Shown piece by piece: positions 1 through 64,000 of a stretch of 64,000 bases of DNA. Source of the DNA: Ignavibacteria bacterium (GTDB taxonomy: Bacteria > Bacteroidota > Ignavibacteria > UBA10030); assembly GCA_016873805.1 (NCBI GenBank), contig VGVZ01000012.1, positions 1 to 64,000 of the forward strand. Direction: 5' to 3'. The position numbers and the translations under genes were made by a program. A model generated the notes under the pieces. It did no database searches. It worked only from the letters and a program-made list of their open reading frames with translations, and was not told the origin of the DNA. Numbering within the stretch: the first letter of the stretch is position 1; every line of letters starts with the position of its first letter.

Positions 1-44
1 CTCTTGCCTTCGGCGATTTTCAAAGAACGAACATACACGGCCAT
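1..44 (-). CDS. start of a leftward gene, product unknown (partial)
   Basis: On the minus strand an ATG at 44 opens a frame that runs off the left edge, giving the 14 residues MAVYVRSLKIAEGK. A Shine-Dalgarno-like AAAGGA lies at 57-52, seven bases before the ATG, and a well-formed promoter sits just upstream at 102-74. The combination of promoter, ribosome site and open frame is the support; too little protein is visible to name a family. Confidence 0.45.
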   Translation of the reverse strand, partial: MAVYVRSLKIAEGK

Positions 45-73
45 CGAGAAGTCCTTTCGTCTGTGACTTCCCG

Positions 74-102
74 ATAATAGGTACTCTTTGTAAAAAGTAC
101 AA
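74..102 (-). promoter_or_regulatory. sigma-70-like promoter with overlapping inverted repeat
   Basis: Read on the minus strand, TTGTAC (102-97) and TATTAT (79-74) are separated by exactly 17 bases, close to the housekeeping consensus. The predicted start is near 67, about 23 bases upstream of the ATG at 44. GTACT (81-85) and AGTAC (96-100) form an inverted repeat that fills the spacer and touches the -35 box, so it could be an operator. Promoter assignment is by inspection only. Confidence 0.5.
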
Positions 103-116
103 GATTATTTTTTTGA

Positions 117-1007
117 AACGGCACTAGAGAGCTCCTTGAGCGCGGCAGCAAGCTTGAGGCAGTGGTCAGTGTATTGATGCTCAGGGAAGGATGGGACGTA
201 CCCGCTGTCTCAGTGATACTCCTACTCAGGAAGTTCTCGTCAAGAGTCTACGGGCAGCAGGTTGTTGGGAGAGGGCTGCGATTGAATGTCCGACAAGAAG
301 ATACGCAGGAGTTCTGTGCCGTTGTGGATCACGAAAAATTGAATCACCAGTGGCTGTGGGATATCGTTGGAGCCCGCATCAGAAAGGAAGTTGACCAAGG
401 AAACCTCTTCGGTGATGATGATCTACCACCTCGGCGCAAGCCGCAATTACTCGAGTCTCCTGAAAACCTCATTGATATCCCTGAACCGGAGGAAGAGGAA
501 GAGGCCGATTTCAGTGATATCGAGGGACTGACAGTTGTCGAGGGCGACTACCCTAATTGGGAAAAAATCCTTCAAAGCTTCCAATATGCGGAGGTCGTGG
601 AAATATCGAGAGTCGAGATTGAAAGTGTAAGGGGCAAAAGGCTTACGAAAGATGGTTTTACTGAGATTGTCGAACCACCCGCTGAAGTTCCAACTGCGAA
701 TAGAAACGAGGATTCGGATCTCCACGAGTTGGTGGAGTCGCTGAAGCACAATGTCCGCGACGTCGCTGCCGCGCTCCTAGCAGAGGATGGAATTGGATCA
801 CACGAACTCGGATACTTTTATAATGTCCTTATGGATCATGTAAGAGAAAAGCTCCTCGATGGAAAAAGCGCCGGATTGGCCACCGTCGACTCGCTCAAGC
901 ACGCTATCCGCCACCGGCATAATATCGCACACAATTTCAGGGAGAAACCAGGTTTGGTTGCCAGCATGATTAAGTATATGAAGAGAGATCCCAATGCCAG
1001 CCAGTGA
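117..1007 (+). pseudogene. 5'-truncated DEAD/DEAH restriction-type helicase (C-terminal part)
   Basis: The frame encodes the last part of a superfamily 2 helicase of the type III restriction/Res kind. It starts inside the second RecA domain: motif V reads REGWDVPAV and motif VI reads QQVVGRGLRL, followed by about 220 residues of C-terminal extension with an acidic stretch. Motifs I-IV (Walker A, DEAH) are absent. Residues encoded at 117-161, before the first usable start (GTG at 162), still read like helicase (LLERGSKLEA), whereas in-frame stops lie at 75, 78 and 114. I infer a deletion or rearrangement joined this fragment to the promoter region on its left. It overlaps the downstream nuclease gene by 14 bases, so both probably belonged to one defence locus. 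It could not work as a helicase alone. Confidence 0.75.
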
Positions 1008-1344
1008 GCACGGAGATTTCGAGAATCCCAAGAAATCGGCCTATTCAGTGGAGAGGTACGAGTCTACATGGGAGCTAGAGTACATGAAGAAACTCGAGCG
1101 TGACAAGACAGTGGCAAAGTGGACAAAGAACCATGGCATTGTTATAGAATACATAACCGAGGCTGGCAACAAGAGGGGTTATCGACCTGACTTCCTTGTG
1201 GAACTTGTTGATGGAACCAAGGAACTCCACGAGGTCAAGGGCACTCAATTTCTCGACAATCCGGATACGATTCGGAAACACGAACGTGCCCGCACATGGT
1301 GTCGCCAACGTGGGATGAACTTCATAGTCATCACAAGAACATGA
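994..1344 (+). CDS. small PD-(D/E)XK nuclease, TnsA-like fold
   Basis: This 116-residue protein has the core of a PD-(D/E)XK endonuclease: YRPDFLVEL (the catalytic Asp), then LHEVKG (Glu-x-Lys), with an upstream Glu in STWELEYMKKLE, the arrangement seen in the TnsA catalytic domain and related small nucleases. Its start overlaps the end of the helicase fragment by 14 bases, indicating translational coupling. The inferred role is DNA cleavage together with the helicase, in a restriction-like defence module that has lost its front end. The nuclease itself looks intact. The fold call rests on motif spacing and could be a neighbouring subfamily such as VSR-like. Confidence 0.6.
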   Translation: MPASEHGDFENPKKSAYSVERYESTWELEYMKKLERDKTVAKWTKNHGIVIEYITEAGNKRGYRPDFLVELVDGTKELHEVKGTQFLDNPDTIRKHERARTWCRQRGMNFIVITRT

Positions 1345-1523
1345 AGCGAAAATCCGTTGTTCCACACACAAAAGGCCGGAATCCCCTCTTTTCCATCTTC
1401 TCGCTTCGGCTCACCCCCTTGCTTCGTCCCTACCTTCTCAAAGGAGTTCCCCTTGCATCTTTTCATCAATTGGCCTATCGTTTGCAGTCGCATGAACCGT
1501 CAGACAAATTTTGAGGAGAGGAC

Positions 1524-2747
1524 ATGGGCATAACGGGCACCTGGGTCATTAGATTTCTTCTTGCATCGTTATTCATACCGATTGTTCTCGGCGCAACATC
1601 CGAGGAGGAACTCCGACTGCGTGCGCAGAGGATCGCACAGGAAACGATCATCGTCGACACGCATATCGATGTTCCGTATCGTCTTCAGACGCGGTGGGAA
1701 GACATTTCTACGCGCACGGCGAGAGGGGATTTCGATTATCCGCGTGCAAAGGCAGGTGGACTCAACGCTCCGTTCATGGCCATCTATGTCCCTGCAAATC
1801 GCGAGAACCAGAACGCGAAATCTGTGGCTGATAGTCTCATTGACCTCGTCGAGGGGTTTGCGAAACGGTGGCCCGACAAGTTCGCGCTGGCACGAACCGT
1901 TTCGGATATTCGCGCCCAATTTAGGGAGGGGAAGATTTCTCTCCCGATGGGGATGGAAAACGGAGCCGGGATAGAGGGAAGACTGGAAAACGTTCAGCAC
2001 TTCTACGATAGGGGAGTCCGATACATCACCCTCGCGCATTCACGCGACAACCACATCTGTGATTCGTCGTACGATACCACCCGAACCTGGAGAGGCCTCT
2101 CCCCGTTTGGAAAGAAGCTGGTCAGTGAGATGAATCGCGTCGGCATGATGATCGACGTCTCGCACATCACCGACGACGCCTTCTCTCAGGTGATTGAGCT
2201 CTCGAAAGCCCCCGTCATTGCGTCCCATTCGGCCTGCCGCCATTTCACTCCCGACTGGGAACGGAACATGTCCGACGATATGATTCGGAAAATGGCTGAG
2301 CAAGGGGGGATCATCATGATGAATTTCGGGTCTTCGTTTCTCCGGCAGGAGATCCTTGTGAAAGAGGAACACGAGCAGCTGGTCATTCGTGAACATCTCC
2401 GCACCAACAGACTGCGGTTCAGCGATCCCGAGGCCCAGGCCTTCATCGCCGAATACCGAAAGAAGAAGCCTGTCATGTACGCGGACGTCAAAGATGTCGT
2501 TACCCATATCAATCACGTCGTCCAGCTTGTCGGAATTGACCATGTCGGCTTGGGCTCAGACTTCGACGGGTTAGGAGACAGTCTCCCGACCGGTCTCAAA
2601 GACGTCTCCTCCTATCCCAATCTCATCTATGAGCTTCTGAAAGCAGGCTACTCCGAGCCCGATATCAAGAAGATTCTCAGCGAAAACTTCTTCCGTGTCT
2701 GGTCCTCCATCGATCGGGTTGCCCGTCAACTTCAATCTCAACGCTAA
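1524..2747 (+). CDS. exported membrane-dipeptidase family protein (peptidase M19)
   Basis: The 407-residue protein belongs to the renal dipeptidase family, zinc enzymes that hydrolyse dipeptides and often accept a D-residue at the C-terminal position. Family metal ligands can be matched: H47 and D49 in VDTHID, bridging E145 in GMENG, H214 in DVSH and H235 in ASHS; GSDFDG follows near the C-terminus. The first ~23 residues form a signal peptide, so it acts in the periplasm or outside. GAGGAG lies about eight bases before the ATG. It heads a run of four exported proteins, three of them peptidases, suggesting joint breakdown of short or D-containing peptides. Length is normal for the family. Confidence 0.92.
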   Translation: MGITGTWVIRFLLASLFIPIVLGATSEEELRLRAQRIAQETIIVDTHIDVPYRLQTRWEDISTRTARGDFDYPRAKAGGLNAPFMAIYVPANRENQNAKSVADSLIDLVEGFAKRWPDKFALARTVSDIRAQFREGKISLPMGMENGAGIEGRLENVQHFYDRGVRYITLAHSRDNHICDSSYDTTRTWRGLSPFGKKLVSEMNRVGMMIDVSHITDDAFSQVIELSKAPVIASHSACRHFTPDWERNMSDDMIRKMAEQGGIIMMNFGSSFLRQEILVKEEHEQLVIREHLRTNRLRFSDPEAQAFIAEYRKKKPVMYADVKDVVTHINHVVQLVGIDHVGLGSDFDGLGDSLPTGLKDVSSYPNLIYELLKAGYSEPDIKKILSENFFRVWSSIDRVARQLQSQR

Positions 2748-2767
2748 CAGAGAGGAACTTCAGCGCC

Positions 2768-3667
2768 ATGATCTTTCGATCGCTCTTTGTGACACTGGTT
2801 CTGTTGGCCCTCCATTCCCCCGCCAACGGCCAATCTAAGAAGCTCAAGGTGTATATCTCCGTGGACATGGAAGGGATTTCCGGCGTCGTGACGGATGATC
2901 AGCTCAGTCCCTCCGGATTTGAGTATGAACGATATCGCGAGGTCATGACGCGCGAAGCACTCGCCGCTGTGCGGGCCGCAAAGGAAGCGGGCGCGACCGA
3001 AATCCTTGTCAGCGACTCACATGGAAATGGCGAAAATCTCATTGTCGACATGTTCCCGAAGGAAGTTCGCGTCATTCGGTCGTGGCCCCGGCGACTTTCG
3101 ATGATGGCGGGGATTGATTCGACGTTTGACGCCGTCATCTTCATCGGCTATCATTCCTCGATTCATAACCAGAGAGGGGTTCGCGCTCATACCTTTTCCA
3201 GCGCACGGATCGCCCGAATCGCGATCAACGGCGTGGAGATGACAGAAGGGGCCTGGAACGCGGCCATTGCCGGCTACTTTGGCGTCCCCGTCGTGATGGT
3301 TTCGGGAGATGAATATGCAATCACTGAGCTCCAGCAGGCGGTCGGCAACATCGAGGGAGCTGAGGTGAAGAAGAGTCTGGGATACCATTCGGCGAACACA
3401 CTCACGGCCGAAGCCGCGGCCGAGCTCATCTATCAGAAAGCCCGGAAGGGATTGGAGAGGAGAAAGGATTTCCGCCCGTACGTCGTCCGGACACCTGTGA
3501 CACTCGATCTCACGTTCAAGCACTACCGCCCCGCCGAAGTCCTCGCGTATCTGAAGTTTATCGAACGGACGGGTACGCACTCCATCCGTTATCTCGGAAA
3601 GGACATGCTGGAGATTGCCGACTTCATGGTGTTTCTGTCGAACTACAGTATCGGCCTGGAGCCGTAG
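2768..3667 (+). CDS. exported D-aminopeptidase DppA-like (peptidase M55)
   Basis: The 299-residue protein matches the DppA family of zinc D-aminopeptidases, which release N-terminal D-amino acids. Visible family features are SVDMEGISGV (D33, E35), VSDSHGN (H85), GYHS (H129), a following His (H141) in the position of the catalytic base, and NGVEMTEGAWNA. Classical DppA is cytoplasmic and about 274 residues; here a signal peptide (residues 1-22, ending NGQ) makes it exported. It starts 20 bases after the M19 gene and is very likely cotranscribed with it. Together they could take D-Ala-containing peptides to free amino acids. The exact substrate is inference. Confidence 0.9.
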   Translation: MIFRSLFVTLVLLALHSPANGQSKKLKVYISVDMEGISGVVTDDQLSPSGFEYERYREVMTREALAAVRAAKEAGATEILVSDSHGNGENLIVDMFPKEVRVIRSWPRRLSMMAGIDSTFDAVIFIGYHSSIHNQRGVRAHTFSSARIARIAINGVEMTEGAWNAAIAGYFGVPVVMVSGDEYAITELQQAVGNIEGAEVKKSLGYHSANTLTAEAAAELIYQKARKGLERRKDFRPYVVRTPVTLDLTFKHYRPAEVLAYLKFIERTGTHSIRYLGKDMLEIADFMVFLSNYSIGLEP

Positions 3668-3688
3668 GAGGGATGCAGGGTAGGTTCG

Positions 3689-4564
3689 TTACGGTGAGGT
3701 GAGTCGGCGTTTGTCGCTTCCGTCCGCGTTCATCGTCCACAACGCACCATCCCCCTTGGCCGTGCGTGTAAAGACGATACGCGAGCCATCCGGGCTCCAC
3801 GCCGGGTAGTCCCCACCTTCGGTGGTCAGCTGAACGAATGCCTCTCGGACAAGATCCAGTTTCCAGACTTGGGCCTCCCCTCGCACATCTCTTCGGCTCA
3901 TCACAATGGTGGTCGCCGCGGAGTTCATCGAACTGAATCCCCACTCATTGATCGAACTGAACAGGATGATCGTCCGAATGACGCCGGTGCCGAGATCGAT
4001 GGCTTCGATACGGTACAGCAGTTCACCGGTAAAACCCGTCGCGCGAGCCGTGAGGTAGATCAGCTCTTTCCCGTTTGGATGCCATTGGGGATAGCTTCCG
4101 ATGATTCCAACCATGCGCAGATCACCGGTGCTGAGCTCAAGCAGCATAAACTCGGATCTCATGAACACCATCCGCGTCCCGTCGGGGGACCATGCCGGGC
4201 GAATGTCGCCCGGTCCGTCCGTCAATCGGGTCAGGCTGTCACCATTCGATCGCACCTTCCAGATCTTTCCGAGCGACGAATAGGCAACCCAGCGGGAGTC
4301 GGGTGACCAGGTGATCCCAATTCCATCGTCCCCCCTCAACAATCTCACGTTTGCACCCGAGGAATCCACCAGGTAAATTCCCAGTGTTCCTCCGATGCGC
4401 GCGGTAAATGCGATCGTCTTCCCATCGGGAGACCATGCGGGCCGGACATGCTCGTAGCTCTGTTCGACAAAACGGTCCTCGCTGGAGGTGGGGAGATTAC
4501 ATCCGGACAGGATGAGGACCCATCCCCACACCAGCATCCACGTCATGGAAACACTTCGGATCAT
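3689..4564 (-). CDS. TolB-like WD40-type beta-propeller lipoprotein
   Basis: The 291-residue protein carries repeated TolB/PD40 propeller units, seen as AWSPDGKTIAF, TWSPDSRWVAY, AWSPDGTRMVF and AWSPDGSRIVF. The N-terminus is a lipoprotein signal with lipobox LSGC, so it is probably anchored in the inner or outer membrane. I chose the ATG at 4564; an upstream in-frame TTG at 4630 would put 22 extra residues before the signal peptide. It points leftward between the exported peptidases and is divergent from the P1 peptidase. Such short propellers usually bind peptides or proteins; whether it serves the neighbouring peptidases is a guess. There is no Pal/OmpA domain and no true TolB N-terminal domain. 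Confidence 0.8.
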   Translation of the reverse strand: MIRSVSMTWMLVWGWVLILSGCNLPTSSEDRFVEQSYEHVRPAWSPDGKTIAFTARIGGTLGIYLVDSSGANVRLLRGDDGIGITWSPDSRWVAYSSLGKIWKVRSNGDSLTRLTDGPGDIRPAWSPDGTRMVFMRSEFMLLELSTGDLRMVGIIGSYPQWHPNGKELIYLTARATGFTGELLYRIEAIDLGTGVIRTIILFSSINEWGFSSMNSAATTIVMSRRDVRGEAQVWKLDLVREAFVQLTTEGGDYPAWSPDGSRIVFTRTAKGDGALWTMNADGSDKRRLTSP

Positions 4565-4663
4565 GATTCGACTCTCAGATCGGCAATTCGTTGACTGTTT
4601 CAATATTGAGACGATTTTGACAACTTGCAATCGAATTCACAACGATTCAGGAAGGAAACTGAT

Positions 4664-5794
4664 ATGAGACTGCGTTTGCTCATACTCACACTGGCCGCAG
4701 CGTATTCTTTTCTCTCATCGCAGGAACGACCCCGACTTCGTGATCTAGGGGTCGAAGTCGGCATCTTCAAACCGGGAGCATTCAATGCCATCACGGATGT
4801 TGAAGGAGTGGCGGTCGGCCACGTCACACTCGTTCAGGGCGAATCCGTCCGGACTGGCGTGACGGTCGTTCAGCCGCACAGGGGGAACATGTTCAGGGAC
4901 AAGGTGCCGGCCGCAATGTATGTCGGCAACGGATTCGGCAAACTCGTCGGCTACTCGCAGGTTCAAGAGCTCGGTCAGCTTGAAACGCCCATCGTATTAA
5001 CGAACACGTTGAGCGTCTGGGATGCGGCGAATGGTCTTGTGGACTACATGATTTCCCTGCCAGAAAACAGGGATGTCCGATCGATCAATCCCGTTGTGGG
5101 GGAAACGAATGATGGAGGATTGAATGACATCCGCGGTCGGCATGTCACACGCGAACATGTTCTCCAGGCGTTGGAGAATGCCGCTTCGGGCCGCGTCGAG
5201 GAAGGGAGCGTGGGGGCGGGGACCGGGACGGTCGCGTTCGGGTGGAAAGGGGGAATCGGTACAAGCTCGCGGATCCTCCCTCGATCATTGGGTGGATTCA
5301 CGATCGGCGTGCTCGTTCAGACGAATTATGGCGGTATTCTCGAAATCGCCGGCGTCCCCATCGGCCGCGAGCTGGGACGATATTCCTTCAAGGAACACGT
5401 CGAATCGAATCCGGACGGATCATGCATGATTGTCGTCGCCACGGACGCCCCGCTGGAGAACCGCCAATTGACACGAGTCGCCCGGCGTGCGGTCCTTGCG
5501 CTCGGCCGATCCGGTTCGCCGATGAGTCATGGGAGCGGTGACTACGTGATTGCCTTTTCGACAGCGAAAGACGTTCGCATGTCTGCGCAACAGGAGCTGA
5601 CTCTTCAGGTACCGCGCGTACGGGAAGAAATCCTCTCTGGGCTCTTCCAGGCCGTCGTAGAGGCCACGGAGGAAGCGATCGACAACTCCCTTCTCAAGGC
5701 AACCAGCGTGAAAGGACACCAGGGGCGTGAGGTCGAAGCGATCCCGATCGCTGACGTTGTGCGGCTGTTGAAGACGTACGGGAAGATCCGCTAG
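4664..5794 (+). CDS. exported P1-family aminopeptidase (DmpA/BapA type, S58)
   Basis: This 376-residue protein belongs to the DmpA/BapA family of self-cleaving N-terminal-nucleophile aminopeptidases, some of which hydrolyse D- or beta-amino-acid peptides. The autoprocessing site is readable as G252-S253 in [14 protein letters not shown], close to Gly249-Ser250 of DmpA. Other family signatures are GVAVGHVT near the N-terminus, GSVGAGTGT and the GVLVQTNYG strand. The ATG at 4664 is preceded by AGGAAA and opens a signal peptide ending near SSQ; an in-frame ATG at 4625 would add 13 polar residues and is less likely. Family members often lack a signal peptide, so export fits with the M19 and M55 genes nearby. 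Confidence 0.9.
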
Positions 5795-6981
5795 GGAGAT
5801 TGAGGTCCGACCGCGGGCGCTCGATCGCGTTCCATCATCTCGACAAACTGCCGGAAGAGGTAGTCGCTGTCGTGCGGTCCGGGGGACGCCTCGGGGTGAT
5901 ACTGAACGCTGAAGATCGGCAACGATCGATGACGAAACCCCTCGTTCGTGCCGTCATTGAGGTTGACGTGTGTGACTTCGATCGCCAGTGGATCAAATGT
6001 CTCAGGGTCGACGGCAAATCCGTGGTTCTGCGAAGTGATTTCCACCGATCCGTTCAACAGGTTTTTGACCGGATGGTTCGCGCCCCGATGTCCAAACTTC
6101 AGCTTGAAGGTCTTTGCGCCGAGCGCGAGGGCAAGGATCTGGTGGCCGAGACAAATTCCGAACAGCGGCTTCCGGCCGACGAGCTTCATGATGTTGGCGA
6201 TCGCATACCGCACAGCCGCTGGATCACCCGGACCGTTCGAAAGGAAGATCCCATCCGGATTCAACTCCAACACCTGCTCCGCGCTGTATGACGAGGGGAC
6301 GACTGTCAGGACACAGCCGTACGAGGAAAGCCGCCGGAGAATATTGTGCTTCACCCCGTAGTCGAACACGACAACCTTCCACTTCCCCCCCCCTGACCGG
6401 TGCTGCGCAAGGGGCGCAAGCGCAAACGGAGTGCGGTCGACTTCGTCCCATGAGTACGGCTCGCTCGTCGTAACCTGCTTGGTGAGGTCCAGCCCCTTCA
6501 TCTCGGGAGATTGCCTCACCTTCTGGAGCAATCGCGCATCATCAAGATCGTTGGCCGAGATGATTCCCCGCATCGCCCCTACCGTCCGAATCATCCTCGT
6601 CAGCATTCGCGTATCGATCCCCTGAATCCCCAGAATCCTGTGCCTCGACAACCAGTCGCCGAGACTCCCAATCGAGCGAAAGTTGCTGTGATAATCGAAG
6701 TACTCTTTGACGATAAAACCGGCGACCTGCGGCTTCACAGACTCCAGGTCTTCAAGATTGATCCCATAGTTGCCGATCAGCGGGTACGTCATCGTCACAA
6801 TCTGCCCGGCGTAGGATGGATCGGTGAGGATTTCCTGGTATCCGGTGAGACTCGTGTTGAAGACCACTTCACCGGTCGATTCACCCGTGGCACCGAAGGC
6901 CTCGCCTGTAAAGATTGTCCCGTTTTCGAGTACGAGTTTCGCCTGCACTTCTTCCTCGATGTGATGCCCCAAAATAGTCAT
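5791..6981 (-). CDS. carA: carbamoyl-phosphate synthase small subunit
   Basis: This 396-residue glutaminase subunit releases ammonia from glutamine for the large subunit CarB, feeding pyrimidine and arginine synthesis. The N-terminal CarA domain is followed by a class I glutamine amidotransferase domain with SNGPGDP, the nucleophile C277 in GICLGH, and H362/E364 in YHPEA. The ATG at 6981 has GGAA eight bases upstream; an earlier TTG at 6999 is less likely. It overlaps the P1 peptidase gene tail to tail by four bases. No carB lies in the window, so the two subunits are not adjacent here. Confidence 0.95.
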
Positions 6982-7405
6982 TAATTGAGTTCCAATCAAT
7001 CAGAGTATCGCCATCGCCGGATCGTCGAGGAGCAGTGGCGGAGTTGTTCATCGCATGTGACCGCGCGACGGAGACCCACCCGACGTGTGTCGGCTCCTCC
7101 AACACGTGAACATACGCGTCTGTCGATTTCTTTTGGTACGGTTCCCTCAAGCTTGGGAGGTGTACCCCGCGCGAGAGTCGTCAATGAAATAATCAGCGAC
7201 GATGCTCAGAGGGGAGTTTTCGATCAGACTTCACTTGCTACGTCAAAAACTGTCGTTCTCTCCACGAGCTTGATCTATCGCGTGCGTTTTCTTGCTTTCT
7301 CGGAGACACGGATACACCTCAAGACGGCAATCATGATGCGGCGGTCCCCAGATTTCTTGACAAACTTGGCAATAATCATTATTTTTGTTTGAAATTGGAA
7401 CATTT
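6982..7405. other. intergenic region between carA and hrcA
   Basis: This stretch of about 420 bases separates divergent carA and hrcA. Open frames here are arginine- and serine-rich shadows with no recognisable protein. The only signals I can support are an hrcA promoter at 7357-7385 and a short palindrome at 7371-7383. No CIRCE-type inverted repeat (TTAGCACTC-N9-GAGTGCTAA) is visible. Confidence 0.6.
7357..7387 (+). promoter_or_regulatory. hrcA promoter with internal palindrome
   Basis: TTGACA (7357-7362), a 17-base spacer and TATTTT (7380-7385) form a good housekeeping promoter. The same bases 7380-7387 (TATTTTTG) also fit the Bacteroidetes -7 element TAnnTTTG. Between the boxes lies the perfect palindrome AATAAT-C-ATTATT (7371-7383). 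The predicted start is about 13 bases before the hrcA ATG at 7406. Called by inspection. Confidence 0.55.
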
Positions 7406-8449
7406 ATGGCGCTTCAATCCAAAACGAGTGCACTCACCGATCGTCAGGAGAGCATCCTTCGACAGGTGGTGTTTCATTTTATTTGCACTGCGACGCCTGT
7501 CGGGTCACGCTACCTTTCCAAACGCGCCGGCGACCATTTGAGTCCTGCGACAATTCGGAATGTCATGGCTGATCTCGAGGAACTCGGATACCTGTCGCAC
7601 CCCCACACCTCTGCCGGCCGCGTCCCGACCGATCAGGGGTATCGGTACTATGTCGACTACCTGATGGAAATCGAGAGGATCAATCGGGAAGAGCTTTCAA
7701 AGATGGAACGACAGCTGGATCACGCGACTGATCCGAACGAGCTGTTTCGCGAGACATCGAGATTGTTGAGCAAGATTTCAAAGCAGCTCAGCATTGTCTC
7801 TTCCCCGCACATCAGCAACGGGATATTCGAGAAACTTGAGCTTCTTCCCATTTCGAGCTCCAAACTGCTCGTGGTTCTCTCGATCCGATCGGGGATCGTC
7901 CGCACCATTATGCTGGAGGTTGGTATAGAGTATCGCAGAGAGGCGTTGGAAGGTCTCAGCCGGATACTTAACGAAAGGCTTTCGGGGCTTACGCTCAGGG
8001 AGATCCGCGAAACGTTTCTCGATCGGACGAAAGATGTTCAGGATGAAGAGACCGGACTCGTCCGGCTCTTCGTGGATTCCGTCGATCAGCTCTTCAACGA
8101 AGAAAAGACCGACAAAGTCCATATTGCCGGGACCCAGAATATTCTGGAGCAGCCGGAATTTGTGGATCCCAAGAACTTCCGGAGCGTGATCGAGCTCATT
8201 CAGGATGAAGAGTTCATTGTCCACCTCCTTCAAAAACACGAGGGAGCGGAAGGCGATTATGTTATTACGATCGGCTCGGAAAACAAGGACAGCAAGGCCG
8301 AGGAAATCGGTCTCGTCTCTGCGACGTACAACATCGACGGAATCGCGGGCCGAGTCGGTATCATAGGTCCCAAACGAATGAACTACGGAAAGATTGTCCC
8401 GCTGGTCGATCACGTCGCAAAGATCGTTGCACGGTTGATGGCGAGCTAA
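7406..8449 (+). CDS. hrcA: heat-inducible transcription repressor HrcA
   Basis: The 347-residue protein is the HrcA repressor, which normally binds CIRCE operators to control chaperone operons. The N-terminal winged helix contains the family signature PATIRNVMADLEELGYLSHPHTSAGRVPTDQGYR (written here as key blocks: PATIRNVM, LGYL, HTSAGR), followed by the dimerisation and GAF-like domain ending near GIIGPKRMNYGK. The ATG at 7406 is chosen over an upstream TTG at 7385, which falls on the -10 box. It leads hrcA-grpE-dnaJ, the usual heat-shock order, but dnaK is absent and no CIRCE element is visible upstream, so self-regulation would need another site. Confidence 0.95.
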   Translation: MALQSKTSALTDRQESILRQVVFHFICTATPVGSRYLSKRAGDHLSPATIRNVMADLEELGYLSHPHTSAGRVPTDQGYRYYVDYLMEIERINREELSKMERQLDHATDPNELFRETSRLLSKISKQLSIVSSPHISNGIFEKLELLPISSSKLLVVLSIRSGIVRTIMLEVGIEYRREALEGLSRILNERLSGLTLREIRETFLDRTKDVQDEETGLVRLFVDSVDQLFNEEKTDKVHIAGTQNILEQPEFVDPKNFRSVIELIQDEEFIVHLLQKHEGAEGDYVITIGSENKDSKAEEIGLVSATYNIDGIAGRVGIIGPKRMNYGKIVPLVDHVAKIVARLMAS

Positions 8450-8476
8450 CAAGAAGTGAAGGAGGAATTACCGGTA

Positions 8477-9115
8477 GTGACCAATGAAGAAAAGAACCTC
8501 GGCGAGCGGCACGAGGAATCCACAGAGCAGCAGCCCTCACCCGACGGCGGGCCAGCCGAGTTGGAGATTGATCCAAATGCATCGCAGCTGGCCGAGCTGG
8601 AAAAACAAGTTGAGTATTACAAAGATCTCTTCTATCGCAAGGCGGCGGAGTTTGACAATTTCAAGAAACGGCTTGAAAACGACACTGCATCCGTTACGCG
8701 CTATGCCAACGAAGATCTGATCGTCGCTATCCTTCCGATCCTCGATGACCTCGAGCGGTCCCTGAAGCTGGGGAAGGAGCTCCAGGAGCCCGATCCCTTC
8801 TACAAGGGGGTTGAACTGATTCATCAGAAATTCTTGAAAATCCTCAACGCCCGCGGCGTTCGCGTACTGGAATGTGTCGGCAAGGAATTCGACGTGTCAG
8901 TCCATGACGCGCTGCTGCAAGTTCAACGTCCTGACGCCCCTCCCCATACGGTCGTGGAGGAGGTCGAAAAAGGGTACCTCCTGCACAACAAAGTCATTCG
9001 CCACGCGAAGGTCATCGTCTCGGCCGATTCGGCACATGATGAATCTGTGCCGGAGAAAGACGCGACCGAGAAAAACGACTCTCAGACCAAATCCAATCCA
9101 CAGACGAAAGAATAG
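8477..9115 (+). CDS. grpE: nucleotide exchange factor GrpE
   Basis: The protein (212 residues from this start) is GrpE, which drives ADP release from DnaK. A low-complexity acidic N-terminus leads into the coiled coil (ELEKQVEYYKDLFYRKAAEFDNFKKR) and the beta-domain with VSVHDALLQV and GYLLHNKVIRHAKVIVS. A perfect AAGGAGG at 8459-8465 lies 11 bases before GTG at 8477; the upstream GTG at 8456 would overlap the ribosome site itself and is rejected. The C-terminal tail is Lys/Asp/Ser-rich and probably disordered. It sits 27 bases after hrcA and 12 bases before dnaJ, so the three are one operon. Confidence 0.95.
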   Translation: MTNEEKNLGERHEESTEQQPSPDGGPAELEIDPNASQLAELEKQVEYYKDLFYRKAAEFDNFKKRLENDTASVTRYANEDLIVAILPILDDLERSLKLGKELQEPDPFYKGVELIHQKFLKILNARGVRVLECVGKEFDVSVHDALLQVQRPDAPPHTVVEEVEKGYLLHNKVIRHAKVIVSADSAHDESVPEKDATEKNDSQTKSNPQTKE

Positions 9116-9127
9116 TCGACCCTCGAA

Positions 9128-10300
9128 ATGACGAAGCGGGATTACTACGACATCTTGGGAGTCGCTCGTTCGGCCTCCGCTGACGAAATCAAGAAGGCCT
9201 ATCGGCAGCTTGCGCTGAAGCATCATCCTGACCGCAATCCCGGAAACAAGGAATCGGAGGAGAAGTTCAAGGAAGCGGCAGAAGCATACGAGGTGCTCGG
9301 AGATCCCGAAAAACGACAGCGGTATGACCGGTTCGGATATGAGGGAATGCGCGGCACGAATTTTCGCGAGTTCACCGACATCAACGACATCTTCTCGACC
9401 TTCGGAGATATTTTCGGGGGCGCGTTCGGCGGGAGCATCTTCGACGAGGTGTTCAGAGGCGGCCAGCGAGGGCGACGGCGTTCGTCCGCCGGCCAGGGAA
9501 CTCCGGGATCCGACTTGCGCATCAAGCTCTCGATGACACTGGAAGAGATTGCCGAGGGTGTTGAGAAGAAGATCAAAGTCAAACGTCAGAAGAAGTGCGA
9601 TCTCTGTAGCGGATCCGGGGCCAAGCCCGGCAGTTCCCGAACCACGTGCCCACAGTGCCAGGGTTCAGGAGAGATTCGCCAGGTCTCACGCTCGATGTTC
9701 GGTCAGTTCGTCAACATCACGACGTGCGCCTATTGCGGCGGAGAGGGAAAGATCATCAAGGAACCGTGCACATCGTGCGGAGGAGATGGACGCACGGCGG
9801 GGGAATCAACGATCAAGGTCAATGTCCCGGCCGGAGTCTCTCAAGGCAACTACCTGACGCTGCAGGGACAGGGAGACGCCGGAAGACGCGGCGGACCTCC
9901 GGGCGACCTCATTGTCATGATCGAAGAAAAGCCGCACGAACATTTTCGTCGCCAGGGGGATGATATCATCTACGACCTGCTGGTCAGCTTTCCCACGGCA
10001 GCGCTCGGAGGAGAAGTTGAAATTCCAACGCTGACAGGAAAAGCCAAGCTCGTGGTGGAGGCGGGAACGCCGCCAGGGAGGATGCTGAGAATGCGCGACC
10101 GGGGAATCCCCCATTTGAACAGCCACGGACGAGGTGACCAGCTGGTCCACATCAACATCTGGGTTCCCACAAAACTGAACAGCGAGGAGCGCGAGCTTCT
10201 CAAGAAACTCTCCTCCGCCGAGCATATCAACCCCAACGAGGAAGAGCGCAAGAGCACCTCGAAAAAATTCTTCGAACGAATGAGGGACGCATTCAGCTGA
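9128..10300 (+). CDS. dnaJ: chaperone DnaJ
   Basis: This is a complete type I Hsp40 (390 residues) that delivers substrates to DnaK and stimulates its ATPase. The J domain spans about residues 1-70 with HPD at 33-35. A Gly/Phe-rich linker containing FGGAFGGS follows, then four CxxCxGxG zinc-finger repeats ([32 protein letters not shown]) at about 155-215, and the C-terminal substrate-binding domains. It closes the hrcA-grpE-dnaJ run and is followed after six bases by a ComEA-like gene, which may share the transcript. Confidence 0.97.
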
Positions 10301-10306
10301 TCTGAC

Positions 10307-10729
10307 ATGTGGAAGCGACTGACCGAGTGGCTGGCATTCACGCAAGCGGAGCGGAAGGTAATTCTCTTCCTGGTGGCCGTCCTGGTGGCCGGCATGGGGA
10401 TTCGGTTGTATCAGAGCACCTTCCGGCAGGACCCTTCGTTTGACTACACGAGAAGCGATAGCACATTTGCCGCCCTTTCAGAGGCAATCGCGACAGAGGA
10501 CGAACCGGCGTCAGAGGCTGAGGAAGAGATCGTCAACCTGAACACGGCGACCAAAGAAGAATTGATGGGACTCACGGGTGTCGGTTCGGTGCTGGCGGAG
10601 AGGATTCTTGAGCATCGAGCCAAAATTGGGAAATTCAGGAGCATCGAGGAAATTCAAGCCGTTCGCGGAATCTCCAAAAAGAAGTTTGAACAAATAAGAA
10701 ATTCGATTACTATTGATAATTCAAAGTGA
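10307..10729 (+). CDS. ComEA-like membrane-anchored helix-hairpin-helix protein
   Basis: The 140-residue protein has one N-terminal membrane segment (about residues 18-36), an acidic linker, and a C-terminal tandem helix-hairpin-helix DNA-binding domain beginning VNLNTATKEELMGLTGVG and continuing to VRGISKKKFEQI. That is the layout of ComEA, which binds incoming double-stranded DNA in the periplasm during natural transformation. Many bacteria carry such proteins without proven competence, so the role is likely but unproven. It starts six bases after dnaJ, and the next genes have pilus-like features. Confidence 0.85.
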   Translation: MWKRLTEWLAFTQAERKVILFLVAVLVAGMGIRLYQSTFRQDPSFDYTRSDSTFAALSEAIATEDEPASEAEEEIVNLNTATKEELMGLTGVGSVLAERILEHRAKIGKFRSIEEIQAVRGISKKKFEQIRNSITIDNSK

Positions 10730-10851
10730 CTCAGGATCCACGGCAGGACCGACCTTGACCCGTCAAAGGGTGAGGGGACGCGAGCCCGCGGCATCATCAG
10801 TCCCCAGTTTTTCAGTCAGACGAACTCTTTACACCCAGCCAGGGAGGCTCA

Positions 10852-11313
10852 ATGTCAATCTATCAAAAACCGAAAGGGTCGATTCTTCACAAGATCATCA
10901 TCGTCGCGCTTATCGGCGTTCTGATATACGTGTTGTACGAACCGTTCGAGATTCGTGAACGTGAGGATGCACTTCGACGCGAATCCCGTGCTCGCATGAC
11001 GAATATTCGGGCTGGCCAGCTCCAGTTCATCAACAAGTTTGGGAAGTATGCGCCGTCGGTCGATTCCTTGATTGCGTTTATCAAGGAGGAGGTGGCGGCG
11101 GGGACAGTGACCACCGAAACGTTTAAACCTCTCGCGTTGGGCCCCTTCGTTCCCGAATCGCTCGCCCATTCGCCGAAATCATTCCGGCCGTACGTGATGA
11201 CGAGTGTCGATACAACGATCATTAAAAAGTACATCCTCGAGTGCCCGGATGGATATGGAAGCATCGGCTCGCTGACGGACGACTCGAGAATCAACAAGGC
11301 CTCGTGGGAGTAG
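10852..11313 (+). CDS. unknown single-pass membrane protein, pseudopilin-like character
   Basis: I do not recognise a named family. The 153-residue protein has a hydrophobic segment at about residues 13-30, a charged helix (REREDALRRESRAR), and the phrase RMTNIRAGQLQFINKFGKYAPS, which resembles the region after the N-terminal helix in type II/IV pseudopilins. There is no clear prepilin peptidase site. It lies between a ComEA-like gene and a PilM-like gene, which supports a tie to a pilus or secretion apparatus. That link is inference; it could equally be an unrelated inner-membrane protein. Confidence 0.6.
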   Translation: MSIYQKPKGSILHKIIIVALIGVLIYVLYEPFEIREREDALRRESRARMTNIRAGQLQFINKFGKYAPSVDSLIAFIKEEVAAGTVTTETFKPLALGPFVPESLAHSPKSFRPYVMTSVDTTIIKKYILECPDGYGSIGSLTDDSRINKASWE

Positions 11314-11406
11314 ATGCCGCGCGATCTCTCCTCGCCGAGGGATCCGCTCCGGGAGCCACAGGGGCGCACGTGCGCTGGCGCCGTAACCACCTAATCCGAT
11401 CCGACT

Positions 11407-12312
11407 ATGATCAAGAGCTTCCGTCATCTCGGTGTATCGTTCTGTCGGAACAGAATCCAGCTTGCTTCCATTACCCATGGAAAGGTTCCCGCCCTCGGGG
11501 CGCTAAGCGAGTGCGAGACTTCTCTTGAAAACTCCCAGGCCGGCATCCATCTCTCCGGAAACCATCCCCAGATTCAAACGCTGGTCAAAGATCTCTCCAC
11601 GCTGATTGAGCGGAACAAAATACGGGGCGACGCAATCTCCTTCGGTCTCCCCCGTGAACCGGTCTTTGTCGGAATCCTCCCTGTCGAATCGTCTCTTCAG
11701 GGACCGACTCTCAAAGAGCACATGCGATGGGAGCTGGGTCAATACTACCCCGGAGTTGCCTCTCAGGAATTTGTCATTGATGCGGTCCCGCTTCCCGACA
11801 AGGCCCGATCGTTCATCGTCGGTGTGAGACGCGGAATAATTGAGTTCTTGCAGAGTGTTGCCAAGCAGCTCAAGCTGCCCATCCGGTTTGTCGATATCGA
11901 TCATTTCAGCGCGGAAAAGACGTTGCGACTGAACTATCCTGAGGCACGTGAAGGATCGGTGGTGCTGGTTGGGGTGCGCTATGGTGGGATCGATGCAAGC
12001 CTGATCGTAAACGGCGAACTCACCGACTACCTCTTCGTGTCCGGCGAATTTCCCCAATCGGTCCCGACCGCAGCGGCGAAATATCTCGCGCATCTCCGGG
12101 ATTTGGATGCTGCGGCTCCAGGAAAGATGTTCTTGTGCGGTCTCGTTCTCCCTCCCGATGTTGTGAAACGCACGCAAGCCGAGACCGGCATCGCTGTGGA
12201 GGTTTGCAACCCCTTCCGCAAACTCTCGATCGCAGGCCAGATTTATCAATCCTATCTCAAGGAAGGATCCCGATTCGCGGCTGCCATTGGTCTCGCGCTT
12301 CGATCAGAGTAG
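11407..12312 (+). CDS. PilM-like actin-fold protein
   Basis: The 301-residue protein resembles PilM, the cytoplasmic actin-like ATPase-fold component of type IV pilus and type II secretion alignment complexes. Support comes from the N-terminal VSFCRNRIQLASI strand pair, the ELGQYYPG region matching the conserved E-hxQY of PilM, the VLVGVRYGGIDASLIVNG strands of the second subdomain, and the terminal AAAIGLALR typical of the family. The partners PilN, PilO and PilQ are not present here. The next gene rsmD follows immediately. A different actin-fold protein is possible, but the overall pattern favours PilM. Confidence 0.65.
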   Translation: MIKSFRHLGVSFCRNRIQLASITHGKVPALGALSECETSLENSQAGIHLSGNHPQIQTLVKDLSTLIERNKIRGDAISFGLPREPVFVGILPVESSLQGPTLKEHMRWELGQYYPGVASQEFVIDAVPLPDKARSFIVGVRRGIIEFLQSVAKQLKLPIRFVDIDHFSAEKTLRLNYPEAREGSVVLVGVRYGGIDASLIVNGELTDYLFVSGEFPQSVPTAAAKYLAHLRDLDAAAPGKMFLCGLVLPPDVVKRTQAETGIAVEVCNPFRKLSIAGQIYQSYLKEGSRFAAAIGLALRSE

Positions 12313-12900
12313 ATGAGGATCATCGCCGGATTGTTTCGCGGGAGGAAACTCCTCCCTATGAAAGGACTCTCGGTCAGACCCATGACCGACCGTGTCCGGC
12401 AAACGGTTTTTGATATCCTCACGAACCGCATTGATTGGGAAGGACGCACCGTTCTCGACCTCTTCGCGGGAAGCGGAAGTCTCGGCATCGAGGCACTCAG
12501 TCGGGGAGCGGCGCATGTGACCTGCGTGGACAATTCCCGTAGCTCGTTGGATGTTCTCCACGCGAACATTCGTGCGATCGGCTGTGCGGACAATGTGCAC
12601 GTCCATCAGGCCGATGTATTCTGGTATCTCAAGCACGTTAAAGTCGGATTTGACGTCATCTTCGTCGACCCCCCCTATCAGCTTGAGAGCATCGGTGAGC
12701 TTCCGGCACGAATTGCCCGCTCGTCGGCCGCTGGAATCGGTACCCATGTGGTGATGGAGCACGGCCGTGACACCGCCGTCGACGTGCCCGAACATCTGTT
12801 CGAAACGATCAGAAAGCAGTTTGGCCAGACCACCGTTCTGATCATGAAGGTTATCTCCAAACCTGGGGCGGAAAAAGAAACGGAGATCTCGCAACTATGA
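12313..12900 (+). CDS. rsmD: 16S rRNA (guanine-966-N2)-methyltransferase
   Basis: The 195-residue protein is the SAM-dependent methyltransferase that modifies G966 of 16S rRNA. It has the RsmD N-terminus MRIIAGLFRGRKL followed by RPMTDRVRQTVFDIL, the SAM-binding loop VLDLFAGSGSLGIEALSRGA, and the catalytic FVDPPYQ. It abuts the PilM-like gene and overlaps coaD by four bases (ATGA), the common rsmD-coaD arrangement, showing translational coupling. Confidence 0.95.
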   Translation: MRIIAGLFRGRKLLPMKGLSVRPMTDRVRQTVFDILTNRIDWEGRTVLDLFAGSGSLGIEALSRGAAHVTCVDNSRSSLDVLHANIRAIGCADNVHVHQADVFWYLKHVKVGFDVIFVDPPYQLESIGELPARIARSSAAGIGTHVVMEHGRDTAVDVPEHLFETIRKQFGQTTVLIMKVISKPGAEKETEISQL

Positions 12901-13379
12901 AAGTCGCACTCTATCCCGGCACATTTGATCCGATCACAAACGGCCATCTCGACATCGTCGAGCGGGCGCTGAAAATGTTCGACCGCGTCATCATCACGGT
13001 GGCACGGAATACATCAAAGGCTCCCCTCTTCACAGCCGATGAACGGCTCTCACTCATCCGCGACGCTCTCAATCACAACGATCGCGTGGAAGTCGAATTC
13101 TTCGACGGATTGCTGGTCGATTTCGCACGAAAACGAAATGTGAGCGCGATTGTCCGCGGTCTGCGGGCCGTCTCGGATTTTGAGTACGAATTCCAAATGG
13201 CCTTGATGAACCGGAAACTCGACGAGGCGGTCGAAACCGTCTTCCTGATGCCAAATGAAAAGTACACATACCTCAACTCGAGCATCATTCGCGAAATCGC
13301 TCGATTCGGAGGAGATGTCAGTGATTTTGTTCCCCCTGCTGTCCAGGAAGCCCTTACGCGAAAGTCAAACAAAGGCTGA
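12897..13379 (+). CDS. coaD: phosphopantetheine adenylyltransferase
   Basis: The 160-residue enzyme transfers AMP from ATP to 4'-phosphopantetheine, the penultimate step of coenzyme A synthesis. The nucleotidyltransferase signature is YPGTFDPITNGHLD (with the T/HxGH motif), followed by VIITVARNTSKAPLFTADER and the C-terminal YLNSSIIREIA. Length is exactly typical. It is coupled to rsmD by a four-base overlap. panC, another gene of the pathway, lies about 31 kb away. Confidence 0.97.
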   Translation: MKVALYPGTFDPITNGHLDIVERALKMFDRVIITVARNTSKAPLFTADERLSLIRDALNHNDRVEVEFFDGLLVDFARKRNVSAIVRGLRAVSDFEYEFQMALMNRKLDEAVETVFLMPNEKYTYLNSSIIREIARFGGDVSDFVPPAVQEALTRKSNKG

Positions 13380-13436
13380 ACCCGTTCTGCCCGAAGCACC
13401 GCTCTCCTCCTCACAACGTATCAGAGCAAGAACATC

Positions 13437-14639
13437 ATGAAACCGTTATCAAGAAAAGTAGCAGCGGTTGAGGAATCCCAGACAATCTTCCTTGCCTCGC
13501 TCGCGAAGAAAATGAAATCGGAAGGTATCGATGTCTCCAGCTTGACGGCCGGCGAGCCCGATTTTGGGACTCCTCAGGCGATCAAGGACGCTGCGATGAA
13601 GGCGATCCAGAGCGAGTTCACGAAGTATACCCCCACACGCGGAATCCCCGACTTGCTCAAGGCCGTAGCCGAAAAGTTCCGCAAAGACAACGATCTCCAT
13701 TTCGAGACATCGCAGGTGATGGTCTCGAACGGAGCGAAGCATTCCATTTACAATGCCCTCGAAGCGATCTGCAATAAAGGTGATGAAGTGATCATCCCCG
13801 CTCCCTACTGGGTGAGCTACCCTGAGATGGCGAAGCTTGTCAATGCGACGCCGGTGATCGTGAAGACCTCGGCCAGCAATCAATTCAAGATGACCCCGTC
13901 ACAACTCAGGAAGGCGTTGACGAAGAAATCGAAGGTGTTGATCTTTTGTTCGCCGAGCAATCCGACCGGCGCGGTCTATACGCAGGAAGAGATTGAAGCG
14001 ATCGCCGATGTCGTGCATCGCTCCGGGATCTATGTCATTTCGGACGAGATTTACGAGAAGATCATCTACGATGGTCTGAAACACTTCAGCATGGGGGCGG
14101 TCGATCCGATTCGCAACCAGGTCGTGACCACCAACGGTGTTTCCAAAGCGTATTCGATGACCGGATGGCGCATTGGGTTCATGGGGGGACCGAAAGAAAT
14201 CATCAGCGCGGCGGAAAAGGTGCAGAGTCAGGTGACCTCAAACGCGTGCTCGATTTCCCAAAAAGCCGCCCTCGCTGCGCTGACAGCCGATCTGGATGCT
14301 GAGGTGGCCGGAATGGTGAGGGAATTTGACAGACGCCGCCAGTACCTTGTTGGCGAGTTCAAGACGATCAAGGGAATCGACTTTATCTATCCGCGAGGAT
14401 CATTCACATTCTTCATCAACGTGAAGCCGTTCCTCAACAAGAAAACGCCGAAGACGCTGATCAAGACCACAGACGATCTCAGTGAGTACTTTCTCTACGA
14501 ACATCGCGTTGCGACAGTGCCCGGTCCATCGTTCGGAGCGCCGCACTGGATCCGGCTTTCGTACGCGTGTTCGATGGAAGAACTTTCGAAGGGAGTGAAC
14601 CGATTGCGCGAAGGGTTTGCCTATCTCTCTACACTGTAA
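13437..14639 (+). CDS. pyridoxal-phosphate aminotransferase, aspartate aminotransferase type
   Basis: The 400-residue protein is a class I/II fold-type I aminotransferase of the Ib aspartate aminotransferase group, moving amino groups between aspartate or a similar donor and 2-oxo acids. The PLP-binding lysine is K237 in TTNGVSKAYSMTGWRIG. Also visible are SLTAGEPDFGTP, the CSPSNPTGAV motif with the cofactor Asn, and ISDEIYEKIIYDG carrying the Asp and Tyr that contact PLP. It might also serve aromatic amino-acid transamination given tyrA and aroF nearby, but substrate cannot be read from sequence. Confidence 0.9.
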   Translation: MKPLSRKVAAVEESQTIFLASLAKKMKSEGIDVSSLTAGEPDFGTPQAIKDAAMKAIQSEFTKYTPTRGIPDLLKAVAEKFRKDNDLHFETSQVMVSNGAKHSIYNALEAICNKGDEVIIPAPYWVSYPEMAKLVNATPVIVKTSASNQFKMTPSQLRKALTKKSKVLIFCSPSNPTGAVYTQEEIEAIADVVHRSGIYVISDEIYEKIIYDGLKHFSMGAVDPIRNQVVTTNGVSKAYSMTGWRIGFMGGPKEIISAAEKVQSQVTSNACSISQKAALAALTADLDAEVAGMVREFDRRRQYLVGEFKTIKGIDFIYPRGSFTFFINVKPFLNKKTPKTLIKTTDDLSEYFLYEHRVATVPGPSFGAPHWIRLSYACSMEELSKGVNRLREGFAYLSTL

Positions 14640-14708
14640 CGAGATACGGAACCTTCATGCGACGGGCGATGTTGGAAAAATGTAAGTGAAAGAGGGAGTT
14701 TTTGGGAT

Positions 14709-15026
14709 ATGCCGACGTACGACTATGTGTGCAAGGAATGTGAATTCACATTTGAAGAGTTTCAGCCGATTTCCGCGAATCCGTTGACCGACTGCCCACA
14801 CTGCGGAAAGCCATCACTGCGCCGCAAGATGGGAACCGGCGCGGGGATGATTTTCAAGGGGAGCGGATTCTATCTGACGGATTATGTTCGGAAGAACGGC
14901 GGTTCATCTTCAACGCCTTCAAGCGGAACGGATTCGACCTCGGGCCCCTCCCCGGGCACTTCACAAAAAGGAAACTCATCGTCCTCTGCGACCGAGAAGA
15001 GTACTTCAAAGAGCCCGGACAAATAG
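14709..15026 (+). CDS. FmdB-family zinc ribbon protein
   Basis: The 105-residue protein has the FmdB zinc ribbon: MPTYDYVCKEC (first Cys pair) and CPHCGKPSLRRKM (second pair), followed by the usual GAGMIFKGSGFYLTDY. The last ~40 residues are a Ser/Gly/Thr/Pro-rich disordered tail. Function of the family is not settled; it was named from a formamidase locus and is widely conserved. The gene is followed by a strong terminator at 15051-15083, ending the rightward block that begins at hrcA. Confidence 0.9.
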   Translation: MPTYDYVCKECEFTFEEFQPISANPLTDCPHCGKPSLRRKMGTGAGMIFKGSGFYLTDYVRKNGGSSSTPSSGTDSTSGPSPGTSQKGNSSSSATEKSTSKSPDK

Positions 15027-15050
15027 CATCACAGGAATTGAGCATCAGCA

Positions 15051-15083
15051 AAAGCCACGGCTAAACTGTCCGGGGCTTTTTTT
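15051..15083 (+). terminator. rho-independent terminator after the fmdB-like gene
   Basis: AAAGCC-a-CGG (15051-15060) pairs with CCG-g-GGCTTT (15070-15079), with a nine-base loop and a run of seven Ts from 15077. An alternative pairing uses 15012-15021 with 15067-15077. It closes the rightward operon, facing the leftward tyrA gene. Confidence 0.8.
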
Positions 15084-15412
15084 GTTTACCTGCGGTTCGT
15101 TGCATCGAGAGGAATTCAGCCTGAACCGCCTCAGGGGCAAATGTGAACGTATTCAAGAAGAGAATCGCAAATCTCTTGACAATTGCCCATGGACTGCTAC
15201 TGTTTTTGTGGTTCCGGAATGCAAAGACCAGCACCCCAGCGTCCCCCCTTCTATGGGTCACATTTACGCCGGATCAGGTCAGCTTTCTCTATCCGGTAAA
15301 TCCAGCCTCCTTCTATCCTGAAACACCCCCTTACGGGTGGCCTGTTGTGTTTGACATCGAGGCCGGAAATGACAAAGGGGAGAGCCTCTGTTTGGTTCTA
15401 TCAGTCGAACAA
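15084..15412. other. intergenic region between convergent fmdB-like gene and tyrA
   Basis: About 330 bases without a supported gene. A rightward frame from 15143 encodes 117 residues with a hydrophobic start, but it runs 84 bases into the 3' end of tyrA and matches nothing I know. TTGACA (15176) with TACTGT 16 bases on resembles a promoter but leads to no convincing product. Confidence 0.5.
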
Positions 15413-16276
15413 CTATCGCCTGCGCATTTTCCGTCTCAGCCGTTGCGCAGAGGTGAATTCCCTTCTCAGATCGCTCCGGCGCTCCTTCAACGCTGATCGA
15501 TAGCTCTGGAGTTCTTTGATGTATAGATTGAGCGCGCTCAAAACGTTTCGGCGATTTTGGCGCAGTATTCCCTTCCAGATCTCGTATGAGCTTTCTGCCA
15601 GCCTCGTCGTATCCATGAGGCCGGTTCCTGAGAGCACGAGGTGATTTCTGGATCGGCTGTCCCGCCTTCCCACAACGTTCATCAGTGCCACAGAGGTGAG
15701 TTGAGGAAGATGACTCAGCGGCGCGAGGATGTTGTCGTGCTGCTCGGGTGTGAGGAACGCTATTCTGGCTCCGAGCGGGGAAAGGAATTTCGCGAGTTGG
15801 GCGGCGGTATTCTTCGGCTTGCCGTGTCGCGGCGTCAGAATGTAGGGGCGATCCCGGAACATCTCCGCCGACGCGGCCTGGACTCCTTCCTGTTCCGATC
15901 CCGCCACAGGATGTCCACCAACAAAATTGCCTCTTGGAAAGTAACGCTCCGCGACGCGTACGATCTCGCGCTTCACGCTTCCGACATCAGTGACAATCAC
16001 ATCGTTTGATATCAGCCGGGAAATCCTGGGAATGAACTTCAGAATGCGGTCAACGGGAAGGGCGATGATGACAAGTTCCGCATCAGCAAGGGCATCCTTG
16101 AGTTTCATGTGACCGGCGTCGATTGCCTTTCTCGCTTTTGCCATCTTCAGAACATCCGGCCTGTCGTATCCGGTTATTCGCAGTCGGGGGTGGGCCTTTT
16201 TCAGCGCCAGCGCGAGAGAACCGCCGATGAGTCCGACGCCGACGATTGATACACGAGAAATCACGCTGCGCTTCAC
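15413..16276 (-). CDS. tyrA: prephenate dehydrogenase
   Basis: The 287-residue enzyme oxidatively decarboxylates prephenate to 4-hydroxyphenylpyruvate for tyrosine synthesis. The NAD-binding Rossmann loop is VGVGLIGGSLALAL; VIIALPVD, VTDVGSVK and VGGHPVAGSEQEG are the hallmark blocks around the active site, and SHLPQLTSVALM lies in the helical dimerisation domain. There is no C-terminal ACT domain. The start is GTG and shares a four-base GTGA overlap with the end of aroF, so the first enzyme of the shikimate route and the tyrosine branch are co-translated. Confidence 0.93.
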   Translation of the reverse strand: MKRSVISRVSIVGVGLIGGSLALALKKAHPRLRITGYDRPDVLKMAKARKAIDAGHMKLKDALADAELVIIALPVDRILKFIPRISRLISNDVIVTDVGSVKREIVRVAERYFPRGNFVGGHPVAGSEQEGVQAASAEMFRDRPYILTPRHGKPKNTAAQLAKFLSPLGARIAFLTPEQHDNILAPLSHLPQLTSVALMNVVGRRDSRSRNHLVLSGTGLMDTTRLAESSYEIWKGILRQNRRNVLSALNLYIKELQSYRSALKERRSDLRREFTSAQRLRRKMRRR

Positions 16277-17289
16277 GCGATCACACGACCAATCGCTTGC
16301 GCGATCAAGTGAATCTCTTTCATCAGGACGTCAAACTGATCGGGATAGAGTGATTGTGCGCCGTCTGATTTCGCATGGTCAGGATCATGATGCACTTCGA
16401 TCATGACACCATCGGCTCCGGCCGCGATGCAGGCGCGGGCCATCGGGACCACTTTGTCGCGGATTCCGATTCCATGCGATGGATCGGCGATAATAGGCAG
16501 ATGGCTTTTCTTCTTGATAACAGGGATTGCACTTACATCAAGTGTGTTGCGCGTCGCCGTCTCGAATGTGCGGATGCCTCTTTCGCACAGGATCACCTGG
16601 CTATTTCCACCGGAAAGAATGTACTCGGCGGACATCAGCCATTCCTCAATCGTGGCGGCCATGCCTCTCTTCAACAAGACCGGTTTGGACGCTTTGCCCA
16701 GTTCCTTCAGGAAGGTGAAGTTCTGCATATTGCGCGCGCCCACCTGAAGCACATCGGCATATTTCTCTACGAGGGAGATCTGGCTCCTGTCCATTACTTC
16801 GGTGACGACTTTCAGTTGATGCGCGTCGGCCGCCGCTCTCAGAAACTTCAGGCCCTCTTCCCCAAGCCCTTGAAAGGAATAGGGCGAACTTCGAGGTTTG
16901 AAGGCGCCGCCCCGGAGAAACCGCGCCCCCGATTTGGCTACCCGCGCGGCAATCGTATTGATTTGCTCTTCGCTCTCGACCGCACACGGGCCGGCCATCA
17001 CCACAACCCCCTTGTCGCCGATCTTCACCCCGCCGATATCAAAAACGGAACCCTCCCGGCGAAACGCTCTTGCCGCAAGTTTGTACGGATCGGTAATCCG
17101 GTGAACCTCTGCCACACCCGGAATGAGTTCGATCTGACGGTGATCAAAATCGGGACGGACACCGATGGCACCAAGAACCGTCTGCCGCACTCCGGTCGAG
17201 CGATGGACATCGAAGCCGTGCTCGTAGAGAATCTTAATCACATGCTCGACCTGACTCTCAGTGGCACCGGGCTCCAATACAACGATCAT
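16273..17289 (-). CDS. aroF: 3-deoxy-7-phosphoheptulonate synthase (DAHP synthase, type I-beta)
   Basis: The 338-residue protein catalyses the first committed step of aromatic synthesis, joining phosphoenolpyruvate and erythrose 4-phosphate. Residues 1-70 form the ferredoxin-like/ACT-like domain of the I-beta class (MIVVLEPGATESQVEHVI), and the barrel carries MAGPCAVES, RGGAFKPRSSPYSFQG, LLKRGM and IADPSHGIG with metal and substrate ligands. The N-terminal domain suggests feedback control by tyrosine or prephenate. It is the homologue of KdsA encoded six kilobases upstream in the same run, but is clearly the DAHP branch. Confidence 0.95.
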   Translation of the reverse strand: MIVVLEPGATESQVEHVIKILYEHGFDVHRSTGVRQTVLGAIGVRPDFDHRQIELIPGVAEVHRITDPYKLAARAFRREGSVFDIGGVKIGDKGVVVMAGPCAVESEEQINTIAARVAKSGARFLRGGAFKPRSSPYSFQGLGEEGLKFLRAAADAHQLKVVTEVMDRSQISLVEKYADVLQVGARNMQNFTFLKELGKASKPVLLKRGMAATIEEWLMSAEYILSGGNSQVILCERGIRTFETATRNTLDVSAIPVIKKKSHLPIIADPSHGIGIRDKVVPMARACIAAGADGVMIEVHHDPDHAKSDGAQSLYPDQFDVLMKEIHLIAQAIGRVIA

Positions 17290-17342
17290 AGCATTGCTTT
17301 CTTTGAAGTGGAAACCATTACGAACGAGGACAAACGAATGTA

Positions 17343-18158
17343 CTAATCATACCGATCAAGTTTGAACTTCTCACCGAGATACAGCTTTCTCGCCTCCGGA
17401 TCATTCGCGAGAAAGTCGGCAGTACCCGATTTCAGTATGCGTCCCTCAAATAGAAGATACGAACGGTCGGTAATCGAGAGCGTCTCGTGGACATTGTGAT
17501 CGGTGACGAGAACCCCGATCCCCTTCTGGCGCAATGTGGAGACGATCCTCATGATGTCCTCGACCGCGATGGGATCGATTCCTGCGAACGGTTCATCCAG
17601 CAGCATGAATCGAGGATCGAGAGCCAGAGCGCGTGCAATCTCCGTTCGCCTCCTCTCGCCGCCGGAGAGGATATACCCTTTGCTCGATACGAGACGGGTG
17701 AGGCCAAAATCCTCCAGAAGCTCGTCGCATTTCTCCTGCTGCTGCTTGCGCGTCAGTGTGCTCATTTCGAGGACCGAGAGTATGTTCTCCCGGACGGTAA
17801 GCCGTCTGAACACGGAGCTTTCTTGGGGCAGATAGCCGATACCGAGGCGCGACCGGCGATACATCGGTAGTTTGGTCAGCTCGGTTGAATCGAGAAATAC
17901 CCTCCCGGCGTTGGGTCGGACCATTCCCACGATCATGTAAAAGGTTGTCGTCTTTCCGGCTCCATTTGGCCCCAGCAAACCGATGATCTCACCTTGACGG
18001 ACCTCGATGGCGACCTCATTGACAACGGTCCGTTTCTTGTACCTCTTGATGAGCCCTTCGGCTTTCAGAGTGCCGTTCGGACTGAGAGGCGAGATGATGC
18101 GTTCCTTCGCGCGCCCGGCAGATTTGGATTTCGGTTTCTTCAATCTCTTACTTGTCAT
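17343..18158 (-). CDS. lptB: LPS export ABC transporter ATP-binding protein
   Basis: The protein (271 residues from the ATG at 18158; a TTG at 18164 is possible) is the ATPase that powers extraction of lipopolysaccharide from the inner membrane with LptF and LptG. Walker A is GPNGAGKTT, the signature is LSGGERRR, and Walker B with the LptB-specific continuation reads LLDEPFAGIDPIAVEDI; HNVHETLSITDRSYLLFEG is also diagnostic. About 30 basic residues precede the usual start. The gene overlaps the end of the OstA-like gene; its permease partners lptF and lptG are near 56.5-58.9 kb. Confidence 0.95.
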   Translation of the reverse strand: MTSKRLKKPKSKSAGRAKERIISPLSPNGTLKAEGLIKRYKKRTVVNEVAIEVRQGEIIGLLGPNGAGKTTTFYMIVGMVRPNAGRVFLDSTELTKLPMYRRSRLGIGYLPQESSVFRRLTVRENILSVLEMSTLTRKQQQEKCDELLEDFGLTRLVSSKGYILSGGERRRTEIARALALDPRFMLLDEPFAGIDPIAVEDIMRIVSTLRQKGIGVLVTDHNVHETLSITDRSYLLFEGRILKSGTADFLANDPEARKLYLGEKFKLDRYD

Positions 18159-19452
18159 GATCAATCACGATTTTGTCGAGCCTCCGCTTGGGACGATCGG
18201 CAATCCAGCGAAAACCCTCGAGGTTGTAACTCGACTCATTCCGGAAGAGCATTTGTTCCGGGAAGTACTCCCCCTCGACCCCGCCGATGACCGTAAACGA
18301 GTCTATCGTCCCGTCCACGAACTTGATGCGAATATTGTCGCCGGTCGATCGATTGGCCCCGTTCGGTTTGTTTTCATCGAAGAGGTAGTAGAAAGACGTT
18401 GCATTCTGCTTCACGTCGATCGTCTTGATGCGGTCATCTTCGAATGAGAGTCGCATTTCTTTGCCGCTAAGCTGGTCGAACCTCGATGCATATCCCGTAT
18501 CGGAGCGGGAAATCGCCATCGCCCTGCGGTACACTTCCACGCGCTCCAATCGATTATCGGGCGTCATCACGATGATGGAATCTCCCGAGATCTGCGTCTG
18601 GCCATACCAGATCACAGGATCGCCGGTGAGAATGATCCGATTATTCCCCCGCTCATAGAGCGCCTGTCGACATCTGGCCGCAAGATCGCCTCGTGCGACA
18701 TGGACACTGTCCTTCACCAGGAACACATCGGTCGTATCCCCGAAGGCCTCCATCGTCCTGCCGACGACAACCAGTGTGTCCACAACGCCTGAGGAACTTG
18801 AATCGACCTTCACAAGCCGCGGAGATTTAGGGACGATCGAGTAGCGTTCCCTGCTCCAATGAATCAGGGAGTCTCCAAAAACCGTCGTGGCGTTCTTCGC
18901 GTCGATCACCGCCACGTTGCCGGAGGCAATCGAACGTTCCTCCGACTCGTAATAGATCAGTGCGTCACAAAACGTCGTTGAGACGGAGTCCGACACGGAT
19001 ACCGCATCGACAAACCGTGCCATCTTCTGATCGGCGAAGTATCTTCCACTCAGTGCGGCCAGCACCGTTCCGCCTTTGACAAGAAATACATCACCGATGA
19101 GGTGAGCCGTTCTCTCGCCCCCGAAATACGTTCCTTGTCGAGATCGGATGTTCACGCTGTCACGTTCGATCCGCACATTGCCAAAGAGCTCAACCTTGTT
19201 CTGCTTTGCGTACTGAAGGGCGCGGTCAGCCCAGACGCGGACCGTCCCCTCCCGGGCCGATGGATGCACAAAATGCACGTTTCCGATGAACTCCCGCACT
19301 TCTTCCCCTTGAATCGTCCTCACATAGAGTTCGGCGGCTGATCGTAGTTCGATGACACCCGGCGTGCTCTCCTGGGCCACCATGACAGTCTGCACAAGCA
19401 GCACCGTGCAAAGCGTGCGGGCACAACGAATCCTCTTCTCATTCCTCCCCAT
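18148..19452 (-). CDS. OstA/LptA-like periplasmic LPS-transport protein
   Basis: The 434-residue protein has a signal peptide (to about residue 27, VAQ) followed by repeated OstA/LptA beta-jellyroll units, seen as GNVHFVHP, LFGNVRIERDSVNIRSRQGTY, IGDVFLVKGG, ASGNVAVIDAK and LTGDPVIWYGQTQISGDSI. Such units build the periplasmic bridge that carries LPS to the outer membrane. It is more than twice the length of E. coli LptA and lacks the LptD barrel, the form common in Bacteroidota-related genomes. It lies between lptC and lptB, overlapping lptB, which supports the role. Confidence 0.85.
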   Translation of the reverse strand: MGRNEKRIRCARTLCTVLLVQTVMVAQESTPGVIELRSAAELYVRTIQGEEVREFIGNVHFVHPSAREGTVRVWADRALQYAKQNKVELFGNVRIERDSVNIRSRQGTYFGGERTAHLIGDVFLVKGGTVLAALSGRYFADQKMARFVDAVSVSDSVSTTFCDALIYYESEERSIASGNVAVIDAKNATTVFGDSLIHWSRERYSIVPKSPRLVKVDSSSSGVVDTLVVVGRTMEAFGDTTDVFLVKDSVHVARGDLAARCRQALYERGNNRIILTGDPVIWYGQTQISGDSIIVMTPDNRLERVEVYRRAMAISRSDTGYASRFDQLSGKEMRLSFEDDRIKTIDVKQNATSFYYLFDENKPNGANRSTGDNIRIKFVDGTIDSFTVIGGVEGEYFPEQMLFRNESSYNLEGFRWIADRPKRRLDKIVIDHDK

Positions 19453-19453
19453 G

Positions 19454-19993
19454 CTAATCCGTTCTTGCCTCTCCGGTCACATGGAAGATTCTGTAATTCT
19501 GAAGGTGTTGATCTGCCTCCAACCCCCGCCCCTGGATTTTCTCTCTCGGAGAAGTGATCTTGACGTATTCCTGGGTGTGAACGAGTTGTTTCGCGTTGTC
19601 CCAGAAGAGATGAGAAGTTTCGAGTATCGTACTCTCGGTCGAAACAACCTTCACGTCGCCGGACGCCTCAAGGTCATTTGATCGGTCGTCTACCTTCCCC
19701 TCCTTTGCCGTGAGCGTTGAGGTGTGCTCTCCCTTTTCGTTGAAGAACCGAACCTGAATGCCCTCGCTCAAGAGCGTGGCGTTCATTTCCCCATACACTC
19801 GGATATAACCGGCGTGGATCATCGCGCGCACTCGGCCCGAATCGGTCAGCGTCACGGTGCTATTCCAGCTCTCCTGCCGAGGAATTGTCTCGCTCGAGAT
19901 CCCGGGAAGGACTGTTGGCTTGATCTTCTCCTCACAGCCGGCGGAGATGCCGACCAGCAGAACCCACAGGAGAACCGGGCGGGATAGCTTCAC
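19454..19993 (-). CDS. lptC: LPS export protein LptC, lipoprotein form
   Basis: The 179-residue protein fits LptC, which receives LPS from the LptBFG extractor and passes it to the bridge. The N-terminus is a lipoprotein signal with lipobox ISAGC (C20) instead of the usual transmembrane anchor. The body shows the LptC pattern: MNATLLSEGIQVRFFNEKGEHTSTLTAKEG, then ASGDVKVVSTESTILETSHLFWD and VKITSPREKIQGRGLEAD. It ends one base before the OstA-like gene. The lipoprotein version is common outside Proteobacteria. Confidence 0.88.
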   Translation of the reverse strand: MKLSRPVLLWVLLVGISAGCEEKIKPTVLPGISSETIPRQESWNSTVTLTDSGRVRAMIHAGYIRVYGEMNATLLSEGIQVRFFNEKGEHTSTLTAKEGKVDDRSNDLEASGDVKVVSTESTILETSHLFWDNAKQLVHTQEYVKITSPREKIQGRGLEADQHLQNYRIFHVTGEARTD

Positions 19994-20001
19994 AGAGACT
20001 C

Positions 20002-20970
20002 CTACTCGTTTAATCCGGCTTTGACGAGATCATGGAGATGGACGATGCCGACCGGTTTTCGGCTCTCGTCAAGCACAATCAGCTGGGTGATGTTGTATGT
20101 TTCCATCTCCCGTAGCGCATCTGCCGCGAGCATGCTCCCCGAAATAGTCTTTGGATGTTTCGTCATGGCTTCAGAGGCGCGCAGATTAGAAATATTCTGC
20201 GTCCGCTGCAACAGCCGGCGCAAGTCACCGTCCGTGATGATCCCTTCAAGCGTTCCGCCGCCGTTGACCACGCACGTTGCGCCGAGACGCTTGGACGTTA
20301 TGACGTAGATCGCCTCGGAAAGAGAAACGTCGTCCCGCACAATCGGGATGTCGTTCCCTTGAACCATCATTTCACGTACGGTAAGGAGAAGTTTCCTGCC
20401 GAGTGTCCCGCCCGGATGAAATCGCGCAAAATCTTCGCGGGTAAACTCCCGTTTGTCGAGCAATGCGACCGCAAGAGCGTCGCCCATGGCAAGAGCTGCG
20501 GTCGTCGATGCCGTTGGGGCCAGGTCGTGTGGACACGCCTCTTCCTCCACACTGATGTCCAGTACGATGTCGGCCTGTAGAGCCAGATGCGATTGGAGAT
20601 TTCCGACCATCGCAATGATCTTCACGCCGATTCTCCGGACCAGCGGAATGAGTTCACGTATTTCTTCCGTGTCCCCGCTTTTGGAGATGCAGATCAGGAC
20701 TCCTCCCGGTTTAACCATCCCGAGATCTCCGTGCGCTGCTTCCGAGGGATGCAGGAATTGTGCGTCCGTTCCGGTGGAATTCAATGTCGCGACGATTTTC
20801 CGGGCAATGATTCCGGATTTCCCCATGCCGGTCAGAACGACGCCTCCGGTGCTTTCGTAGATCAACTCCACGGCCCTGCTGAACCTCTCATCGATGCCCT
20901 TCTCGAGGCCGGCAACCGCCTGCGCTTCGATGCGAATAACTTCCTTCCCCTTTTCGATAATCGATTTCAT
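20002..20970 (-). CDS. kdsD: arabinose-5-phosphate isomerase
   Basis: The protein (322 residues from ATG 20970; a TTG lies two codons upstream) converts ribulose 5-phosphate to arabinose 5-phosphate, the first step of Kdo synthesis. The N-terminal SIS domain carries GMGKSGIIARKI, FLHPSEAAHGDLGM and CISKSGDTEEI, followed by the KdsD/KpsF block ACPHDLAPTASTTAALAMGDALA and FHPGGTLGRKLL. Two CBS domains fill the C-terminal third. It lies in the kds-lpt run, eight bases before lptC. Confidence 0.95.
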   Translation of the reverse strand: MKSIIEKGKEVIRIEAQAVAGLEKGIDERFSRAVELIYESTGGVVLTGMGKSGIIARKIVATLNSTGTDAQFLHPSEAAHGDLGMVKPGGVLICISKSGDTEEIRELIPLVRRIGVKIIAMVGNLQSHLALQADIVLDISVEEEACPHDLAPTASTTAALAMGDALAVALLDKREFTREDFARFHPGGTLGRKLLLTVREMMVQGNDIPIVRDDVSLSEAIYVITSKRLGATCVVNGGGTLEGIITDGDLRRLLQRTQNISNLRASEAMTKHPKTISGSMLAADALREMETYNITQLIVLDESRKPVGIVHLHDLVKAGLNE

Positions 20971-20986
20971 CGCCAATAATCCTCTT

Positions 20987-21754
20987 CTACGATGTTCGGC
21001 GGGATAGGATTGACAACACTCGTTTCATGAATGAAGTCTCCCTTTCTGTCGTACCAGGATCAATCATCTCAAGTCGCACTTTCATCCGCAGCCGATTGTA
21101 ATTGTAGAACGCATGCACAAGATCCCGGTCTGTGTAACGATCCAGATCGGCGAACAGCCGCTCCGGATGGAGCGCGATCTCGGGATCACGAATCCTCCGA
21201 TGAAGCATCAGCTCATTGTAGAAACTCGTGACCGGGACGAGATGATTGATCCCCGTTTCGCCGTCATACAACCAGATTCGTTTGTCAGCGGCACAAATCG
21301 CGAGCACAACCTTTCTTGTCTCGTCGCTGGCAACTCCCGTCTCGCGCAATTTCTGAGAACAGATCGGACAGACAAGTCCTGGGTACCAATCGGACAAGCT
21401 CCATCGACGGATCTCGGTGAACGTTTTCGGGACAGCTGCGCCGGAAAGATTCATGATCTCAAATTCCAGCTGCGCTCCGAGGAACTCCCGTACGCTGACA
21501 GCGATGGTCGCGTCTTCCGCCTCCACAATCCCGTACGCGATGACGTGCGGGAGGGGGGATTCACAATCAATCCGAATGCCCGGCGGCGCTAACATGTTGT
21601 TGCCGCTCCCCCTGCGCCCCTCGCCCATGACCTCCAGTGATTCAACGGCCTCCCGGTATCTCCGATAACCAGGCCGGTCCGGGGGCAACACCCAGAACAG
21701 CAGATCACGTTCCTGCGGGGAAAGGGCCCTCGGATACTCGTCATCGCTTCCCAT
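20987..21754 (-). CDS. unknown protein with CPIC motif, within the Kdo operon
   Basis: I do not recognise this 255-residue protein. It has no signal peptide or membrane segment. Its middle contains SDWYPGLVCPICSQKL, a single Cys pair that could be half of a metal site, and its end is basic. The segment DRDLVHAFYNYNRLRMKVRLEMIDP looks helical. The start overlaps the end of kdsC by 14 bases and the gene ends just before kdsD, so it is translated with the Kdo genes and is probably tied to LPS or Kdo production or its control. Base and codon usage resemble its neighbours. Confidence 0.75.
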   Translation of the reverse strand: MGSDDEYPRALSPQERDLLFWVLPPDRPGYRRYREAVESLEVMGEGRRGSGNNMLAPPGIRIDCESPLPHVIAYGIVEAEDATIAVSVREFLGAQLEFEIMNLSGAAVPKTFTEIRRWSLSDWYPGLVCPICSQKLRETGVASDETRKVVLAICAADKRIWLYDGETGINHLVPVTSFYNELMLHRRIRDPEIALHPERLFADLDRYTDRDLVHAFYNYNRLRMKVRLEMIDPGTTERETSFMKRVLSILSRRTS

Positions 21755-22253
21755 GCGCTCGACTCTCGAGGATCAGGTCGATCACCTCCCGGACCGCCCC
21801 CTCTCCTCCCTTCACGGCGCACACGTAGTGGACGGCTTTGCGTACCGGTTCAGCCGCATCGAGGGGGGCCGCCGAAAACCCCACGATCCGAAGAATGTCG
21901 AGATCGGGTTCATCATCCCCGATGTACGCAATCGATGCATCTTCCAGATCGTATTTCTGCTTGAGCCGGCGATACGTCTCCATTTTATCTTCCACACCCT
22001 GATGGAGTTCGCGAATGCCGAGCTCCTCCGCCCTCCGCTTCACGAGAGGTGACGTCCGGCCTGTGATAATCCCAACGGCCACGCCTGCGCGCTGGATCTT
22101 CGCGATCCCATACCCATCCCGAATGTTGAATTTCTTCATCTCATCTCCGTCCCCCGAGAGGTAGATCCCTCCATCGGTCAGCACACCGTCGACGTCGAGA
22201 AGAAGAAGTCTGATCCGTTTGAGATTCTGGCGGTATGATGTTCTGCGCGGCAC
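21741..22253 (-). CDS. kdsC: 3-deoxy-D-manno-octulosonate 8-phosphate phosphatase
   Basis: The 170-residue HAD-family phosphatase removes phosphate from Kdo-8-phosphate. Motif I is LLLDVDGVLTDGGIY with the nucleophile and acid Asp pair, motif II is GIITGRTS, and motif IV is IGDDEPDLDIL. Between them is the KdsC hallmark FNIRDGYGI. It lacks a cap domain, as expected. The start is GTG at 22253; no nearby ATG gives the conserved N-terminus. It follows kdsA by 16 bases and overlaps the unknown gene. Confidence 0.94.
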   Translation of the reverse strand: MPRRTSYRQNLKRIRLLLLDVDGVLTDGGIYLSGDGDEMKKFNIRDGYGIAKIQRAGVAVGIITGRTSPLVKRRAEELGIRELHQGVEDKMETYRRLKQKYDLEDASIAYIGDDEPDLDILRIVGFSAAPLDAAEPVRKAVHYVCAVKGGEGAVREVIDLILESRAHGKR

Positions 22254-22269
22254 GGATTGGCGAGTGGGT

Positions 22270-23106
22270 TTACTGCGTAGCTCCGATCTTCAATTCTCTC
22301 CTCACGCGATCAAGAGCCGCAAGCTCCTGCACGAGCCGATCGAGATGCTGAAGCTTCAATTGACTCGCAGCGTCGCTGAGTGCCTTGGGCGGATCGGGAT
22401 GCGTCTCGACGAAAACGGCGTCACATCCGGCAGCGACGGCAGCGCGCGCCAAGGGTCCGATGAACTGAGGCTGTCCCCCGCTCTGGTCTCGATTCCCTCC
22501 GGGGATCTGAACGGAATGCGTCGCGTCCATCACAACCGGAAATCCGAGACTTCTCATAATCACAAGGGAGCGCATGTCGACGACGAGATTTCTGTAGCCG
22601 AAGGTTGTACCGCGTTCCGTCAAGAGAATCTTGTTGTTTCCCGTCCCCTGCACCTTTTCCGCGACATGCTCCATCTCATCCGGAGCGAGAAATTGCCCCT
22701 TCTTGATATTGATCACCTTGCCCGTTTTTCCCGCGGCTTCGAGGAGATCGGTCTGCCGGCAAAGAAATGCCGGAATCTGAATCACATCGGCAACGTCGGC
22801 CGCGAGGGCTGCCTCCGCAGGGCTGTGAATATCGGTCAGGACAGGAACGCCGAATTCGGCTTTGACCTCTCGCAGGATTGCAAGCGCTTTCTCCTCGCCG
22901 AGTGTCGAAAACGAATTCCTGCTCGTGCGGTTTGCCTTCTTGTACGAGGATTTGAACACGAACGGCATTCGATGCCGGTCGCAAATGCGGCGAATTGCAC
23001 CTGCGGTTTCCAGCGTCATCTCGCGGCTTTCAACAACACACGGGCCGGCGATGAGAACCAACGGCGATCCGCCTCCGACCGGAATATCGAGGATCTCAAC
23101 TTTCAC
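22270..23106 (-). CDS. kdsA: 3-deoxy-8-phosphooctulonate synthase
   Basis: The 278-residue enzyme condenses phosphoenolpyruvate with arabinose 5-phosphate to Kdo-8-phosphate. Diagnostic blocks are LIAGPCVVESREM, FKSSYKKANRTS, LTDIHSPAEA, IPAFLCRQTDLL, NIKKGQFLAP, MDATHSVQ and FVETHPDP. The Cys in IAGPCVVES corresponds to the metal-ligand Cys of class II (metal-dependent) KdsA enzymes, so that type is possible. It is the first gene of the leftward kds-lpt-aro run and lies divergent from ispE. Confidence 0.96.
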   Translation of the reverse strand: MKVEILDIPVGGGSPLVLIAGPCVVESREMTLETAGAIRRICDRHRMPFVFKSSYKKANRTSRNSFSTLGEEKALAILREVKAEFGVPVLTDIHSPAEAALAADVADVIQIPAFLCRQTDLLEAAGKTGKVINIKKGQFLAPDEMEHVAEKVQGTGNNKILLTERGTTFGYRNLVVDMRSLVIMRSLGFPVVMDATHSVQIPGGNRDQSGGQPQFIGPLARAAVAAGCDAVFVETHPDPPKALSDAASQLKLQHLDRLVQELAALDRVRRELKIGATQ

Positions 23107-23265
23107 GGACGAGTAACCTCACGAAACGTCATCCGATGCATGATCGATTTGATTGGGAAGGTATGAAAATTTGGCCTCACAATCAAAAACAGGCGTTTTG
23201 ACTCGATTCTTGCATCTCCCTCCTCTTTGGCGTATTTTCCCAGCGCATAATAGAGAAGGGACGGA

Positions 23266-24141
23266 ATGCACATTCGCGCATATGCAAAGATCAACCTGGG
23301 ATTAAGAATTCTGGGCAAGCGCGTCGACGGCTTTCACGATATCGAGACGGTGTTCCACCAGATTGACAACTGCGACGAAATCGAATTGAAGCGAGGTACG
23401 AACGGCGACATCACGCTGACGTCCAATCGCAGCGATATTCCACTCGATGAAACAAATCTCTGCAAGCGGGCGGCGTTGCTTCTGCGACGCGAGCATGGGA
23501 TTCGCGAAGGGGTTCAGATCAACCTCGAGAAAAACGTTCCGCCGGGCGGGGGATTGGGCGGGGGAAGTACCGATGCCGCCGCGGTGTTGAAGGGGCTCTC
23601 CGCCTTGTGGCATCTCGATCTTACCCGTGATCAGCTCATCAGCTATGCGGCGCAATTGGGCTCGGACGTTCCTTTTTTCCTCCTTGGTGGAAGCGCCTTT
23701 GCATCGGGGCGTGGCGAGATCTTGAAGCCAATCGAGCTTTCGATCCCCTATTGGATCGTCGTCGTCACCCCGCCGGTTCAGGTTTCGACGGCTTGGGCGT
23801 ACGCGAATATTGAGATTAAGCGAGATCGCGACAACGGATTGCTCTTTGAGGCGGTTTCCAACCTCCCCCATCAGCACGAACTCCTCAGTACGATCGTTCA
23901 GAACGATTTCGAGCCGCTGGTGTGCCGGACACACCCGATGGTAGAGGAACTTCGTTCTCTTTTCCTCCGGGCAGGCGCGTTCATCGTATCGCTTAGCGGC
24001 AGCGGGTCATCGATGTTTGGGATGTTTGAGGATGGAGCGACCGCGTACTCGTTCGCGTCGGAATTTCGTCACCCCTATACGGCGTCGCTGACCGCTCCCT
24101 TCTTCAAACCGGAGTCTGAACATTTCGTGATCAAACATTGA
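23266..24141 (+). CDS. ispE: 4-diphosphocytidyl-2-C-methyl-D-erythritol kinase
   Basis: The 291-residue GHMP kinase phosphorylates CDP-ME in the non-mevalonate (MEP) isoprenoid pathway. Its N-terminus is AYAKINLGLRILGKRVDGFHDIETVF and the ATP-binding GHMP loop reads PPGGGLGGGSTDAAA; LSGSGSSMFGMF is the third GHMP motif. Presence of IspE shows that this organism uses the MEP route. The stop overlaps the TTG start of the following receptor-like gene. Confidence 0.96.
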   Translation: MHIRAYAKINLGLRILGKRVDGFHDIETVFHQIDNCDEIELKRGTNGDITLTSNRSDIPLDETNLCKRAALLLRREHGIREGVQINLEKNVPPGGGLGGGSTDAAAVLKGLSALWHLDLTRDQLISYAAQLGSDVPFFLLGGSAFASGRGEILKPIELSIPYWIVVVTPPVQVSTAWAYANIEIKRDRDNGLLFEAVSNLPHQHELLSTIVQNDFEPLVCRTHPMVEELRSLFLRAGAFIVSLSGSGSSMFGMFEDGATAYSFASEFRHPYTASLTAPFFKPESEHFVIKH

Positions 24142-26117
24142 GTCCTCCATTTCACCTCCGCAGACTGCGTTCCGGACTTCTCCTGGTTTCTGCACTCCTC
24201 ACGGGTTCTCAGGCCATCGCCCAGATCCCGGATGCCCCATCGACACAACGTTCAGCGCCAGATTCCGCGCGGCATGCGGATACGCTTCGAACAAACGCGA
24301 TTCCCGCGTACGGTCGATTGGCGACGGATGAGACCGGAAGCGTTCGACTCGAAAGCGCTTCCTTTATCTGGAGCGACGCGAGATACCTGGGTGATCTGTT
24401 GCCGCATCTCCCTTCCACGTATCTGCACGAGCTTGGAGAACCCGGTTTGCCGCCTCAACTGAGTTTCTCCGGCATCGACCTGCGCGGAAGCGCAGCAATG
24501 CTGGACGGAGTGCCGCTCAACGATCCTGTGACCGGCACATTCGACCTCTATGCAATTCCCCTGGAATATGTTGAGACCGTCGAACGGATATCGGGGACGC
24601 GCGGGCACCTCCTCCCCCGAAATTCGGTTGGCGGTGCGCTCAACGCGGTAAGCCATCAGTACAATACCATCCGTCCCGTCACGAAGATTCGATTCGTGCA
24701 GGGACCGTTCGAGCACCTCCTCACCGACGGACTTTTCACACAAGACGTGGCCCGCCATCTCAACCTCAGTGTGGGGTTTCAGCGTCAGGCGGGCGATGGG
24801 CGTTTCACAAATGCGAAGTATGACGCGTGGCTCGTCCGAACAAGGCTGCGATACGATGTGACCAATCGATTCAACATCATCGGTTCGTACATCTTCGCCG
24901 ATTCGCGAAACGGGCTCAACGGCGGAGTCTTTGTCGACAGCACGAGGTCGGTATTTGAAGAGGCATCCACGACTGTCGTGAACGAGAGTGCACATCAACG
25001 AACGATGCGATCGGACTACGTCCTGACACTCGTCGCCCGGATCTTCGCCGATTCATCAAGCGTTACCACCCTCGATGTCGTCTCATCGCAATCCGAACGC
25101 GATCTGAACGATCGAATCACCACTCCTGCTTCACCGTTCGACGACTATTCCTGGAATTCGTTCCGCATCCAAGGGCGGCAGCAACTTGTGACTCGAAGTT
25201 TCCGCGCCGGTCTTTTCGCGCAGTATGAACGAACCTCTGCTTCCGCCGGCACGTTTTTCACAGACGCGTCGAAGGCGTATTGGTCTGTGGCAACGAGTCT
25301 GGAAATCCCCGTGCCGTTCGTCTTCCTTCCCAGGATCACCGCCGAACTTCAACACGATTGGAATCAGACGGTCATCGATCACGGATTCGATCTCGTTTTC
25401 CGTCCGACGGATCGCGCCTCGCTTGCGGCCGGAATCTCAAGGCGTTCGCGGTTCCCGACGTTCCTGGAGCATTTTTGGCATACACGCGGCGGACCTGTTC
25501 CCTCTTCCGACCTCGTCGAGCGACATCAGGTGCTCTCCGTCGAGGGTGCGCTTCACTTGGCTGACTGGAGTACCATCGCTCTGAGCGCATCGTATCGTGC
25601 GGTTGAAAACGCCCAGATGATATCCGCCGTACCGAATCAACGTTTCGCCATTCCTCTCCTGCGCACCCTTCCGGAACTCACTCTTCTCGACGCTTCCGTT
25701 GCCGTTCACCTCCACCTGGGACGATGGGCCGGAACGGCATCGGCTACCGTCCTGAACATGAAAGCCGACGGAGCGCCCGACAAGTTGTATCCAGGTCTGG
25801 CGGGGAGTTGCGAAGTGTTCTATCAGGATGCGTTCTTCAAAGATCATCTTCACGCCCGCGTCGGCCTCAGGGGGCGCTTCGCCGGATCGCACACCGGTAT
25901 GCAATTCTTCCCATCCCTCCTCCTCTTCGGCGCGAATGCGGATACGCGTGTCCCTTCATTCTCTCCTGTGGATCTCTTCGGGGCTTTCCGCGTCGGGGAT
26001 GTCCACTTTTCGCTTACGGCGGAGAACATCCTCAACGAAGAGTACTTTCTGGTCCCGACATATCCGATGCTCGGTCGCTCCTTCCGTCTTGGTATCAACT
26101 GGAAATTCCTCGATTGA
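24138..26117 (+). CDS. TonB-dependent-receptor-like outer-membrane protein
   Basis: The 659-residue protein has a signal peptide ending near AIAQ, a plug-like domain (GEPGLPPQLSFSGIDLRGSAAMLDGVPLNDP, YVETVERISGTRG) and a long C-terminal region of alternating strands ending in an aromatic-rich stretch (GRSFRLGINWKF), as in TonB-dependent receptors. It is smaller than most and lacks a carboxypeptidase-like domain and an obvious TonB box, so uptake substrate is unknown. The start is a TTG overlapping the ispE stop; no ATG precedes the signal peptide, which suggests translational coupling. Confidence 0.8.
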   Translation: MSPPFHLRRLRSGLLLVSALLTGSQAIAQIPDAPSTQRSAPDSARHADTLRTNAIPAYGRLATDETGSVRLESASFIWSDARYLGDLLPHLPSTYLHELGEPGLPPQLSFSGIDLRGSAAMLDGVPLNDPVTGTFDLYAIPLEYVETVERISGTRGHLLPRNSVGGALNAVSHQYNTIRPVTKIRFVQGPFEHLLTDGLFTQDVARHLNLSVGFQRQAGDGRFTNAKYDAWLVRTRLRYDVTNRFNIIGSYIFADSRNGLNGGVFVDSTRSVFEEASTTVVNESAHQRTMRSDYVLTLVARIFADSSSVTTLDVVSSQSERDLNDRITTPASPFDDYSWNSFRIQGRQQLVTRSFRAGLFAQYERTSASAGTFFTDASKAYWSVATSLEIPVPFVFLPRITAELQHDWNQTVIDHGFDLVFRPTDRASLAAGISRRSRFPTFLEHFWHTRGGPVPSSDLVERHQVLSVEGALHLADWSTIALSASYRAVENAQMISAVPNQRFAIPLLRTLPELTLLDASVAVHLHLGRWAGTASATVLNMKADGAPDKLYPGLAGSCEVFYQDAFFKDHLHARVGLRGRFAGSHTGMQFFPSLLLFGANADTRVPSFSPVDLFGAFRVGDVHFSLTAENILNEEYFLVPTYPMLGRSFRLGINWKFLD

Positions 26118-26128
26118 CCGGAATCCAT

Positions 26129-26659
26129 ATGTCGAAGATCATCACGGTATTCGGAAGTTCTCGTCCTGCCCCTGGGTCACCCGAGTATGAGCTCGCGCGA
26201 GAGATCGGCAAACACCTTGCCCTCTCGGGCTTCCGGGTGTGCAACGGGGGGTACAGCGGAACCATGGACGCGAGCGCACGCGGGGCGCGCGAATCGGGTG
26301 GATCAACAATCGGGGTGACGACCTCTTTTTATGCACGTGCCGCAAACCGCTGGATCGATGAGGTCATTCAAGTATCCAGCATGAACGAACGGCTTCTCAA
26401 ACTTGTGGAGCTTGGAGATGGCTATGTGGTCCTGAAGGGGGGAACGGGAACACTGCTTGAGTTCGCGGCAGTCTGGGAGATGATCAACAAAAACGTGATC
26501 GGCCGAAAGCCGATCGTCGTCGTCGGAGAGTTCTGGGAGCCCGTCGTGAACACCGTCCGGCGCGCCCTCGACGAGGAGGGGCAGGGCATCGGGATCGAGA
26601 TCGCTCGTGTCGACACACCTGCTGAATGCGCGGCGCTGCTGAGGTCACGCCTGGCGTGA
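26129..26659 (+). CDS. LOG-like Rossmann-fold protein
   Basis: The 176-residue protein belongs to the SLOG/LOG (lysine decarboxylase-like, often misnamed) superfamily. It has VFGSSRPAPGSPEYELAREIG, CNGGYSGTMDASARGARESGG and MNERLLKLVELGDGYVVLKGGTGTLLEF. The nucleotide-binding motif reads KGGTGT where LOG enzymes usually have PGGxGT. Family members include cytokinin-type nucleoside 5'-monophosphate phosphoribohydrolases and nucleotide binders of unknown role. It starts 11 bases after the receptor-like gene and converges on the glycosyltransferase with a 15-base overlap. Confidence 0.82.
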   Translation: MSKIITVFGSSRPAPGSPEYELAREIGKHLALSGFRVCNGGYSGTMDASARGARESGGSTIGVTTSFYARAANRWIDEVIQVSSMNERLLKLVELGDGYVVLKGGTGTLLEFAAVWEMINKNVIGRKPIVVVGEFWEPVVNTVRRALDEEGQGIGIEIARVDTPAECAALLRSRLA

Positions 26660-27772
26660 TGACGTTTTCGCTCTAATCGCCGCCTCCATCACTTCAATCA
26701 TCTTGTCCGCCGAAACTTCCCAATCGAAGCCCAGCGACCATCGGTACGCTTCCTCGGCCAGCGTCTCTCGCAGATGCCCGTCGCGCAGCACGAGCAGAAG
26801 TTTTTCTGCCAGCTGCTCGATATTGCCATACTCGTACAGAAATCCCGTCTCTGCATCGCGCACCGAATCACGCAATCCCGGTACATCGCTTGCCACCACC
26901 GGCACGCGGCACGCATTCGCCTCGATCACCGTCAGTCCCCATCCTTCTTTCGATGAGGGATTGGCCACGACATCCATCTGATTCAGCAACTCCACCTTTC
27001 TGCTCTCCGGAACGAATCCTGTGAACTCCACCTGGCGTGAGATGCCGAGCCGCTGCGCCAACTGCTCCAGCCCGGGGCGCGCATCCCCATCTCCCACGAC
27101 GGTCAGCACGGCGCCGGGCATTTCGAGGTGGATGATCTTGAAGGCCTGGAGAAGATGGTCGATGCTTTTGTACTTCTTGATACGGCCGAGATAGCCGATG
27201 CGGGGGTGCGGATTCGCCTCACATTGAACCGGATGATACCGTTGATGATCGACGCAGTTGGGGACAAGGGAAATCAATTCTTCCCTGAAACCTTTTGAGA
27301 TAAGTTCGCGCCGAGTGCTCTCCGAGACCGACGCGGTGATTGAATCCCGATACACGCGCAGAGCAAGACGCTCCGCCGCGGCCACATAAAGTGCAGAGGG
27401 AAGATTGGCCTCGAGGAAAATGCTCTTGCCGAAGAGATGATGAACAATCACCACCAAGGGTTCACGGACGTAGAGAGGGGTGTAAAACGGAATCTTGTTC
27501 AGATCGTCGACGACAACGTCGAATGGTGATTCCCGAACGAGCCTGGAATACTGCGAGGGGAGATGGAAGTTAAAGAGGTTGCGGCTTCCATGACGGACGA
27601 TCCGGATTCCGTCAATCGTTTCTGCCTTCGCGCAACCGGAGAACTCCGAACAGAGGAGTGTCACGGAATGTCCTCTCGCCACGACGCGTTTGAAGATCTC
27701 ATGGAGATGGACTTCGGCGCCGCCCCCCAGAGGGTTGGTGATATCCTGCCAGTTCAGGACGAGAATGTTCAT
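26645..27772 (-). CDS. GT4-type glycosyltransferase
   Basis: The 375-residue protein is a GT-B fold, family 4 glycosyltransferase. It has the N-terminal acceptor domain beginning MNILVLNWQDITNPLGGGAEVHLHEI, and a C-terminal nucleotide-sugar domain with RIGYLGRIKKYKSIDHLLQAF, VVGDGDARPGLEQLA and NPSSKEGWGLTVIEANACRVPVVASDVPGL (the E-x7-E region). Sugar and acceptor cannot be read from sequence. It follows a methyltransferase and a DUF2723 protein in the same direction, suggesting surface polysaccharide or protein glycosylation. Confidence 0.9.
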   Translation of the reverse strand: MNILVLNWQDITNPLGGGAEVHLHEIFKRVVARGHSVTLLCSEFSGCAKAETIDGIRIVRHGSRNLFNFHLPSQYSRLVRESPFDVVVDDLNKIPFYTPLYVREPLVVIVHHLFGKSIFLEANLPSALYVAAAERLALRVYRDSITASVSESTRRELISKGFREELISLVPNCVDHQRYHPVQCEANPHPRIGYLGRIKKYKSIDHLLQAFKIIHLEMPGAVLTVVGDGDARPGLEQLAQRLGISRQVEFTGFVPESRKVELLNQMDVVANPSSKEGWGLTVIEANACRVPVVASDVPGLRDSVRDAETGFLYEYGNIEQLAEKLLLVLRDGHLRETLAEEAYRWSLGFDWEVSADKMIEVMEAAIRAKTSSRQA

Positions 27773-27776
27773 GCGA

Positions 27777-28622
27777 TTACCGAGGTCCCGACTTTCTTGC
27801 GATCACGCCGATCGATATGCCTGTCCAAAGGGGCAACGGTGTGTTGAGGAGAGATCTGCGGAGCGCTGAGCGGAGCCGAGAAAGGGGTTCAAGGAGATTC
27901 GGATAGAGGGGCAGGGTGATTCCTATCGATTTCATAATTTCGCGAGTGACGCGGTAGGGAAAACTCGGGACCATCCACTCGCCGTAGGAATGGACGACCG
28001 TCAATCCTTCATTCCGCATTGTCTCCCGGAGTTCGAAAATCGAAAACGAACGTTCCCACCCTGCAAACCATCGATTCAGGGCCATCAGGATGTGCTTCGC
28101 AACCGTGTAGAAATGATATCGCTGCGGCACGTCGACGAGGAGGAGACCGCCGGGTTTGAGAACGCGAATGTTTTCCCTCAGCAGGTCCTTCGCCTGTGCT
28201 GGGCGGACGTGTTCGAGCAGACCCTGATGGAAGACGATGTCGAAGGTGTGTTTACGAAACGGAAGGGAGAAGGTATCTCCCCCCACAATGGTCACGGGAA
28301 TTTTCTCGGCGTCGGCCAGGCGTTTCAGAAGAGCGAGGGCGTTCTGGGAGTAATCGAGTTGGGTCACGAGTGCCCCGTGCTTCGCCAGCGGGAGACTGTC
28401 TCTCCCCGTTCCGGCGCCGATTTCGAGCACCCGCTTTCCATCGAGGGAAGTGATGCGGGTGAGATTCCTGAGGATGCGATCGGCGTTCGAATAGATTTCG
28501 TTGACGGACTGCTTCTGCTGCCAGAAGTCGTCCCAATGCTCCAGGCGGGATTCTTTCCGATCCGTTTCGATCATCACAGCATCTGGCGCATGTGAACCCG
28601 GGCTATTCATGAACGGACGCAT
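27777..28622 (-). CDS. class I SAM-dependent methyltransferase
   Basis: The 281-residue protein has a class I methyltransferase fold: VLEIGAGTGRDSLPLAKHG (SAM-binding loop), VTQLDYSQNAL (acidic end of strand 2), FDIVFHQGLLEHV and VLKPGGLLLVDVPQ. The C-terminal ~90 residues are hydrophobic and basic. An ATG at 28574 (MIETDRK) is an alternative start. It lies four bases before the glycosyltransferase gene, so it probably modifies a glycan or lipid intermediate; the substrate is unknown. Confidence 0.85.
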   Translation of the reverse strand: MRPFMNSPGSHAPDAVMIETDRKESRLEHWDDFWQQKQSVNEIYSNADRILRNLTRITSLDGKRVLEIGAGTGRDSLPLAKHGALVTQLDYSQNALALLKRLADAEKIPVTIVGGDTFSLPFRKHTFDIVFHQGLLEHVRPAQAKDLLRENIRVLKPGGLLLVDVPQRYHFYTVAKHILMALNRWFAGWERSFSIFELRETMRNEGLTVVHSYGEWMVPSFPYRVTREIMKSIGITLPLYPNLLEPLSRLRSALRRSLLNTPLPLWTGISIGVIARKSGPR

Positions 28623-28634
28623 CCACCTGACACA

Positions 28635-31328
28635 TCACGGTTTCAAAGGAATGTTCTTCGGGAGTGCTTTCCGCACATTCCATTGTGCCTTTTTGTCATC
28701 CACGAACTCCTTGAGCCCCGGTTCATTTGCATAGACGCGTCGAATCGTTTCAAGGACGCGCTCAGCGGCGTCGTAGTCCTCGAGCATTTCATACGTTTGC
28801 ATCAACAGGATATAGGGGTTCTCCCTCTCGAGGTCGTACCGGATCTCCTCTTCCACCCGGGGGAGGAACTGGGCAACGAGTTCGTTCAGCAGTTCATTCC
28901 GCTTCGCCGTGTCGCCACTCACGGAGTAGAAACTCGCAATGTCGTATTTCAAGCCTGCCGGAATCGGATGCAAGGAACGCGGAATGACTTGATCCATCCG
29001 ATCAAGCACCTCCGAAAACCTCGCCGGTTGTCCATCGACGTTCGCGTAGTAGTATCCCAACGCGAAGAATGTCTGCCGATAGTTCATCAGGAGCCGTCGT
29101 GCGTCTTCGTCGAGGTAGACATCCTCGGCCTGCAATCCTCGCCAGAGAAATCCCGGTCTGGGAGTGGCAGAGATTTCCTGCACGTCGGTGAAGAGATGTT
29201 CGTACGTCCGCTGTGCGTCCATGCTCTCCCAGAAGGTACGCGACTTCTTTGGAATCAGCTTGAACGCCATTCCCTGCATTTCGAGATAGTCCTTCAGCCC
29301 GATCTTTCCGTCATCGGCGACGGTCATGGCAAAGTAGATCGGACGCTGCCACTTCGTCGTGAAGATGATATCAAGCACCATGATATCCTGGACTCGCAAT
29401 CCTTTGACGTTGCCGAAATCGAGCGTGTGGGGCATGAGGAACGAAATAGCCCCCTTCTTCACGACTGCGGTATCCGTGATCCGATACGTCTCCAGCAGCT
29501 CTTTCGGCACGGGAAGGTCCAGCGTCTGAGGTTCGTACGCGACAAGCTGAATGTTCTTGATCTGCGCATCGGAGCGACTGATCGGAACTTTCTTCGCCCC
29601 ATGCGGCATCTGATTCTTCAATTGATCAATGTACCACGGCGTATTCAGGAGGCTCAGGTTGACAATCCTGATGTCACGACGGATGCCTTCAACATCCTGC
29701 AGGTACCAGAGGGGGAACGTGTCATTGTCGCCGTTGGTGAACAAGATCGCATCCTGCTCGCAACTCTGGAGGAGATTGTAGGAATAGTCCCACGGGAGGT
29801 AATTCCCCGAACGATCCGCCTCTTCGTAGTTGACGCGAACCATGTTGATCGGGGCAAGCAGGAGCGCCATGGCAAGCACGCCGTAGGCCGCGGCTGGTCT
29901 TGAGGCAACCTCTCCCGCCTTTTCTTTCAGCAATTCGATCAATCCAAGCACCCCAAATCCAGCCCAGAGCGAGAAGATGAAAAACGATCCGACGTAGAAA
30001 TAGTCACGTTCCCGCGGCTGCGGTTCCTGCATATTGAAGTACATCACCAGCACGACCCCCAGCAGGAGAAAGGTCGATGTAGTCAGAAAAGCCATCTTCT
30101 TGTCTTTGCGCCAATGATAATATGCGCCGAAGAGTCCCAGAAGAAGAGGAATACCCCAAAGGGTCCACTTCACGCCCGCCTCTTTGTAATCGCCCGCCGC
30201 ACCGATGAAATTCCAGCCGAAGTAGCGGAAGTACATATGATTCATCTGATACGAAAGAAAGAAGTCGAGGTCGCTGCGATACCGGGACATCGCCTCCGCC
30301 TGTTCCGGTTCCGACATGTTCCAGCGACGATCGATGAGCGGTGCCTGTCCGTATTGCTCGCGGTTCAGATAGCTGACGAGCTTCCCCATTGTGCTCGGAT
30401 CATTCTCGTTCATCGGCGGCTTGGCATTTGCACGAATGAATACCATCGTGTACGTCGAGTACCCGATGACAATCATGAGGAACGACAACATCGCGATATT
30501 CAGAAGCCGCTTCTTCTCCCGCACCGAATAGTAGACGCCATAGAGGGCACCAAGAATCGCTGCGATCGGGATGTAGGTGAACAACTCACTTCGCTTGCCG
30601 GCGATTTCTCCGTCGAGCATCGATGGAAGAATCTTCACCACCCCCGGATAGACGACGGCGAAGATGACCAGCGCTACAACACCGAACCGCAGGAATGATT
30701 TGAGCGAAAACTCATACGTGCGGAAATAGACCAGCAGCATGACGGGAAACAGCGCAAGGATAGCCAGGAGATGAACGCCGACCGCCAGTCCCATCAGGTA
30801 GGCGATCAGAATCAAATACGCGTCGCTCTGCTTGCCGTGACCCCGCTCGTACCATCGGAGTGCCAGCCAGATGACCGAACTCACCAGGAACATGCTGAAG
30901 CCGTACACTTCCGCTTCGACGGCATTGAACCAGAAGGTCTTGCTGTAGGCAAGGATAAGTGCGCCGATTGCCGAAGATCCGTAGACAACGATTTCGTCGT
31001 CGCGAGACTCAGGCGATCCTCTCCAGAGCGCAATCAATCGAACGGAGATCAAGAAGAGGAACATCACGGTGAACGCGCTGGTCAGGGCGGAAATGAAATG
31101 CATGCGCACCGCAATGTCCGCCGCGAAGGGAACCATGCTAAACACTTTCGCGACAAGGAGAAACAGCGGAGCGCCCGGCGGGTGCGGCACCTGCAGCAAA
31201 TACGCGGCCGCCATGAATTCTCCGACGTCCCAGAACACGAGGGTTGGTGGGAGCGTCACGACATACGTCGCGAGTGAGATGACAAAGACGCCAATCGCTA
31301 TTGTTCGTTTCAGGGTCTTGCTGGTCAT
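28635..31328 (-). CDS. DUF2723 membrane protein, protein O-mannosyltransferase-like
   Basis: The 897-residue protein matches the DUF2723 family, common in Bacteroidota and related to TMEM260 and PMT-type GT-C glycosyltransferases. The start is LPPTLVFWDVGEFMAAAYLLQVPHPPGAPLF, in which FWDxGEF and PHPPGxPL are family hallmarks; the Asp-Glu pair may be catalytic as in GT-C enzymes. About 13 membrane helices occupy residues 10-510 and a soluble region of ~380 residues follows with helical repeat-like character. It may glycosylate exported proteins at the periplasmic face. It lies next to a methyltransferase and a glycosyltransferase. Confidence 0.88.
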   Translation of the reverse strand: MTSKTLKRTIAIGVFVISLATYVVTLPPTLVFWDVGEFMAAAYLLQVPHPPGAPLFLLVAKVFSMVPFAADIAVRMHFISALTSAFTVMFLFLISVRLIALWRGSPESRDDEIVVYGSSAIGALILAYSKTFWFNAVEAEVYGFSMFLVSSVIWLALRWYERGHGKQSDAYLILIAYLMGLAVGVHLLAILALFPVMLLVYFRTYEFSLKSFLRFGVVALVIFAVVYPGVVKILPSMLDGEIAGKRSELFTYIPIAAILGALYGVYYSVREKKRLLNIAMLSFLMIVIGYSTYTMVFIRANAKPPMNENDPSTMGKLVSYLNREQYGQAPLIDRRWNMSEPEQAEAMSRYRSDLDFFLSYQMNHMYFRYFGWNFIGAAGDYKEAGVKWTLWGIPLLLGLFGAYYHWRKDKKMAFLTTSTFLLLGVVLVMYFNMQEPQPRERDYFYVGSFFIFSLWAGFGVLGLIELLKEKAGEVASRPAAAYGVLAMALLLAPINMVRVNYEEADRSGNYLPWDYSYNLLQSCEQDAILFTNGDNDTFPLWYLQDVEGIRRDIRIVNLSLLNTPWYIDQLKNQMPHGAKKVPISRSDAQIKNIQLVAYEPQTLDLPVPKELLETYRITDTAVVKKGAISFLMPHTLDFGNVKGLRVQDIMVLDIIFTTKWQRPIYFAMTVADDGKIGLKDYLEMQGMAFKLIPKKSRTFWESMDAQRTYEHLFTDVQEISATPRPGFLWRGLQAEDVYLDEDARRLLMNYRQTFFALGYYYANVDGQPARFSEVLDRMDQVIPRSLHPIPAGLKYDIASFYSVSGDTAKRNELLNELVAQFLPRVEEEIRYDLERENPYILLMQTYEMLEDYDAAERVLETIRRVYANEPGLKEFVDDKKAQWNVRKALPKNIPLKP

Positions 31329-31407
31329 ACGGTATTCCGCCGTCGATTGATTTCAGAAAATGCTGCAAAATGTATCAGAAAAACGATTGAACTTCAAGCT
31401 CGTACCA

Positions 31408-32544
31408 CTATCGCATCAGCGTCGCACAGATCTCGTCGCACAAGGCGTACCCCCTTGGGGTGAGACGGATCCGATTCCCTTCCCACGCAAGCATCTTCTC
31501 CTCCCTCAGCGATTCCATCGCCGATCGGAAACGTTCGAGCACCCACGCCCCATGTCGCGCCGCGAACAATTCTACGTCGATCCCGCTGCTCCGCAAACCG
31601 AGGTAGAGATCCTCCTCGAGGAGCTCATCGGGAGAGAGCCGCTCCCGTCCCTCGATCGGCAGTCGACCGGAATCCAGGAGATTCCGATAGATGTTCGCAT
31701 CCGAAACATTCCACCAGCGTTCGCCCTCCCAGAATGAATGCGCGGACGGACCAAGTCCGATGTAGTTCGTGTGGTTCCAGTAGTTCACATTGTGGCGGCA
31801 TTGGGATCCGGGCCGCGCGAAATTCGAAATCTCATACTGTTCGTACCCGCGAGAAACCAACGTGTCGATTGTCAACTCGTACAATTCTGCATCGGCGGCG
31901 ACCGAGAGAGATTGAATCTGGCCGGATGCGATGAGACGTTCCAGCGGCGTTCCGGGTTCGACAATCAGACTGTAGCACGAGACGTGGGTGGGTTGGAGCG
32001 CGATTGCCTTGTCGAGCGTTCCAAGCCAACGTTTGGAAGTCTGTGACGGCAGCGCAAAGATCAAATCAATTCCCACATCGTCGAATCCCGCCCGAAACGC
32101 GTCCCTCACGCAGTCCGCTGCTTCGGAAGAGCTGTGAATGCGCGTGAGAAACTTCAGGTCGTCATCATGGAACGATTGCACGCCGATGCTGACTCTCGTG
32201 ATGCCCGCCGCCCTCAACTCCCGGAGCCGTTCGAAGTCTACCGTCCCCGGATTGGTCTCGAGTGTAATCTCGGCATCCTGCGAGATCGAGAAGCGGGTTC
32301 TCAGGAGGTCGAGTATCTTCTCGACATCGACGGGAGAAAGAAGCGAAGGGGTCCCTCCCCCGAAGAAGACGGTTTCGTATTTTGAACTGTGGTACGGGGA
32401 TGCGCCGTACAATTCGAGTTCAGTCCGCAGTCCGGTGAGGAACGATGCCACCTCGCGCGCGCTGCTTTGCGGAACAACGGAATAGAAATCACAATAGATG
32501 CATTTGTGTTCGCAAAACGGGATATGGAAGTAGAGGCCGGCCAT
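31408..32544 (-). CDS. hemW: radical SAM heme chaperone HemW-like protein
   Basis: The protein (378 residues from this start) is the HemN-related radical SAM protein HemW, now regarded as a heme chaperone rather than a coproporphyrinogen oxidase. The cluster motif is CEHKCIYCDF (CxxxCxxC) followed by FFGGGTPSLL and VSIGVQSFHDDDL, and the HemN C-terminal domain. I chose ATG 32544 because AGGGAAAGGG precedes it and it gives the usual MAGLYFHIPFC start; an ATG at 32559 overlaps the lepB stop (TGATG). It is translated with the signal peptidase genes. Confidence 0.9.
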   Translation of the reverse strand: MAGLYFHIPFCEHKCIYCDFYSVVPQSSAREVASFLTGLRTELELYGASPYHSSKYETVFFGGGTPSLLSPVDVEKILDLLRTRFSISQDAEITLETNPGTVDFERLRELRAAGITRVSIGVQSFHDDDLKFLTRIHSSSEAADCVRDAFRAGFDDVGIDLIFALPSQTSKRWLGTLDKAIALQPTHVSCYSLIVEPGTPLERLIASGQIQSLSVAADAELYELTIDTLVSRGYEQYEISNFARPGSQCRHNVNYWNHTNYIGLGPSAHSFWEGERWWNVSDANIYRNLLDSGRLPIEGRERLSPDELLEEDLYLGLRSSGIDVELFAARHGAWVLERFRSAMESLREEKMLAWEGNRIRLTPRGYALCDEICATLMR

Positions 32545-32558
32545 CGCCCTTTCCCTCA

Positions 32559-33476
32559 TCAGATGAACGACCCGACTCTTGCCCATCGGATGGTTGAGAG
32601 TTTCTCGAGCAGATTCGATGCTCTCTCATCGACATTCCACGACCAGTATACGAGGAGCGCTTCACCGATGATGTTGTCCTCAGGGACAAACCCCCAGAAT
32701 CTGCTGTCCAGGCTATTCGGGCGATTGTCTCCCAGCACAAAGAAGTAGCTGCGGGCTATCGTGTACGACTGCGCCGGCTGATTGTCGATCGACACTCCGT
32801 AATCCGTGACGGTGACGGCATGACCCTCATGTTCGATGAGACTCTTCCATTGCGCGATCGAGTGGATATCGATCGCAATCACGTCTCCCCGTTTCGGCAC
32901 TACAACGGGACCATAGTAGCCGGGTCGAAATCCACTCCCCGGCGGATACATTGGAAGGGGACGGAACGAGTGGGGGCGTGATTGCTCCCGTTCAAGCCGC
33001 GCATGGGGAGGATTCACCAACTCACGGCCGTTGACAAAGACCTGCGAGTTCCGAAGCGCAACCGTATCTCCCGGCAATCCGATGCATCGCTTGATATAGC
33101 TCGGGGAGATCGATTGATCATCCGTCGTGGGGAAAGAGGGAATATCAAACACGATGACATCTCCCCGCTCGACATTGCGGTAGGAAAGAATGGTCCTCGA
33201 GGGCATCATGATCGACGTCAGCGGAATCACGCGAGGCGTCTTGATTCCATACGCCAGCTTGTTGACGAAAAGAAAGTCGCCGACCAGAAGCGTGTTCTCC
33301 ATCGACCCCGAGGGAATACGATACGCTTCGATGACAAACGTCTTGAGAAGGAGCGCAACCAGGAGGGTGACAAGAAGCACGCGAATCAACGCGACAGGAG
33401 AGTAGCGACCTTCGAGTTTCTGGTCCGGCGTCTCTTCGGCCGGAGGCACGTGATCCTTTAAGGGGAAATCAGGCAT
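32559..33476 (-). CDS. lepB: signal peptidase I, copy 1
   Basis: The 305-residue protein is a type I signal peptidase that removes signal peptides from exported proteins. One transmembrane segment (about residues 28-48) is followed by the catalytic Ser in IPSGSMENTL (S58), the general base K129 in YIKRCIGLPGDTV, and box E GDNRPNSLDSRFWGFVP. An insertion with PHSFRPLPMYPPGSGFRPGYYGPVVVP separates the boxes, as in the Bacteroidota form. It lies six bases after a second signal peptidase gene with which it shares layout but only moderate sequence. Confidence 0.94.
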   Translation of the reverse strand: MPDFPLKDHVPPAEETPDQKLEGRYSPVALIRVLLVTLLVALLLKTFVIEAYRIPSGSMENTLLVGDFLFVNKLAYGIKTPRVIPLTSIMMPSRTILSYRNVERGDVIVFDIPSFPTTDDQSISPSYIKRCIGLPGDTVALRNSQVFVNGRELVNPPHARLEREQSRPHSFRPLPMYPPGSGFRPGYYGPVVVPKRGDVIAIDIHSIAQWKSLIEHEGHAVTVTDYGVSIDNQPAQSYTIARSYFFVLGDNRPNSLDSRFWGFVPEDNIIGEALLVYWSWNVDERASNLLEKLSTIRWARVGSFI

Positions 33477-33482
33477 GATGCG

Positions 33483-34394
33483 CTACTTGATGATGGTGCC
33501 GATCCGGTTCAAGCGGACCGAACCCAGTTTCGCAAAGATATCATAGAGCGGGAGATGCGTATCCCACGACCAGTACACGATCAGAGGAGTTCCGACAAGG
33601 TTTTCCTCAGGAATGAAGCCCCAATACCGGCTGTCGAGGCTGTTGTCCCGATGATCTCCCATCCCGAACAGATAATCTCGCTCGACCACATACTCCGTTG
33701 TCGGCTTCCCATCGACGGTAACCTCGCCCCCCCGAAGTCTCACCTCATGTCCTTCACGCTTGATGAAAACTTCCCATGCGGCGAAGTTTTCCGGGGATAA
33801 TGGAATCGTCATCCCCTTTCTCGGCACGACGACCGGTCCGTAGTAGTCTTCGTTCCATGCGGCTCCGGGAGGAAAGATCCGTTCATCCTCCTGGGAGGAG
33901 TGGAGATTCCTCTTGAAGCTGAACCTCATGTTCCGCGGCATCGGAAAACGCTGGCCGTTGACATAGAGGACGCGATCAATCACCTGAACGGTATCACCCG
34001 GCAAGCCCACACATCGCTTGAGATAGAAGGTGAATTCGTCCGGTTCAGCTTCGTCCCGGTTTCCCGGAAAGACAAACACGATCACATCTCCCCGCTCGAC
34101 ATCACGAATACCGGGAATGCGAAACCACGGGAGCCGGACATTGGTGAAGGGAATATTGCGGGGCGAGGTGCCACCGTAGATGAACTTGTTGACGAAAAGC
34201 AAATCGCCCGTAATCACTTCGTCCTCCATCGATCCGGTTGGAACAAGGAACGATGCAATCACGAAATTGTTCAGGATCAGAAAGGCTCCAATAATGATGC
34301 CGGCCTCGCGAAGGAACGCGATGACTTTCTGCTTCCATCCCCGTTCCGGAGGTTGGTTCTTTTCTACTACCTGATGTTTCTTCTTCTTCGTCAT
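33483..34394 (-). CDS. lepB: signal peptidase I, copy 2
   Basis: The protein (303 residues from ATG 34394, which has GGAG upstream) is a second complete type I signal peptidase. The catalytic Ser is S55 in VPTGSMEDEV and the base Lys is K126 in YLKRCVGLPGDTV; box E is GDHRDNSLDSRYWGFIP. The N-terminus is Lys-rich, then one membrane segment. Both catalytic residues are present in both copies, so each should be active; they may differ in substrate. An upstream start at 34481 would overlap the end of lepA and is unlikely. Confidence 0.94.
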   Translation of the reverse strand: MTKKKKHQVVEKNQPPERGWKQKVIAFLREAGIIIGAFLILNNFVIASFLVPTGSMEDEVITGDLLFVNKFIYGGTSPRNIPFTNVRLPWFRIPGIRDVERGDVIVFVFPGNRDEAEPDEFTFYLKRCVGLPGDTVQVIDRVLYVNGQRFPMPRNMRFSFKRNLHSSQEDERIFPPGAAWNEDYYGPVVVPRKGMTIPLSPENFAAWEVFIKREGHEVRLRGGEVTVDGKPTTEYVVERDYLFGMGDHRDNSLDSRYWGFIPEENLVGTPLIVYWSWDTHLPLYDIFAKLGSVRLNRIGTIIK

Positions 34395-34428
34395 GTCGCG
34401 TGCTCCGTCGCTTAGTTCTGGAACGCTT

Positions 34429-36228
34429 CTATTCTTCCATCGAGAGGACTGCCAGAAACGCTTCCTGGGGAATTTCCACACGTCCCACCTGCTTCATCCG
34501 TTTTTTCCCCTCTTTCTGTTTCTCCAGGAGTTTACGTTTTCGCGTGATGTCGCCTCCATAGCATTTCGCGATCACGTTCTTTCGAATCGCGCTCAACGTC
34601 TCCCTCGCGATGACCTTGCTTCCGATTGCCGCCTGAATGGCGACCTCAAACATCTGTCGCGGGATGAGCTCTTTCAGCTTCGAGCACAACTTCCGACCCC
34701 ATTCATACGCCTTGGCTCGATGAACGATGGTCGAGAGCGCGTCCACCGGCTCGTTGTTCAGGAGAATGTCGAGCTTCACAAGCTCGGACTCGCGGTATTC
34801 GAGAAAGTCGTAGTCGAATGACGCATAACCGCGCGAGAGGGATTTCAGCTTGTCATAAAAATCAAAAATGATCTCAGCAAGCGGAAGCTCATAGTGGATA
34901 TCCGCCCGCTCCGGCGTCAGGTACGTCGTGTTCTTGTGAATCCCCCGACGATCGAGACAGAGTTTCATGATCCCGCCGATGTATTCCGAGGGCGTGATGA
35001 TCTGCGCGTTGACATACGGTTCTTCCACCCTCTCGATATCGGCGGGCGACGGCATAAGTGCGGGATTGTCCACCGGCACAACCTCGCCGTTGGTTTTGAT
35101 CACGCGATACTCGACGTTTGGAACGGTGTTGATCAAGGTCTGGTTGTATTCTCGTTCCAACCGCTCACGAATGATCTCCATGTGGAGGAGACCGAGAAAC
35201 CCTGCACGAAATCCGAATCCGAGAGCAATCGACGTCTCGGGTTCGAACACCAGAGCAGCATCGTTGATGCGGAGTTTCTCGAGAGCGTCTCTCAGCTCAG
35301 AAAAGTCGTCGCTGTTGGAGGGGTAGATTCCGCTGAAGACCATCGGCTTCGCCTCTTTGTATCCCGGCAGCGCCTCGGACGCCGGCTCATCGACCAGTGT
35401 GATCGTATCCCCTACTTTCGTATCATGGACATCTTTCACGTTTGCGATGACATACCCAACGTCCCCCGTCGAGAGACCGCCGCTTCGCTTCCGGCCTCGC
35501 TCCAGCGTGCCAATCTCTTCCGCCTGGAATTCTTTCCCGGACGACATGAATCGGATGCGATCCTTTTCCCGGATTTTGCCGTCAATAATCCGAACATAGG
35601 CGACCGCCCCCCGGTACTCGTCAAAGACAGAATCGAAAATCAGCGCGCGCAATGGGGCCTTCGGATTCCCCCGAGGGATGGGGATTCGACGAACGAGCGC
35701 TTCAAGCACTTCGACAGTCCCGATGCCCGCCTTCGCACTTCCGTAGATAATCTCCTCTTCCTTGCATCCGAGAAGATCCATTACCTGGTGTTTGACGTTT
35801 TCCATCATCGTTTTAGCACTGGGAAGATCGATTTTGTTGATAAACGGGATGATTTCGAGACCCGCATCGATGGCGAGGTAGAGATTGGAAATGGTTTGGG
35901 CCTCGACTCCCTGGCTCGCGTCGACGACGAGGATCGCCCCTTCGCAAGCCGCCAGCGAACGGGAGACCTCATAGGTGAAATCGACGTGACCCGGGGTGTC
36001 GATGAGATTCAGAATATATGCATTGCCATCTTGCGCGTTGTATGTCAGCTGGATCGCATGAAGTTTTATCGTGATGCCCCGTTCCTGCTCCAGCTCCATG
36101 TCATCGAGGACTTGTTTGATCATCTCGCGCGCCGGAACCGCACCGGTATGCTCAAGCAGACGGTCCGCCAGCGTCGATTTGCCGTGGTCGATATGGGCGA
36201 CAATGCAGAAGTTTCGGATGTGTTTCAT
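34429..36228 (-). CDS. lepA: elongation factor 4 (LepA)
   Basis: The 599-residue GTPase is elongation factor 4, acting on stalled or initiating ribosomes. The G1 motif is [15 protein letters not shown]3 DTPGHVD, G4 NKIDLPSA; later come the EF-G-like domains with [10 protein letters not shown] and the LepA-specific C-terminal domain containing [24 protein letters not shown]. Length is typical. It precedes the signal peptidase genes in the same direction, the classic lepA-lepB order. Confidence 0.98.
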
Positions 36229-36301
36229 TTTCTTCAGTTTCCAACCGGTGGATCGACCGTCTCGTGGCGCCGCAGGATCGGAATCGGACCAAAACGAGAA
36301 A

Positions 36302-36337
36302 GAGTAAAGAGTGAATCGTTACGGTCACCCTTTACTC
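36302..36337. repeat. imperfect inverted repeat in divergent lepA/epimerase gap
   Basis: GAGTAAAGAGTGA (36302-36314) is mirrored by TCACCCTTTACTC (36325-36337), 12 of 13 pairs matching, with a ten-base loop. It lies 74 bases upstream of lepA and 180 upstream of the epimerase start, in a divergent gap, so an operator is more plausible than a terminator. No T-run follows on either strand. Confidence 0.6.
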
Positions 36338-36517
36338 CTCAAGCTCGGTTCAATATAGCGGAATTTCGGATGAGGAGCAAGAAAGACCCACGACGATCCG
36401 ACGACCCGGACGGGAAATCCCCTCCTTCCGGTGTTCTGAAACAATATTGGATTCACTTCGCACGATTCATATCTTATGGAGGCCGGCATTTGCGCCGATC
36501 AAGAGAGGAGAGAGTTC

Positions 36518-37426
36518 TTGAAGATTCTTGTTGCAGGGGGAACAGGCTTCATCGGCCAGGCGGTCACATCATTGCTCGGTACGTGCGGTCACACCCTCAC
36601 CGTCCTTTCCCGAAATCCCCAACCGGCTCGCGGCCGGTTGCCGGGTACCGAAATTCTCCCATGGGACGGGAAGAGTGTGGGACCCTGGAGATCGGCACTC
36701 GACAATTGTGAGGCCATCATCAATCTCGCCGGAGTGTCGATCGGCGCCTCGCGGTGGAGTTCTTCGTTCAAGGAAAAGGTGGTGGCCAGCCGCGTTCATT
36801 CCACCACTGTACTTCTCGAGGCATCTGCGGCCGCCCGACACGGACCGAAGGTTCTTGTCAACGCGTCGGCTGTAGGATTCTACGGTCACGTGCCGGCGGG
36901 TGAGGTGTCCGAGTCATCGCCCCCGGGAAACGATTTTCTTGCAGAGACCTGTCGCCAATGGGAGCGTTCAGCGATGCGAGCCGGTGAAATTGGTATACGG
37001 GTGGTGTTGATGCGAACAGGATTTGTGATTGGTCGCTCAGCGCCGGCGTTCAGGAAGATGATGATGCCGTACCGATTCTTCGCCGGCGGAATTCTTGGAG
37101 CAGGAACTCAGTGGTTTCCGTGGATCCACATCGACGATGTGGCAGCCGCCTATCGATTTGCCGTGGAGAACGAGGAGATTCATGGCCCGGTGAACGTTAC
37201 GGCTCCAAACCCTCCGACCTCGGCAGAATTCAGCCGCACGCTCGGCAAAATTCTGGGGAGACCCGCATGGCTCCCCGTACCCTCATGGGGTCTCCGGATC
37301 GTACTCGGCGAGATGTCGGACCTTCTCCTGAAAGGACAGAGAGCGGTGCCGCAAAAGCTGCTTGCACACGGTTTTTCGTTTCGCTTTCCCGATGCTGAAT
37401 CCGCGCTGAAAGAGGTTCTCGCGTAA
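36518..37426 (+). CDS. TIGR01777-type NAD(P)-dependent epimerase
   Basis: The protein is an extended short-chain dehydrogenase of the YfcH/SulA-like (TIGR01777) group. It begins KILVAGGTGFIGQAV (dinucleotide loop), with INLAGVSIGASRWS, VNASAVGFYG and the C-terminal DUF1731 block including KGQRAVPQKLLAHGFSFRFPD. A TTG at 36518 preceded by GAGGAG seven bases upstream gives the family's usual start; an ATG at 36476 lacks a ribosome site. Reaction is unknown for the family. Confidence 0.87.
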   Translation: MKILVAGGTGFIGQAVTSLLGTCGHTLTVLSRNPQPARGRLPGTEILPWDGKSVGPWRSALDNCEAIINLAGVSIGASRWSSSFKEKVVASRVHSTTVLLEASAAARHGPKVLVNASAVGFYGHVPAGEVSESSPPGNDFLAETCRQWERSAMRAGEIGIRVVLMRTGFVIGRSAPAFRKMMMPYRFFAGGILGAGTQWFPWIHIDDVAAAYRFAVENEEIHGPVNVTAPNPPTSAEFSRTLGKILGRPAWLPVPSWGLRIVLGEMSDLLLKGQRAVPQKLLAHGFSFRFPDAESALKEVLA

Positions 37427-37435
37427 GCAGGCGGA

Positions 37436-38014
37436 CTATTTGAGGGGGATGTGAACATTGAGGCGCAGATTCGCTGAGCCGGTCAGGTCTTCACCAACAT
37501 CGAAGCTGTACAGGCTTGCCCCGACATATGCATCCACGATGTTCAGAAGGTAGGTCAACCCGAGGTAGAGACTGAAGCGGTCCCGCTCGTTTCTGTAGAA
37601 ATCCCGGATGTATCGAAGTCGCTCATCCCCCGTTCCGCCGAATTCCTTCTTGCCGACCGAGGCGCTGTATTCGTCTCGGTACTGACGATAGAGATCGTCC
37701 GCCTTCTTCCAGTTTACCGCGAACCACGCCCCGAATCCATAGATGATCGGAATTTTCCAGTAGCTTTCGTTGTAGAACTGACCGGCGCCGGGAAGGAGTG
37801 AGGAGAGGGTCATCGCCAACGCGGGAGATTTCTCTCGGAGTTCCGACTTCTCTCTCCCCGTCGTATCCGGGAACGACCACGGAGTCCCAGCGGCGAGATC
37901 AGCGCGGAGCTCCGACAGATTCAAGCCCTTGACGGTTTGGCCCCGAGCACTAAGGAGAAGAAAGAGAACGAGAAACCCGATGTACGAGACGCGAGCAATG
38001 TTCAATGTATGCAT
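37436..38014 (-). CDS. DUF5683-type membrane protein
   Basis: The 192-residue protein has a signal peptide (to about ARGQ), a mid-segment SLLPGAGQFYNESYWKIPIIYGFGAWFA that matches the DUF5683 signature found in Bacteroidota proteins, and a second hydrophobic stretch near YLGLTYLLNIVDAYVGASLYSF. Its end LTGSANLRLNVHIPLK looks like a beta-strand. It converges on the epimerase gene and follows ridA. Function is not established; envelope localisation is likely. Confidence 0.75.
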   Translation of the reverse strand: MHTLNIARVSYIGFLVLFLLLSARGQTVKGLNLSELRADLAAGTPWSFPDTTGREKSELREKSPALAMTLSSLLPGAGQFYNESYWKIPIIYGFGAWFAVNWKKADDLYRQYRDEYSASVGKKEFGGTGDERLRYIRDFYRNERDRFSLYLGLTYLLNIVDAYVGASLYSFDVGEDLTGSANLRLNVHIPLK

Positions 38015-38034
38015 CGACTGTGAACGCGGGTCAG

Positions 38035-38424
38035 CTACGATTCGGCGACGGCGATCGCTTCGATCTCAACCTTCACGTCTTTCGGGAGTCGCGCGACTTC
38101 GACCGTACTTCGCGCAGGTGCAGATTGCGCAAAGAACTCTGCATAGACCTCATTCATCGCGGCGAACTCCCCCATATCTTTCAGAAACACCGTCGTTTTG
38201 ATCACTGATCCGAGCGAACTCCCCCCCGCTCGGAGCACTGCCTCGAGATTTCTGAGAACCTGACGTGTTTGCGCTTTGATGTCCCCTTCGATCACATTGT
38301 TCGTTGCCGGATCGATGGGAATCTGACCTGCCGTGTAAATGATCGTCTTGTTTACGCGGATCGCCTGACTGTAGGGACCTATAGGAGCGGGGGCCTCTTT
38401 CGTGAGGATCTTTTCCAGTGTCAT
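38035..38424 (-). CDS. ridA: RidA family 2-iminobutanoate/2-iminopropanoate deaminase
   Basis: The 129-residue protein is a RidA (YjgF/YER057c/UK114) enamine/imine deaminase that clears reactive imines made by PLP enzymes. Hallmarks are [43 protein letters not shown] and the active-site [22 protein letters not shown] with the conserved Arg. I start at ATG 38424; longer frames up to 38481 add a non-conserved leader. It lies 40 bases from parB. Confidence 0.94.
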
Positions 38425-38464
38425 TGTGATTCTCGAATGGTGAAATATGTGTGATGAGGCGGCG

Positions 38465-39364
38465 CTATCGTCCCGAAACAATATCGAGGATGCGATCGAG
38501 ATCGTCGAGCGAATAAAATTCGACGATAATCTCGCCGCGACCTCCGGACTTCGACCTCACGGTGACCTTTGTTCCCAGCGCCCGTCGGAGCTGCTCTTCA
38601 ACGCTATGCACGCTTGACGAATCCGTCTCCCGTCCAGCCGAAGTGGTGCGCGCAGGTTTTCTTCCGGAACGGGTGACGCTCTCCACCTTGCGAACCGAAT
38701 AGCCTGACTTCACAATCTTCTCGTACAGCTTCAGCTGTGCTTTTTCGGTCGGGAGGTTGATAATCGGGCGCGCATGCCCCATGGTAATCAATCCCTTCCG
38801 CAATCCGTCTTTGATCTTGTTCGGCAGTTTCAGAAGGCGGACATAGTTCGTAACGGTCGATCGTTCCTTGCCGACGCGCTGCGCGACTTCTTCCTGCGTG
38901 AGGTGGCACTCCGCGATCAGACGCTCATAGGCATGAGCGATTTCAATGGGATTGAGTTCTTCGCGCTGGATATTTTCGATCAGGGCGAGCTCGAGAAGTT
39001 CCTCATCCGTCTTAACTTCAATGATGTACGCGGGGATCTTGGAGATGCCCGCGTTCTGGGCGGCCCGCAATCGCCGTTCTCCCGACACGAGCTGGTACTC
39101 GCCGGCGAAACGTCGGACCGTGACAGGCTGGATCACGCCTTTCTCGAGGAGTGAACGGCTGAGCTCTTCCAGGGAATCCGGATCAAAGTCCGATCGCGGC
39201 TGAAACGGATTCGGACGGATCCGGTCGAGATCGATGCGGGCGATAATGCCGGTTCCGCCGGTGTCTCCCCCGACGTCCGGCGATCGAAGACTGACTTCCT
39301 CAACCGGCGCGCGCGGAATCAGAGCACTTAATCCCCGTCCCAGGACCTTTTTCGGGCCAGCCAT
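38465..39364 (-). CDS. parB: chromosome partitioning protein ParB
   Basis: The 299-residue protein is the ParB CTPase/DNA-clamp that binds parS and works with ParA in chromosome segregation. The start [17 protein letters not shown] is typical, followed by [36 protein letters not shown], the CTP-binding [12 protein letters not shown], and the helix-turn-helix domain [24 protein letters not shown]. Start at 39364 removes a non-conserved leader overlapping parA. A parS site (TGTTTCACGTGAAACA-like) was not seen nearby. Confidence 0.95.
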
Positions 39365-39374
39365 GGCGTTCAAC

Positions 39375-40187
39375 TCATTCTTGTGATTGTGGTGTGGTGG
39401 TGTTGAGAACCAACGCATCGCTGTTGGCAAGAACTTCTTTCGCGAGTTCCATGTAGTTTCGCGTCCCGGAACAAATGGCATCGTACAGGATCACCGGTTG
39501 GCCGAAACTCGGGGCTTCGCTGAGACGGATGTTCCGCGAGACGATGGTCTTGAAGACCTTATCTCCGAAGTACCGTTTCACTTCATCGAGAATCTGATTC
39601 GAAAGGCGGAGGCGCGAATCAAACATCGTCAGCAGGACACCCTCGATATCCAAGCCCGGATTGAGCTGCTTCTTCACCATGTTGATGGTGTAAAACAGCT
39701 GACCAAGTCCTTCCAGGGCAAAGTATTCGCATTGGACCGGAATCAACACGGCGTCTGCAGCGGTCAGGGCGTTGAGCGTCAGCAGGCCGAGGGAGGGAGG
39801 GCAATCAATGATGATGAACTCGTAGCTCTTGCGAATGGGCTCAAGGGCGTTGGCAAGAAGATGTTCGCGCTCCTCAAACTCGACGAGCTCGATTTCCGCC
39901 CCAACGAGATTGATGTGCGAGGGAAGAACCGAGAGATACGGCATCTGGGTTTCCGTGATCACGGATGCCGCTTCGGCGCCCTCGATGAGAACTTGATATA
40001 CTGTTCGGCCGACGGCAGGAGAGGCTCCTACACCGCTTGTGGCGTTCGCCTGAGGGTCGACATCAACGAGAAGCGTAGATTTCTCGGCCACAGCCAGCGA
40101 GGCCGCGAGATTGACGGCTGTGGTGGTCTTCCCCACTCCCCCCTTCTGGTTAGCAACAACAATAACTTTGGCTGCGCGTGGTTCCAT
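39375..40187 (-). CDS. parA: chromosome partitioning ATPase ParA
   Basis: The 270-residue protein is a Soj/ParA deviant Walker ATPase. It has [25 protein letters not shown] (Walker A with signature Lys), [14 protein letters not shown] (Walker A'), and [16 protein letters not shown] (Walker B). ATG 40187 is preceded by GGAG; 14 additional upstream codons are not conserved. parA precedes parB by ten bases, forming the usual pair; gidA/gidB neighbours are absent. Confidence 0.95.
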
Positions 40188-40335
40188 GCTCTCCGTATGT
40201 CCTATGATCTTCCCGGCACGGCATGACATGCCGGAGATTCCCTCGTCCAGCTCATGTCGCAGCGATTGAATGAAGATCGAACATCAAGAAATGACCGTGC
40301 AATATACGCCTTTTTCCACCCCGCTGCAACCGTAC

Positions 40336-41994
40336 TTACATCCGCTCCGGAGCCGAGACACCGAGGATTTTCAATCCGTTGGCCAGAACGATCATCGATG
40401 CGCGGCAGAGCGCAATGCGCGCGAGCGCGAGATCCCGTTCCGGAATCACGACCCGATGCTCGTGGTAGAAACGATGAAATGCTGTCGCGACATCGTGAAG
40501 ATACGACGTGAGCCGATGAGGCTCATAGCTGAGCGCGGACGATTCGACGATATCGGGAAATTCGAGGAGGAGTTTGAGGAGGGCAAGTTCAGCCGCTCCC
40601 GTGAGATGGTGTGTGCGGTCTTTTATGCGCAGAGGATCGGCCGCTTCAGCCGATATCCCCTCCGATTCCGCAAAACGGAGGATCGAGGCAATCCGGGCAT
40701 GGGCGTACTGCAGATAGTAGACAGGATTCTTTTCCGACTGTTCCTTTGCGAGATTGAGGTCGAATTCGAGATGGCTTGAACTGGCTCTCATGAGAAAGAA
40801 GAATCTCACCGCGTCCGGGCCGACCTCATCGATCAGTTCATCGAGGGTCACGAACGTCGCCGCGCGTTTCGACATCTTCACCTGTTCCCCATCCCGCATC
40901 AGCGTCACGAATTGATGGATGATCACGTTGACTTTTTCGGCGTCGAAGCCGAGCGCTTTCACCCCGGCCAGCACGTCGGGAATCGTCGCAATATGATCCG
41001 CTCCGAACACATCGACGATCAGGTCGAAGCCTCTGCGAAACTTGTCACGGTGATACGCAATATCCGGAAGCCGATACGTCGGCTCTCCCGTGCTTTTGAT
41101 GATCACCCGATCCTGGTCAAGGCCGAGACTGCTCCCCCTAAACCATACGGCGCCGTCACGATCGTACGCAAGGCCTTTCGCGCGGAAGTCTTTGACAACC
41201 TCGTCGATCGTGCCATCTTTATAGAGTGAATCCTCATTGAAGAAGACATCGAAAATGATTCCCAGACGCTTGAGAACCAATTTGATATCCTCAAACAGAA
41301 TGTTTTCGGCAAATCTCTTGCAGGTCTCGAGAGTTTCCTCACGGTCGGCATGGAGGAGCGATCCCTTAAACCGATCGCGCACGCGTTCGGCAATCTCCCT
41401 GATGTAGTCTCCCTGGTAACCATCTTCGGGGAACGGTGCGGCCGGATCAAAGAGCTGCTGATAGCGCGCAAACGTCGATTCGGCCAGTCTGCGCATCTGG
41501 CGCCCCGCATTGTTGTAGTAGTACTCTCGCGTGACATCATACCCGATCCATTCGAGCAGATTTGCCAGCGTATCGCCGAGGGCAGCCTGACGTCCGTGAC
41601 CCACGCTCAGGGGTCCGGTTGGATTTGCGCTTACGAATTCGACCTGCGTTTTCTTCCGGCCGCCGACGGTTGAGCGGCCGTATGATTCCGACTGGCGGAG
41701 AATATCGGGAAGATGGCCTTGATAGAATTCTTTGGAAAGAAAGAAGTTGATGAAGCCCGGACCGGCAATTTCCACCTTGGCGATGTGTTCGGATTCCACG
41801 TCGATCACGCGAACGATGTCCTGCGCGATGGTTCGAGGATTCTTGCCCACGGAACGTGCCAGCGCTAACGCGACGTTTGACGTCAGATCACCGTGGATAT
41901 CCTGCTTTGGCTTCTCGAACGCGATGGCGACATCGCTCGGGTATCCCAGCGACTTCAACGCGTCGGCCACCTTTTCCTGCAGATAGTGCTTCAT
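40336..41994 (-). CDS. argS: arginyl-tRNA synthetase
   Basis: The 552-residue class I synthetase charges tRNA-Arg. The HIGH-like motif is SANPTGPLSVGHGRQAALGD, and KMSK is present as QVKMSKRAATFVTLDEL. The N-terminal Add-1 tRNA-D-loop domain (KPKQDIHGDLTSNVAL) and the C-terminal DALR anticodon domain ending APERM are complete. Start at ATG 41994 (MKHYLQEKV); an upstream extension in frame overlaps rsfS and is not conserved. Confidence 0.97.
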   Translation of the reverse strand: MKHYLQEKVADALKSLGYPSDVAIAFEKPKQDIHGDLTSNVALALARSVGKNPRTIAQDIVRVIDVESEHIAKVEIAGPGFINFFLSKEFYQGHLPDILRQSESYGRSTVGGRKKTQVEFVSANPTGPLSVGHGRQAALGDTLANLLEWIGYDVTREYYYNNAGRQMRRLAESTFARYQQLFDPAAPFPEDGYQGDYIREIAERVRDRFKGSLLHADREETLETCKRFAENILFEDIKLVLKRLGIIFDVFFNEDSLYKDGTIDEVVKDFRAKGLAYDRDGAVWFRGSSLGLDQDRVIIKSTGEPTYRLPDIAYHRDKFRRGFDLIVDVFGADHIATIPDVLAGVKALGFDAEKVNVIIHQFVTLMRDGEQVKMSKRAATFVTLDELIDEVGPDAVRFFFLMRASSSHLEFDLNLAKEQSEKNPVYYLQYAHARIASILRFAESEGISAEAADPLRIKDRTHHLTGAAELALLKLLLEFPDIVESSALSYEPHRLTSYLHDVATAFHRFYHEHRVVIPERDLALARIALCRASMIVLANGLKILGVSAPERM

Positions 41995-42014
41995 GGATGG
42001 AGAGAGAGAATTTC

Positions 42015-42437
42015 CTAGGGAGCGCGTTTCTTTGCGATTCGGGACTTGCGGGCGCGCGTCGATGTCACCGAACGAATCCGCACACGATCGCCCGTATCTT
42101 CGACGCGCTGGAGTTTGGCATCGCTCCACAATCGCTCGAGGTTATAGAATTCCCGGGCATCTTTCAACAGAATGTGCACCACAACGTCCACGAAGTCGAG
42201 CAAGACCCACGACAGCGCCTGATATCCCTCCGAGTGCCAGAGTGCGACGCCAATCGATTTCGCCCCTTCCCTCACCGCGTCGGCAATCGCCTTTACCTGA
42301 GGTTCAGAGTCGGCGCTGCAGACGACAAAATAATCTGTCGCCGACGAAATGGGTTTCAGATCGATGATCACAATGTCCGTGGCCTTCTTGGTCACCGCGA
42401 ATTCCGCGAGCTTCCTGACAAGTGTCCGGGACGTCAA
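42015..42437 (-). CDS. rsfS: ribosomal silencing factor RsfS
   Basis: The 140-residue protein is RsfS (RsfA/Iojap), which binds L14 of the large subunit and blocks subunit joining in starvation. Signature blocks are DIVIIDLKPISSATDYFVVCSADSEPQVKAIADAV and GYQALSWVLLDFVDVVVHILLKDAREFYNLERLWSDA. The start is TTG at 42437, decided by a perfect AGGAGG at 42451-42446 eight bases upstream. It lies between the LytR_C gene and argS in the same direction. Confidence 0.94.
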   Translation of the reverse strand: MTSRTLVRKLAEFAVTKKATDIVIIDLKPISSATDYFVVCSADSEPQVKAIADAVREGAKSIGVALWHSEGYQALSWVLLDFVDVVVHILLKDAREFYNLERLWSDAKLQRVEDTGDRVRIRSVTSTRARKSRIAKKRAP

Positions 42438-42459
42438 TGGGTGTTCCTCCTGTCGTTAG

Positions 42460-43008
42460 TTAGTGCCATGGTTTCAACGATTGATAATCCTTGCCGATCA
42501 TCACCGTCACATCGAGATACAGCGTCGGATCGATCCGCTGAACGACTTGATGATCCGGAACGCCGAGGGCGGTCGCGACCCGCCGGGCGCTCTCAATGTT
42601 TCCGACGCGGTCGATGACGAGCGTGTGGTCCTGCGTTCCCGAGAGGGCGTTTCCCATCTCCACGACGTCGAAGCCGTGCGCCCTCAGGTATTCCGTAGCC
42701 CTCAGGGCCAGTCGATTCTCTCCTGCCGCATTGAGCACGTCCATTTGGATGGCACGCGTGCGAACACCTTCCGTGATAAGCGGTTCGTCGGAGGAGGAAA
42801 AGAAGAGCGCGTAGCCGGCGTAAACCACCGCGAGCAGAGCAAGAATGCCGAACACAACGATCACCGTTTTCGATGAACGCGGAGATGGAGAGACGGAATG
42901 CTCAGGCGATGATGCTGGCGGGGTCGGCGTTGATAGGTTCGATTCGGGGTTGAGACGCTCTTGGTGCAAATGAAAACCCAGGGTGATGACAAAAAAACCG
43001 AGCGTCAT
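42460..43008 (-). CDS. membrane-anchored LytR_C-domain protein
   Basis: The protein (182 residues from ATG 43008) has a Pro/Ser-rich cytoplasmic stretch, one membrane helix (VIVVFGILALLAVVYAGYALFF) and a LytR/CpsA C-terminal domain: IQMDVLNAAGENRLALRATEYLRAHGFDVVEMGNA to VATALGVPDHQV. The catalytic LCP domain of LytR is absent. Start is uncertain: ATG 43008 lies inside the terminator hairpin at 42997-43036 and has no ribosome site, while TTG 42969 is the only other candidate before the Pro-rich part. It leads rsfS-argS, an arrangement seen in related genomes. Confidence 0.7.
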   Translation of the reverse strand: MTLGFFVITLGFHLHQERLNPESNLSTPTPPASSPEHSVSPSPRSSKTVIVVFGILALLAVVYAGYALFFSSSDEPLITEGVRTRAIQMDVLNAAGENRLALRATEYLRAHGFDVVEMGNALSGTQDHTLVIDRVGNIESARRVATALGVPDHQVVQRIDPTLYLDVTVMIGKDYQSLKPWH

Positions 43009-43036
43009 TCACGCAATGCTGCGTGAATCGCTCGGT
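42990..43036 (-). terminator. rho-independent terminator for the unknown exported-protein gene
   Basis: Reading leftward, ACCGAGCGATTCACGCA (43036-43020) pairs with its mirror at 43015-42997 with a two-base bulge, a four-base loop and a run of seven Ts (42997-42991). Seventeen paired bases make it the strongest terminator in the window. It ends the gene at 43073-43579, and its 3' arm holds the possible ATG (43008) of the next gene. Confidence 0.85.
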
Positions 43037-43072
43037 CAACGGGACGATACACAGCGTATGTTCACCTGTTGA

Positions 43073-43579
43073 CTACTCTTCCTCCTGTCGGAACAAATGA
43101 AATCCGCCAAAGAAGGCATTACTGCGATACGGATCATTCATCCAGTACATTGGCGGCATCTGGCGAAACTGGACTTGGAACAACGTGTTTTCCGACGGCC
43201 GATAGTTGAGCTGGGCCTTCGTAAGATAGATTCCCGTCAGACCCTTCTGCATCTCCTTCCCGAACGAGCTGAACGGAGAATGCATCACGCTCACATCGAA
43301 CTGGACATCCAGAGGATCTGAAAGCTGGTAGAACATGCTGTTCGTATACATGCCGAGGGAAAGCCCCTGGCCGCCGAACGTCGTGTACGACAGGGAGTAG
43401 CTATGGTTCATCCTGAACTTGCCCGGATCGAACAACCCGAACCACAGCCCGCCCGCATTCGGTCGGATGATCGACTCGCTCACATTCGGCTTCGATTCGC
43501 CAGCGGACTTGAATTGGGCCGTTGTCACCGACGCGGTCAGCATCAACAACACCGCCAAAACGCAAATCACTCGCTGCAT
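43073..43579 (-). CDS. unknown exported protein, beta-rich
   Basis: I do not recognise this 168-residue protein. It has a clear signal peptide (MQRVICVLAVLLMLTASVTTAQ) and then alternating hydrophobic-polar residues with many aromatics, for example FRMNHSYSLSYTTFGGQGLSLGMYTNSMFY and AQLNYRPSENTLFQVQFRQMPPM, suggesting a small outer-membrane barrel or surface protein. The C-terminus is acidic (RQEEE), unlike most barrels. The gene stands alone between two leftward blocks and is closed by its own terminator. Confidence 0.7.
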   Translation of the reverse strand: MQRVICVLAVLLMLTASVTTAQFKSAGESKPNVSESIIRPNAGGLWFGLFDPGKFRMNHSYSLSYTTFGGQGLSLGMYTNSMFYQLSDPLDVQFDVSVMHSPFSSFGKEMQKGLTGIYLTKAQLNYRPSENTLFQVQFRQMPPMYWMNDPYRSNAFFGGFHLFRQEEE

Positions 43580-43655
43580 TCCATCCTCCCAGCAATTCGT
43601 TTCAAATCACGTCAAAATAGTACTCAAATCTGGTCTGAGAGTCAATATACCGGCG

Positions 43656-44438
43656 TCATCCCTCGGTCGACACAAACCTCCGATACTTCATCACCAACTC
43701 CTCCGCCTCGCCCAATTGCTCGACCGTATTGATTCCCCGTATCTCATCAGGATCGTGCACCTTCCACGCCGCCACCGGAAGGCTGTTCTTCCAGAAGAAT
43801 TCGAAAATGTCCGTCAGGTAATATTCACCTTGGTCATTGTTCCGGTTGATCTGTTTCAGACCGTCAAACAGGATCGATTTGTCAAAGACATAGATGCCGG
43901 AATTAATCTCCTTGATGGCTCGTTCCTCAGCGGAGGCGTCGCGGTGTTCCACGATCTTCTGGACCCCCCCGTCGGCATCCCGAATGACGCGGCCGTAACC
44001 GGTCGGATCTTCAAGATCCGTTGTGAGCACCGTGGCGATCGCGTGCCGGCCGCGATGCTCTGCCATCAGGCCCTCGACCGTATCGGGCGAGAGCAGCGGA
44101 ACATCACCCGATAGGACGAGGATGTCCCCGGAAAAGTTCCGCAGAGGCACCTCAACCTGCATGACGGCATGTCCCGTCCCAAGTTGCGGCTCCTGTACGA
44201 CGTATTCGACGGAGGGCCAGAAATTCTTCACGAAATCGATAACGGTGTGCTTCTGATAGCCGACAATCGCAACAACCCGGTTTGATTCGATTTCGGACGC
44301 GAGCTTCAGCACGTAATGAAGGAGCGGCTTCCCGCGCAGCTCAAACATCACCTTGGCCCGACTGGGGTCTTTCATACGCGTCCCGATGCCGGCGGCCATG
44401 ATGACCGTCGCCAATTCCTTCGTTCGATCGTCCATCAT
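43656..44438 (-). CDS. GlmU N-terminal-domain-like nucleotidyltransferase
   Basis: The 260-residue protein is a sugar-1-phosphate nucleotidyltransferase matching the pyrophosphorylase half of GlmU (UDP-GlcNAc pyrophosphorylase): VIMAAGIGTRMKDPSRAKVMFELRGKPLLHYV, QEPQLGTGHAVM, LSGDVPLL, TGYGRVIRD and EINSGIYVF. The left-handed-helix acetyltransferase half is missing, and the frame ends cleanly, so this is a stand-alone form. Acetylation of GlcN-1-P must come from another gene, or the substrate is different. ATG 44438 chosen; it follows panC directly. Confidence 0.85.
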   Translation of the reverse strand: MMDDRTKELATVIMAAGIGTRMKDPSRAKVMFELRGKPLLHYVLKLASEIESNRVVAIVGYQKHTVIDFVKNFWPSVEYVVQEPQLGTGHAVMQVEVPLRNFSGDILVLSGDVPLLSPDTVEGLMAEHRGRHAIATVLTTDLEDPTGYGRVIRDADGGVQKIVEHRDASAEERAIKEINSGIYVFDKSILFDGLKQINRNNDQGEYYLTDIFEFFWKNSLPVAAWKVHDPDEIRGINTVEQLGEAEELVMKYRRFVSTEG

Positions 44439-44456
44439 CGTATGCATCCGCTCCAA

Positions 44457-45314
44457 TCAGGAGAAAGTGACCGAGATGTTATCGATGAGCCTTGTCGCTC
44501 CGAACCGCACCGCCAAAAGGATGAGGATCCGCGGCGGATGAATGGCCTCGACCGGAGTGAAGGTATCCGGTTCGACGCACGCAATGTAATCGATTGCCGT
44601 TGCGCCGGCATCCGAAATCATCTTTTTCATTTCGCCGGAGAGCTTCTCAACCGATCGCTCTCCATCCTGAATCTGCTTTTCCGCGAAGATCAGCGCCGCA
44701 TAGAGAGATGCTGCGGCCGTTCGCTCGGCGCGATTCAAATAGACATTTCGCGAGCTCATCGCGAGGCCATCCGGTTCCCGCACCGTCGGCTCTACATGGA
44801 TCTCGACATCCATGTTCAGGTCACTCACCATCTTTCGCACCACAAAAGCCTGCTGGGCGTCCTTTTGACCGAAGACGGCAACATGAGGCTTCGTCAAACC
44901 AAAGAGCTTCGCGACCACTGTGGTCACGCCCCGGAAGTGAGTCGGTCGGAATGCACCTTCGAGGATGGATGTGACCGTTTCAACTTCGACGTATGTGAGG
45001 TACCCCTCGGGGTACATCTCGCGACGGTCGGGACAGAACACAACATCGGCTCCCGCTTCACCTGCACGCAGGTTGTCCGCATCAAGATCGCGGGGGTATG
45101 ATTCGAAATCTTCGCCGACGCTGAACTGGGTGGGATTGACAAAGATGGTCGTGATCACGACGTCGGCGAGTTCTTTCGCGCGTCGGATGAGACTCAGATG
45201 GCCTTCGTGCAAATACCCCATCGTGGGGACAACGCCGATTCGTTTTCCCGCCGAGCGCAATCGATCTGCCTCGGCCTGAATCTCACGAACGGAAAAGATG
45301 GTCTGGATGCTCAA
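44457..45314 (-). CDS. panC: pantoate-beta-alanine ligase (pantothenate synthetase)
   Basis: The 285-residue enzyme joins pantoate and beta-alanine using ATP. Motifs are VVPTMGYLHEGHLSLIRRA (HIGH-type), FVNPTQFSVGEDFESYPRDL, CPDRREMYPEGY, FRPTHFRGVTTVVAKLF, FGQKDAQQAFVV and GLAMSSRNVYL (KMSKS-like). A TTG at 45314 with GGAAAG upstream gives the family's normal N-terminus; a TTG at 45365 lacks a ribosome site. It sits between accD and the GlmU-N-like gene. Confidence 0.93.
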   Translation of the reverse strand: MSIQTIFSVREIQAEADRLRSAGKRIGVVPTMGYLHEGHLSLIRRAKELADVVITTIFVNPTQFSVGEDFESYPRDLDADNLRAGEAGADVVFCPDRREMYPEGYLTYVEVETVTSILEGAFRPTHFRGVTTVVAKLFGLTKPHVAVFGQKDAQQAFVVRKMVSDLNMDVEIHVEPTVREPDGLAMSSRNVYLNRAERTAAASLYAALIFAEKQIQDGERSVEKLSGEMKKMISDAGATAIDYIACVEPDTFTPVEAIHPPRILILLAVRFGATRLIDNISVTFS

Positions 45315-45368
45315 TGGAACGTCTTTCCGCACAGCGGCTGCGCGACTCCCGATGACCTGCGGCAATCA

Positions 45369-46211
45369 TTAGTTCTGAAACAAATGGAGGAGTCGACTCA
45401 GTGTGCTCCTCATCTCTCGCCGATGGACGATCATGTCGACAAAGCCTTTTTCCAGAAGGAACTCGGATCGCTGGAACCCTTTCGGCAGGTCTTTGCCGAT
45501 CGTCTGTTTGATCACTCGCGGGCCGGCGAAGCCAATCAGCGCTCCCGGTTCGGCAATATTGATATCCCCCAGCATCGCATAGCTTGCCGTGACGCCTCCG
45601 GTCGTTGGATCCGTCAGGATGGAAAAAAACGGGACACCGGAATCGGAGAGCTGTGCAAGTTTCGCGCTGGTCTTCGCCAGCTGCATAAGGGAGAGGGCAG
45701 CCTCCATCATTCGTGCGCCTCCGCTGGAAGAGATGATAATCAGCGGGCGCTCGGTCTTGCGAGCTTTGTCAATAGCTCTGGCGATCTTCTCTCCCACGAC
45801 GGATCCCATGCTCCCGCCGATGAAACCAAAGTCCATGCACGCAATCACGACGGGATGGTTATCGATTGCGGCCGTTCCTGTTCGTACCGCGTCATTCAGT
45901 CCCGTCTTCTTGATCGTGTCTTTGATCCGATCGGAGTACGGCTTGGTATCCTTGAAGTCCAGAGGATCCGCGGATCGCATTTTCTTGTCCATTTCTTTGA
46001 AGCTTCCCCGATCGAGGAGAATTTCAAAGTATTCTTTGCTCCCGATTCGGAAGTGGGTTTGGCATTTCGGGCAGACAAAGAAGTTCTGTTCGAGCTGTTT
46101 ACGGTGGATGATTTCACCGCACCCGTTGCACTTCGTCCAGAGACCGTCGGGGATTTCCTTCTTCGGACCTTCGGCGATGATATTCTGTTTGGAACGTCGG
46201 AACCAGGGCAT
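45369..46211 (-). CDS. accD: acetyl-CoA carboxylase carboxyltransferase subunit beta
   Basis: The 280-residue protein is AccD, which with AccA transfers the carboxyl group from biotin to acetyl-CoA in fatty-acid synthesis. The N-terminal four-Cys zinc finger is KCNGCGEIIHRKQLEQNFFVCPKCQTHF; the crotonase-like domain contains MDFGFIGGSMGSVVGEKI, SSGGARMMEAALSLMQLAKTS and LPKGFQRSEFLLEKGFVD. GGAGG precedes the ATG. accA is not in the window. Confidence 0.96.
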   Translation of the reverse strand: MPWFRRSKQNIIAEGPKKEIPDGLWTKCNGCGEIIHRKQLEQNFFVCPKCQTHFRIGSKEYFEILLDRGSFKEMDKKMRSADPLDFKDTKPYSDRIKDTIKKTGLNDAVRTGTAAIDNHPVVIACMDFGFIGGSMGSVVGEKIARAIDKARKTERPLIIISSSGGARMMEAALSLMQLAKTSAKLAQLSDSGVPFFSILTDPTTGGVTASYAMLGDINIAEPGALIGFAGPRVIKQTIGKDLPKGFQRSEFLLEKGFVDMIVHRREMRSTLSRLLHLFQN

Positions 46212-46271
46212 GGAGAACCTCCGTGGAGATCTGAAATTATGGGCACGCTGATCGTGACCGCCGAAACGATG

Positions 46272-46946
46272 TCACGCCTTTTTCGCGGTTCGAACGATGA
46301 AATTTTTCAGATACATCGGCTCGATGTGCTGGAGATCTGCAATCCGTTCTTCCCGAAACAACTGCCGCCCCAGCAGGGCGATCGTTGCGCCGCTCATGAA
46401 TGTGCGCGTGTGAAAAACCCTCCGCCGTCTCTCCCCTTCTTCCTGAAGCCCGTCGGCAACATCCGTCAGTACAATATCACTTTCGCGGATCATCCCGACC
46501 AGCTCGTCACGCGGGTACACCCGGACCGGGATCTCGGTAATGCGCTCGGTCGATCTCGAAAAGCGTCCGGCGTAGAATTCCCCCTGTTTCGCGTCGAGGG
46601 CGATGACGATCGATAGCCACTCGTCATGTTCCTCAAATGCCGACGACGCAACTGACGCCATCGTCGGAACGGCGACCAACGGAATCCCCCGGGCGTAACA
46701 GAGTCCCTTCGCCGTGCTCAAGCCGATACGAAGTCCGGAGAAAGAACCGGGTCCGATGGAAACGGCAACCGCGGAGAGTTCGCCGGGGGAAGCTCCGGCC
46801 GATTGCAGAACGTCCGCCATCAGCGTCAACAGCTTCTCCGAGTGGATATGGGACTCGACGACCGAGCGTTCGGCAACCAATCCGTGTTCGTCGGCCAGAC
46901 CGACAGAACACACTTCCGTCGAAGTTTCAATGCCGAGAATCAACAT
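46272..46946 (-). CDS. tsaB: tRNA t6A biosynthesis protein TsaB
   Basis: The 224-residue ASKHA-fold protein is TsaB (YeaZ), a partner of TsaD in threonylcarbamoyl-adenosine formation at tRNA A37. N-terminus MLILGIETSTEVCSVGL and the signature SIGPGSFSGLRIGLSTAKGLCYARGIPLVAV are clear. The ATG at 46946 gives the conserved start; a longer frame to 47099 adds unrelated residues. It overlaps tsaE by 20 bases. tsaC and tsaD are elsewhere. Confidence 0.94.
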   Translation of the reverse strand: MLILGIETSTEVCSVGLADEHGLVAERSVVESHIHSEKLLTLMADVLQSAGASPGELSAVAVSIGPGSFSGLRIGLSTAKGLCYARGIPLVAVPTMASVASSAFEEHDEWLSIVIALDAKQGEFYAGRFSRSTERITEIPVRVYPRDELVGMIRESDIVLTDVADGLQEEGERRRRVFHTRTFMSGATIALLGRQLFREERIADLQHIEPMYLKNFIVRTAKKA

Positions 46947-47433
46947 GCATGACCCGTTGCGCGGCGTCGGCCCCGACTGTCGGTCCGATCGAGACCCGAC
47001 GTATCTCGATTGTTCGAACATCCGCTGCCTCCCCGAGCGTGAGATAGACGTCGTATCGCTGAGGGGGCAGCAATTCACCGAGATAGTCAGCCCACTCAAT
47101 AAGGCAAATCCCGTCTCCGGCGAAGAACTCCTCGTACCCGAGATCGTAGACCTCCTCGGTCGACGAGATCCTGTAGAGATCGAAATGGTGGATCAGGATT
47201 TCATCCCCGTTGTCATCCAGGCCTTCGTATCGATTGAGGATCACGAACGTCGGACTCGAAACGTGCGACCGCACGCCGAACGCATCACACACACCCTGAA
47301 CAAAACGCGTTTTCCCGCTCCCGAGGTTGCCGGAGAGCGCCACGACGTCGCCGCGAGACAAGCGTGCCGCAAACTTCCTCGCAAGCTCAATCGTTTCTGC
47401 TTCTGATCGCGTGGTATGGATTTGATCGATCAC
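46927..47433 (-). CDS. tsaE: tRNA t6A biosynthesis ATPase TsaE
   Basis: The 168-residue P-loop ATPase is TsaE (YjeE), required with TsaB and TsaD for t6A synthesis. Walker A is SGNLGSGKTRFVQGV; SSPTFVILNRYEG and LIHHFDLYRI follow, and LGYEEFFAGDGICLIEWADYLGELLP is the family block with the conserved Glu-Trp. It overlaps porX by four bases and tsaB by 20, making a translated chain. Confidence 0.94.
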   Translation of the reverse strand: MIDQIHTTRSEAETIELARKFAARLSRGDVVALSGNLGSGKTRFVQGVCDAFGVRSHVSSPTFVILNRYEGLDDNGDEILIHHFDLYRISSTEEVYDLGYEEFFAGDGICLIEWADYLGELLPPQRYDVYLTLGEAADVRTIEIRRVSIGPTVGADAAQRVMHVDSRH

Positions 47434-48992
47434 TTCGATTCAAGTTTCACGATGGGAAGAACCATTTCTTCCAATGAAATCCCGCCATGCTGAAAACTAT
47501 CCCGGTACTGGTTGAGATACTTGTGATAGTCGGTCGGATAGACAAAGTAGAAATCTTCTTTGGCCAGCACGTAGGTGGTCGTCACACTTCCTTTCGGAAG
47601 CTTGAACTCTTCGGGATTCTTCACATAGACCGCCTCCCGGTCATTGATGCGGAGGTTTCGTCCGTATTTGTATCGCAAGTTCGTTGACGCTTCCCGGTCG
47701 CCCACGACTTTACTTCCTCTCATGCATCGGACACTGCCGTGATCGGTTGTCATGTAGACAACCGCATTCTTCTGTTTCGCAAGCGTCTTCAGCATGCCGA
47801 ACAGGGATGAGTGCTGAAACCAGGATCCGGTCAAGGATCGATAGGCCGCTTCGTCGGGGGCGATCTCCTTCAGGAGCGGCGAGTCCGATCTCCCGTGAGC
47901 CAGCATATCGATGAAATTGACGACGATCGCCGTCAGCTTGTTCTGGGCGTACGAGGCAATATTGTTTTCGATCTGTCGCCCGAACTCCGCGTCGAGGATC
48001 TTGACGTACTTGGACTCGGGTTTCAGGGCGATCCCCGATCGCTCGAGCAGATCATCGAGCAACCGGTGTTCGTGTCGATTGCGACTGCTCTCGTCATCTT
48101 CTCCCGATCTCCAGATTTCGGGAAACCGGCGTTCAAGATCGATGGGAAACAGGCCGCTGAAGATCGCATTGCGTGAGTAGGGTGTTGCGGTGGGAAGAAT
48201 GCTGTAATAGTAATTCCTCTCCACCGAGTAGAAATCGGAGAGCATCCGCTCCATGATGAGCCATTGATCGAGCCGCAGACAATCCACCACGAAGAAGAAT
48301 ACCGATTTCTTCCCTTTCAGCTCCGGGACGATAAACTGTTTGACGATATCGGTGGAGAGTGTCGGCCGATCGGATGAGGATTGAAGCCATGAGCGGTAGT
48401 TTCGCTCGACGTATTTGGCAAACTCGGCATTGACCTCTCGTCGCTGATCCAGGAGGGTTTGACGAAGTCCCAGATCAGGATGTTCATCGAGGTCCAAGTC
48501 CCACGATGTCAGTTTTGTATGGATATCGATCCACCCGTGGAAGTCGATTGGGCCAAGGAGTTCCGCGCTTATTTGCTGGAATTCCTTGACATAATCGCGC
48601 GACAAATACTCCCCGGCGATCTTCCGTCCCTCCAAGATCTTCTTGCAGGCCATCAAGACCTGGGTGGGATTGATCGGTTTCAAGAGATAGTCAGTGATCT
48701 TGCTCCCGATCGCTTCTTCCATGAGGCTTTCCGCCTCATTCTTCGTGATCATGATCACGGACAGGGCAGTGTCAATGGCTTTGATTTCCGAAAGGGTTTT
48801 GAGGCCCCCGATGCCAGGCATCATCTCATCGAGCAAAACGAGATCAAAGCCCCCTTTGCGGACCATCTCGATTGCGTCTTCTCCGTTGGTGGCGGTCTCG
48901 ACGATATAGCCTTTGTTTTCGAGTAATTTGAGATGCGCTCTCAGGAGATCGATTTCGTCATCAACCCAGAGTATCTTTCGTGATGTTGCCAT
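47430..48992 (-). CDS. porX: PorX-type response regulator with PglZ/alkaline-phosphatase-like effector
   Basis: The 520-residue protein has a CheY-like receiver (ILWVDDEIDLLRAH, phospho-acceptor D55 in LVLLDEMMPG, LLKPINP) and a ~370-residue C-terminal PglZ domain of the alkaline-phosphatase superfamily, visible as FFFVVDCLRLDQW, TPYSRNAIFSGLFP, VVNFIDMLAHGRSD and YMTTDHGSVRC. That is the layout of PorX, the response regulator controlling T9SS genes, reported with oligonucleotide phosphodiesterase activity. ATG 48992 gives its normal length. It lies between tsaE and sprA, linking it with the SprA translocon. Confidence 0.92.
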   Translation of the reverse strand: MATSRKILWVDDEIDLLRAHLKLLENKGYIVETATNGEDAIEMVRKGGFDLVLLDEMMPGIGGLKTLSEIKAIDTALSVIMITKNEAESLMEEAIGSKITDYLLKPINPTQVLMACKKILEGRKIAGEYLSRDYVKEFQQISAELLGPIDFHGWIDIHTKLTSWDLDLDEHPDLGLRQTLLDQRREVNAEFAKYVERNYRSWLQSSSDRPTLSTDIVKQFIVPELKGKKSVFFFVVDCLRLDQWLIMERMLSDFYSVERNYYYSILPTATPYSRNAIFSGLFPIDLERRFPEIWRSGEDDESSRNRHEHRLLDDLLERSGIALKPESKYVKILDAEFGRQIENNIASYAQNKLTAIVVNFIDMLAHGRSDSPLLKEIAPDEAAYRSLTGSWFQHSSLFGMLKTLAKQKNAVVYMTTDHGSVRCMRGSKVVGDREASTNLRYKYGRNLRINDREAVYVKNPEEFKLPKGSVTTTYVLAKEDFYFVYPTDYHKYLNQYRDSFQHGGISLEEMVLPIVKLESK

Positions 48993-49097
48993 AGCTCCAG
49001 ATGTGCTGATTGTGCTCGATGCAACGCGAGTCAAAGTAACCATTATGCCCCTAAGAATCAATGAAACCGCAGATAGTCGCAGGCGATGACGCGTCGG

Positions 49098-52000
49098 TTA
49101 CTGAATCGCGACGCGGACGTCCAATCCCCCTTCGTTGATCGTCGAACCAGGAATGCGCGATCCACCTTCGTCCGGTTTGAACTTTGTGAACTTGTAGTAG
49201 ATCGATGCCGTCACGCGCGAGCTGAGGATGTACCGGATGCGCGGTTCCATTGTCGTACGGCTGAATCCCTCGAGCGGTTCTCCCTCCTTCTTGAAGTCGC
49301 GTTTCATGTCGTAGATTCGACGCGAGTTCTGCGAGTAGCTGTAGGTGAACGACATGTCCAAATCGTTCGACAACGACAGTCCGAAGAACGGAATCTCAAA
49401 CCCTCGCCGATTGTAGTTGGCAGACACCGAGATGTCCGTCGTGTTCATCTCCACGATGTTCTGCGCCGCAGGGGTGAGATCGTAGGAGGTTGTCGTGGAC
49501 AGACGGAATGACGCGCCAAGGTTACCCTTGCCAAGCTCGTGGAACGTAAACGTCAGACCAACCAGCGGCGCGAAACCGTACACAACTTGTTGGCTTTCCG
49601 TAACCTCTCCCGTTCCAGGGGTCAGCTTCCAACGACGCTTATACGTGGAGTTATAGGTATGGTCGAAGCTCACTCTCTGGGCGATACTTCCCAGGAGAGG
49701 AAGCTTTTCCAAGCCATCCCAGCGAATAGACCAGTTTGGACGGGGGAACAATTTTCCCAGAATCTTTGCCCCAATCGGAATAGCCTCAAATCCCTCTTCG
49801 AATGCCTGAGCGAGCTTCTCATCCAGCGCACGAATATCGCCGATATCCTGTTTCAATTCCTCGTACCTCTTGTTCACATCCTCCACACTGGTCTTGAGCA
49901 TCTTGAACAACAGGATCGGCGGAAACGTCATGAACGAGCGTTCCACATCGCCGTTGACGATTCGATTGAGTGGTGTTGGAACGCCGAGAGAATCCGTCGC
50001 GAGCGAGGTGTTCACATTGTACGACCACCCCAGGTTCCACGACAGCTCCACGCGTGCGCCTTCCCACAGCGGTCGGGAAGTGCGAATATTCACTCGATTT
50101 TTTTCGGAAAAGATATCCGTGAGATTGCCAAGCGGTGCACGGCGGCCCTGAGTGGTCGTCCCGGTCACAAAAGGAAAACTCCCTTTCGACTTGATAATGA
50201 CATCCCCATGCGGGTCGGAGGCCAGGCCGAGTTGATACATCAACGACGGACCGTATTCCGGAAGCGAATTCTGGATGAAGGGGATTCGGCCGAACATATT
50301 TGAAAATCCCGGTCTTCCGATCACTCCATTATGACGCGCCGAGTTGGTCATCGAAAAGGTCAGATTCACGCGGTCGAACTCAAAGAACGGCGTCTTGAGA
50401 AGAAGCCGCGTGATCTGATCGATTCGTTCCGAGAGTGGTATCGAAGCCTCGACGACCGCGGTATCGGTTGGAGATCGTGTTGGTTGAGGCGCCTTGGGAG
50501 ACCAGATTTCGTTGCCGATGAGGTTGAGATTGATATCCACGGAAATGGCCAGATTCCCGGACCAAGCGGAGCTCTTGCCCAGATCACCCGCTTGGAGATC
50601 GTTTTGCCAATCATAGCGGACCCCGTATCGTGCTGTCGGCGTGACAAACTTGTCCAACTTCAGAACAGCAGGAAGGACAGGTCGGGAATTGATCGCAACC
50701 GTCTGAGTATACGTCTGATCGATGCCGAAATCGATGAGTCGTTCGCCACCAAACATGGAACCGAGAATATCCGTGAACGATCGCTGTTCGCCAAGCTGGT
50801 CGAGCTCCAGGTGCACCAGACTGCTTGCAATATCAAGCTGATAGTCAGTGCCGAGATTCAGGAAACCGCCGTCCACAAAGGGCCAGCTGAATCCGAATCC
50901 TCGGTTCATTGTGAAACTGCGCGCCACTGGCTTGGGGGCTGTTTGGTTACGCACCTGCTCATGCGTCTGGCCGCGGGTCAGCGTGGAAGTCAGGTTGAAA
51001 TTCCGTGGCGTGAAGAACAGTTTCGTCTTCGACCATCCGTCGAGAATAAAGAGCTCCTCGGCCCAGGCGAATGGTTCAACATAGTTGTTCGGATTGAGCA
51101 GCAGATCGTAGCCCAACCGGAAATTCCACGACCACGAATTGAAACGCTCGGTCGTCGGATTTCGGCGCCATGAATTCGCATGAGAAAAACCAAAATTCAT
51201 CCGGTTGATGGTTTCCGTGACGAGCCAATACTCGATCGGCACCTTGAACCGGATATTGGGAAGTGCGATCGTTTCTGTGACACTCAGTGTTTTAGCTTGT
51301 TCACGAATCGCTTCTCCCTCCGCTTTGGCTTCGGCATCGTTCTTCCCGCTTTCTCTGGAAACCTGCTCGACGCGTCTCACCGCCTCATCCACGAGAATGT
51401 CCCTTCCCGGCAGGTACCGCGGATCCTGGACTCCCTCGACGTGCGAGTAAGAGAGGGGAATCGAAGTTCCGGCCCAGCTCTCCGGGAGAAACTTTTCGAA
51501 GTTCAGACCGGCATTGAGCGACCAGTTTCTGTCAAGATTGCGCGTGCCAAAACGTTCTTCCAGGCCGTGGAAATAGGGATCCCGCTCGGTCATGCCGAAC
51601 GTAATCGTTGCGACATCAGCGAACTTGATCGACGTATCGAAGCGGTACGCCCAACCTTTCGTATCATCCACATCGGTCAGCCGCATCTCATTGATCCAGA
51701 CTTCCCCCGTCACGCTGCTCTTTCCCTTATTCGGAGGATTTTCGACTCCCAGCACAAGGTAGCGCACATTCGTCAACGTCGGTTCACCCCGAACTTGATA
51801 CGACGCCCCCGGAGCTCCATCCGGCACCGGCACGCGCGCAGTCAGGACACCGACAGAATCACGACCAAGCTTGATCGCGGTGAGATCAACAAAATGAATA
51901 GTGATTTCGTTTGCCGGATCCCAACCGGAGCGGATGGGCGCACGATACTCATAGTAGTTCAGCGAGTCGGCGCCGAAGCGGAAGAATAATTCCACATCGT

Positions 52001-55000
52001 AGTTCGAGGTATCGGCGTACATCATCCGAAATCCGGGGCGGTCGTCGCCATGGACGAACATTTTCAGCGATCGGTAGTTGAACAGATCAAGCGGACGAAT
52101 GGCGAATCTCTTGATCGCCTGGCGCGATTCTCCATCCTTGAGATCGTGGATGAGAAGGGCCAGTGATTGCTCGTTGCCGCGAATGATCTGATCCGGTCGC
52201 GTCCGGTCGCGGGGGCGATCGACACCCGGCGGAGGGTTGTAGGTGGGGTTGTCCTCTGCGTTGACCACGCTCACCCGAAACGTACTGTCGTTCTTGATCA
52301 GAGATTCCCACTGGTTCCCGACAAGATTGAACTCTGCGATCCGGATGAGCACTTCATCGTCCGCTCCCGTAAACCAGAGTCGGACCGCCTCGATGTTTGT
52401 GAGCGTGGGATCGCCGATCTTTCGCGTGTATTCGTTGATCGGAATACGAATTTGATACCAGCGGTTTGCCCCTCCTCCCGTGACGAACTGCCGGAACGCC
52501 TGTTTCATCGTATCGAGAGAGATTTCGTATTCAAAGTAGCTGTTCAGTCGATCCACAACGTTGTTGAGGTTGAGATCTTCCGTATCGGCGTACCGCCCGC
52601 TCTCGGTGGTGAAGTTGTTCTGCGGACCGTTGACGCCTGTGTAGTCATCCGGATTGAGTGATCCGATCTGACGGGGGGCAACATAGTTGTCCCCGGAGGG
52701 ATCGCCGGAGAACTGAGGATAGGCCGCCACAAATGCCGAGTAACGCTGGCGTTCCTGGTCGTCGTTGAGGCCATCGAGACCGACATCTTGAACCGCAGGA
52801 TTGTTGATAAGACCGGTCCGGAGCGTACCCCCGAGTCCATCCTCGGTATCGAGTCTGCCGTTCGGGATGACGTCTTCGCTGAGGAACCCGAGGTTGATAT
52901 TCAGCTTCGCGTTCGGACGGGTCTTGTCCACACGCACCCAGAACTCAATGAAGTTGATATTTTCGTCGATCAGGTTGGTCGTCATCGAGCTCAGCATTCT
53001 CATGACCCCCCCCCATGCCTGCTGAGGGGACGCGAACAGACGCTGATTGAGGTTCAGAGAAGTATTGTACATCCCTCGTTCGCGAGGACGGAATCGCAGA
53101 TTGAGGACCGTGACATAATCTTCTCCGGATCGTACATCGCGCTCCGGCCATATTTCTCGCGGATGGACATCGCTTGGAAGGACATTGTACCACGTCGTCC
53201 TCGCCTTGTACTCGATCTTCGTCGTATCCGCAAGCAACAGACTTCTGACGATGGGATCGGAGAGGTTCACCGTCCGATCCGGCGGGACGTAGGCATCGAG
53301 TCCCAACACGTAGGCCGGTACGCTCGATTCCCTCCACATCCCGTAATGAACCCCAAGCGGAATGATCTTCCGCGCGCCTTCGAAGTCGTCGATGTAGGCA
53401 ATTCCCTTGTTCTGATCCTGGGCGATGGGACTTTTCCGGGTGTTCGGATCGGGGAGCATGTATGCCGCTTCACCCCTCAGCACGATGGACGATGGTTCTT
53501 TCGTTTGAATTCCCGGAAACCAGTTGAGGGCCGTCGTGAGAAAACCGGCGTCGATCGTCATTCCTGCATCGAAGCCAAGGATCGAATTGCTCACCGGCTC
53601 TTCGCCGAGCCGCACCTTGTCGCTCAGCGTTTCCTGATTCAGGTTGAGGAATGTGAATCCAAGAGTAGAATTCTTCCCCAGCGTCAGGTCACCTCGAGCC
53701 CCCACAAGGGATTTCGACGCAAGCTGGAAGAGATCATTCGCCTCGTACTTGATCTGCAGGTTCTTCCCGGGAACAAGCAGGCTCTGATCTTTGATCATCA
53801 CCTGACCGCTGAGATAGTCGACCGTATAGTGAACATTGGGCGTTTTGCGATCCCCATCCACGATCACCTCGACACTCCCCTCCACGACGTTGAATCCGAT
53901 GTTGTAACTCGACGCGATCGACGAGACGATGTTTCCTTTGAGGAAGAAATTGTTCTTCAGACTGTTGATCGCACCATTCAGCGTCGTGTCATAGACTTCA
54001 CGGAAGACAAAGGAATCGGCCAGTGCGATGTAGCGTGCCGTGTCCGAGGGCGTCGTCGGCTTGTAGCGCTCAAGAAAATAGTGCCGAATATTCTCTCCAA
54101 ACGGCTCCAGCGTCGGGAAGATCAATTCTCCACGATTTTCGTTGATGGTAATCCCCGACAGATAGTCGAATTTCCCGTCCGGTTGAGCCGCACCATCCTC
54201 CCGGTACCGATCGATCCGGAACAGTTCCATGAGATTGATGCCGTCGGGCATGATGGTCGTCTCCGGTTCCCGCCCGGGAGCCCGGTACTCGACATTCAAT
54301 TCGAATCCCTCTTTCTTCAGGCCTCGTCCCCCGAGGGGATAGATGTTCTTGAGCATGAGGTTCCATGCCGAGCGCATGCTGGGATCGAGATTGCGGGGAC
54401 GGATCAGCTTGAGGATGAGCTTGGCGGTCTTCGAGGTGTCCTTCGCGCCGAAATTTCCGACATCGCCGAACGGCGCAGGCAGGGTATAGGCCACAGCAAC
54501 GACCTGGTCCGGCTGAAGCGAGCGATTGAGCGAGACATACCCCAGATATTCGTTGTACATGTAGTCGGTGTTCGGCTCGAGCCGGACGAAGGTTCCCACC
54601 TCGACGCGGCCAGTGATGCTCACGAATTCCTGGCCTCGTCTCGCCGCGGTGTTCCGCTGGTACTTCAGGACCGAATCGATCTCGATAAACGCGACCACTT
54701 CCCGTTCGTTCGGATCGGAAATGATCCCCGTCCGCGTCACCCACACTTCCATATCCTGGATCTGCATCCTGCTGTCGACATCGAAAGGAATTCTCTTCAA
54801 TGCTTTTTCATAAATATTCCGATATGCCAGGTCAACGAAGAAGTGGTCTCGGGAAAAATCGGTGGCCCGTTTCTCAAACGGCGTGGGGCGTCCCCCGCCC
54901 GAGACCGTCAGCTCGCGGATCTGACCCTTTTTCTGCGACGCGATGGTGGTCAGTTTCAACGGGCCGAACTGCATCCCGGCTTTGACGCCGAACAGGGCCT

Positions 55001-56051
55001 GGTTGCTCGAGATGAAGCTCGAGTTCGTCGGAAGCGAAACGTTTCCCGCTTCGACGCTCTGGATGATCTCGTCCTCATATCCTTTGTACCGAACCTTCAG
55101 CTGGTTCTCGTACTCAAACGTGCGCTCCGAATTCCAATCGGCATCAATCCTCAGCTTGTCCCCGATCTCCCCTTTGGTATTGACCTGCAACTCCATGTTG
55201 AAATCGGGCTCGTTCCGCACCTGGTCGAGCGGATTGCTGGTAATGACATCCGATTTCGTACTTCGGAACGCTCCCCGCACGTCGACCGAGCCGTTGATTT
55301 GGAGACGCACGATGCTGGGACCGAAAATGCTGAAGATAGGATTCTTCGGTACCGGAACTTCGATGTTGGTGACCTGTCCGAGGATGTCGCCAAGATCTCT
55401 CTTCTTTTCAGTTTCGACCTCATATTTGCGGGCCATCGTCTCCCAGTTCGAACGGATGGTCCGCTCGAGGCGAAGATGCGCGTACTCTTCCAGAGAGAGA
55501 TCAAGGGGAATCCGGATATCCTTACCTGTCACAGTGCTCCTGATCCGGTAGCGATACTCTGTGGAATCGAGAGTCTCCTTCTGCCGCAACTGAATCGGGA
55601 GCCCCGCATAGAGGGGGTGGTCGGTGAGTCGAATCATTCGAACCGAGAGGGGATCGGTTCGCACATGGTGGAACACACTGAGACGAGCTGTGGAATCCCG
55701 GGGGAGAGCTTGAATTGCCGCGAGAAGGCTATCCGTCACACTGACACGTGCAGTCGTGTCCATGCGGCCTGAACGCTGAAGAATCGCTCGTGCGCGCCGG
55801 GACATGACCTGCCCTGGAACCACCCGGTCGGTATCGGAAGGGGATCGCACGAATCCCCCCGGCTGGGTCTGCTGGAAGAAGAGATCCTTGGAGAACTCAG
55901 ACGGGTTCAAGCCCGGGTACTCTTCCATCCGAACTTCGCCCTGAGCGGCCTCGCCCCCGGAAAGGAAGAGGATGAACACCAGCATCACTGCCAGGATCCG
56001 AAATCTGTCCTGTGTTGGGGTCACCATGAATCGTTTGAGACGAATCGTCAT
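49098..56051 (-). CDS. sprA: T9SS outer-membrane translocon protein SprA
   Basis: The ~2,317-residue protein is SprA (Sov), the 36-strand barrel that moves folded cargo across the outer membrane in type IX secretion. It has a signal peptide (about FRILAVMLVFILFLSGGEAAQG), two SprA N-terminal-type regions (KNPIFSIFGPSIVRLQINGSVDVRGAF; later KKEGFELNVEYRAPG), long repeated strand-rich barrel sequence and a final RVAIQ. The start may be ATG 56051, ATG 56027 or GTG 56075; none has a good ribosome site. Adjacent porX and a distal cargo protein with a sorting domain show a working T9SS. Confidence 0.95.
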   Translation of the reverse strand: MTIRLKRFMVTPTQDRFRILAVMLVFILFLSGGEAAQGEVRMEEYPGLNPSEFSKDLFFQQTQPGGFVRSPSDTDRVVPGQVMSRRARAILQRSGRMDTTARVSVTDSLLAAIQALPRDSTARLSVFHHVRTDPLSVRMIRLTDHPLYAGLPIQLRQKETLDSTEYRYRIRSTVTGKDIRIPLDLSLEEYAHLRLERTIRSNWETMARKYEVETEKKRDLGDILGQVTNIEVPVPKNPIFSIFGPSIVRLQINGSVDVRGAFRSTKSDVITSNPLDQVRNEPDFNMELQVNTKGEIGDKLRIDADWNSERTFEYENQLKVRYKGYEDEIIQSVEAGNVSLPTNSSFISSNQALFGVKAGMQFGPLKLTTIASQKKGQIRELTVSGGGRPTPFEKRATDFSRDHFFVDLAYRNIYEKALKRIPFDVDSRMQIQDMEVWVTRTGIISDPNEREVVAFIEIDSVLKYQRNTAARRGQEFVSITGRVEVGTFVRLEPNTDYMYNEYLGYVSLNRSLQPDQVVAVAYTLPAPFGDVGNFGAKDTSKTAKLILKLIRPRNLDPSMRSAWNLMLKNIYPLGGRGLKKEGFELNVEYRAPGREPETTIMPDGINLMELFRIDRYREDGAAQPDGKFDYLSGITINENRGELIFPTLEPFGENIRHYFLERYKPTTPSDTARYIALADSFVFREVYDTTLNGAINSLKNNFFLKGNIVSSIASSYNIGFNVVEGSVEVIVDGDRKTPNVHYTVDYLSGQVMIKDQSLLVPGKNLQIKYEANDLFQLASKSLVGARGDLTLGKNSTLGFTFLNLNQETLSDKVRLGEEPVSNSILGFDAGMTIDAGFLTTALNWFPGIQTKEPSSIVLRGEAAYMLPDPNTRKSPIAQDQNKGIAYIDDFEGARKIIPLGVHYGMWRESSVPAYVLGLDAYVPPDRTVNLSDPIVRSLLLADTTKIEYKARTTWYNVLPSDVHPREIWPERDVRSGEDYVTVLNLRFRPRERGMYNTSLNLNQRLFASPQQAWGGVMRMLSSMTTNLIDENINFIEFWVRVDKTRPNAKLNINLGFLSEDVIPNGRLDTEDGLGGTLRTGLINNPAVQDVGLDGLNDDQERQRYSAFVAAYPQFSGDPSGDNYVAPRQIGSLNPDDYTGVNGPQNNFTTESGRYADTEDLNLNNVVDRLNSYFEYEISLDTMKQAFRQFVTGGGANRWYQIRIPINEYTRKIGDPTLTNIEAVRLWFTGADDEVLIRIAEFNLVGNQWESLIKNDSTFRVSVVNAEDNPTYNPPPGVDRPRDRTRPDQIIRGNEQSLALLIHDLKDGESRQAIKRFAIRPLDLFNYRSLKMFVHGDDRPGFRMMYADTSNYDVELFFRFGADSLNYYEYRAPIRSGWDPANEITIHFVDLTAIKLGRDSVGVLTARVPVPDGAPGASYQVRGEPTLTNVRYLVLGVENPPNKGKSSVTGEVWINEMRLTDVDDTKGWAYRFDTSIKFADVATITFGMTERDPYFHGLEERFGTRNLDRNWSLNAGLNFEKFLPESWAGTSIPLSYSHVEGVQDPRYLPGRDILVDEAVRRVEQVSRESGKNDAEAKAEGEAIREQAKTLSVTETIALPNIRFKVPIEYWLVTETINRMNFGFSHANSWRRNPTTERFNSWSWNFRLGYDLLLNPNNYVEPFAWAEELFILDGWSKTKLFFTPRNFNLTSTLTRGQTHEQVRNQTAPKPVARSFTMNRGFGFSWPFVDGGFLNLGTDYQLDIASSLVHLELDQLGEQRSFTDILGSMFGGERLIDFGIDQTYTQTVAINSRPVLPAVLKLDKFVTPTARYGVRYDWQNDLQAGDLGKSSAWSGNLAISVDINLNLIGNEIWSPKAPQPTRSPTDTAVVEASIPLSERIDQITRLLLKTPFFEFDRVNLTFSMTNSARHNGVIGRPGFSNMFGRIPFIQNSLPEYGPSLMYQLGLASDPHGDVIIKSKGSFPFVTGTTTQGRRAPLGNLTDIFSEKNRVNIRTSRPLWEGARVELSWNLGWSYNVNTSLATDSLGVPTPLNRIVNGDVERSFMTFPPILLFKMLKTSVEDVNKRYEELKQDIGDIRALDEKLAQAFEEGFEAIPIGAKILGKLFPRPNWSIRWDGLEKLPLLGSIAQRVSFDHTYNSTYKRRWKLTPGTGEVTESQQVVYGFAPLVGLTFTFHELGKGNLGASFRLSTTTSYDLTPAAQNIVEMNTTDISVSANYNRRGFEIPFFGLSLSNDLDMSFTYSYSQNSRRIYDMKRDFKKEGEPLEGFSRTTMEPRIRYILSSRVTASIYYKFTKFKPDEGGSRIPGSTINEGGLDVRVAIQ

Positions 56052-56468
56052 GCCAGTCAGCAAGAGATAGTTCACCCGATGGACATCATTGAGTTGTTCG
56101 TCGATACGGGGAAAATCTCTGGACCCTCATCCGAGGGTTCCTGGGTTGGATTGGAACAACCGGTAACGAAAGAGTCGATTCTGCTCCAATATTGAGGTGG
56201 ACCAGCAATTCGATGCGGTGTTGCGGAGTCACAACGGTCGACACTGAACCAAGAATCTCGAAAAAACATACCAAAAAGAGGATTGAATATCAAGAGGAGC
56301 CAATCCATCCGCACGTCCCTCCATGGAACGAGTGACGGAACATCGACGTTGGGATGATCCGTCTGGCAATTCGTGACAAATCCCGCAGGGAAATCAGCGT
56401 TTGCTCCCCGCAGAGGCGATCGTTCACGTGTTGAGAAGAGAAGACAATCTGAGTATATTGCTCCCACG
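56052..56468. other. divergent intergenic region between sprA and lptF
   Basis: About 415 bases with no convincing gene; the open frame on the minus strand at 56072-56575 is Arg- and Cys-rich and overlaps lptF, so I discount it. The right end holds the lptF promoter at 56431-56459. I find no obvious sprA promoter by eye. Confidence 0.55.
56431..56459 (+). promoter_or_regulatory. lptF-lptG promoter
   Basis: TTGAGA (56431-56436), a 17-base spacer and TATATT (56454-56459). The predicted start falls near 56466, only about three bases before the lptF ATG at 56469, which has no Shine-Dalgarno site. The transcript may therefore be leaderless. Confidence 0.55.
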
Positions 56469-57845
56469 ATGCGAATCATCTGGAAACATATCCTTCGTGC
56501 ACACCTCGCCCCGTTTCTCTTTTCCCTGTGCGTTCTCATGGCGATCTTCATTCTCCAGTTCATCATGAAATTCATGGATCAGCTTGTCGGAAAAGGATTG
56601 AGCGCCGGAGTGATCGTGGAAGTGATCGTGCTCAATCTGTCATGGATGGTCGTGCTGGCCGTTCCGATGTCGGTTCTGGTCGCCACTCTCATGGCGTTCG
56701 GCGGGATGTCGTCGTCGAATGAGATCACGGCGATGCGAGCCGGAGGCCTCAGTCTTTATCGAATGATCGCGCCGGTCTTCATCGTTTCGCTTCTGATTTG
56801 TTTCCTCCTTATTCGTTTCAACAACGATGTGCTGCCGGATGCGAATCACAAGGCGAAGGTCCTCTCGAGCGACATCTACCGGAAGAAACCGACGCTCTCG
56901 ATTATTCCGGGGTTGTTTTCTCAGGATATTGGCGGATACACCATTCTCGTCCGGCGGACGTTTGAACACTCCAACGATTTGGAGGGGGTGACGATTTTCG
57001 ACCACACGAAGCCGGACGTTGCGTCGACCGTGACGGCGAATCGGGGAACCATCTCTTTTTCTCCCGACTACCGAAAGTTGATTATGGATCTCTATGGCGG
57101 AGAGATTCACGAGACCAACATTCAGACGCAGAAGAGCTATCGGACGATTCGGTTTACGAAACATCGCATTGCCATGAATGCCGATGGATTCGATTTTCAG
57201 CGGTCGCAGGAGAGTGCGTTTTCCCGAGGCGACCGAGAGTTGAGCGCGCAGGATATGCGTGAACGTGTCGACAGCATCATCACGCTGGAGGTTGCTGCGC
57301 GCAAACGGATCTCCACCATTGTGGGGAGGGATCTGGATGGGCTCCGATCCCCGAACATTCTGGGGAGCCCCCTTGTGGGGAAACCGGATGAAGCCGGAGG
57401 ATCGGCTCTAAGCCGGATCATGGGACTTCGCAACACGCTTTCCACCGAGCACTACCGCCTGGAAGAGATGTCTCGCAAACGGAGGGAGTACCTTGTGGAG
57501 ATTTACAAGAAGTACGCCATCCCCGTCGCCTGCATTGTCTTCGTCCTGATCGGCGCGCCGCTCGGCATCATGGCGCGACGCGGAACGTTCGGAGTCGCCG
57601 CCAGCCTCAGTCTCGGATTCTTCCTGCTGTACTGGGCATCCTTGATCGGGGGGGAAAAACTCGCGGACCGCGGGCTCATAGAACCATGGCTCGGGATGTG
57701 GATGGCGAATATCATTCTTGGCGGACTCGGCCTTTATCTGACCTTCATTTCCGCCCGCGAGAACATCACAATCGATTGGACGCGTCTCAAGCAGCTGATT
57801 CCCCGGTACTGGAGATACGACACCGAATCCCCTGAACACCAATGA
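56469..57845 (+). CDS. lptF: LPS export permease LptF
   Basis: The 458-residue protein is a LptF/LptG-family (YjgP/YjgQ) permease. It has paired N-terminal helices (MRIIWKHILRAHLAPFLFSLCVLMAIFILQF, VVLAVPMSVLVATLMAFGGMSSSNEITAMRAGGLSLYRM), a periplasmic jellyroll domain and C-terminal helices with KKYAIPVACIVFVLIGAPLGIMARRG. The loop is about 90 residues longer than E. coli LptF. ATG 56469 is chosen by the conserved start; an upstream frame to 56373 runs through the promoter. It overlaps lptG by four bases (ATGA). Confidence 0.92.
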   Translation: MRIIWKHILRAHLAPFLFSLCVLMAIFILQFIMKFMDQLVGKGLSAGVIVEVIVLNLSWMVVLAVPMSVLVATLMAFGGMSSSNEITAMRAGGLSLYRMIAPVFIVSLLICFLLIRFNNDVLPDANHKAKVLSSDIYRKKPTLSIIPGLFSQDIGGYTILVRRTFEHSNDLEGVTIFDHTKPDVASTVTANRGTISFSPDYRKLIMDLYGGEIHETNIQTQKSYRTIRFTKHRIAMNADGFDFQRSQESAFSRGDRELSAQDMRERVDSIITLEVAARKRISTIVGRDLDGLRSPNILGSPLVGKPDEAGGSALSRIMGLRNTLSTEHYRLEEMSRKRREYLVEIYKKYAIPVACIVFVLIGAPLGIMARRGTFGVAASLSLGFFLLYWASLIGGEKLADRGLIEPWLGMWMANIILGGLGLYLTFISARENITIDWTRLKQLIPRYWRYDTESPEHQ

Positions 57846-58945
57846 CGATTCTCGACCGATATATCGTCCGGCAATTCGTTACCAGCTTCCTCTTCGGCTT
57901 GATCGCATTCGTCCTCATCTTCCTCGTAATCGATATGATGGAGAAGCTCGGCGATTTTCTTGACACGAATGCGGAGACGTTGACCATCGTTCAGTACTAC
58001 CTCGCGTTTTCACCGGAAATCATCAAGCTGATGACTCCCGTGGCGATGCTGCTGGCTGCGTTGTTCGTCACGGGCCGGCTTGTCAGTCAGAATGAGCTCG
58101 CCGCCATGAAGTCGTCCGGCGTCTCACTCTACCGCATCATGATTCCTTTTCTGGCTGTTGCCTTGATCGTGAGTTTCGTCTCGATCTATTTCAACGGCTG
58201 GATCGTCCCTTACGCCAATCAAACGAAGTTCGACATTGAGCGGGCCCATCTGCGGCGCTCGATCTCCTCCTCAAGTCGATACGACATTTTCTTCCAGGAG
58301 GGACGGACGCGTCTCGTGTCGATCGGATTCTACGACAGCAACAGCCGACTGGCGTCGCGCGTGAGCATTCAGGAATTCTCAGACACCAATCTGACCGTGA
58401 TGACTCGCCGCTACGATGCGGGCATGATGCAATGGGGAGAGGAACGAGGCGAAGACAGCGTCAGAACCGGATGGATCCTGCTCAATGGGACTTATCGCGA
58501 ATTCCGGGATGGAGGATCCTCGCTTGAGTTTTTCGATCACCAAGCAGTTGGACGGCTGGCACTGACACCGACAGACATCGAGAAGAAGCAACGTAAACCT
58601 GATGAGCTCGACTACGGAGAATTGAAGGAATTCATTGCCAATCAGGCAAATGCAGGACAGGAAATCTCCCGGTGGCTCGTCGACTACCACGCGAAGATCG
58701 CATTCCCCTTTGCGAGTCTCATTGTGGTCCTATTCGGCGTCCCTTTTGCTGCGGCCAAGCCCCGCGGCGGCGTTGCGTTGGAATTCGGTGTTTCCGTCGC
58801 CGTCACGTTCATCTACCTCGCCTTCATGAAGACGAGCCAGGTTTTCGGATACAACGGAGACCTGAATCCCCTCCTCACTGCGTGGCTTGCGAACATCCTG
58901 TTCCTCGCCGCCGGCATCGTGAATCTGATGCGCGTACAGAAGTAG
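57842..58945 (+). CDS. lptG: LPS export permease LptG
   Basis: The 367-residue protein is the second permease of the LPS extractor. It begins MTILDRYIVRQFVTSFLFGLIAFVLIFLVIDMMEKLGDFLD and continues LAFSPEIIKLMTPVAMLLAALFVTGRLVSQNELAAMKSSGVSLYRIM, then a jellyroll and C-terminal helices with HAKIAFPFASLIVVLFGVPFAAAKPRGG. The four-base overlap with lptF ensures equal production of the heterodimer, which pairs with LptB encoded near 17.3 kb. Confidence 0.92.
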   Translation: MTILDRYIVRQFVTSFLFGLIAFVLIFLVIDMMEKLGDFLDTNAETLTIVQYYLAFSPEIIKLMTPVAMLLAALFVTGRLVSQNELAAMKSSGVSLYRIMIPFLAVALIVSFVSIYFNGWIVPYANQTKFDIERAHLRRSISSSSRYDIFFQEGRTRLVSIGFYDSNSRLASRVSIQEFSDTNLTVMTRRYDAGMMQWGEERGEDSVRTGWILLNGTYREFRDGGSSLEFFDHQAVGRLALTPTDIEKKQRKPDELDYGELKEFIANQANAGQEISRWLVDYHAKIAFPFASLIVVLFGVPFAAAKPRGGVALEFGVSVAVTFIYLAFMKTSQVFGYNGDLNPLLTAWLANILFLAAGIVNLMRVQK

Positions 58946-58982
58946 GTGCGTTCGACCTCCCGCGCACCGAATTTGATCCCCG

Positions 58983-59846
58983 CTACAAGAACGTGTAGCT
59001 GATGCCCACTGCAATCGTCTGCTTCATCTGGGTATGCAGACTAACATTGGGTTCGTGTACAAGTTGGACGTTGACGTTCACGGTGATGTATTTGTTGACT
59101 TTGGCCGAGATCGTGTTGTCGCTGCGAACAACGACCTTCTGCATCTCGCGGAACGGGCTGAACAACTCCAGCTTTACCGAGAGGAGCATGTTCTCCATGA
59201 ATGGCCACCGCACCTCCGAAACCGCTTCCACGCCCCCCTCGATTCGAGTGCGCTCCACCTCGGGAGTCGACGGATTGTCCGCATATTGATTGAACTGGGA
59301 GGTGATGATCTCACGCAGTCCTCCGCCGGTCCTCAGCTTCACTTCCGGTATGGGCTCGATACTCACCCCCGCGGACTGCGTCAGATAGGCCGGGTCGAAG
59401 AACTTCGAGACTGCCGTGCGGGAACCATCCTTGCCATATCGGAATCCCATTGCAAACTGTGATTTCAACGTCACCGCCAAATACGGTTTCACAAATCCCT
59501 TAGGATTGACGTTCACCATACTTTCGAAATCGATCCGGTCATCCGTTTTGCGGAGTCCCTGAGTGCCAAGTCGTGTCTGACCGAAGGCCAGCTTGTATGA
59601 GGTTGTCCAGCGTGAAGCCGATCCGGTGTGCACAGATTTTCCATCTGTTGAGAGCGTCCACGAGAGGGCGTTCTCCCCTGCCTGAGCCCAATCCTTGTAC
59701 GAAACCTGAGTGATGGTCGCGACGCCGACCAGGCTATGTTTCCACGGAGATTCCGATGTTTTTGCAGAATCCTTGGAAGGGATCTCCTGACCGGATGCAG
59801 ATGCCGTTACGAGCAAAGCTATGGAAACTCCAATGAGCCTGCGCAT
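58983..59846 (-). CDS. DUF3078-type outer-membrane protein
   Basis: The 287-residue protein has a signal peptide ending SASGQ and barrel-like alternating strands. The opening SLVGVATITQVSYKDWAQAGENALSWTLSTDG fits the DUF3078 pattern of Bacteroidota, in which W-x-x-GG-x-NS-x-S is typical, and it ends in a strand with a terminal aromatic motif (VGISYTFL). Function is unknown; a small porin or structural barrel is likely. It converges on lptG with a 37-base gap. Confidence 0.8.
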   Translation of the reverse strand: MRRLIGVSIALLVTASASGQEIPSKDSAKTSESPWKHSLVGVATITQVSYKDWAQAGENALSWTLSTDGKSVHTGSASRWTTSYKLAFGQTRLGTQGLRKTDDRIDFESMVNVNPKGFVKPYLAVTLKSQFAMGFRYGKDGSRTAVSKFFDPAYLTQSAGVSIEPIPEVKLRTGGGLREIITSQFNQYADNPSTPEVERTRIEGGVEAVSEVRWPFMENMLLSVKLELFSPFREMQKVVVRSDNTISAKVNKYITVNVNVQLVHEPNVSLHTQMKQTIAVGISYTFL

Positions 59847-59962
59847 GTTTAATCTCCTACTGGTGGTTCACGGTGGCGATCGTCGGCACAGTGTATCAAA
59901 ACGTGCGAAATGTACGAATCATCGTCGCCGATGTAAAGAACATCCTCTCCGTGAATTCTCCT

Positions 59963-59990
59963 TTGTTGTGAAACCCACAATACATATATT
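59963..59990 (+). promoter_or_regulatory. possible promoter for the DAK2-DegV gene
   Basis: TTGTTG (59963-59968), 16-base spacer, TATATT (59985-59990); predicted start about 70 bases before the ATG at 60066. TTGTG (59966-59970) and CACAA (59976-59980) form a short inverted repeat in the spacer. Moderate match only. Confidence 0.35.
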
Positions 59991-60065
59991 GGCCTTCACT
60001 ATTCGTCCGGTCCGCCGAAATCATCGACGACCACCTTCACGGATTCCGGACGGAGTGAGAACCGC

Positions 60066-61841
60066 ATGAAGATCAAGTATCTCGACAGTCTCCGGCTCTA
60101 CCGCGCGTTTCTGGCAGGAGGAACCGCGGTCGTCAGAAACCAGGAACACCTGAACAAGATCAACGTGTTCCCTGTCCCCGACTCCGACACCGGAACGAAC
60201 CTCGCGGCCACCGTTCGCTCCATCATGGATGATTCCCGCGTGTACCCCTCATTCAAACAGACCTTTGGATCGATCGCAGACGCGGCATTGATGGGGGCGC
60301 GGGGAAACTCCGGAATCATCTTCGCCCAGTTTCTGTACGGCATGAGCCAGGAGCTCGGGAATGAACGCCGGATCTCGCCTCACTCCTTCGCCGAGGCAGC
60401 CAAGCGAGCGGTCGCCTACGTCTACACCTCCCTCGTGAAACCGGTCGAGGGGACGATCCTCACGGTGATTCACGACTGGGCGCACGCCATTGCCGAGGAG
60501 AGTCGCAGGACGAATGACTTCTTCCACATTTTTGTGGACGGCGTTCGCCACGCGCAACGATCGCTCAGCGAGACGCCGAAGAAACTCCGAGTGCTCGCCG
60601 AGGCGGGCGTGGTCGACGCCGGAGGACAGGGATTTGTCGATTTTCTCGAAGGCATCAGGAATCTCATTGTCCAGGGTTTCATCGTTGCCCCCGGATCGCG
60701 AGAAGCCTCACACCATAACCAGATCGACGATCCATTGCCGCACGAGGTCGATCTCATGTTCCAGTACTGTACAGAAGCGATGCTGAGCGAGTTGACAATC
60801 GATCTCCCCACATTACGGGATCACGCCGTCCCCTTCGGCGATTCGATTGTCGTTGCGGGATCGTCCCGCAAGATGCGGCTGCACATCCATACCAACGCTC
60901 CGTCGGAGCTCTTTTTCAAGCTCAAAGATGTCGGGACAATCAGCCAGATCAAAGTGACCGATATGCGGCATCAGTACAACGTCGCACATCACCGACGTTT
61001 CCCGATTGCGCTTGTCACCGATTCGACGTGCGATCTCCCGCAGGCGATTCTCGAACAATACCAGATCCATGTTATCCCCTTTCCCCTTTCGTTCGGCGAC
61101 ACGATGTTCCTCGATCGGGTGACCATCAATCCAAAGCAGTTTTATCATCTGCTCAGAACGCATCCGATCCATCCCAAAACCGCTCAGCCACCGGTACGGG
61201 AGGTGCAATCGCTCTTTTCATTCCTTGCGTCGCACTACGAAAGCATCATCGCGATTCATATCTCGGACAAACTGACCGGCATCTTCAACATGTCCACACA
61301 GGTCGGCCTCTCCCTGAACAAACGATCCGATGTGATCAATTCACGGAGTATCTCGGCGGGTCTTGGCCTCACTGTCTATCGTGCGGCTCTGGCAATCGAG
61401 CAGGGAACGTCTCATGATGACGTTCTCCGACTCGTGGCTGAGTGGACGAGAAAGTCGTTTCTGTATGCCGACATCCGGACCCTCAAGTATCTTGTCCGGG
61501 GGGGCCGAATCAGCGCGGCGAAGGGGGTTGTGGCAAGACTCTTCAATCTCCGTCCCCTGATTTCGGTCGATGCCGAAGGCAAGGGAGCTATTCTCGGCAA
61601 GTCAATTACCGACGACGGCAACGTGAAGAAGCTGCTCGCTCTCGTCGAAAAAGCTGCGGCAAATAACCCGGTATGGAACTACGCGGTCGTTCACGCGGAC
61701 GCTTCAGACCGTGCTCAGATGTATGCCGAAGAAGTCCAGGCGCTGGTCAGAAAACCCCCGCTGTATATCGAAGACATCTCTCCCGTTATCGGCGCGCACA
61801 ACGGGCTCGGTTGTGTTGGCGTTGCGCTTATGCTGGAATAG
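60066..61841 (+). CDS. DAK2-DegV fusion, single-chain fatty-acid-kinase-like protein
   Basis: The 591-residue protein joins what are normally two proteins. Residues 1-205 form a DAK2/DhaL nucleotide domain with the Mg-binding motif NVFPVPDSDTGTN (33-45; usual form PDGDTGTN). Residues ~225-305 match the FakA middle domain, with H273 and H275 in RLHIHTN, equivalent to essential histidines of FakA. From 312 a DegV (FakB) lipid-binding domain follows: LVTDSTCDLPQAI, AIHISDKLTGIFNMSTQVG, YLVRGGRISAAKGVVARLFNLRPLISV. FakA's own C-terminal domain is replaced by DegV. The likely role is phosphorylating exogenous fatty acids for membrane lipids. Confidence 0.88.
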   Translation: MKIKYLDSLRLYRAFLAGGTAVVRNQEHLNKINVFPVPDSDTGTNLAATVRSIMDDSRVYPSFKQTFGSIADAALMGARGNSGIIFAQFLYGMSQELGNERRISPHSFAEAAKRAVAYVYTSLVKPVEGTILTVIHDWAHAIAEESRRTNDFFHIFVDGVRHAQRSLSETPKKLRVLAEAGVVDAGGQGFVDFLEGIRNLIVQGFIVAPGSREASHHNQIDDPLPHEVDLMFQYCTEAMLSELTIDLPTLRDHAVPFGDSIVVAGSSRKMRLHIHTNAPSELFFKLKDVGTISQIKVTDMRHQYNVAHHRRFPIALVTDSTCDLPQAILEQYQIHVIPFPLSFGDTMFLDRVTINPKQFYHLLRTHPIHPKTAQPPVREVQSLFSFLASHYESIIAIHISDKLTGIFNMSTQVGLSLNKRSDVINSRSISAGLGLTVYRAALAIEQGTSHDDVLRLVAEWTRKSFLYADIRTLKYLVRGGRISAAKGVVARLFNLRPLISVDAEGKGAILGKSITDDGNVKKLLALVEKAAANNPVWNYAVVHADASDRAQMYAEEVQALVRKPPLYIEDISPVIGAHNGLGCVGVALMLE

Positions 61842-61843
61842 AC

Positions 61844-62626
61844 ATGCTCCCCGATGTCGCCACCACATACGCATCCTCCACCCTCGTCGTCTTCGTCTAT
61901 ATGCTCACGGTGTTTGCCATTGCGATCGTGAGACGTGATAATTCCATCGTGGATGTTGCCTGGGGTCCGGGGTTTGCTCTTATTGCCGCGACAACGTTCC
62001 TTCTGCACTCCGTCTCCCACTCCAGAATGGTTTTGCTTGTGGTTCTTGTTGCTCTCTGGGGAACAAGGCTTGCCGCACATATTTTTTTCCGTAACAAGGG
62101 GAAGGGAGAAGATTTTCGATATGCGGCCTGGAGACGCAGCTGGGGGAGGATGTTCTACGTCAGGAGCTTCTTCTTCATTTACATGCTGCAGGGATTTTTG
62201 ATGCTGATCATCGGTTACCCGATCGTGCTCGTGGGATCGATCGATCAGCCGGCGTTGAACTTCGTTGACTGGATCGGCGCCGGAGTGTGGTTTCTCGGTT
62301 TTGGCTTTGAAGCAGATGGGGACTACCAGCTGTTGCTATTCAAGAAGAATGAGGCAAACCGTGGGAAGGTGCTGCGGAGCGGCTTGTGGAAGTACACTCG
62401 CCATCCCAACTACTTCGGCGAAGCTGTGCTATGGTGGGGACTGTTTCTGATTGCGTCTTCCTCACCGCACGGATGGACTGCAATCATCAGCCCGCTCGTA
62501 ATCACATTTCTTTTGCTACGGATATCCGGCGTGACGATGTTGGAGAAGAAGTATTCGGACAATCCGGAGTATGAAGAATACAAGAGAACCACGAATGCGT
62601 TCTTCCCCTGGTTTCCGAGGAGGTAG
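61844..62626 (+). CDS. DUF1295 / steroid 5-alpha-reductase-like membrane protein
   Basis: The 260-residue protein has about six membrane helices and the DUF1295 signature: NSIVDVAWGPGF, WGTRLAAHIFFRNKGKGEDFRYAAWRRSWG, LLLFKKNEANRGKVLRSGLWKYTRHPNYFGEAVLWWGLFL. The GLWKYTRHPNYFGE block is the conserved NADPH/SAM-site-like motif shared with isoprenylcysteine methyltransferases and 5-alpha-reductases. Start at ATG 61844, two bases after the DAK2-DegV stop, so both may be one operon with a lipid theme. Substrate unknown. Confidence 0.88.
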   Translation: MLPDVATTYASSTLVVFVYMLTVFAIAIVRRDNSIVDVAWGPGFALIAATTFLLHSVSHSRMVLLVVLVALWGTRLAAHIFFRNKGKGEDFRYAAWRRSWGRMFYVRSFFFIYMLQGFLMLIIGYPIVLVGSIDQPALNFVDWIGAGVWFLGFGFEADGDYQLLLFKKNEANRGKVLRSGLWKYTRHPNYFGEAVLWWGLFLIASSSPHGWTAIISPLVITFLLLRISGVTMLEKKYSDNPEYEEYKRTTNAFFPWFPRR

Positions 62627-63286
62627 GACTGGTTTGCTATTTACCGCTCCCAAAGGTCGAATGCTCCCATTCGGCTAGGGGCAAAACTCCGGTTCCACGG
62701 TCTCTCCTTCTGAAACTGAGGAGTCCGCTCCTCTTTCAAGGAAGGGATCAAGGCGCGGTTGGATTTGAACAAGGAAGCAGCTGACTTCTTGACCTGAAAC
62801 CACAGAATCACGCTTTGTCGCTTTCTTTAGAAAAGAAAGCAACGGAAAGAAATTTGCCCGAAATCACGAACCCACGCGAGTCGCCATCGCCCCAGCCGAC
62901 GATTTCGACACACAGCGATCGAAATCGAATCCCGCATGACGCATCCATCCACCGCACATGCCGGTGATTTCGGTCTGAAAAACCTTGAGGGATGTCATTT
63001 GCAGTGACGCAGTCTGCTCATTCTTCCGACTGGTTCACGACATTGAGGTCTCCCCCTCCTTTTTCAAGGACGGGATCAAAGGGCGGTCCAATTCATCATA
63101 GGTGTTGGCTGACCTCACGGAATCGCTATCCAAGGCGGCTGAGCCCCGATGCTCATCGGGGTACCGTCCTCAGGGGGCACATCCTGTAAATCCCGACTGA
63201 CAACAGTCGGGATGACTCGAAATCCGTTCAGATCCCGACCAAAAAACGGTCGGGATGACTCGAAATCCGTCAAGACGGATTTCGAG
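62627..63286. repeat. gene-free region rich in inverted and direct repeats
   Basis: This 660-base gap holds no supported gene. Elements seen: a diverged ~43-base repeat in two copies (62716-62758 and 63043-63086, both containing TTTCAAGGA-GGGATCAA); a 9-bp perfect hairpin GCTTTCTTT/AAAGAAAGC at 62820-62840; CCCCGAT/ATCGGGG at 63144-63161; ATCCCGACTG/CAGTCGGGAT at 63190-63213; ATCCCGACC/GGTCGGGAT at 63232-63256; a 22-base direct repeat (63206-63227 and 63249-63270); and a 15-bp perfect hairpin (63256-63289). It looks like a cluster of REP- or MITE-like intergenic repeats. Confidence 0.7.
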
Positions 63287-63289
63287 TCA
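63256..63289 (-). terminator. 15-bp perfect hairpin at the end of the T9SS cargo gene
   Basis: TGACTCGAAATCCGT (63256-63270) and its exact complement at 63275-63289 enclose a four-base loop. The stop codon of the leftward gene lies in the stem. There is no T-run directly after it; six Ts occur in the loop of the next hairpin about 15 bases on. It may act as a terminator or as an mRNA 3'-end protector. Confidence 0.4.
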
Positions 63290-64000
63290 CTTCGCCAGGA
63301 CCACTTTTCGAGTCTCCACAAAATCTCCCGCCACCATCCGCAACAAATAGATTCCCGTCGGTAAATCGTTTGCGTTCCAGGTCGCATGGAAGATCCCTGC
63401 CGCCCGGACACCATCCACCAGCACCGCCACTTCCCTGCCGAGCACGTCATAGATCGTCAGACTCATCTCGACCGTAGTCATTATCTCAAACCGAATAACA
63501 GTCGATGGATTGAACGGATTCGGATAGTTCTGCCGCAACGCAAACTGCGTGGGGATTCCCTCCGGCCCTTCGATGCTCGAGACGATGGGAGTACCCGTGC
63601 CGCTGACTGCCACCGAATCAGGCGTTGCTCCGGTTCCGGCAAAAACGATGAATCCGGATTTCGCTCCGGCGCTCGTCGGTCTGAATGATACCGTAAAGAG
63701 GGTGCTTTTACCCGAGTCGATCGTTGCGCCTCCGGGCGATACCGAAAACTCTGCGTTCGTACAAGAGATCGAACTGAACGTGATCGGAGACGTCCCTGTG
63801 TTTGAGACTCTGACAGAATCCGTTTTTGTTCCATTCACGACCACGCTTCCGAAATTCAACGAACGTGAGCTGAATGAGTAGGCCAGCGTTGTTCCCGTGC
63901 CGCTCAATGAAATCCGGACGGTATCTCCTCCGGCCGTCGTATGGGTGATGATGCCGGATTTCGCACCTGCCGAGGTCGGGGCAAATCGCACAAAGATGGG
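63287..64000 (-). CDS. T9SS cargo protein with choice-of-anchor/ASH-like domains (N-terminus outside window)
   Basis: The visible 238 residues are the C-terminal part of a secreted protein whose frame stays open to the right edge. Two tandem immunoglobulin-like (ASH/choice-of-anchor D) units repeat the phrase PTSAGAKSG (FAPTSAGAKSG, FRPTSAGAKSG) with NFGSVVVNGTKTDSVRVSNTG between them. The last ~80 residues are a type A T9SS sorting domain: FALRQNYPNPFNPSTVIRFEI, LTIYDVLGREVAVLVDG, GIFHATWNANDLPTGIYLLRM, ETRKVVLAK. It would be exported by Sec, pass through SprA and be released or anchored after cleavage. Confidence 0.9.
   Translation of the reverse strand, partial: PIFVRFAPTSAGAKSGIITHTTAGGDTVRISLSGTGTTLAYSFSSRSLNFGSVVVNGTKTDSVRVSNTGTSPITFSSISCTNAEFSVSPGGATIDSGKSTLFTVSFRPTSAGAKSGFIVFAGTGATPDSVAVSGTGTPIVSSIEGPEGIPTQFALRQNYPNPFNPSTVIRFEIMTTVEMSLTIYDVLGREVAVLVDGVRAAGIFHATWNANDLPTGIYLLRMVAGDFVETRKVVLAK

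Follow-up and report, generated by a model that had tools for sequence, protein, structure and literature searches.

Results

One reading frame joins Dak2, middle and DegV domains

The window, a stretch of 64,000 nucleotides from an Ignavibacteria bacterium, contains an open, uninterrupted frame with an ATG start that encodes a protein of 591 amino acids (Table 1). An earlier note, made from the sequence, had described this protein as a DAK2 domain, a middle domain and a complete DegV domain on one chain, and Pfam and NCBIfam searches confirm that architecture. Residues 314-589 span positions 2-278 of the 280-position Pfam DegV profile. The NCBIfam YloV and FakA models cover only residues 14-309 and 17-305, respectively, and TIGR00762, the NCBIfam DegV domain model, scores above its cut-off over residues 314-588. 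Because the FakA-type models end by residues 305-309 and TIGR00762 passes, the C-terminal part is a full DegV domain, standing in place of FakA_C, the FakB-docking domain. A further FakA_C hidden in the chain was considered and rejected, since the FakA-like_C matches of the relatives overlap the DegV region and occur in stand-alone DegVs too. A C-terminal Glu was likewise dropped as a FakA_C-like mark; a terminal Glu or Asp is found in 58 of 78 fusions and also in several stand-alone DegVs. With the DhaK/DhaL dihydroxyacetone kinases the protein shares the Dak2/DhaL domain, but it lacks the DhaK substrate domain (no Pfam match to Dak1), and the dihydroxyacetone kinase models of NCBIfam match it weakly.

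FakA and FakB are two distinct polypeptides in the Gram-positive species used to work out the system. In the window genome (99.13% complete), both parts lie on one chain, and this ORF is the sole DegV gene and the sole Dak2 gene.

Table 1. Positions of the fused ORF, its domains and key residues, and the adjoining gene in the window
Feature	Position	Strand	Evidence
ORF of the predicted fused fatty-acid kinase (FakA_N - middle - FakB/DegV)	60066..61841	+	ORF call, Pfam; 93 aligned relatives
Dak2 (DhaL/FakA_N) nucleotide-binding domain, residues 36-198	60171..60659	+	Pfam 3.7e-33; FakA_N fold match
FakA-like_M middle domain, residues 232-305	60759..60980	+	Pfam 1.3e-16
Cys235, equivalent to S. 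aureus FakA Cys240 (catalytic triad)	60768..60770	+	Invariant, 94/94; PMC9136124
His273 and His275, equivalent to FakA His282/His284 (catalytic triad)	60882..60890	+	Invariant, 94/94; PMC9136124
Complete DegV/FakB domain (predicted fatty-acid carrier), residues 314-589	61005..61832	+	Pfam 2.3e-67
Thr372, equivalent to FakB1 Thr62 (carboxylate network)	61179..61181	+	Thr/Ser in 94/94; PMC8892158
Thr404, equivalent to FakB1 Ser95 (carboxylate network)	61275..61277	+	Ser/Thr in 94/94
Arg481, equivalent to FakB1 Arg173 (kinase reaction)	61506..61508	+	Invariant, 94/94; PMC9136124, PMC8892158
Ile514, at the FakB1 Arg205 position	61605..61607	+	Arg in only 6/94 fusions
His578, equivalent to FakB1 His270 (carboxylate network)	61797..61799	+	His 43, Asn 40, Ser 8, Tyr 3 of 94
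DUF1295 integral membrane protein (steroid-reductase/PEMT/ICMT-like)	61844..62626	+	Pfam 5.9e-74; 2 bp downstream of fusion

The fusion is shared by several phyla

Scanning 84,980 species genomes turned up no fewer than 562 relatives, of which the best 80 (L029-L108) match the query across nearly its full length. The window protein and 93 aligned relatives from Bacteroidota, Cloacimonadota, Aminicenantes, Marinimicrobia and Thermotogota make up the 94 fusions compared below; Dak2, FakA-like_M and DegV are all present in each of the 60 relatives scanned by Pfam. A survey of the kind proposed in the earlier note found the same architecture in 13 of 198 genomes of the window's phylum. Within the window's own order it occurs in only 4 of 98 genomes, so the gene is patchy; as most of these relatives lack it, phospholipid synthesis in the order does not depend on it.

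Of 30 further genomes that carry the fusion, 27 have all the DegVs found in them within frames of fusion length. The remaining three, all Thermotogota, have stand-alone DegVs in addition, as well as another, 559-codon Dak2 gene; L152, the copy that was scanned, proved to be a canonical FakA (FakA-like_C match at 9.5e-75). An extra stand-alone DegV accompanies the fusion in some Bacteroidota families.

Catalytic and carboxylate-site residues are largely retained

In S. aureus FakA the catalytic residues are Cys240, His282 and His284 (PMC9136124). In FakB1, Arg173 is needed for phosphorylation and the fatty-acid carboxylate is held by a network of Thr62, Ser95, Ser171 and His270 (PMC9136124, PMC8892158). 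The two middle-domain histidines pointed out in the earlier note are present, and their partner cysteine is Cys235 (Table 1). The Dak2 nucleotide site, including the GNS motif, is also invariant across the 94 aligned fusions (D39, D41, T42, N45, N81 and S82). The earlier note had read the motif PDSDTGTN, in place of PDGDTGTN, as a hint of an altered substrate. The motif was read correctly, but the hint was rejected, as the Gly position varies freely among the 94 fusions (G/A/S/K in 44/44/4/2).

On the carrier side, the Ser171 position holds Gly or Ser, and Thr once, in the 94 aligned fusions. Alignment to solved DegVs places the FakB tunnel-roof elements in the window DegV. With the carboxylate-site residues largely kept, the DegV tunnel is predicted to bind a fatty acid.

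An AlphaFold2 model of the fusion, built from 60 sequences, has a mean pLDDT of 90.3 and a pTM of 0.86, with disorder only at residues 206-223. In Foldseek searches of the PDB, the modelled Dak2 half matches S. aureus FakA_N (TM 0.88-0.94, rmsd 1.0-1.3 A), and the modelled DegV half resembles DegV/FakB structures with bound fatty acid (target-normalised TM 0.82-0.93, rmsd 2.2-3.5 A). A DegV cavity that was closed or unsuited to lipid would have spoken against a tethered carrier, as the earlier note pointed out; the predicted fold is instead that of fatty-acid-binding DegVs. Sequence and local fold can be aligned to the S. suis FakA chain from end to end, yet the superposition is poor (TM 0.34, rmsd 25 A), so the domains are placed differently or flexibly.

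The FakA-docking arginine is lost from most fusions

Arg205 of FakB1 docks FakB onto FakA_C (Glu548) and onto membranes, and Arg173 and Arg205 have been described as completely conserved among FakBs (PMC9136124, PMC8892158). The arginine that the earlier note found missing from the DegV region corresponds to Arg205, and its absence is a family trait: the position is occupied by Arg in only 6 of the 94 fusions, with 64 Phe, 13 Leu, 5 Ile, 3 Val and others. Arg205 is kept in all 20 stand-alone DegVs that have Arg173 (10 from Thermotogota, 5 from the window's phylum and 5 solved structures), including the Thermotogota proteins that coexist with a canonical, FakA_C-bearing FakA. The difference between fused and stand-alone DegVs gives a Fisher p of 2e-17, computed regardless of relatedness. 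At least six changes are required on the DegV tree for the Arg/non-Arg state, and two for the fused/unfused label.

The six fusions that keep Arg205 are L008, L012-L015 and L096. Family f15 (L012-L015) alone escapes the loss at family level; in its genomes the fusion is accompanied by a stand-alone DegV that has both Arg173 and Arg205.

The fusions have thus, for the most part, lost FakA_C as well as Arg205, the two partners in the published docking contact, and retain every catalytic residue. This loss around a preserved kinase core is the pattern expected of a tethered carrier. From what is described for FakB1, losing Arg205 would also be expected to weaken docking on the membrane. The face of the FakB1 membrane-insertion helix (Ala177, Trp180, Val181, Leu184 and Leu185) is hydrophobic in 74-100% of fusions, depending on the position, and membrane access may thus persist without Arg205.

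Lipid-related genes neighbour the fusion

As the earlier note had observed, a DUF1295 gene begins two bases past the fusion stop codon. DUF1295, the commonest neighbour of the fusion, is a family for which we know of no established function; in the open literature searched, the name appears once each in 14 papers and in none of their titles or abstracts. Among the 83 loci with enough flank for a neighbour count, 41 have DUF1295 immediately after the fusion in the same orientation, across several phyla, and a redoxin or PlsY sometimes follows it; the DUF1295 identity was confirmed by Pfam in ten loci and, in addition, in L004 and L105. The window genome holds one clear DUF1295 gene, that beside the fusion, and one marginal match, and this single clear copy indicates that the adjacency is not due to chance.

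PlsY consumes acyl-phosphate. In four or more lineages its gene follows the fusion closely and is read in the same direction, either directly after it (L005-L007), after a cupin gene (L027), after DUF1295 (L041, L105) or after DUF1295 and a redoxin (L108). This adjacency is a minority arrangement; in the window genome, PlsX and two PlsY genes are encoded elsewhere. All of the relatives have PlsY, with or without the fusion, so that its mere presence in a genome is not evidence.

In other loci redoxins lie downstream of the fusion. A lipocalin-like gene stands directly upstream in many Cloacimonadota and Marinimicrobia (loci L029, L030, L031, L032, L036, L038, L043, L051 and L072), an operon that pairs the kinase gene with another lipid binder.

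Several further ORFs of the window were assigned by eye. Two consecutive ORFs upstream of the fusion region (56373-58945, plus strand) resemble an LptF/LptG permease pair, and a 2325-codon ORF (49098-56075, minus strand) resembles SprA, an outer-membrane protein of type IX secretion and gliding. An ORF at 63287-63991 (minus strand) contains Ig-like/ASH-type repeats and carries the C-terminal motif NYPNPFNPST, which is characteristic of sorting domains in type IX secretion.

Discussion

We propose that the ORF encodes a self-contained, single-chain fatty-acid kinase, a reading to which we assign a probability of about 0.75. The gene census, the invariant residues, the tunnel-roof elements, the PlsY neighbours and the structural model favour this option, one of two that the earlier note had raised; variation at the FakB His270 position counts against it, as do the expected weakening of membrane docking, a commonest neighbour with no established function, the minority status of the PlsY adjacency, the poor overall fit to S. 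suis FakA and the lack of the gene in most genomes of its order. The Dak2 domain would bind Mg-ATP, and the middle domain would supply the Cys-His-His catalytic residues and probably a dimer contact. The DegV domain, on its short linker, would hold the fatty acid and offer its carboxylate, together with Arg481, to the gamma-phosphate of ATP, acting in cis or in trans within a dimer. PlsY could then draw on the acyl-phosphate product to carry out the first acylation of glycerol-3-phosphate, or PlsX could convert it to acyl-ACP. We further propose that FakA_C is absent, and Arg205 released from selection and replaced mostly by hydrophobic residues, because the carrier is covalently attached.

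The protein would probably work like FakA and FakB together, yet it stands outside the two-component system as it is defined, because FakA_C, the docking arginine and a separate FakB are all absent. It shares with FakA of Staphylococcus aureus and YloV of Bacillus subtilis the Dak2 domain, the middle domain, the nucleotide motif and the Cys-His-His residues, but where those proteins have FakA_C, a lipid-free, shortened FakB relative that docks free FakB, it has a full DegV domain. With FakB1 and FakB2 it shares a full-length DegV domain, the Thr62/Ser95-type carboxylate site, Arg173 and, in the model, the fold (target-normalised TM up to 0.93); it differs in that its carrier is covalently joined to the kinase and in that Arg205 is replaced, by Ile here and mostly by Phe in the family.

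A broader interpretation, which we hold tentatively and place somewhat below even odds, is that the fusions form a separately evolving, widespread class of fatty-acid kinase whose carrier never leaves. In such enzymes FakA_C is gone and the docking arginine has become hydrophobic; the tethered carrier would shuttle between the membrane and the kinase site, the acyl-phosphate would be delivered to a co-transcribed PlsY, and DUF1295 would act on the same lipid.

The fused kinase might instead act on another carboxylic lipid, such as a branched, hydroxy, isoprenoid or DUF1295-modified acid, its acyl-phosphate feeding a lipid-modification pathway. The frequent downstream DUF1295, a relative of steroid reductases and lipid methyltransferases, would fit such a substrate, as would the upstream lipocalins, the downstream redoxins and the variable His270 position. 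We nevertheless consider it unlikely, given that the remaining carboxylate-site and catalytic residues all match FakA and FakB, that PlsY neighbours the fusion in several lineages, and that about half of the fusions have no adjacent DUF1295. The altered substrate that the earlier note had offered as its other option found no positive support.

Considerably less probable is a role for the fusion as a kinase subunit serving separate, dissociable DegV carriers, its own DegV acting as a docking module like FakA_C. No DegV was found outside the fusions in the window genome and in 27 of 30 others, and the DegV domain keeps the catalytic Arg173 and the tunnel-roof elements, both of which FakA_C lacks. 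These observations outweigh the structural relationship of FakA_C itself to FakB (PMC9136124), a weak FakA-like_C overlap with the DegV region in 22 of 60 fusions (and likewise in 2 of 10 stand-alone DegVs), and the extra stand-alone DegVs of Thermotogota and some Bacteroidota families. An artefact in which adjacent fakA and fakB genes were joined by a missed stop, a frameshift or misassembly, possible a priori and, as a frameshift, named in the earlier note as what would undo the single-chain kinase idea, can be dismissed, since 93 aligned relatives from five phyla have the same junction and all three domains occur in 60 of the 60 scanned.

If the single-chain kinase operates as proposed, it bears on how FakB and FakA meet, a matter of dispute in which FakB is held either to present directly to the kinase domain or to hand over by way of the C-terminal domain (PMC11617999). 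A naturally occurring single chain that does without the docking domain would argue that catalysis with a tethered carrier does not require FakA_C, and the fusion offers a construct that may allow the active arrangement to be captured. Fatty-acid kinase is regarded as a Gram-positive route, with acyl-CoA or acyl-ACP synthetases generally serving in Gram-negative bacteria (reviewed in PMC10146087). With the fusion family, a likely acyl-phosphate route reaches into Bacteroidota, Cloacimonadota, Marinimicrobia and Aminicenantes. DUF1295 also gains a firm context in lipid metabolism, namely lipid activation. Our search of the open literature, with subscription papers outside its scope, found no description of a fused FakA-FakB or DegV+DAK2 protein; the fusion thus appears to be both widespread across phyla and undescribed as far as that literature shows.

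In the full-length tree the window protein groups with Marinimicrobia and Cloacimonadota (starred set, 96), apart from the carriers of its own phylum. This placement tentatively suggests horizontal transfer of the window's fusion gene, whose branch is long. A set of divergent stand-alone DegVs in the window's phylum (L016, L017 and L022-L025) has lost the GGR motif, and with it Arg173, and is variable at the Arg205 position. Four of these occur alongside a fusion, and the set may represent lipid carriers with no role in the kinase reaction.
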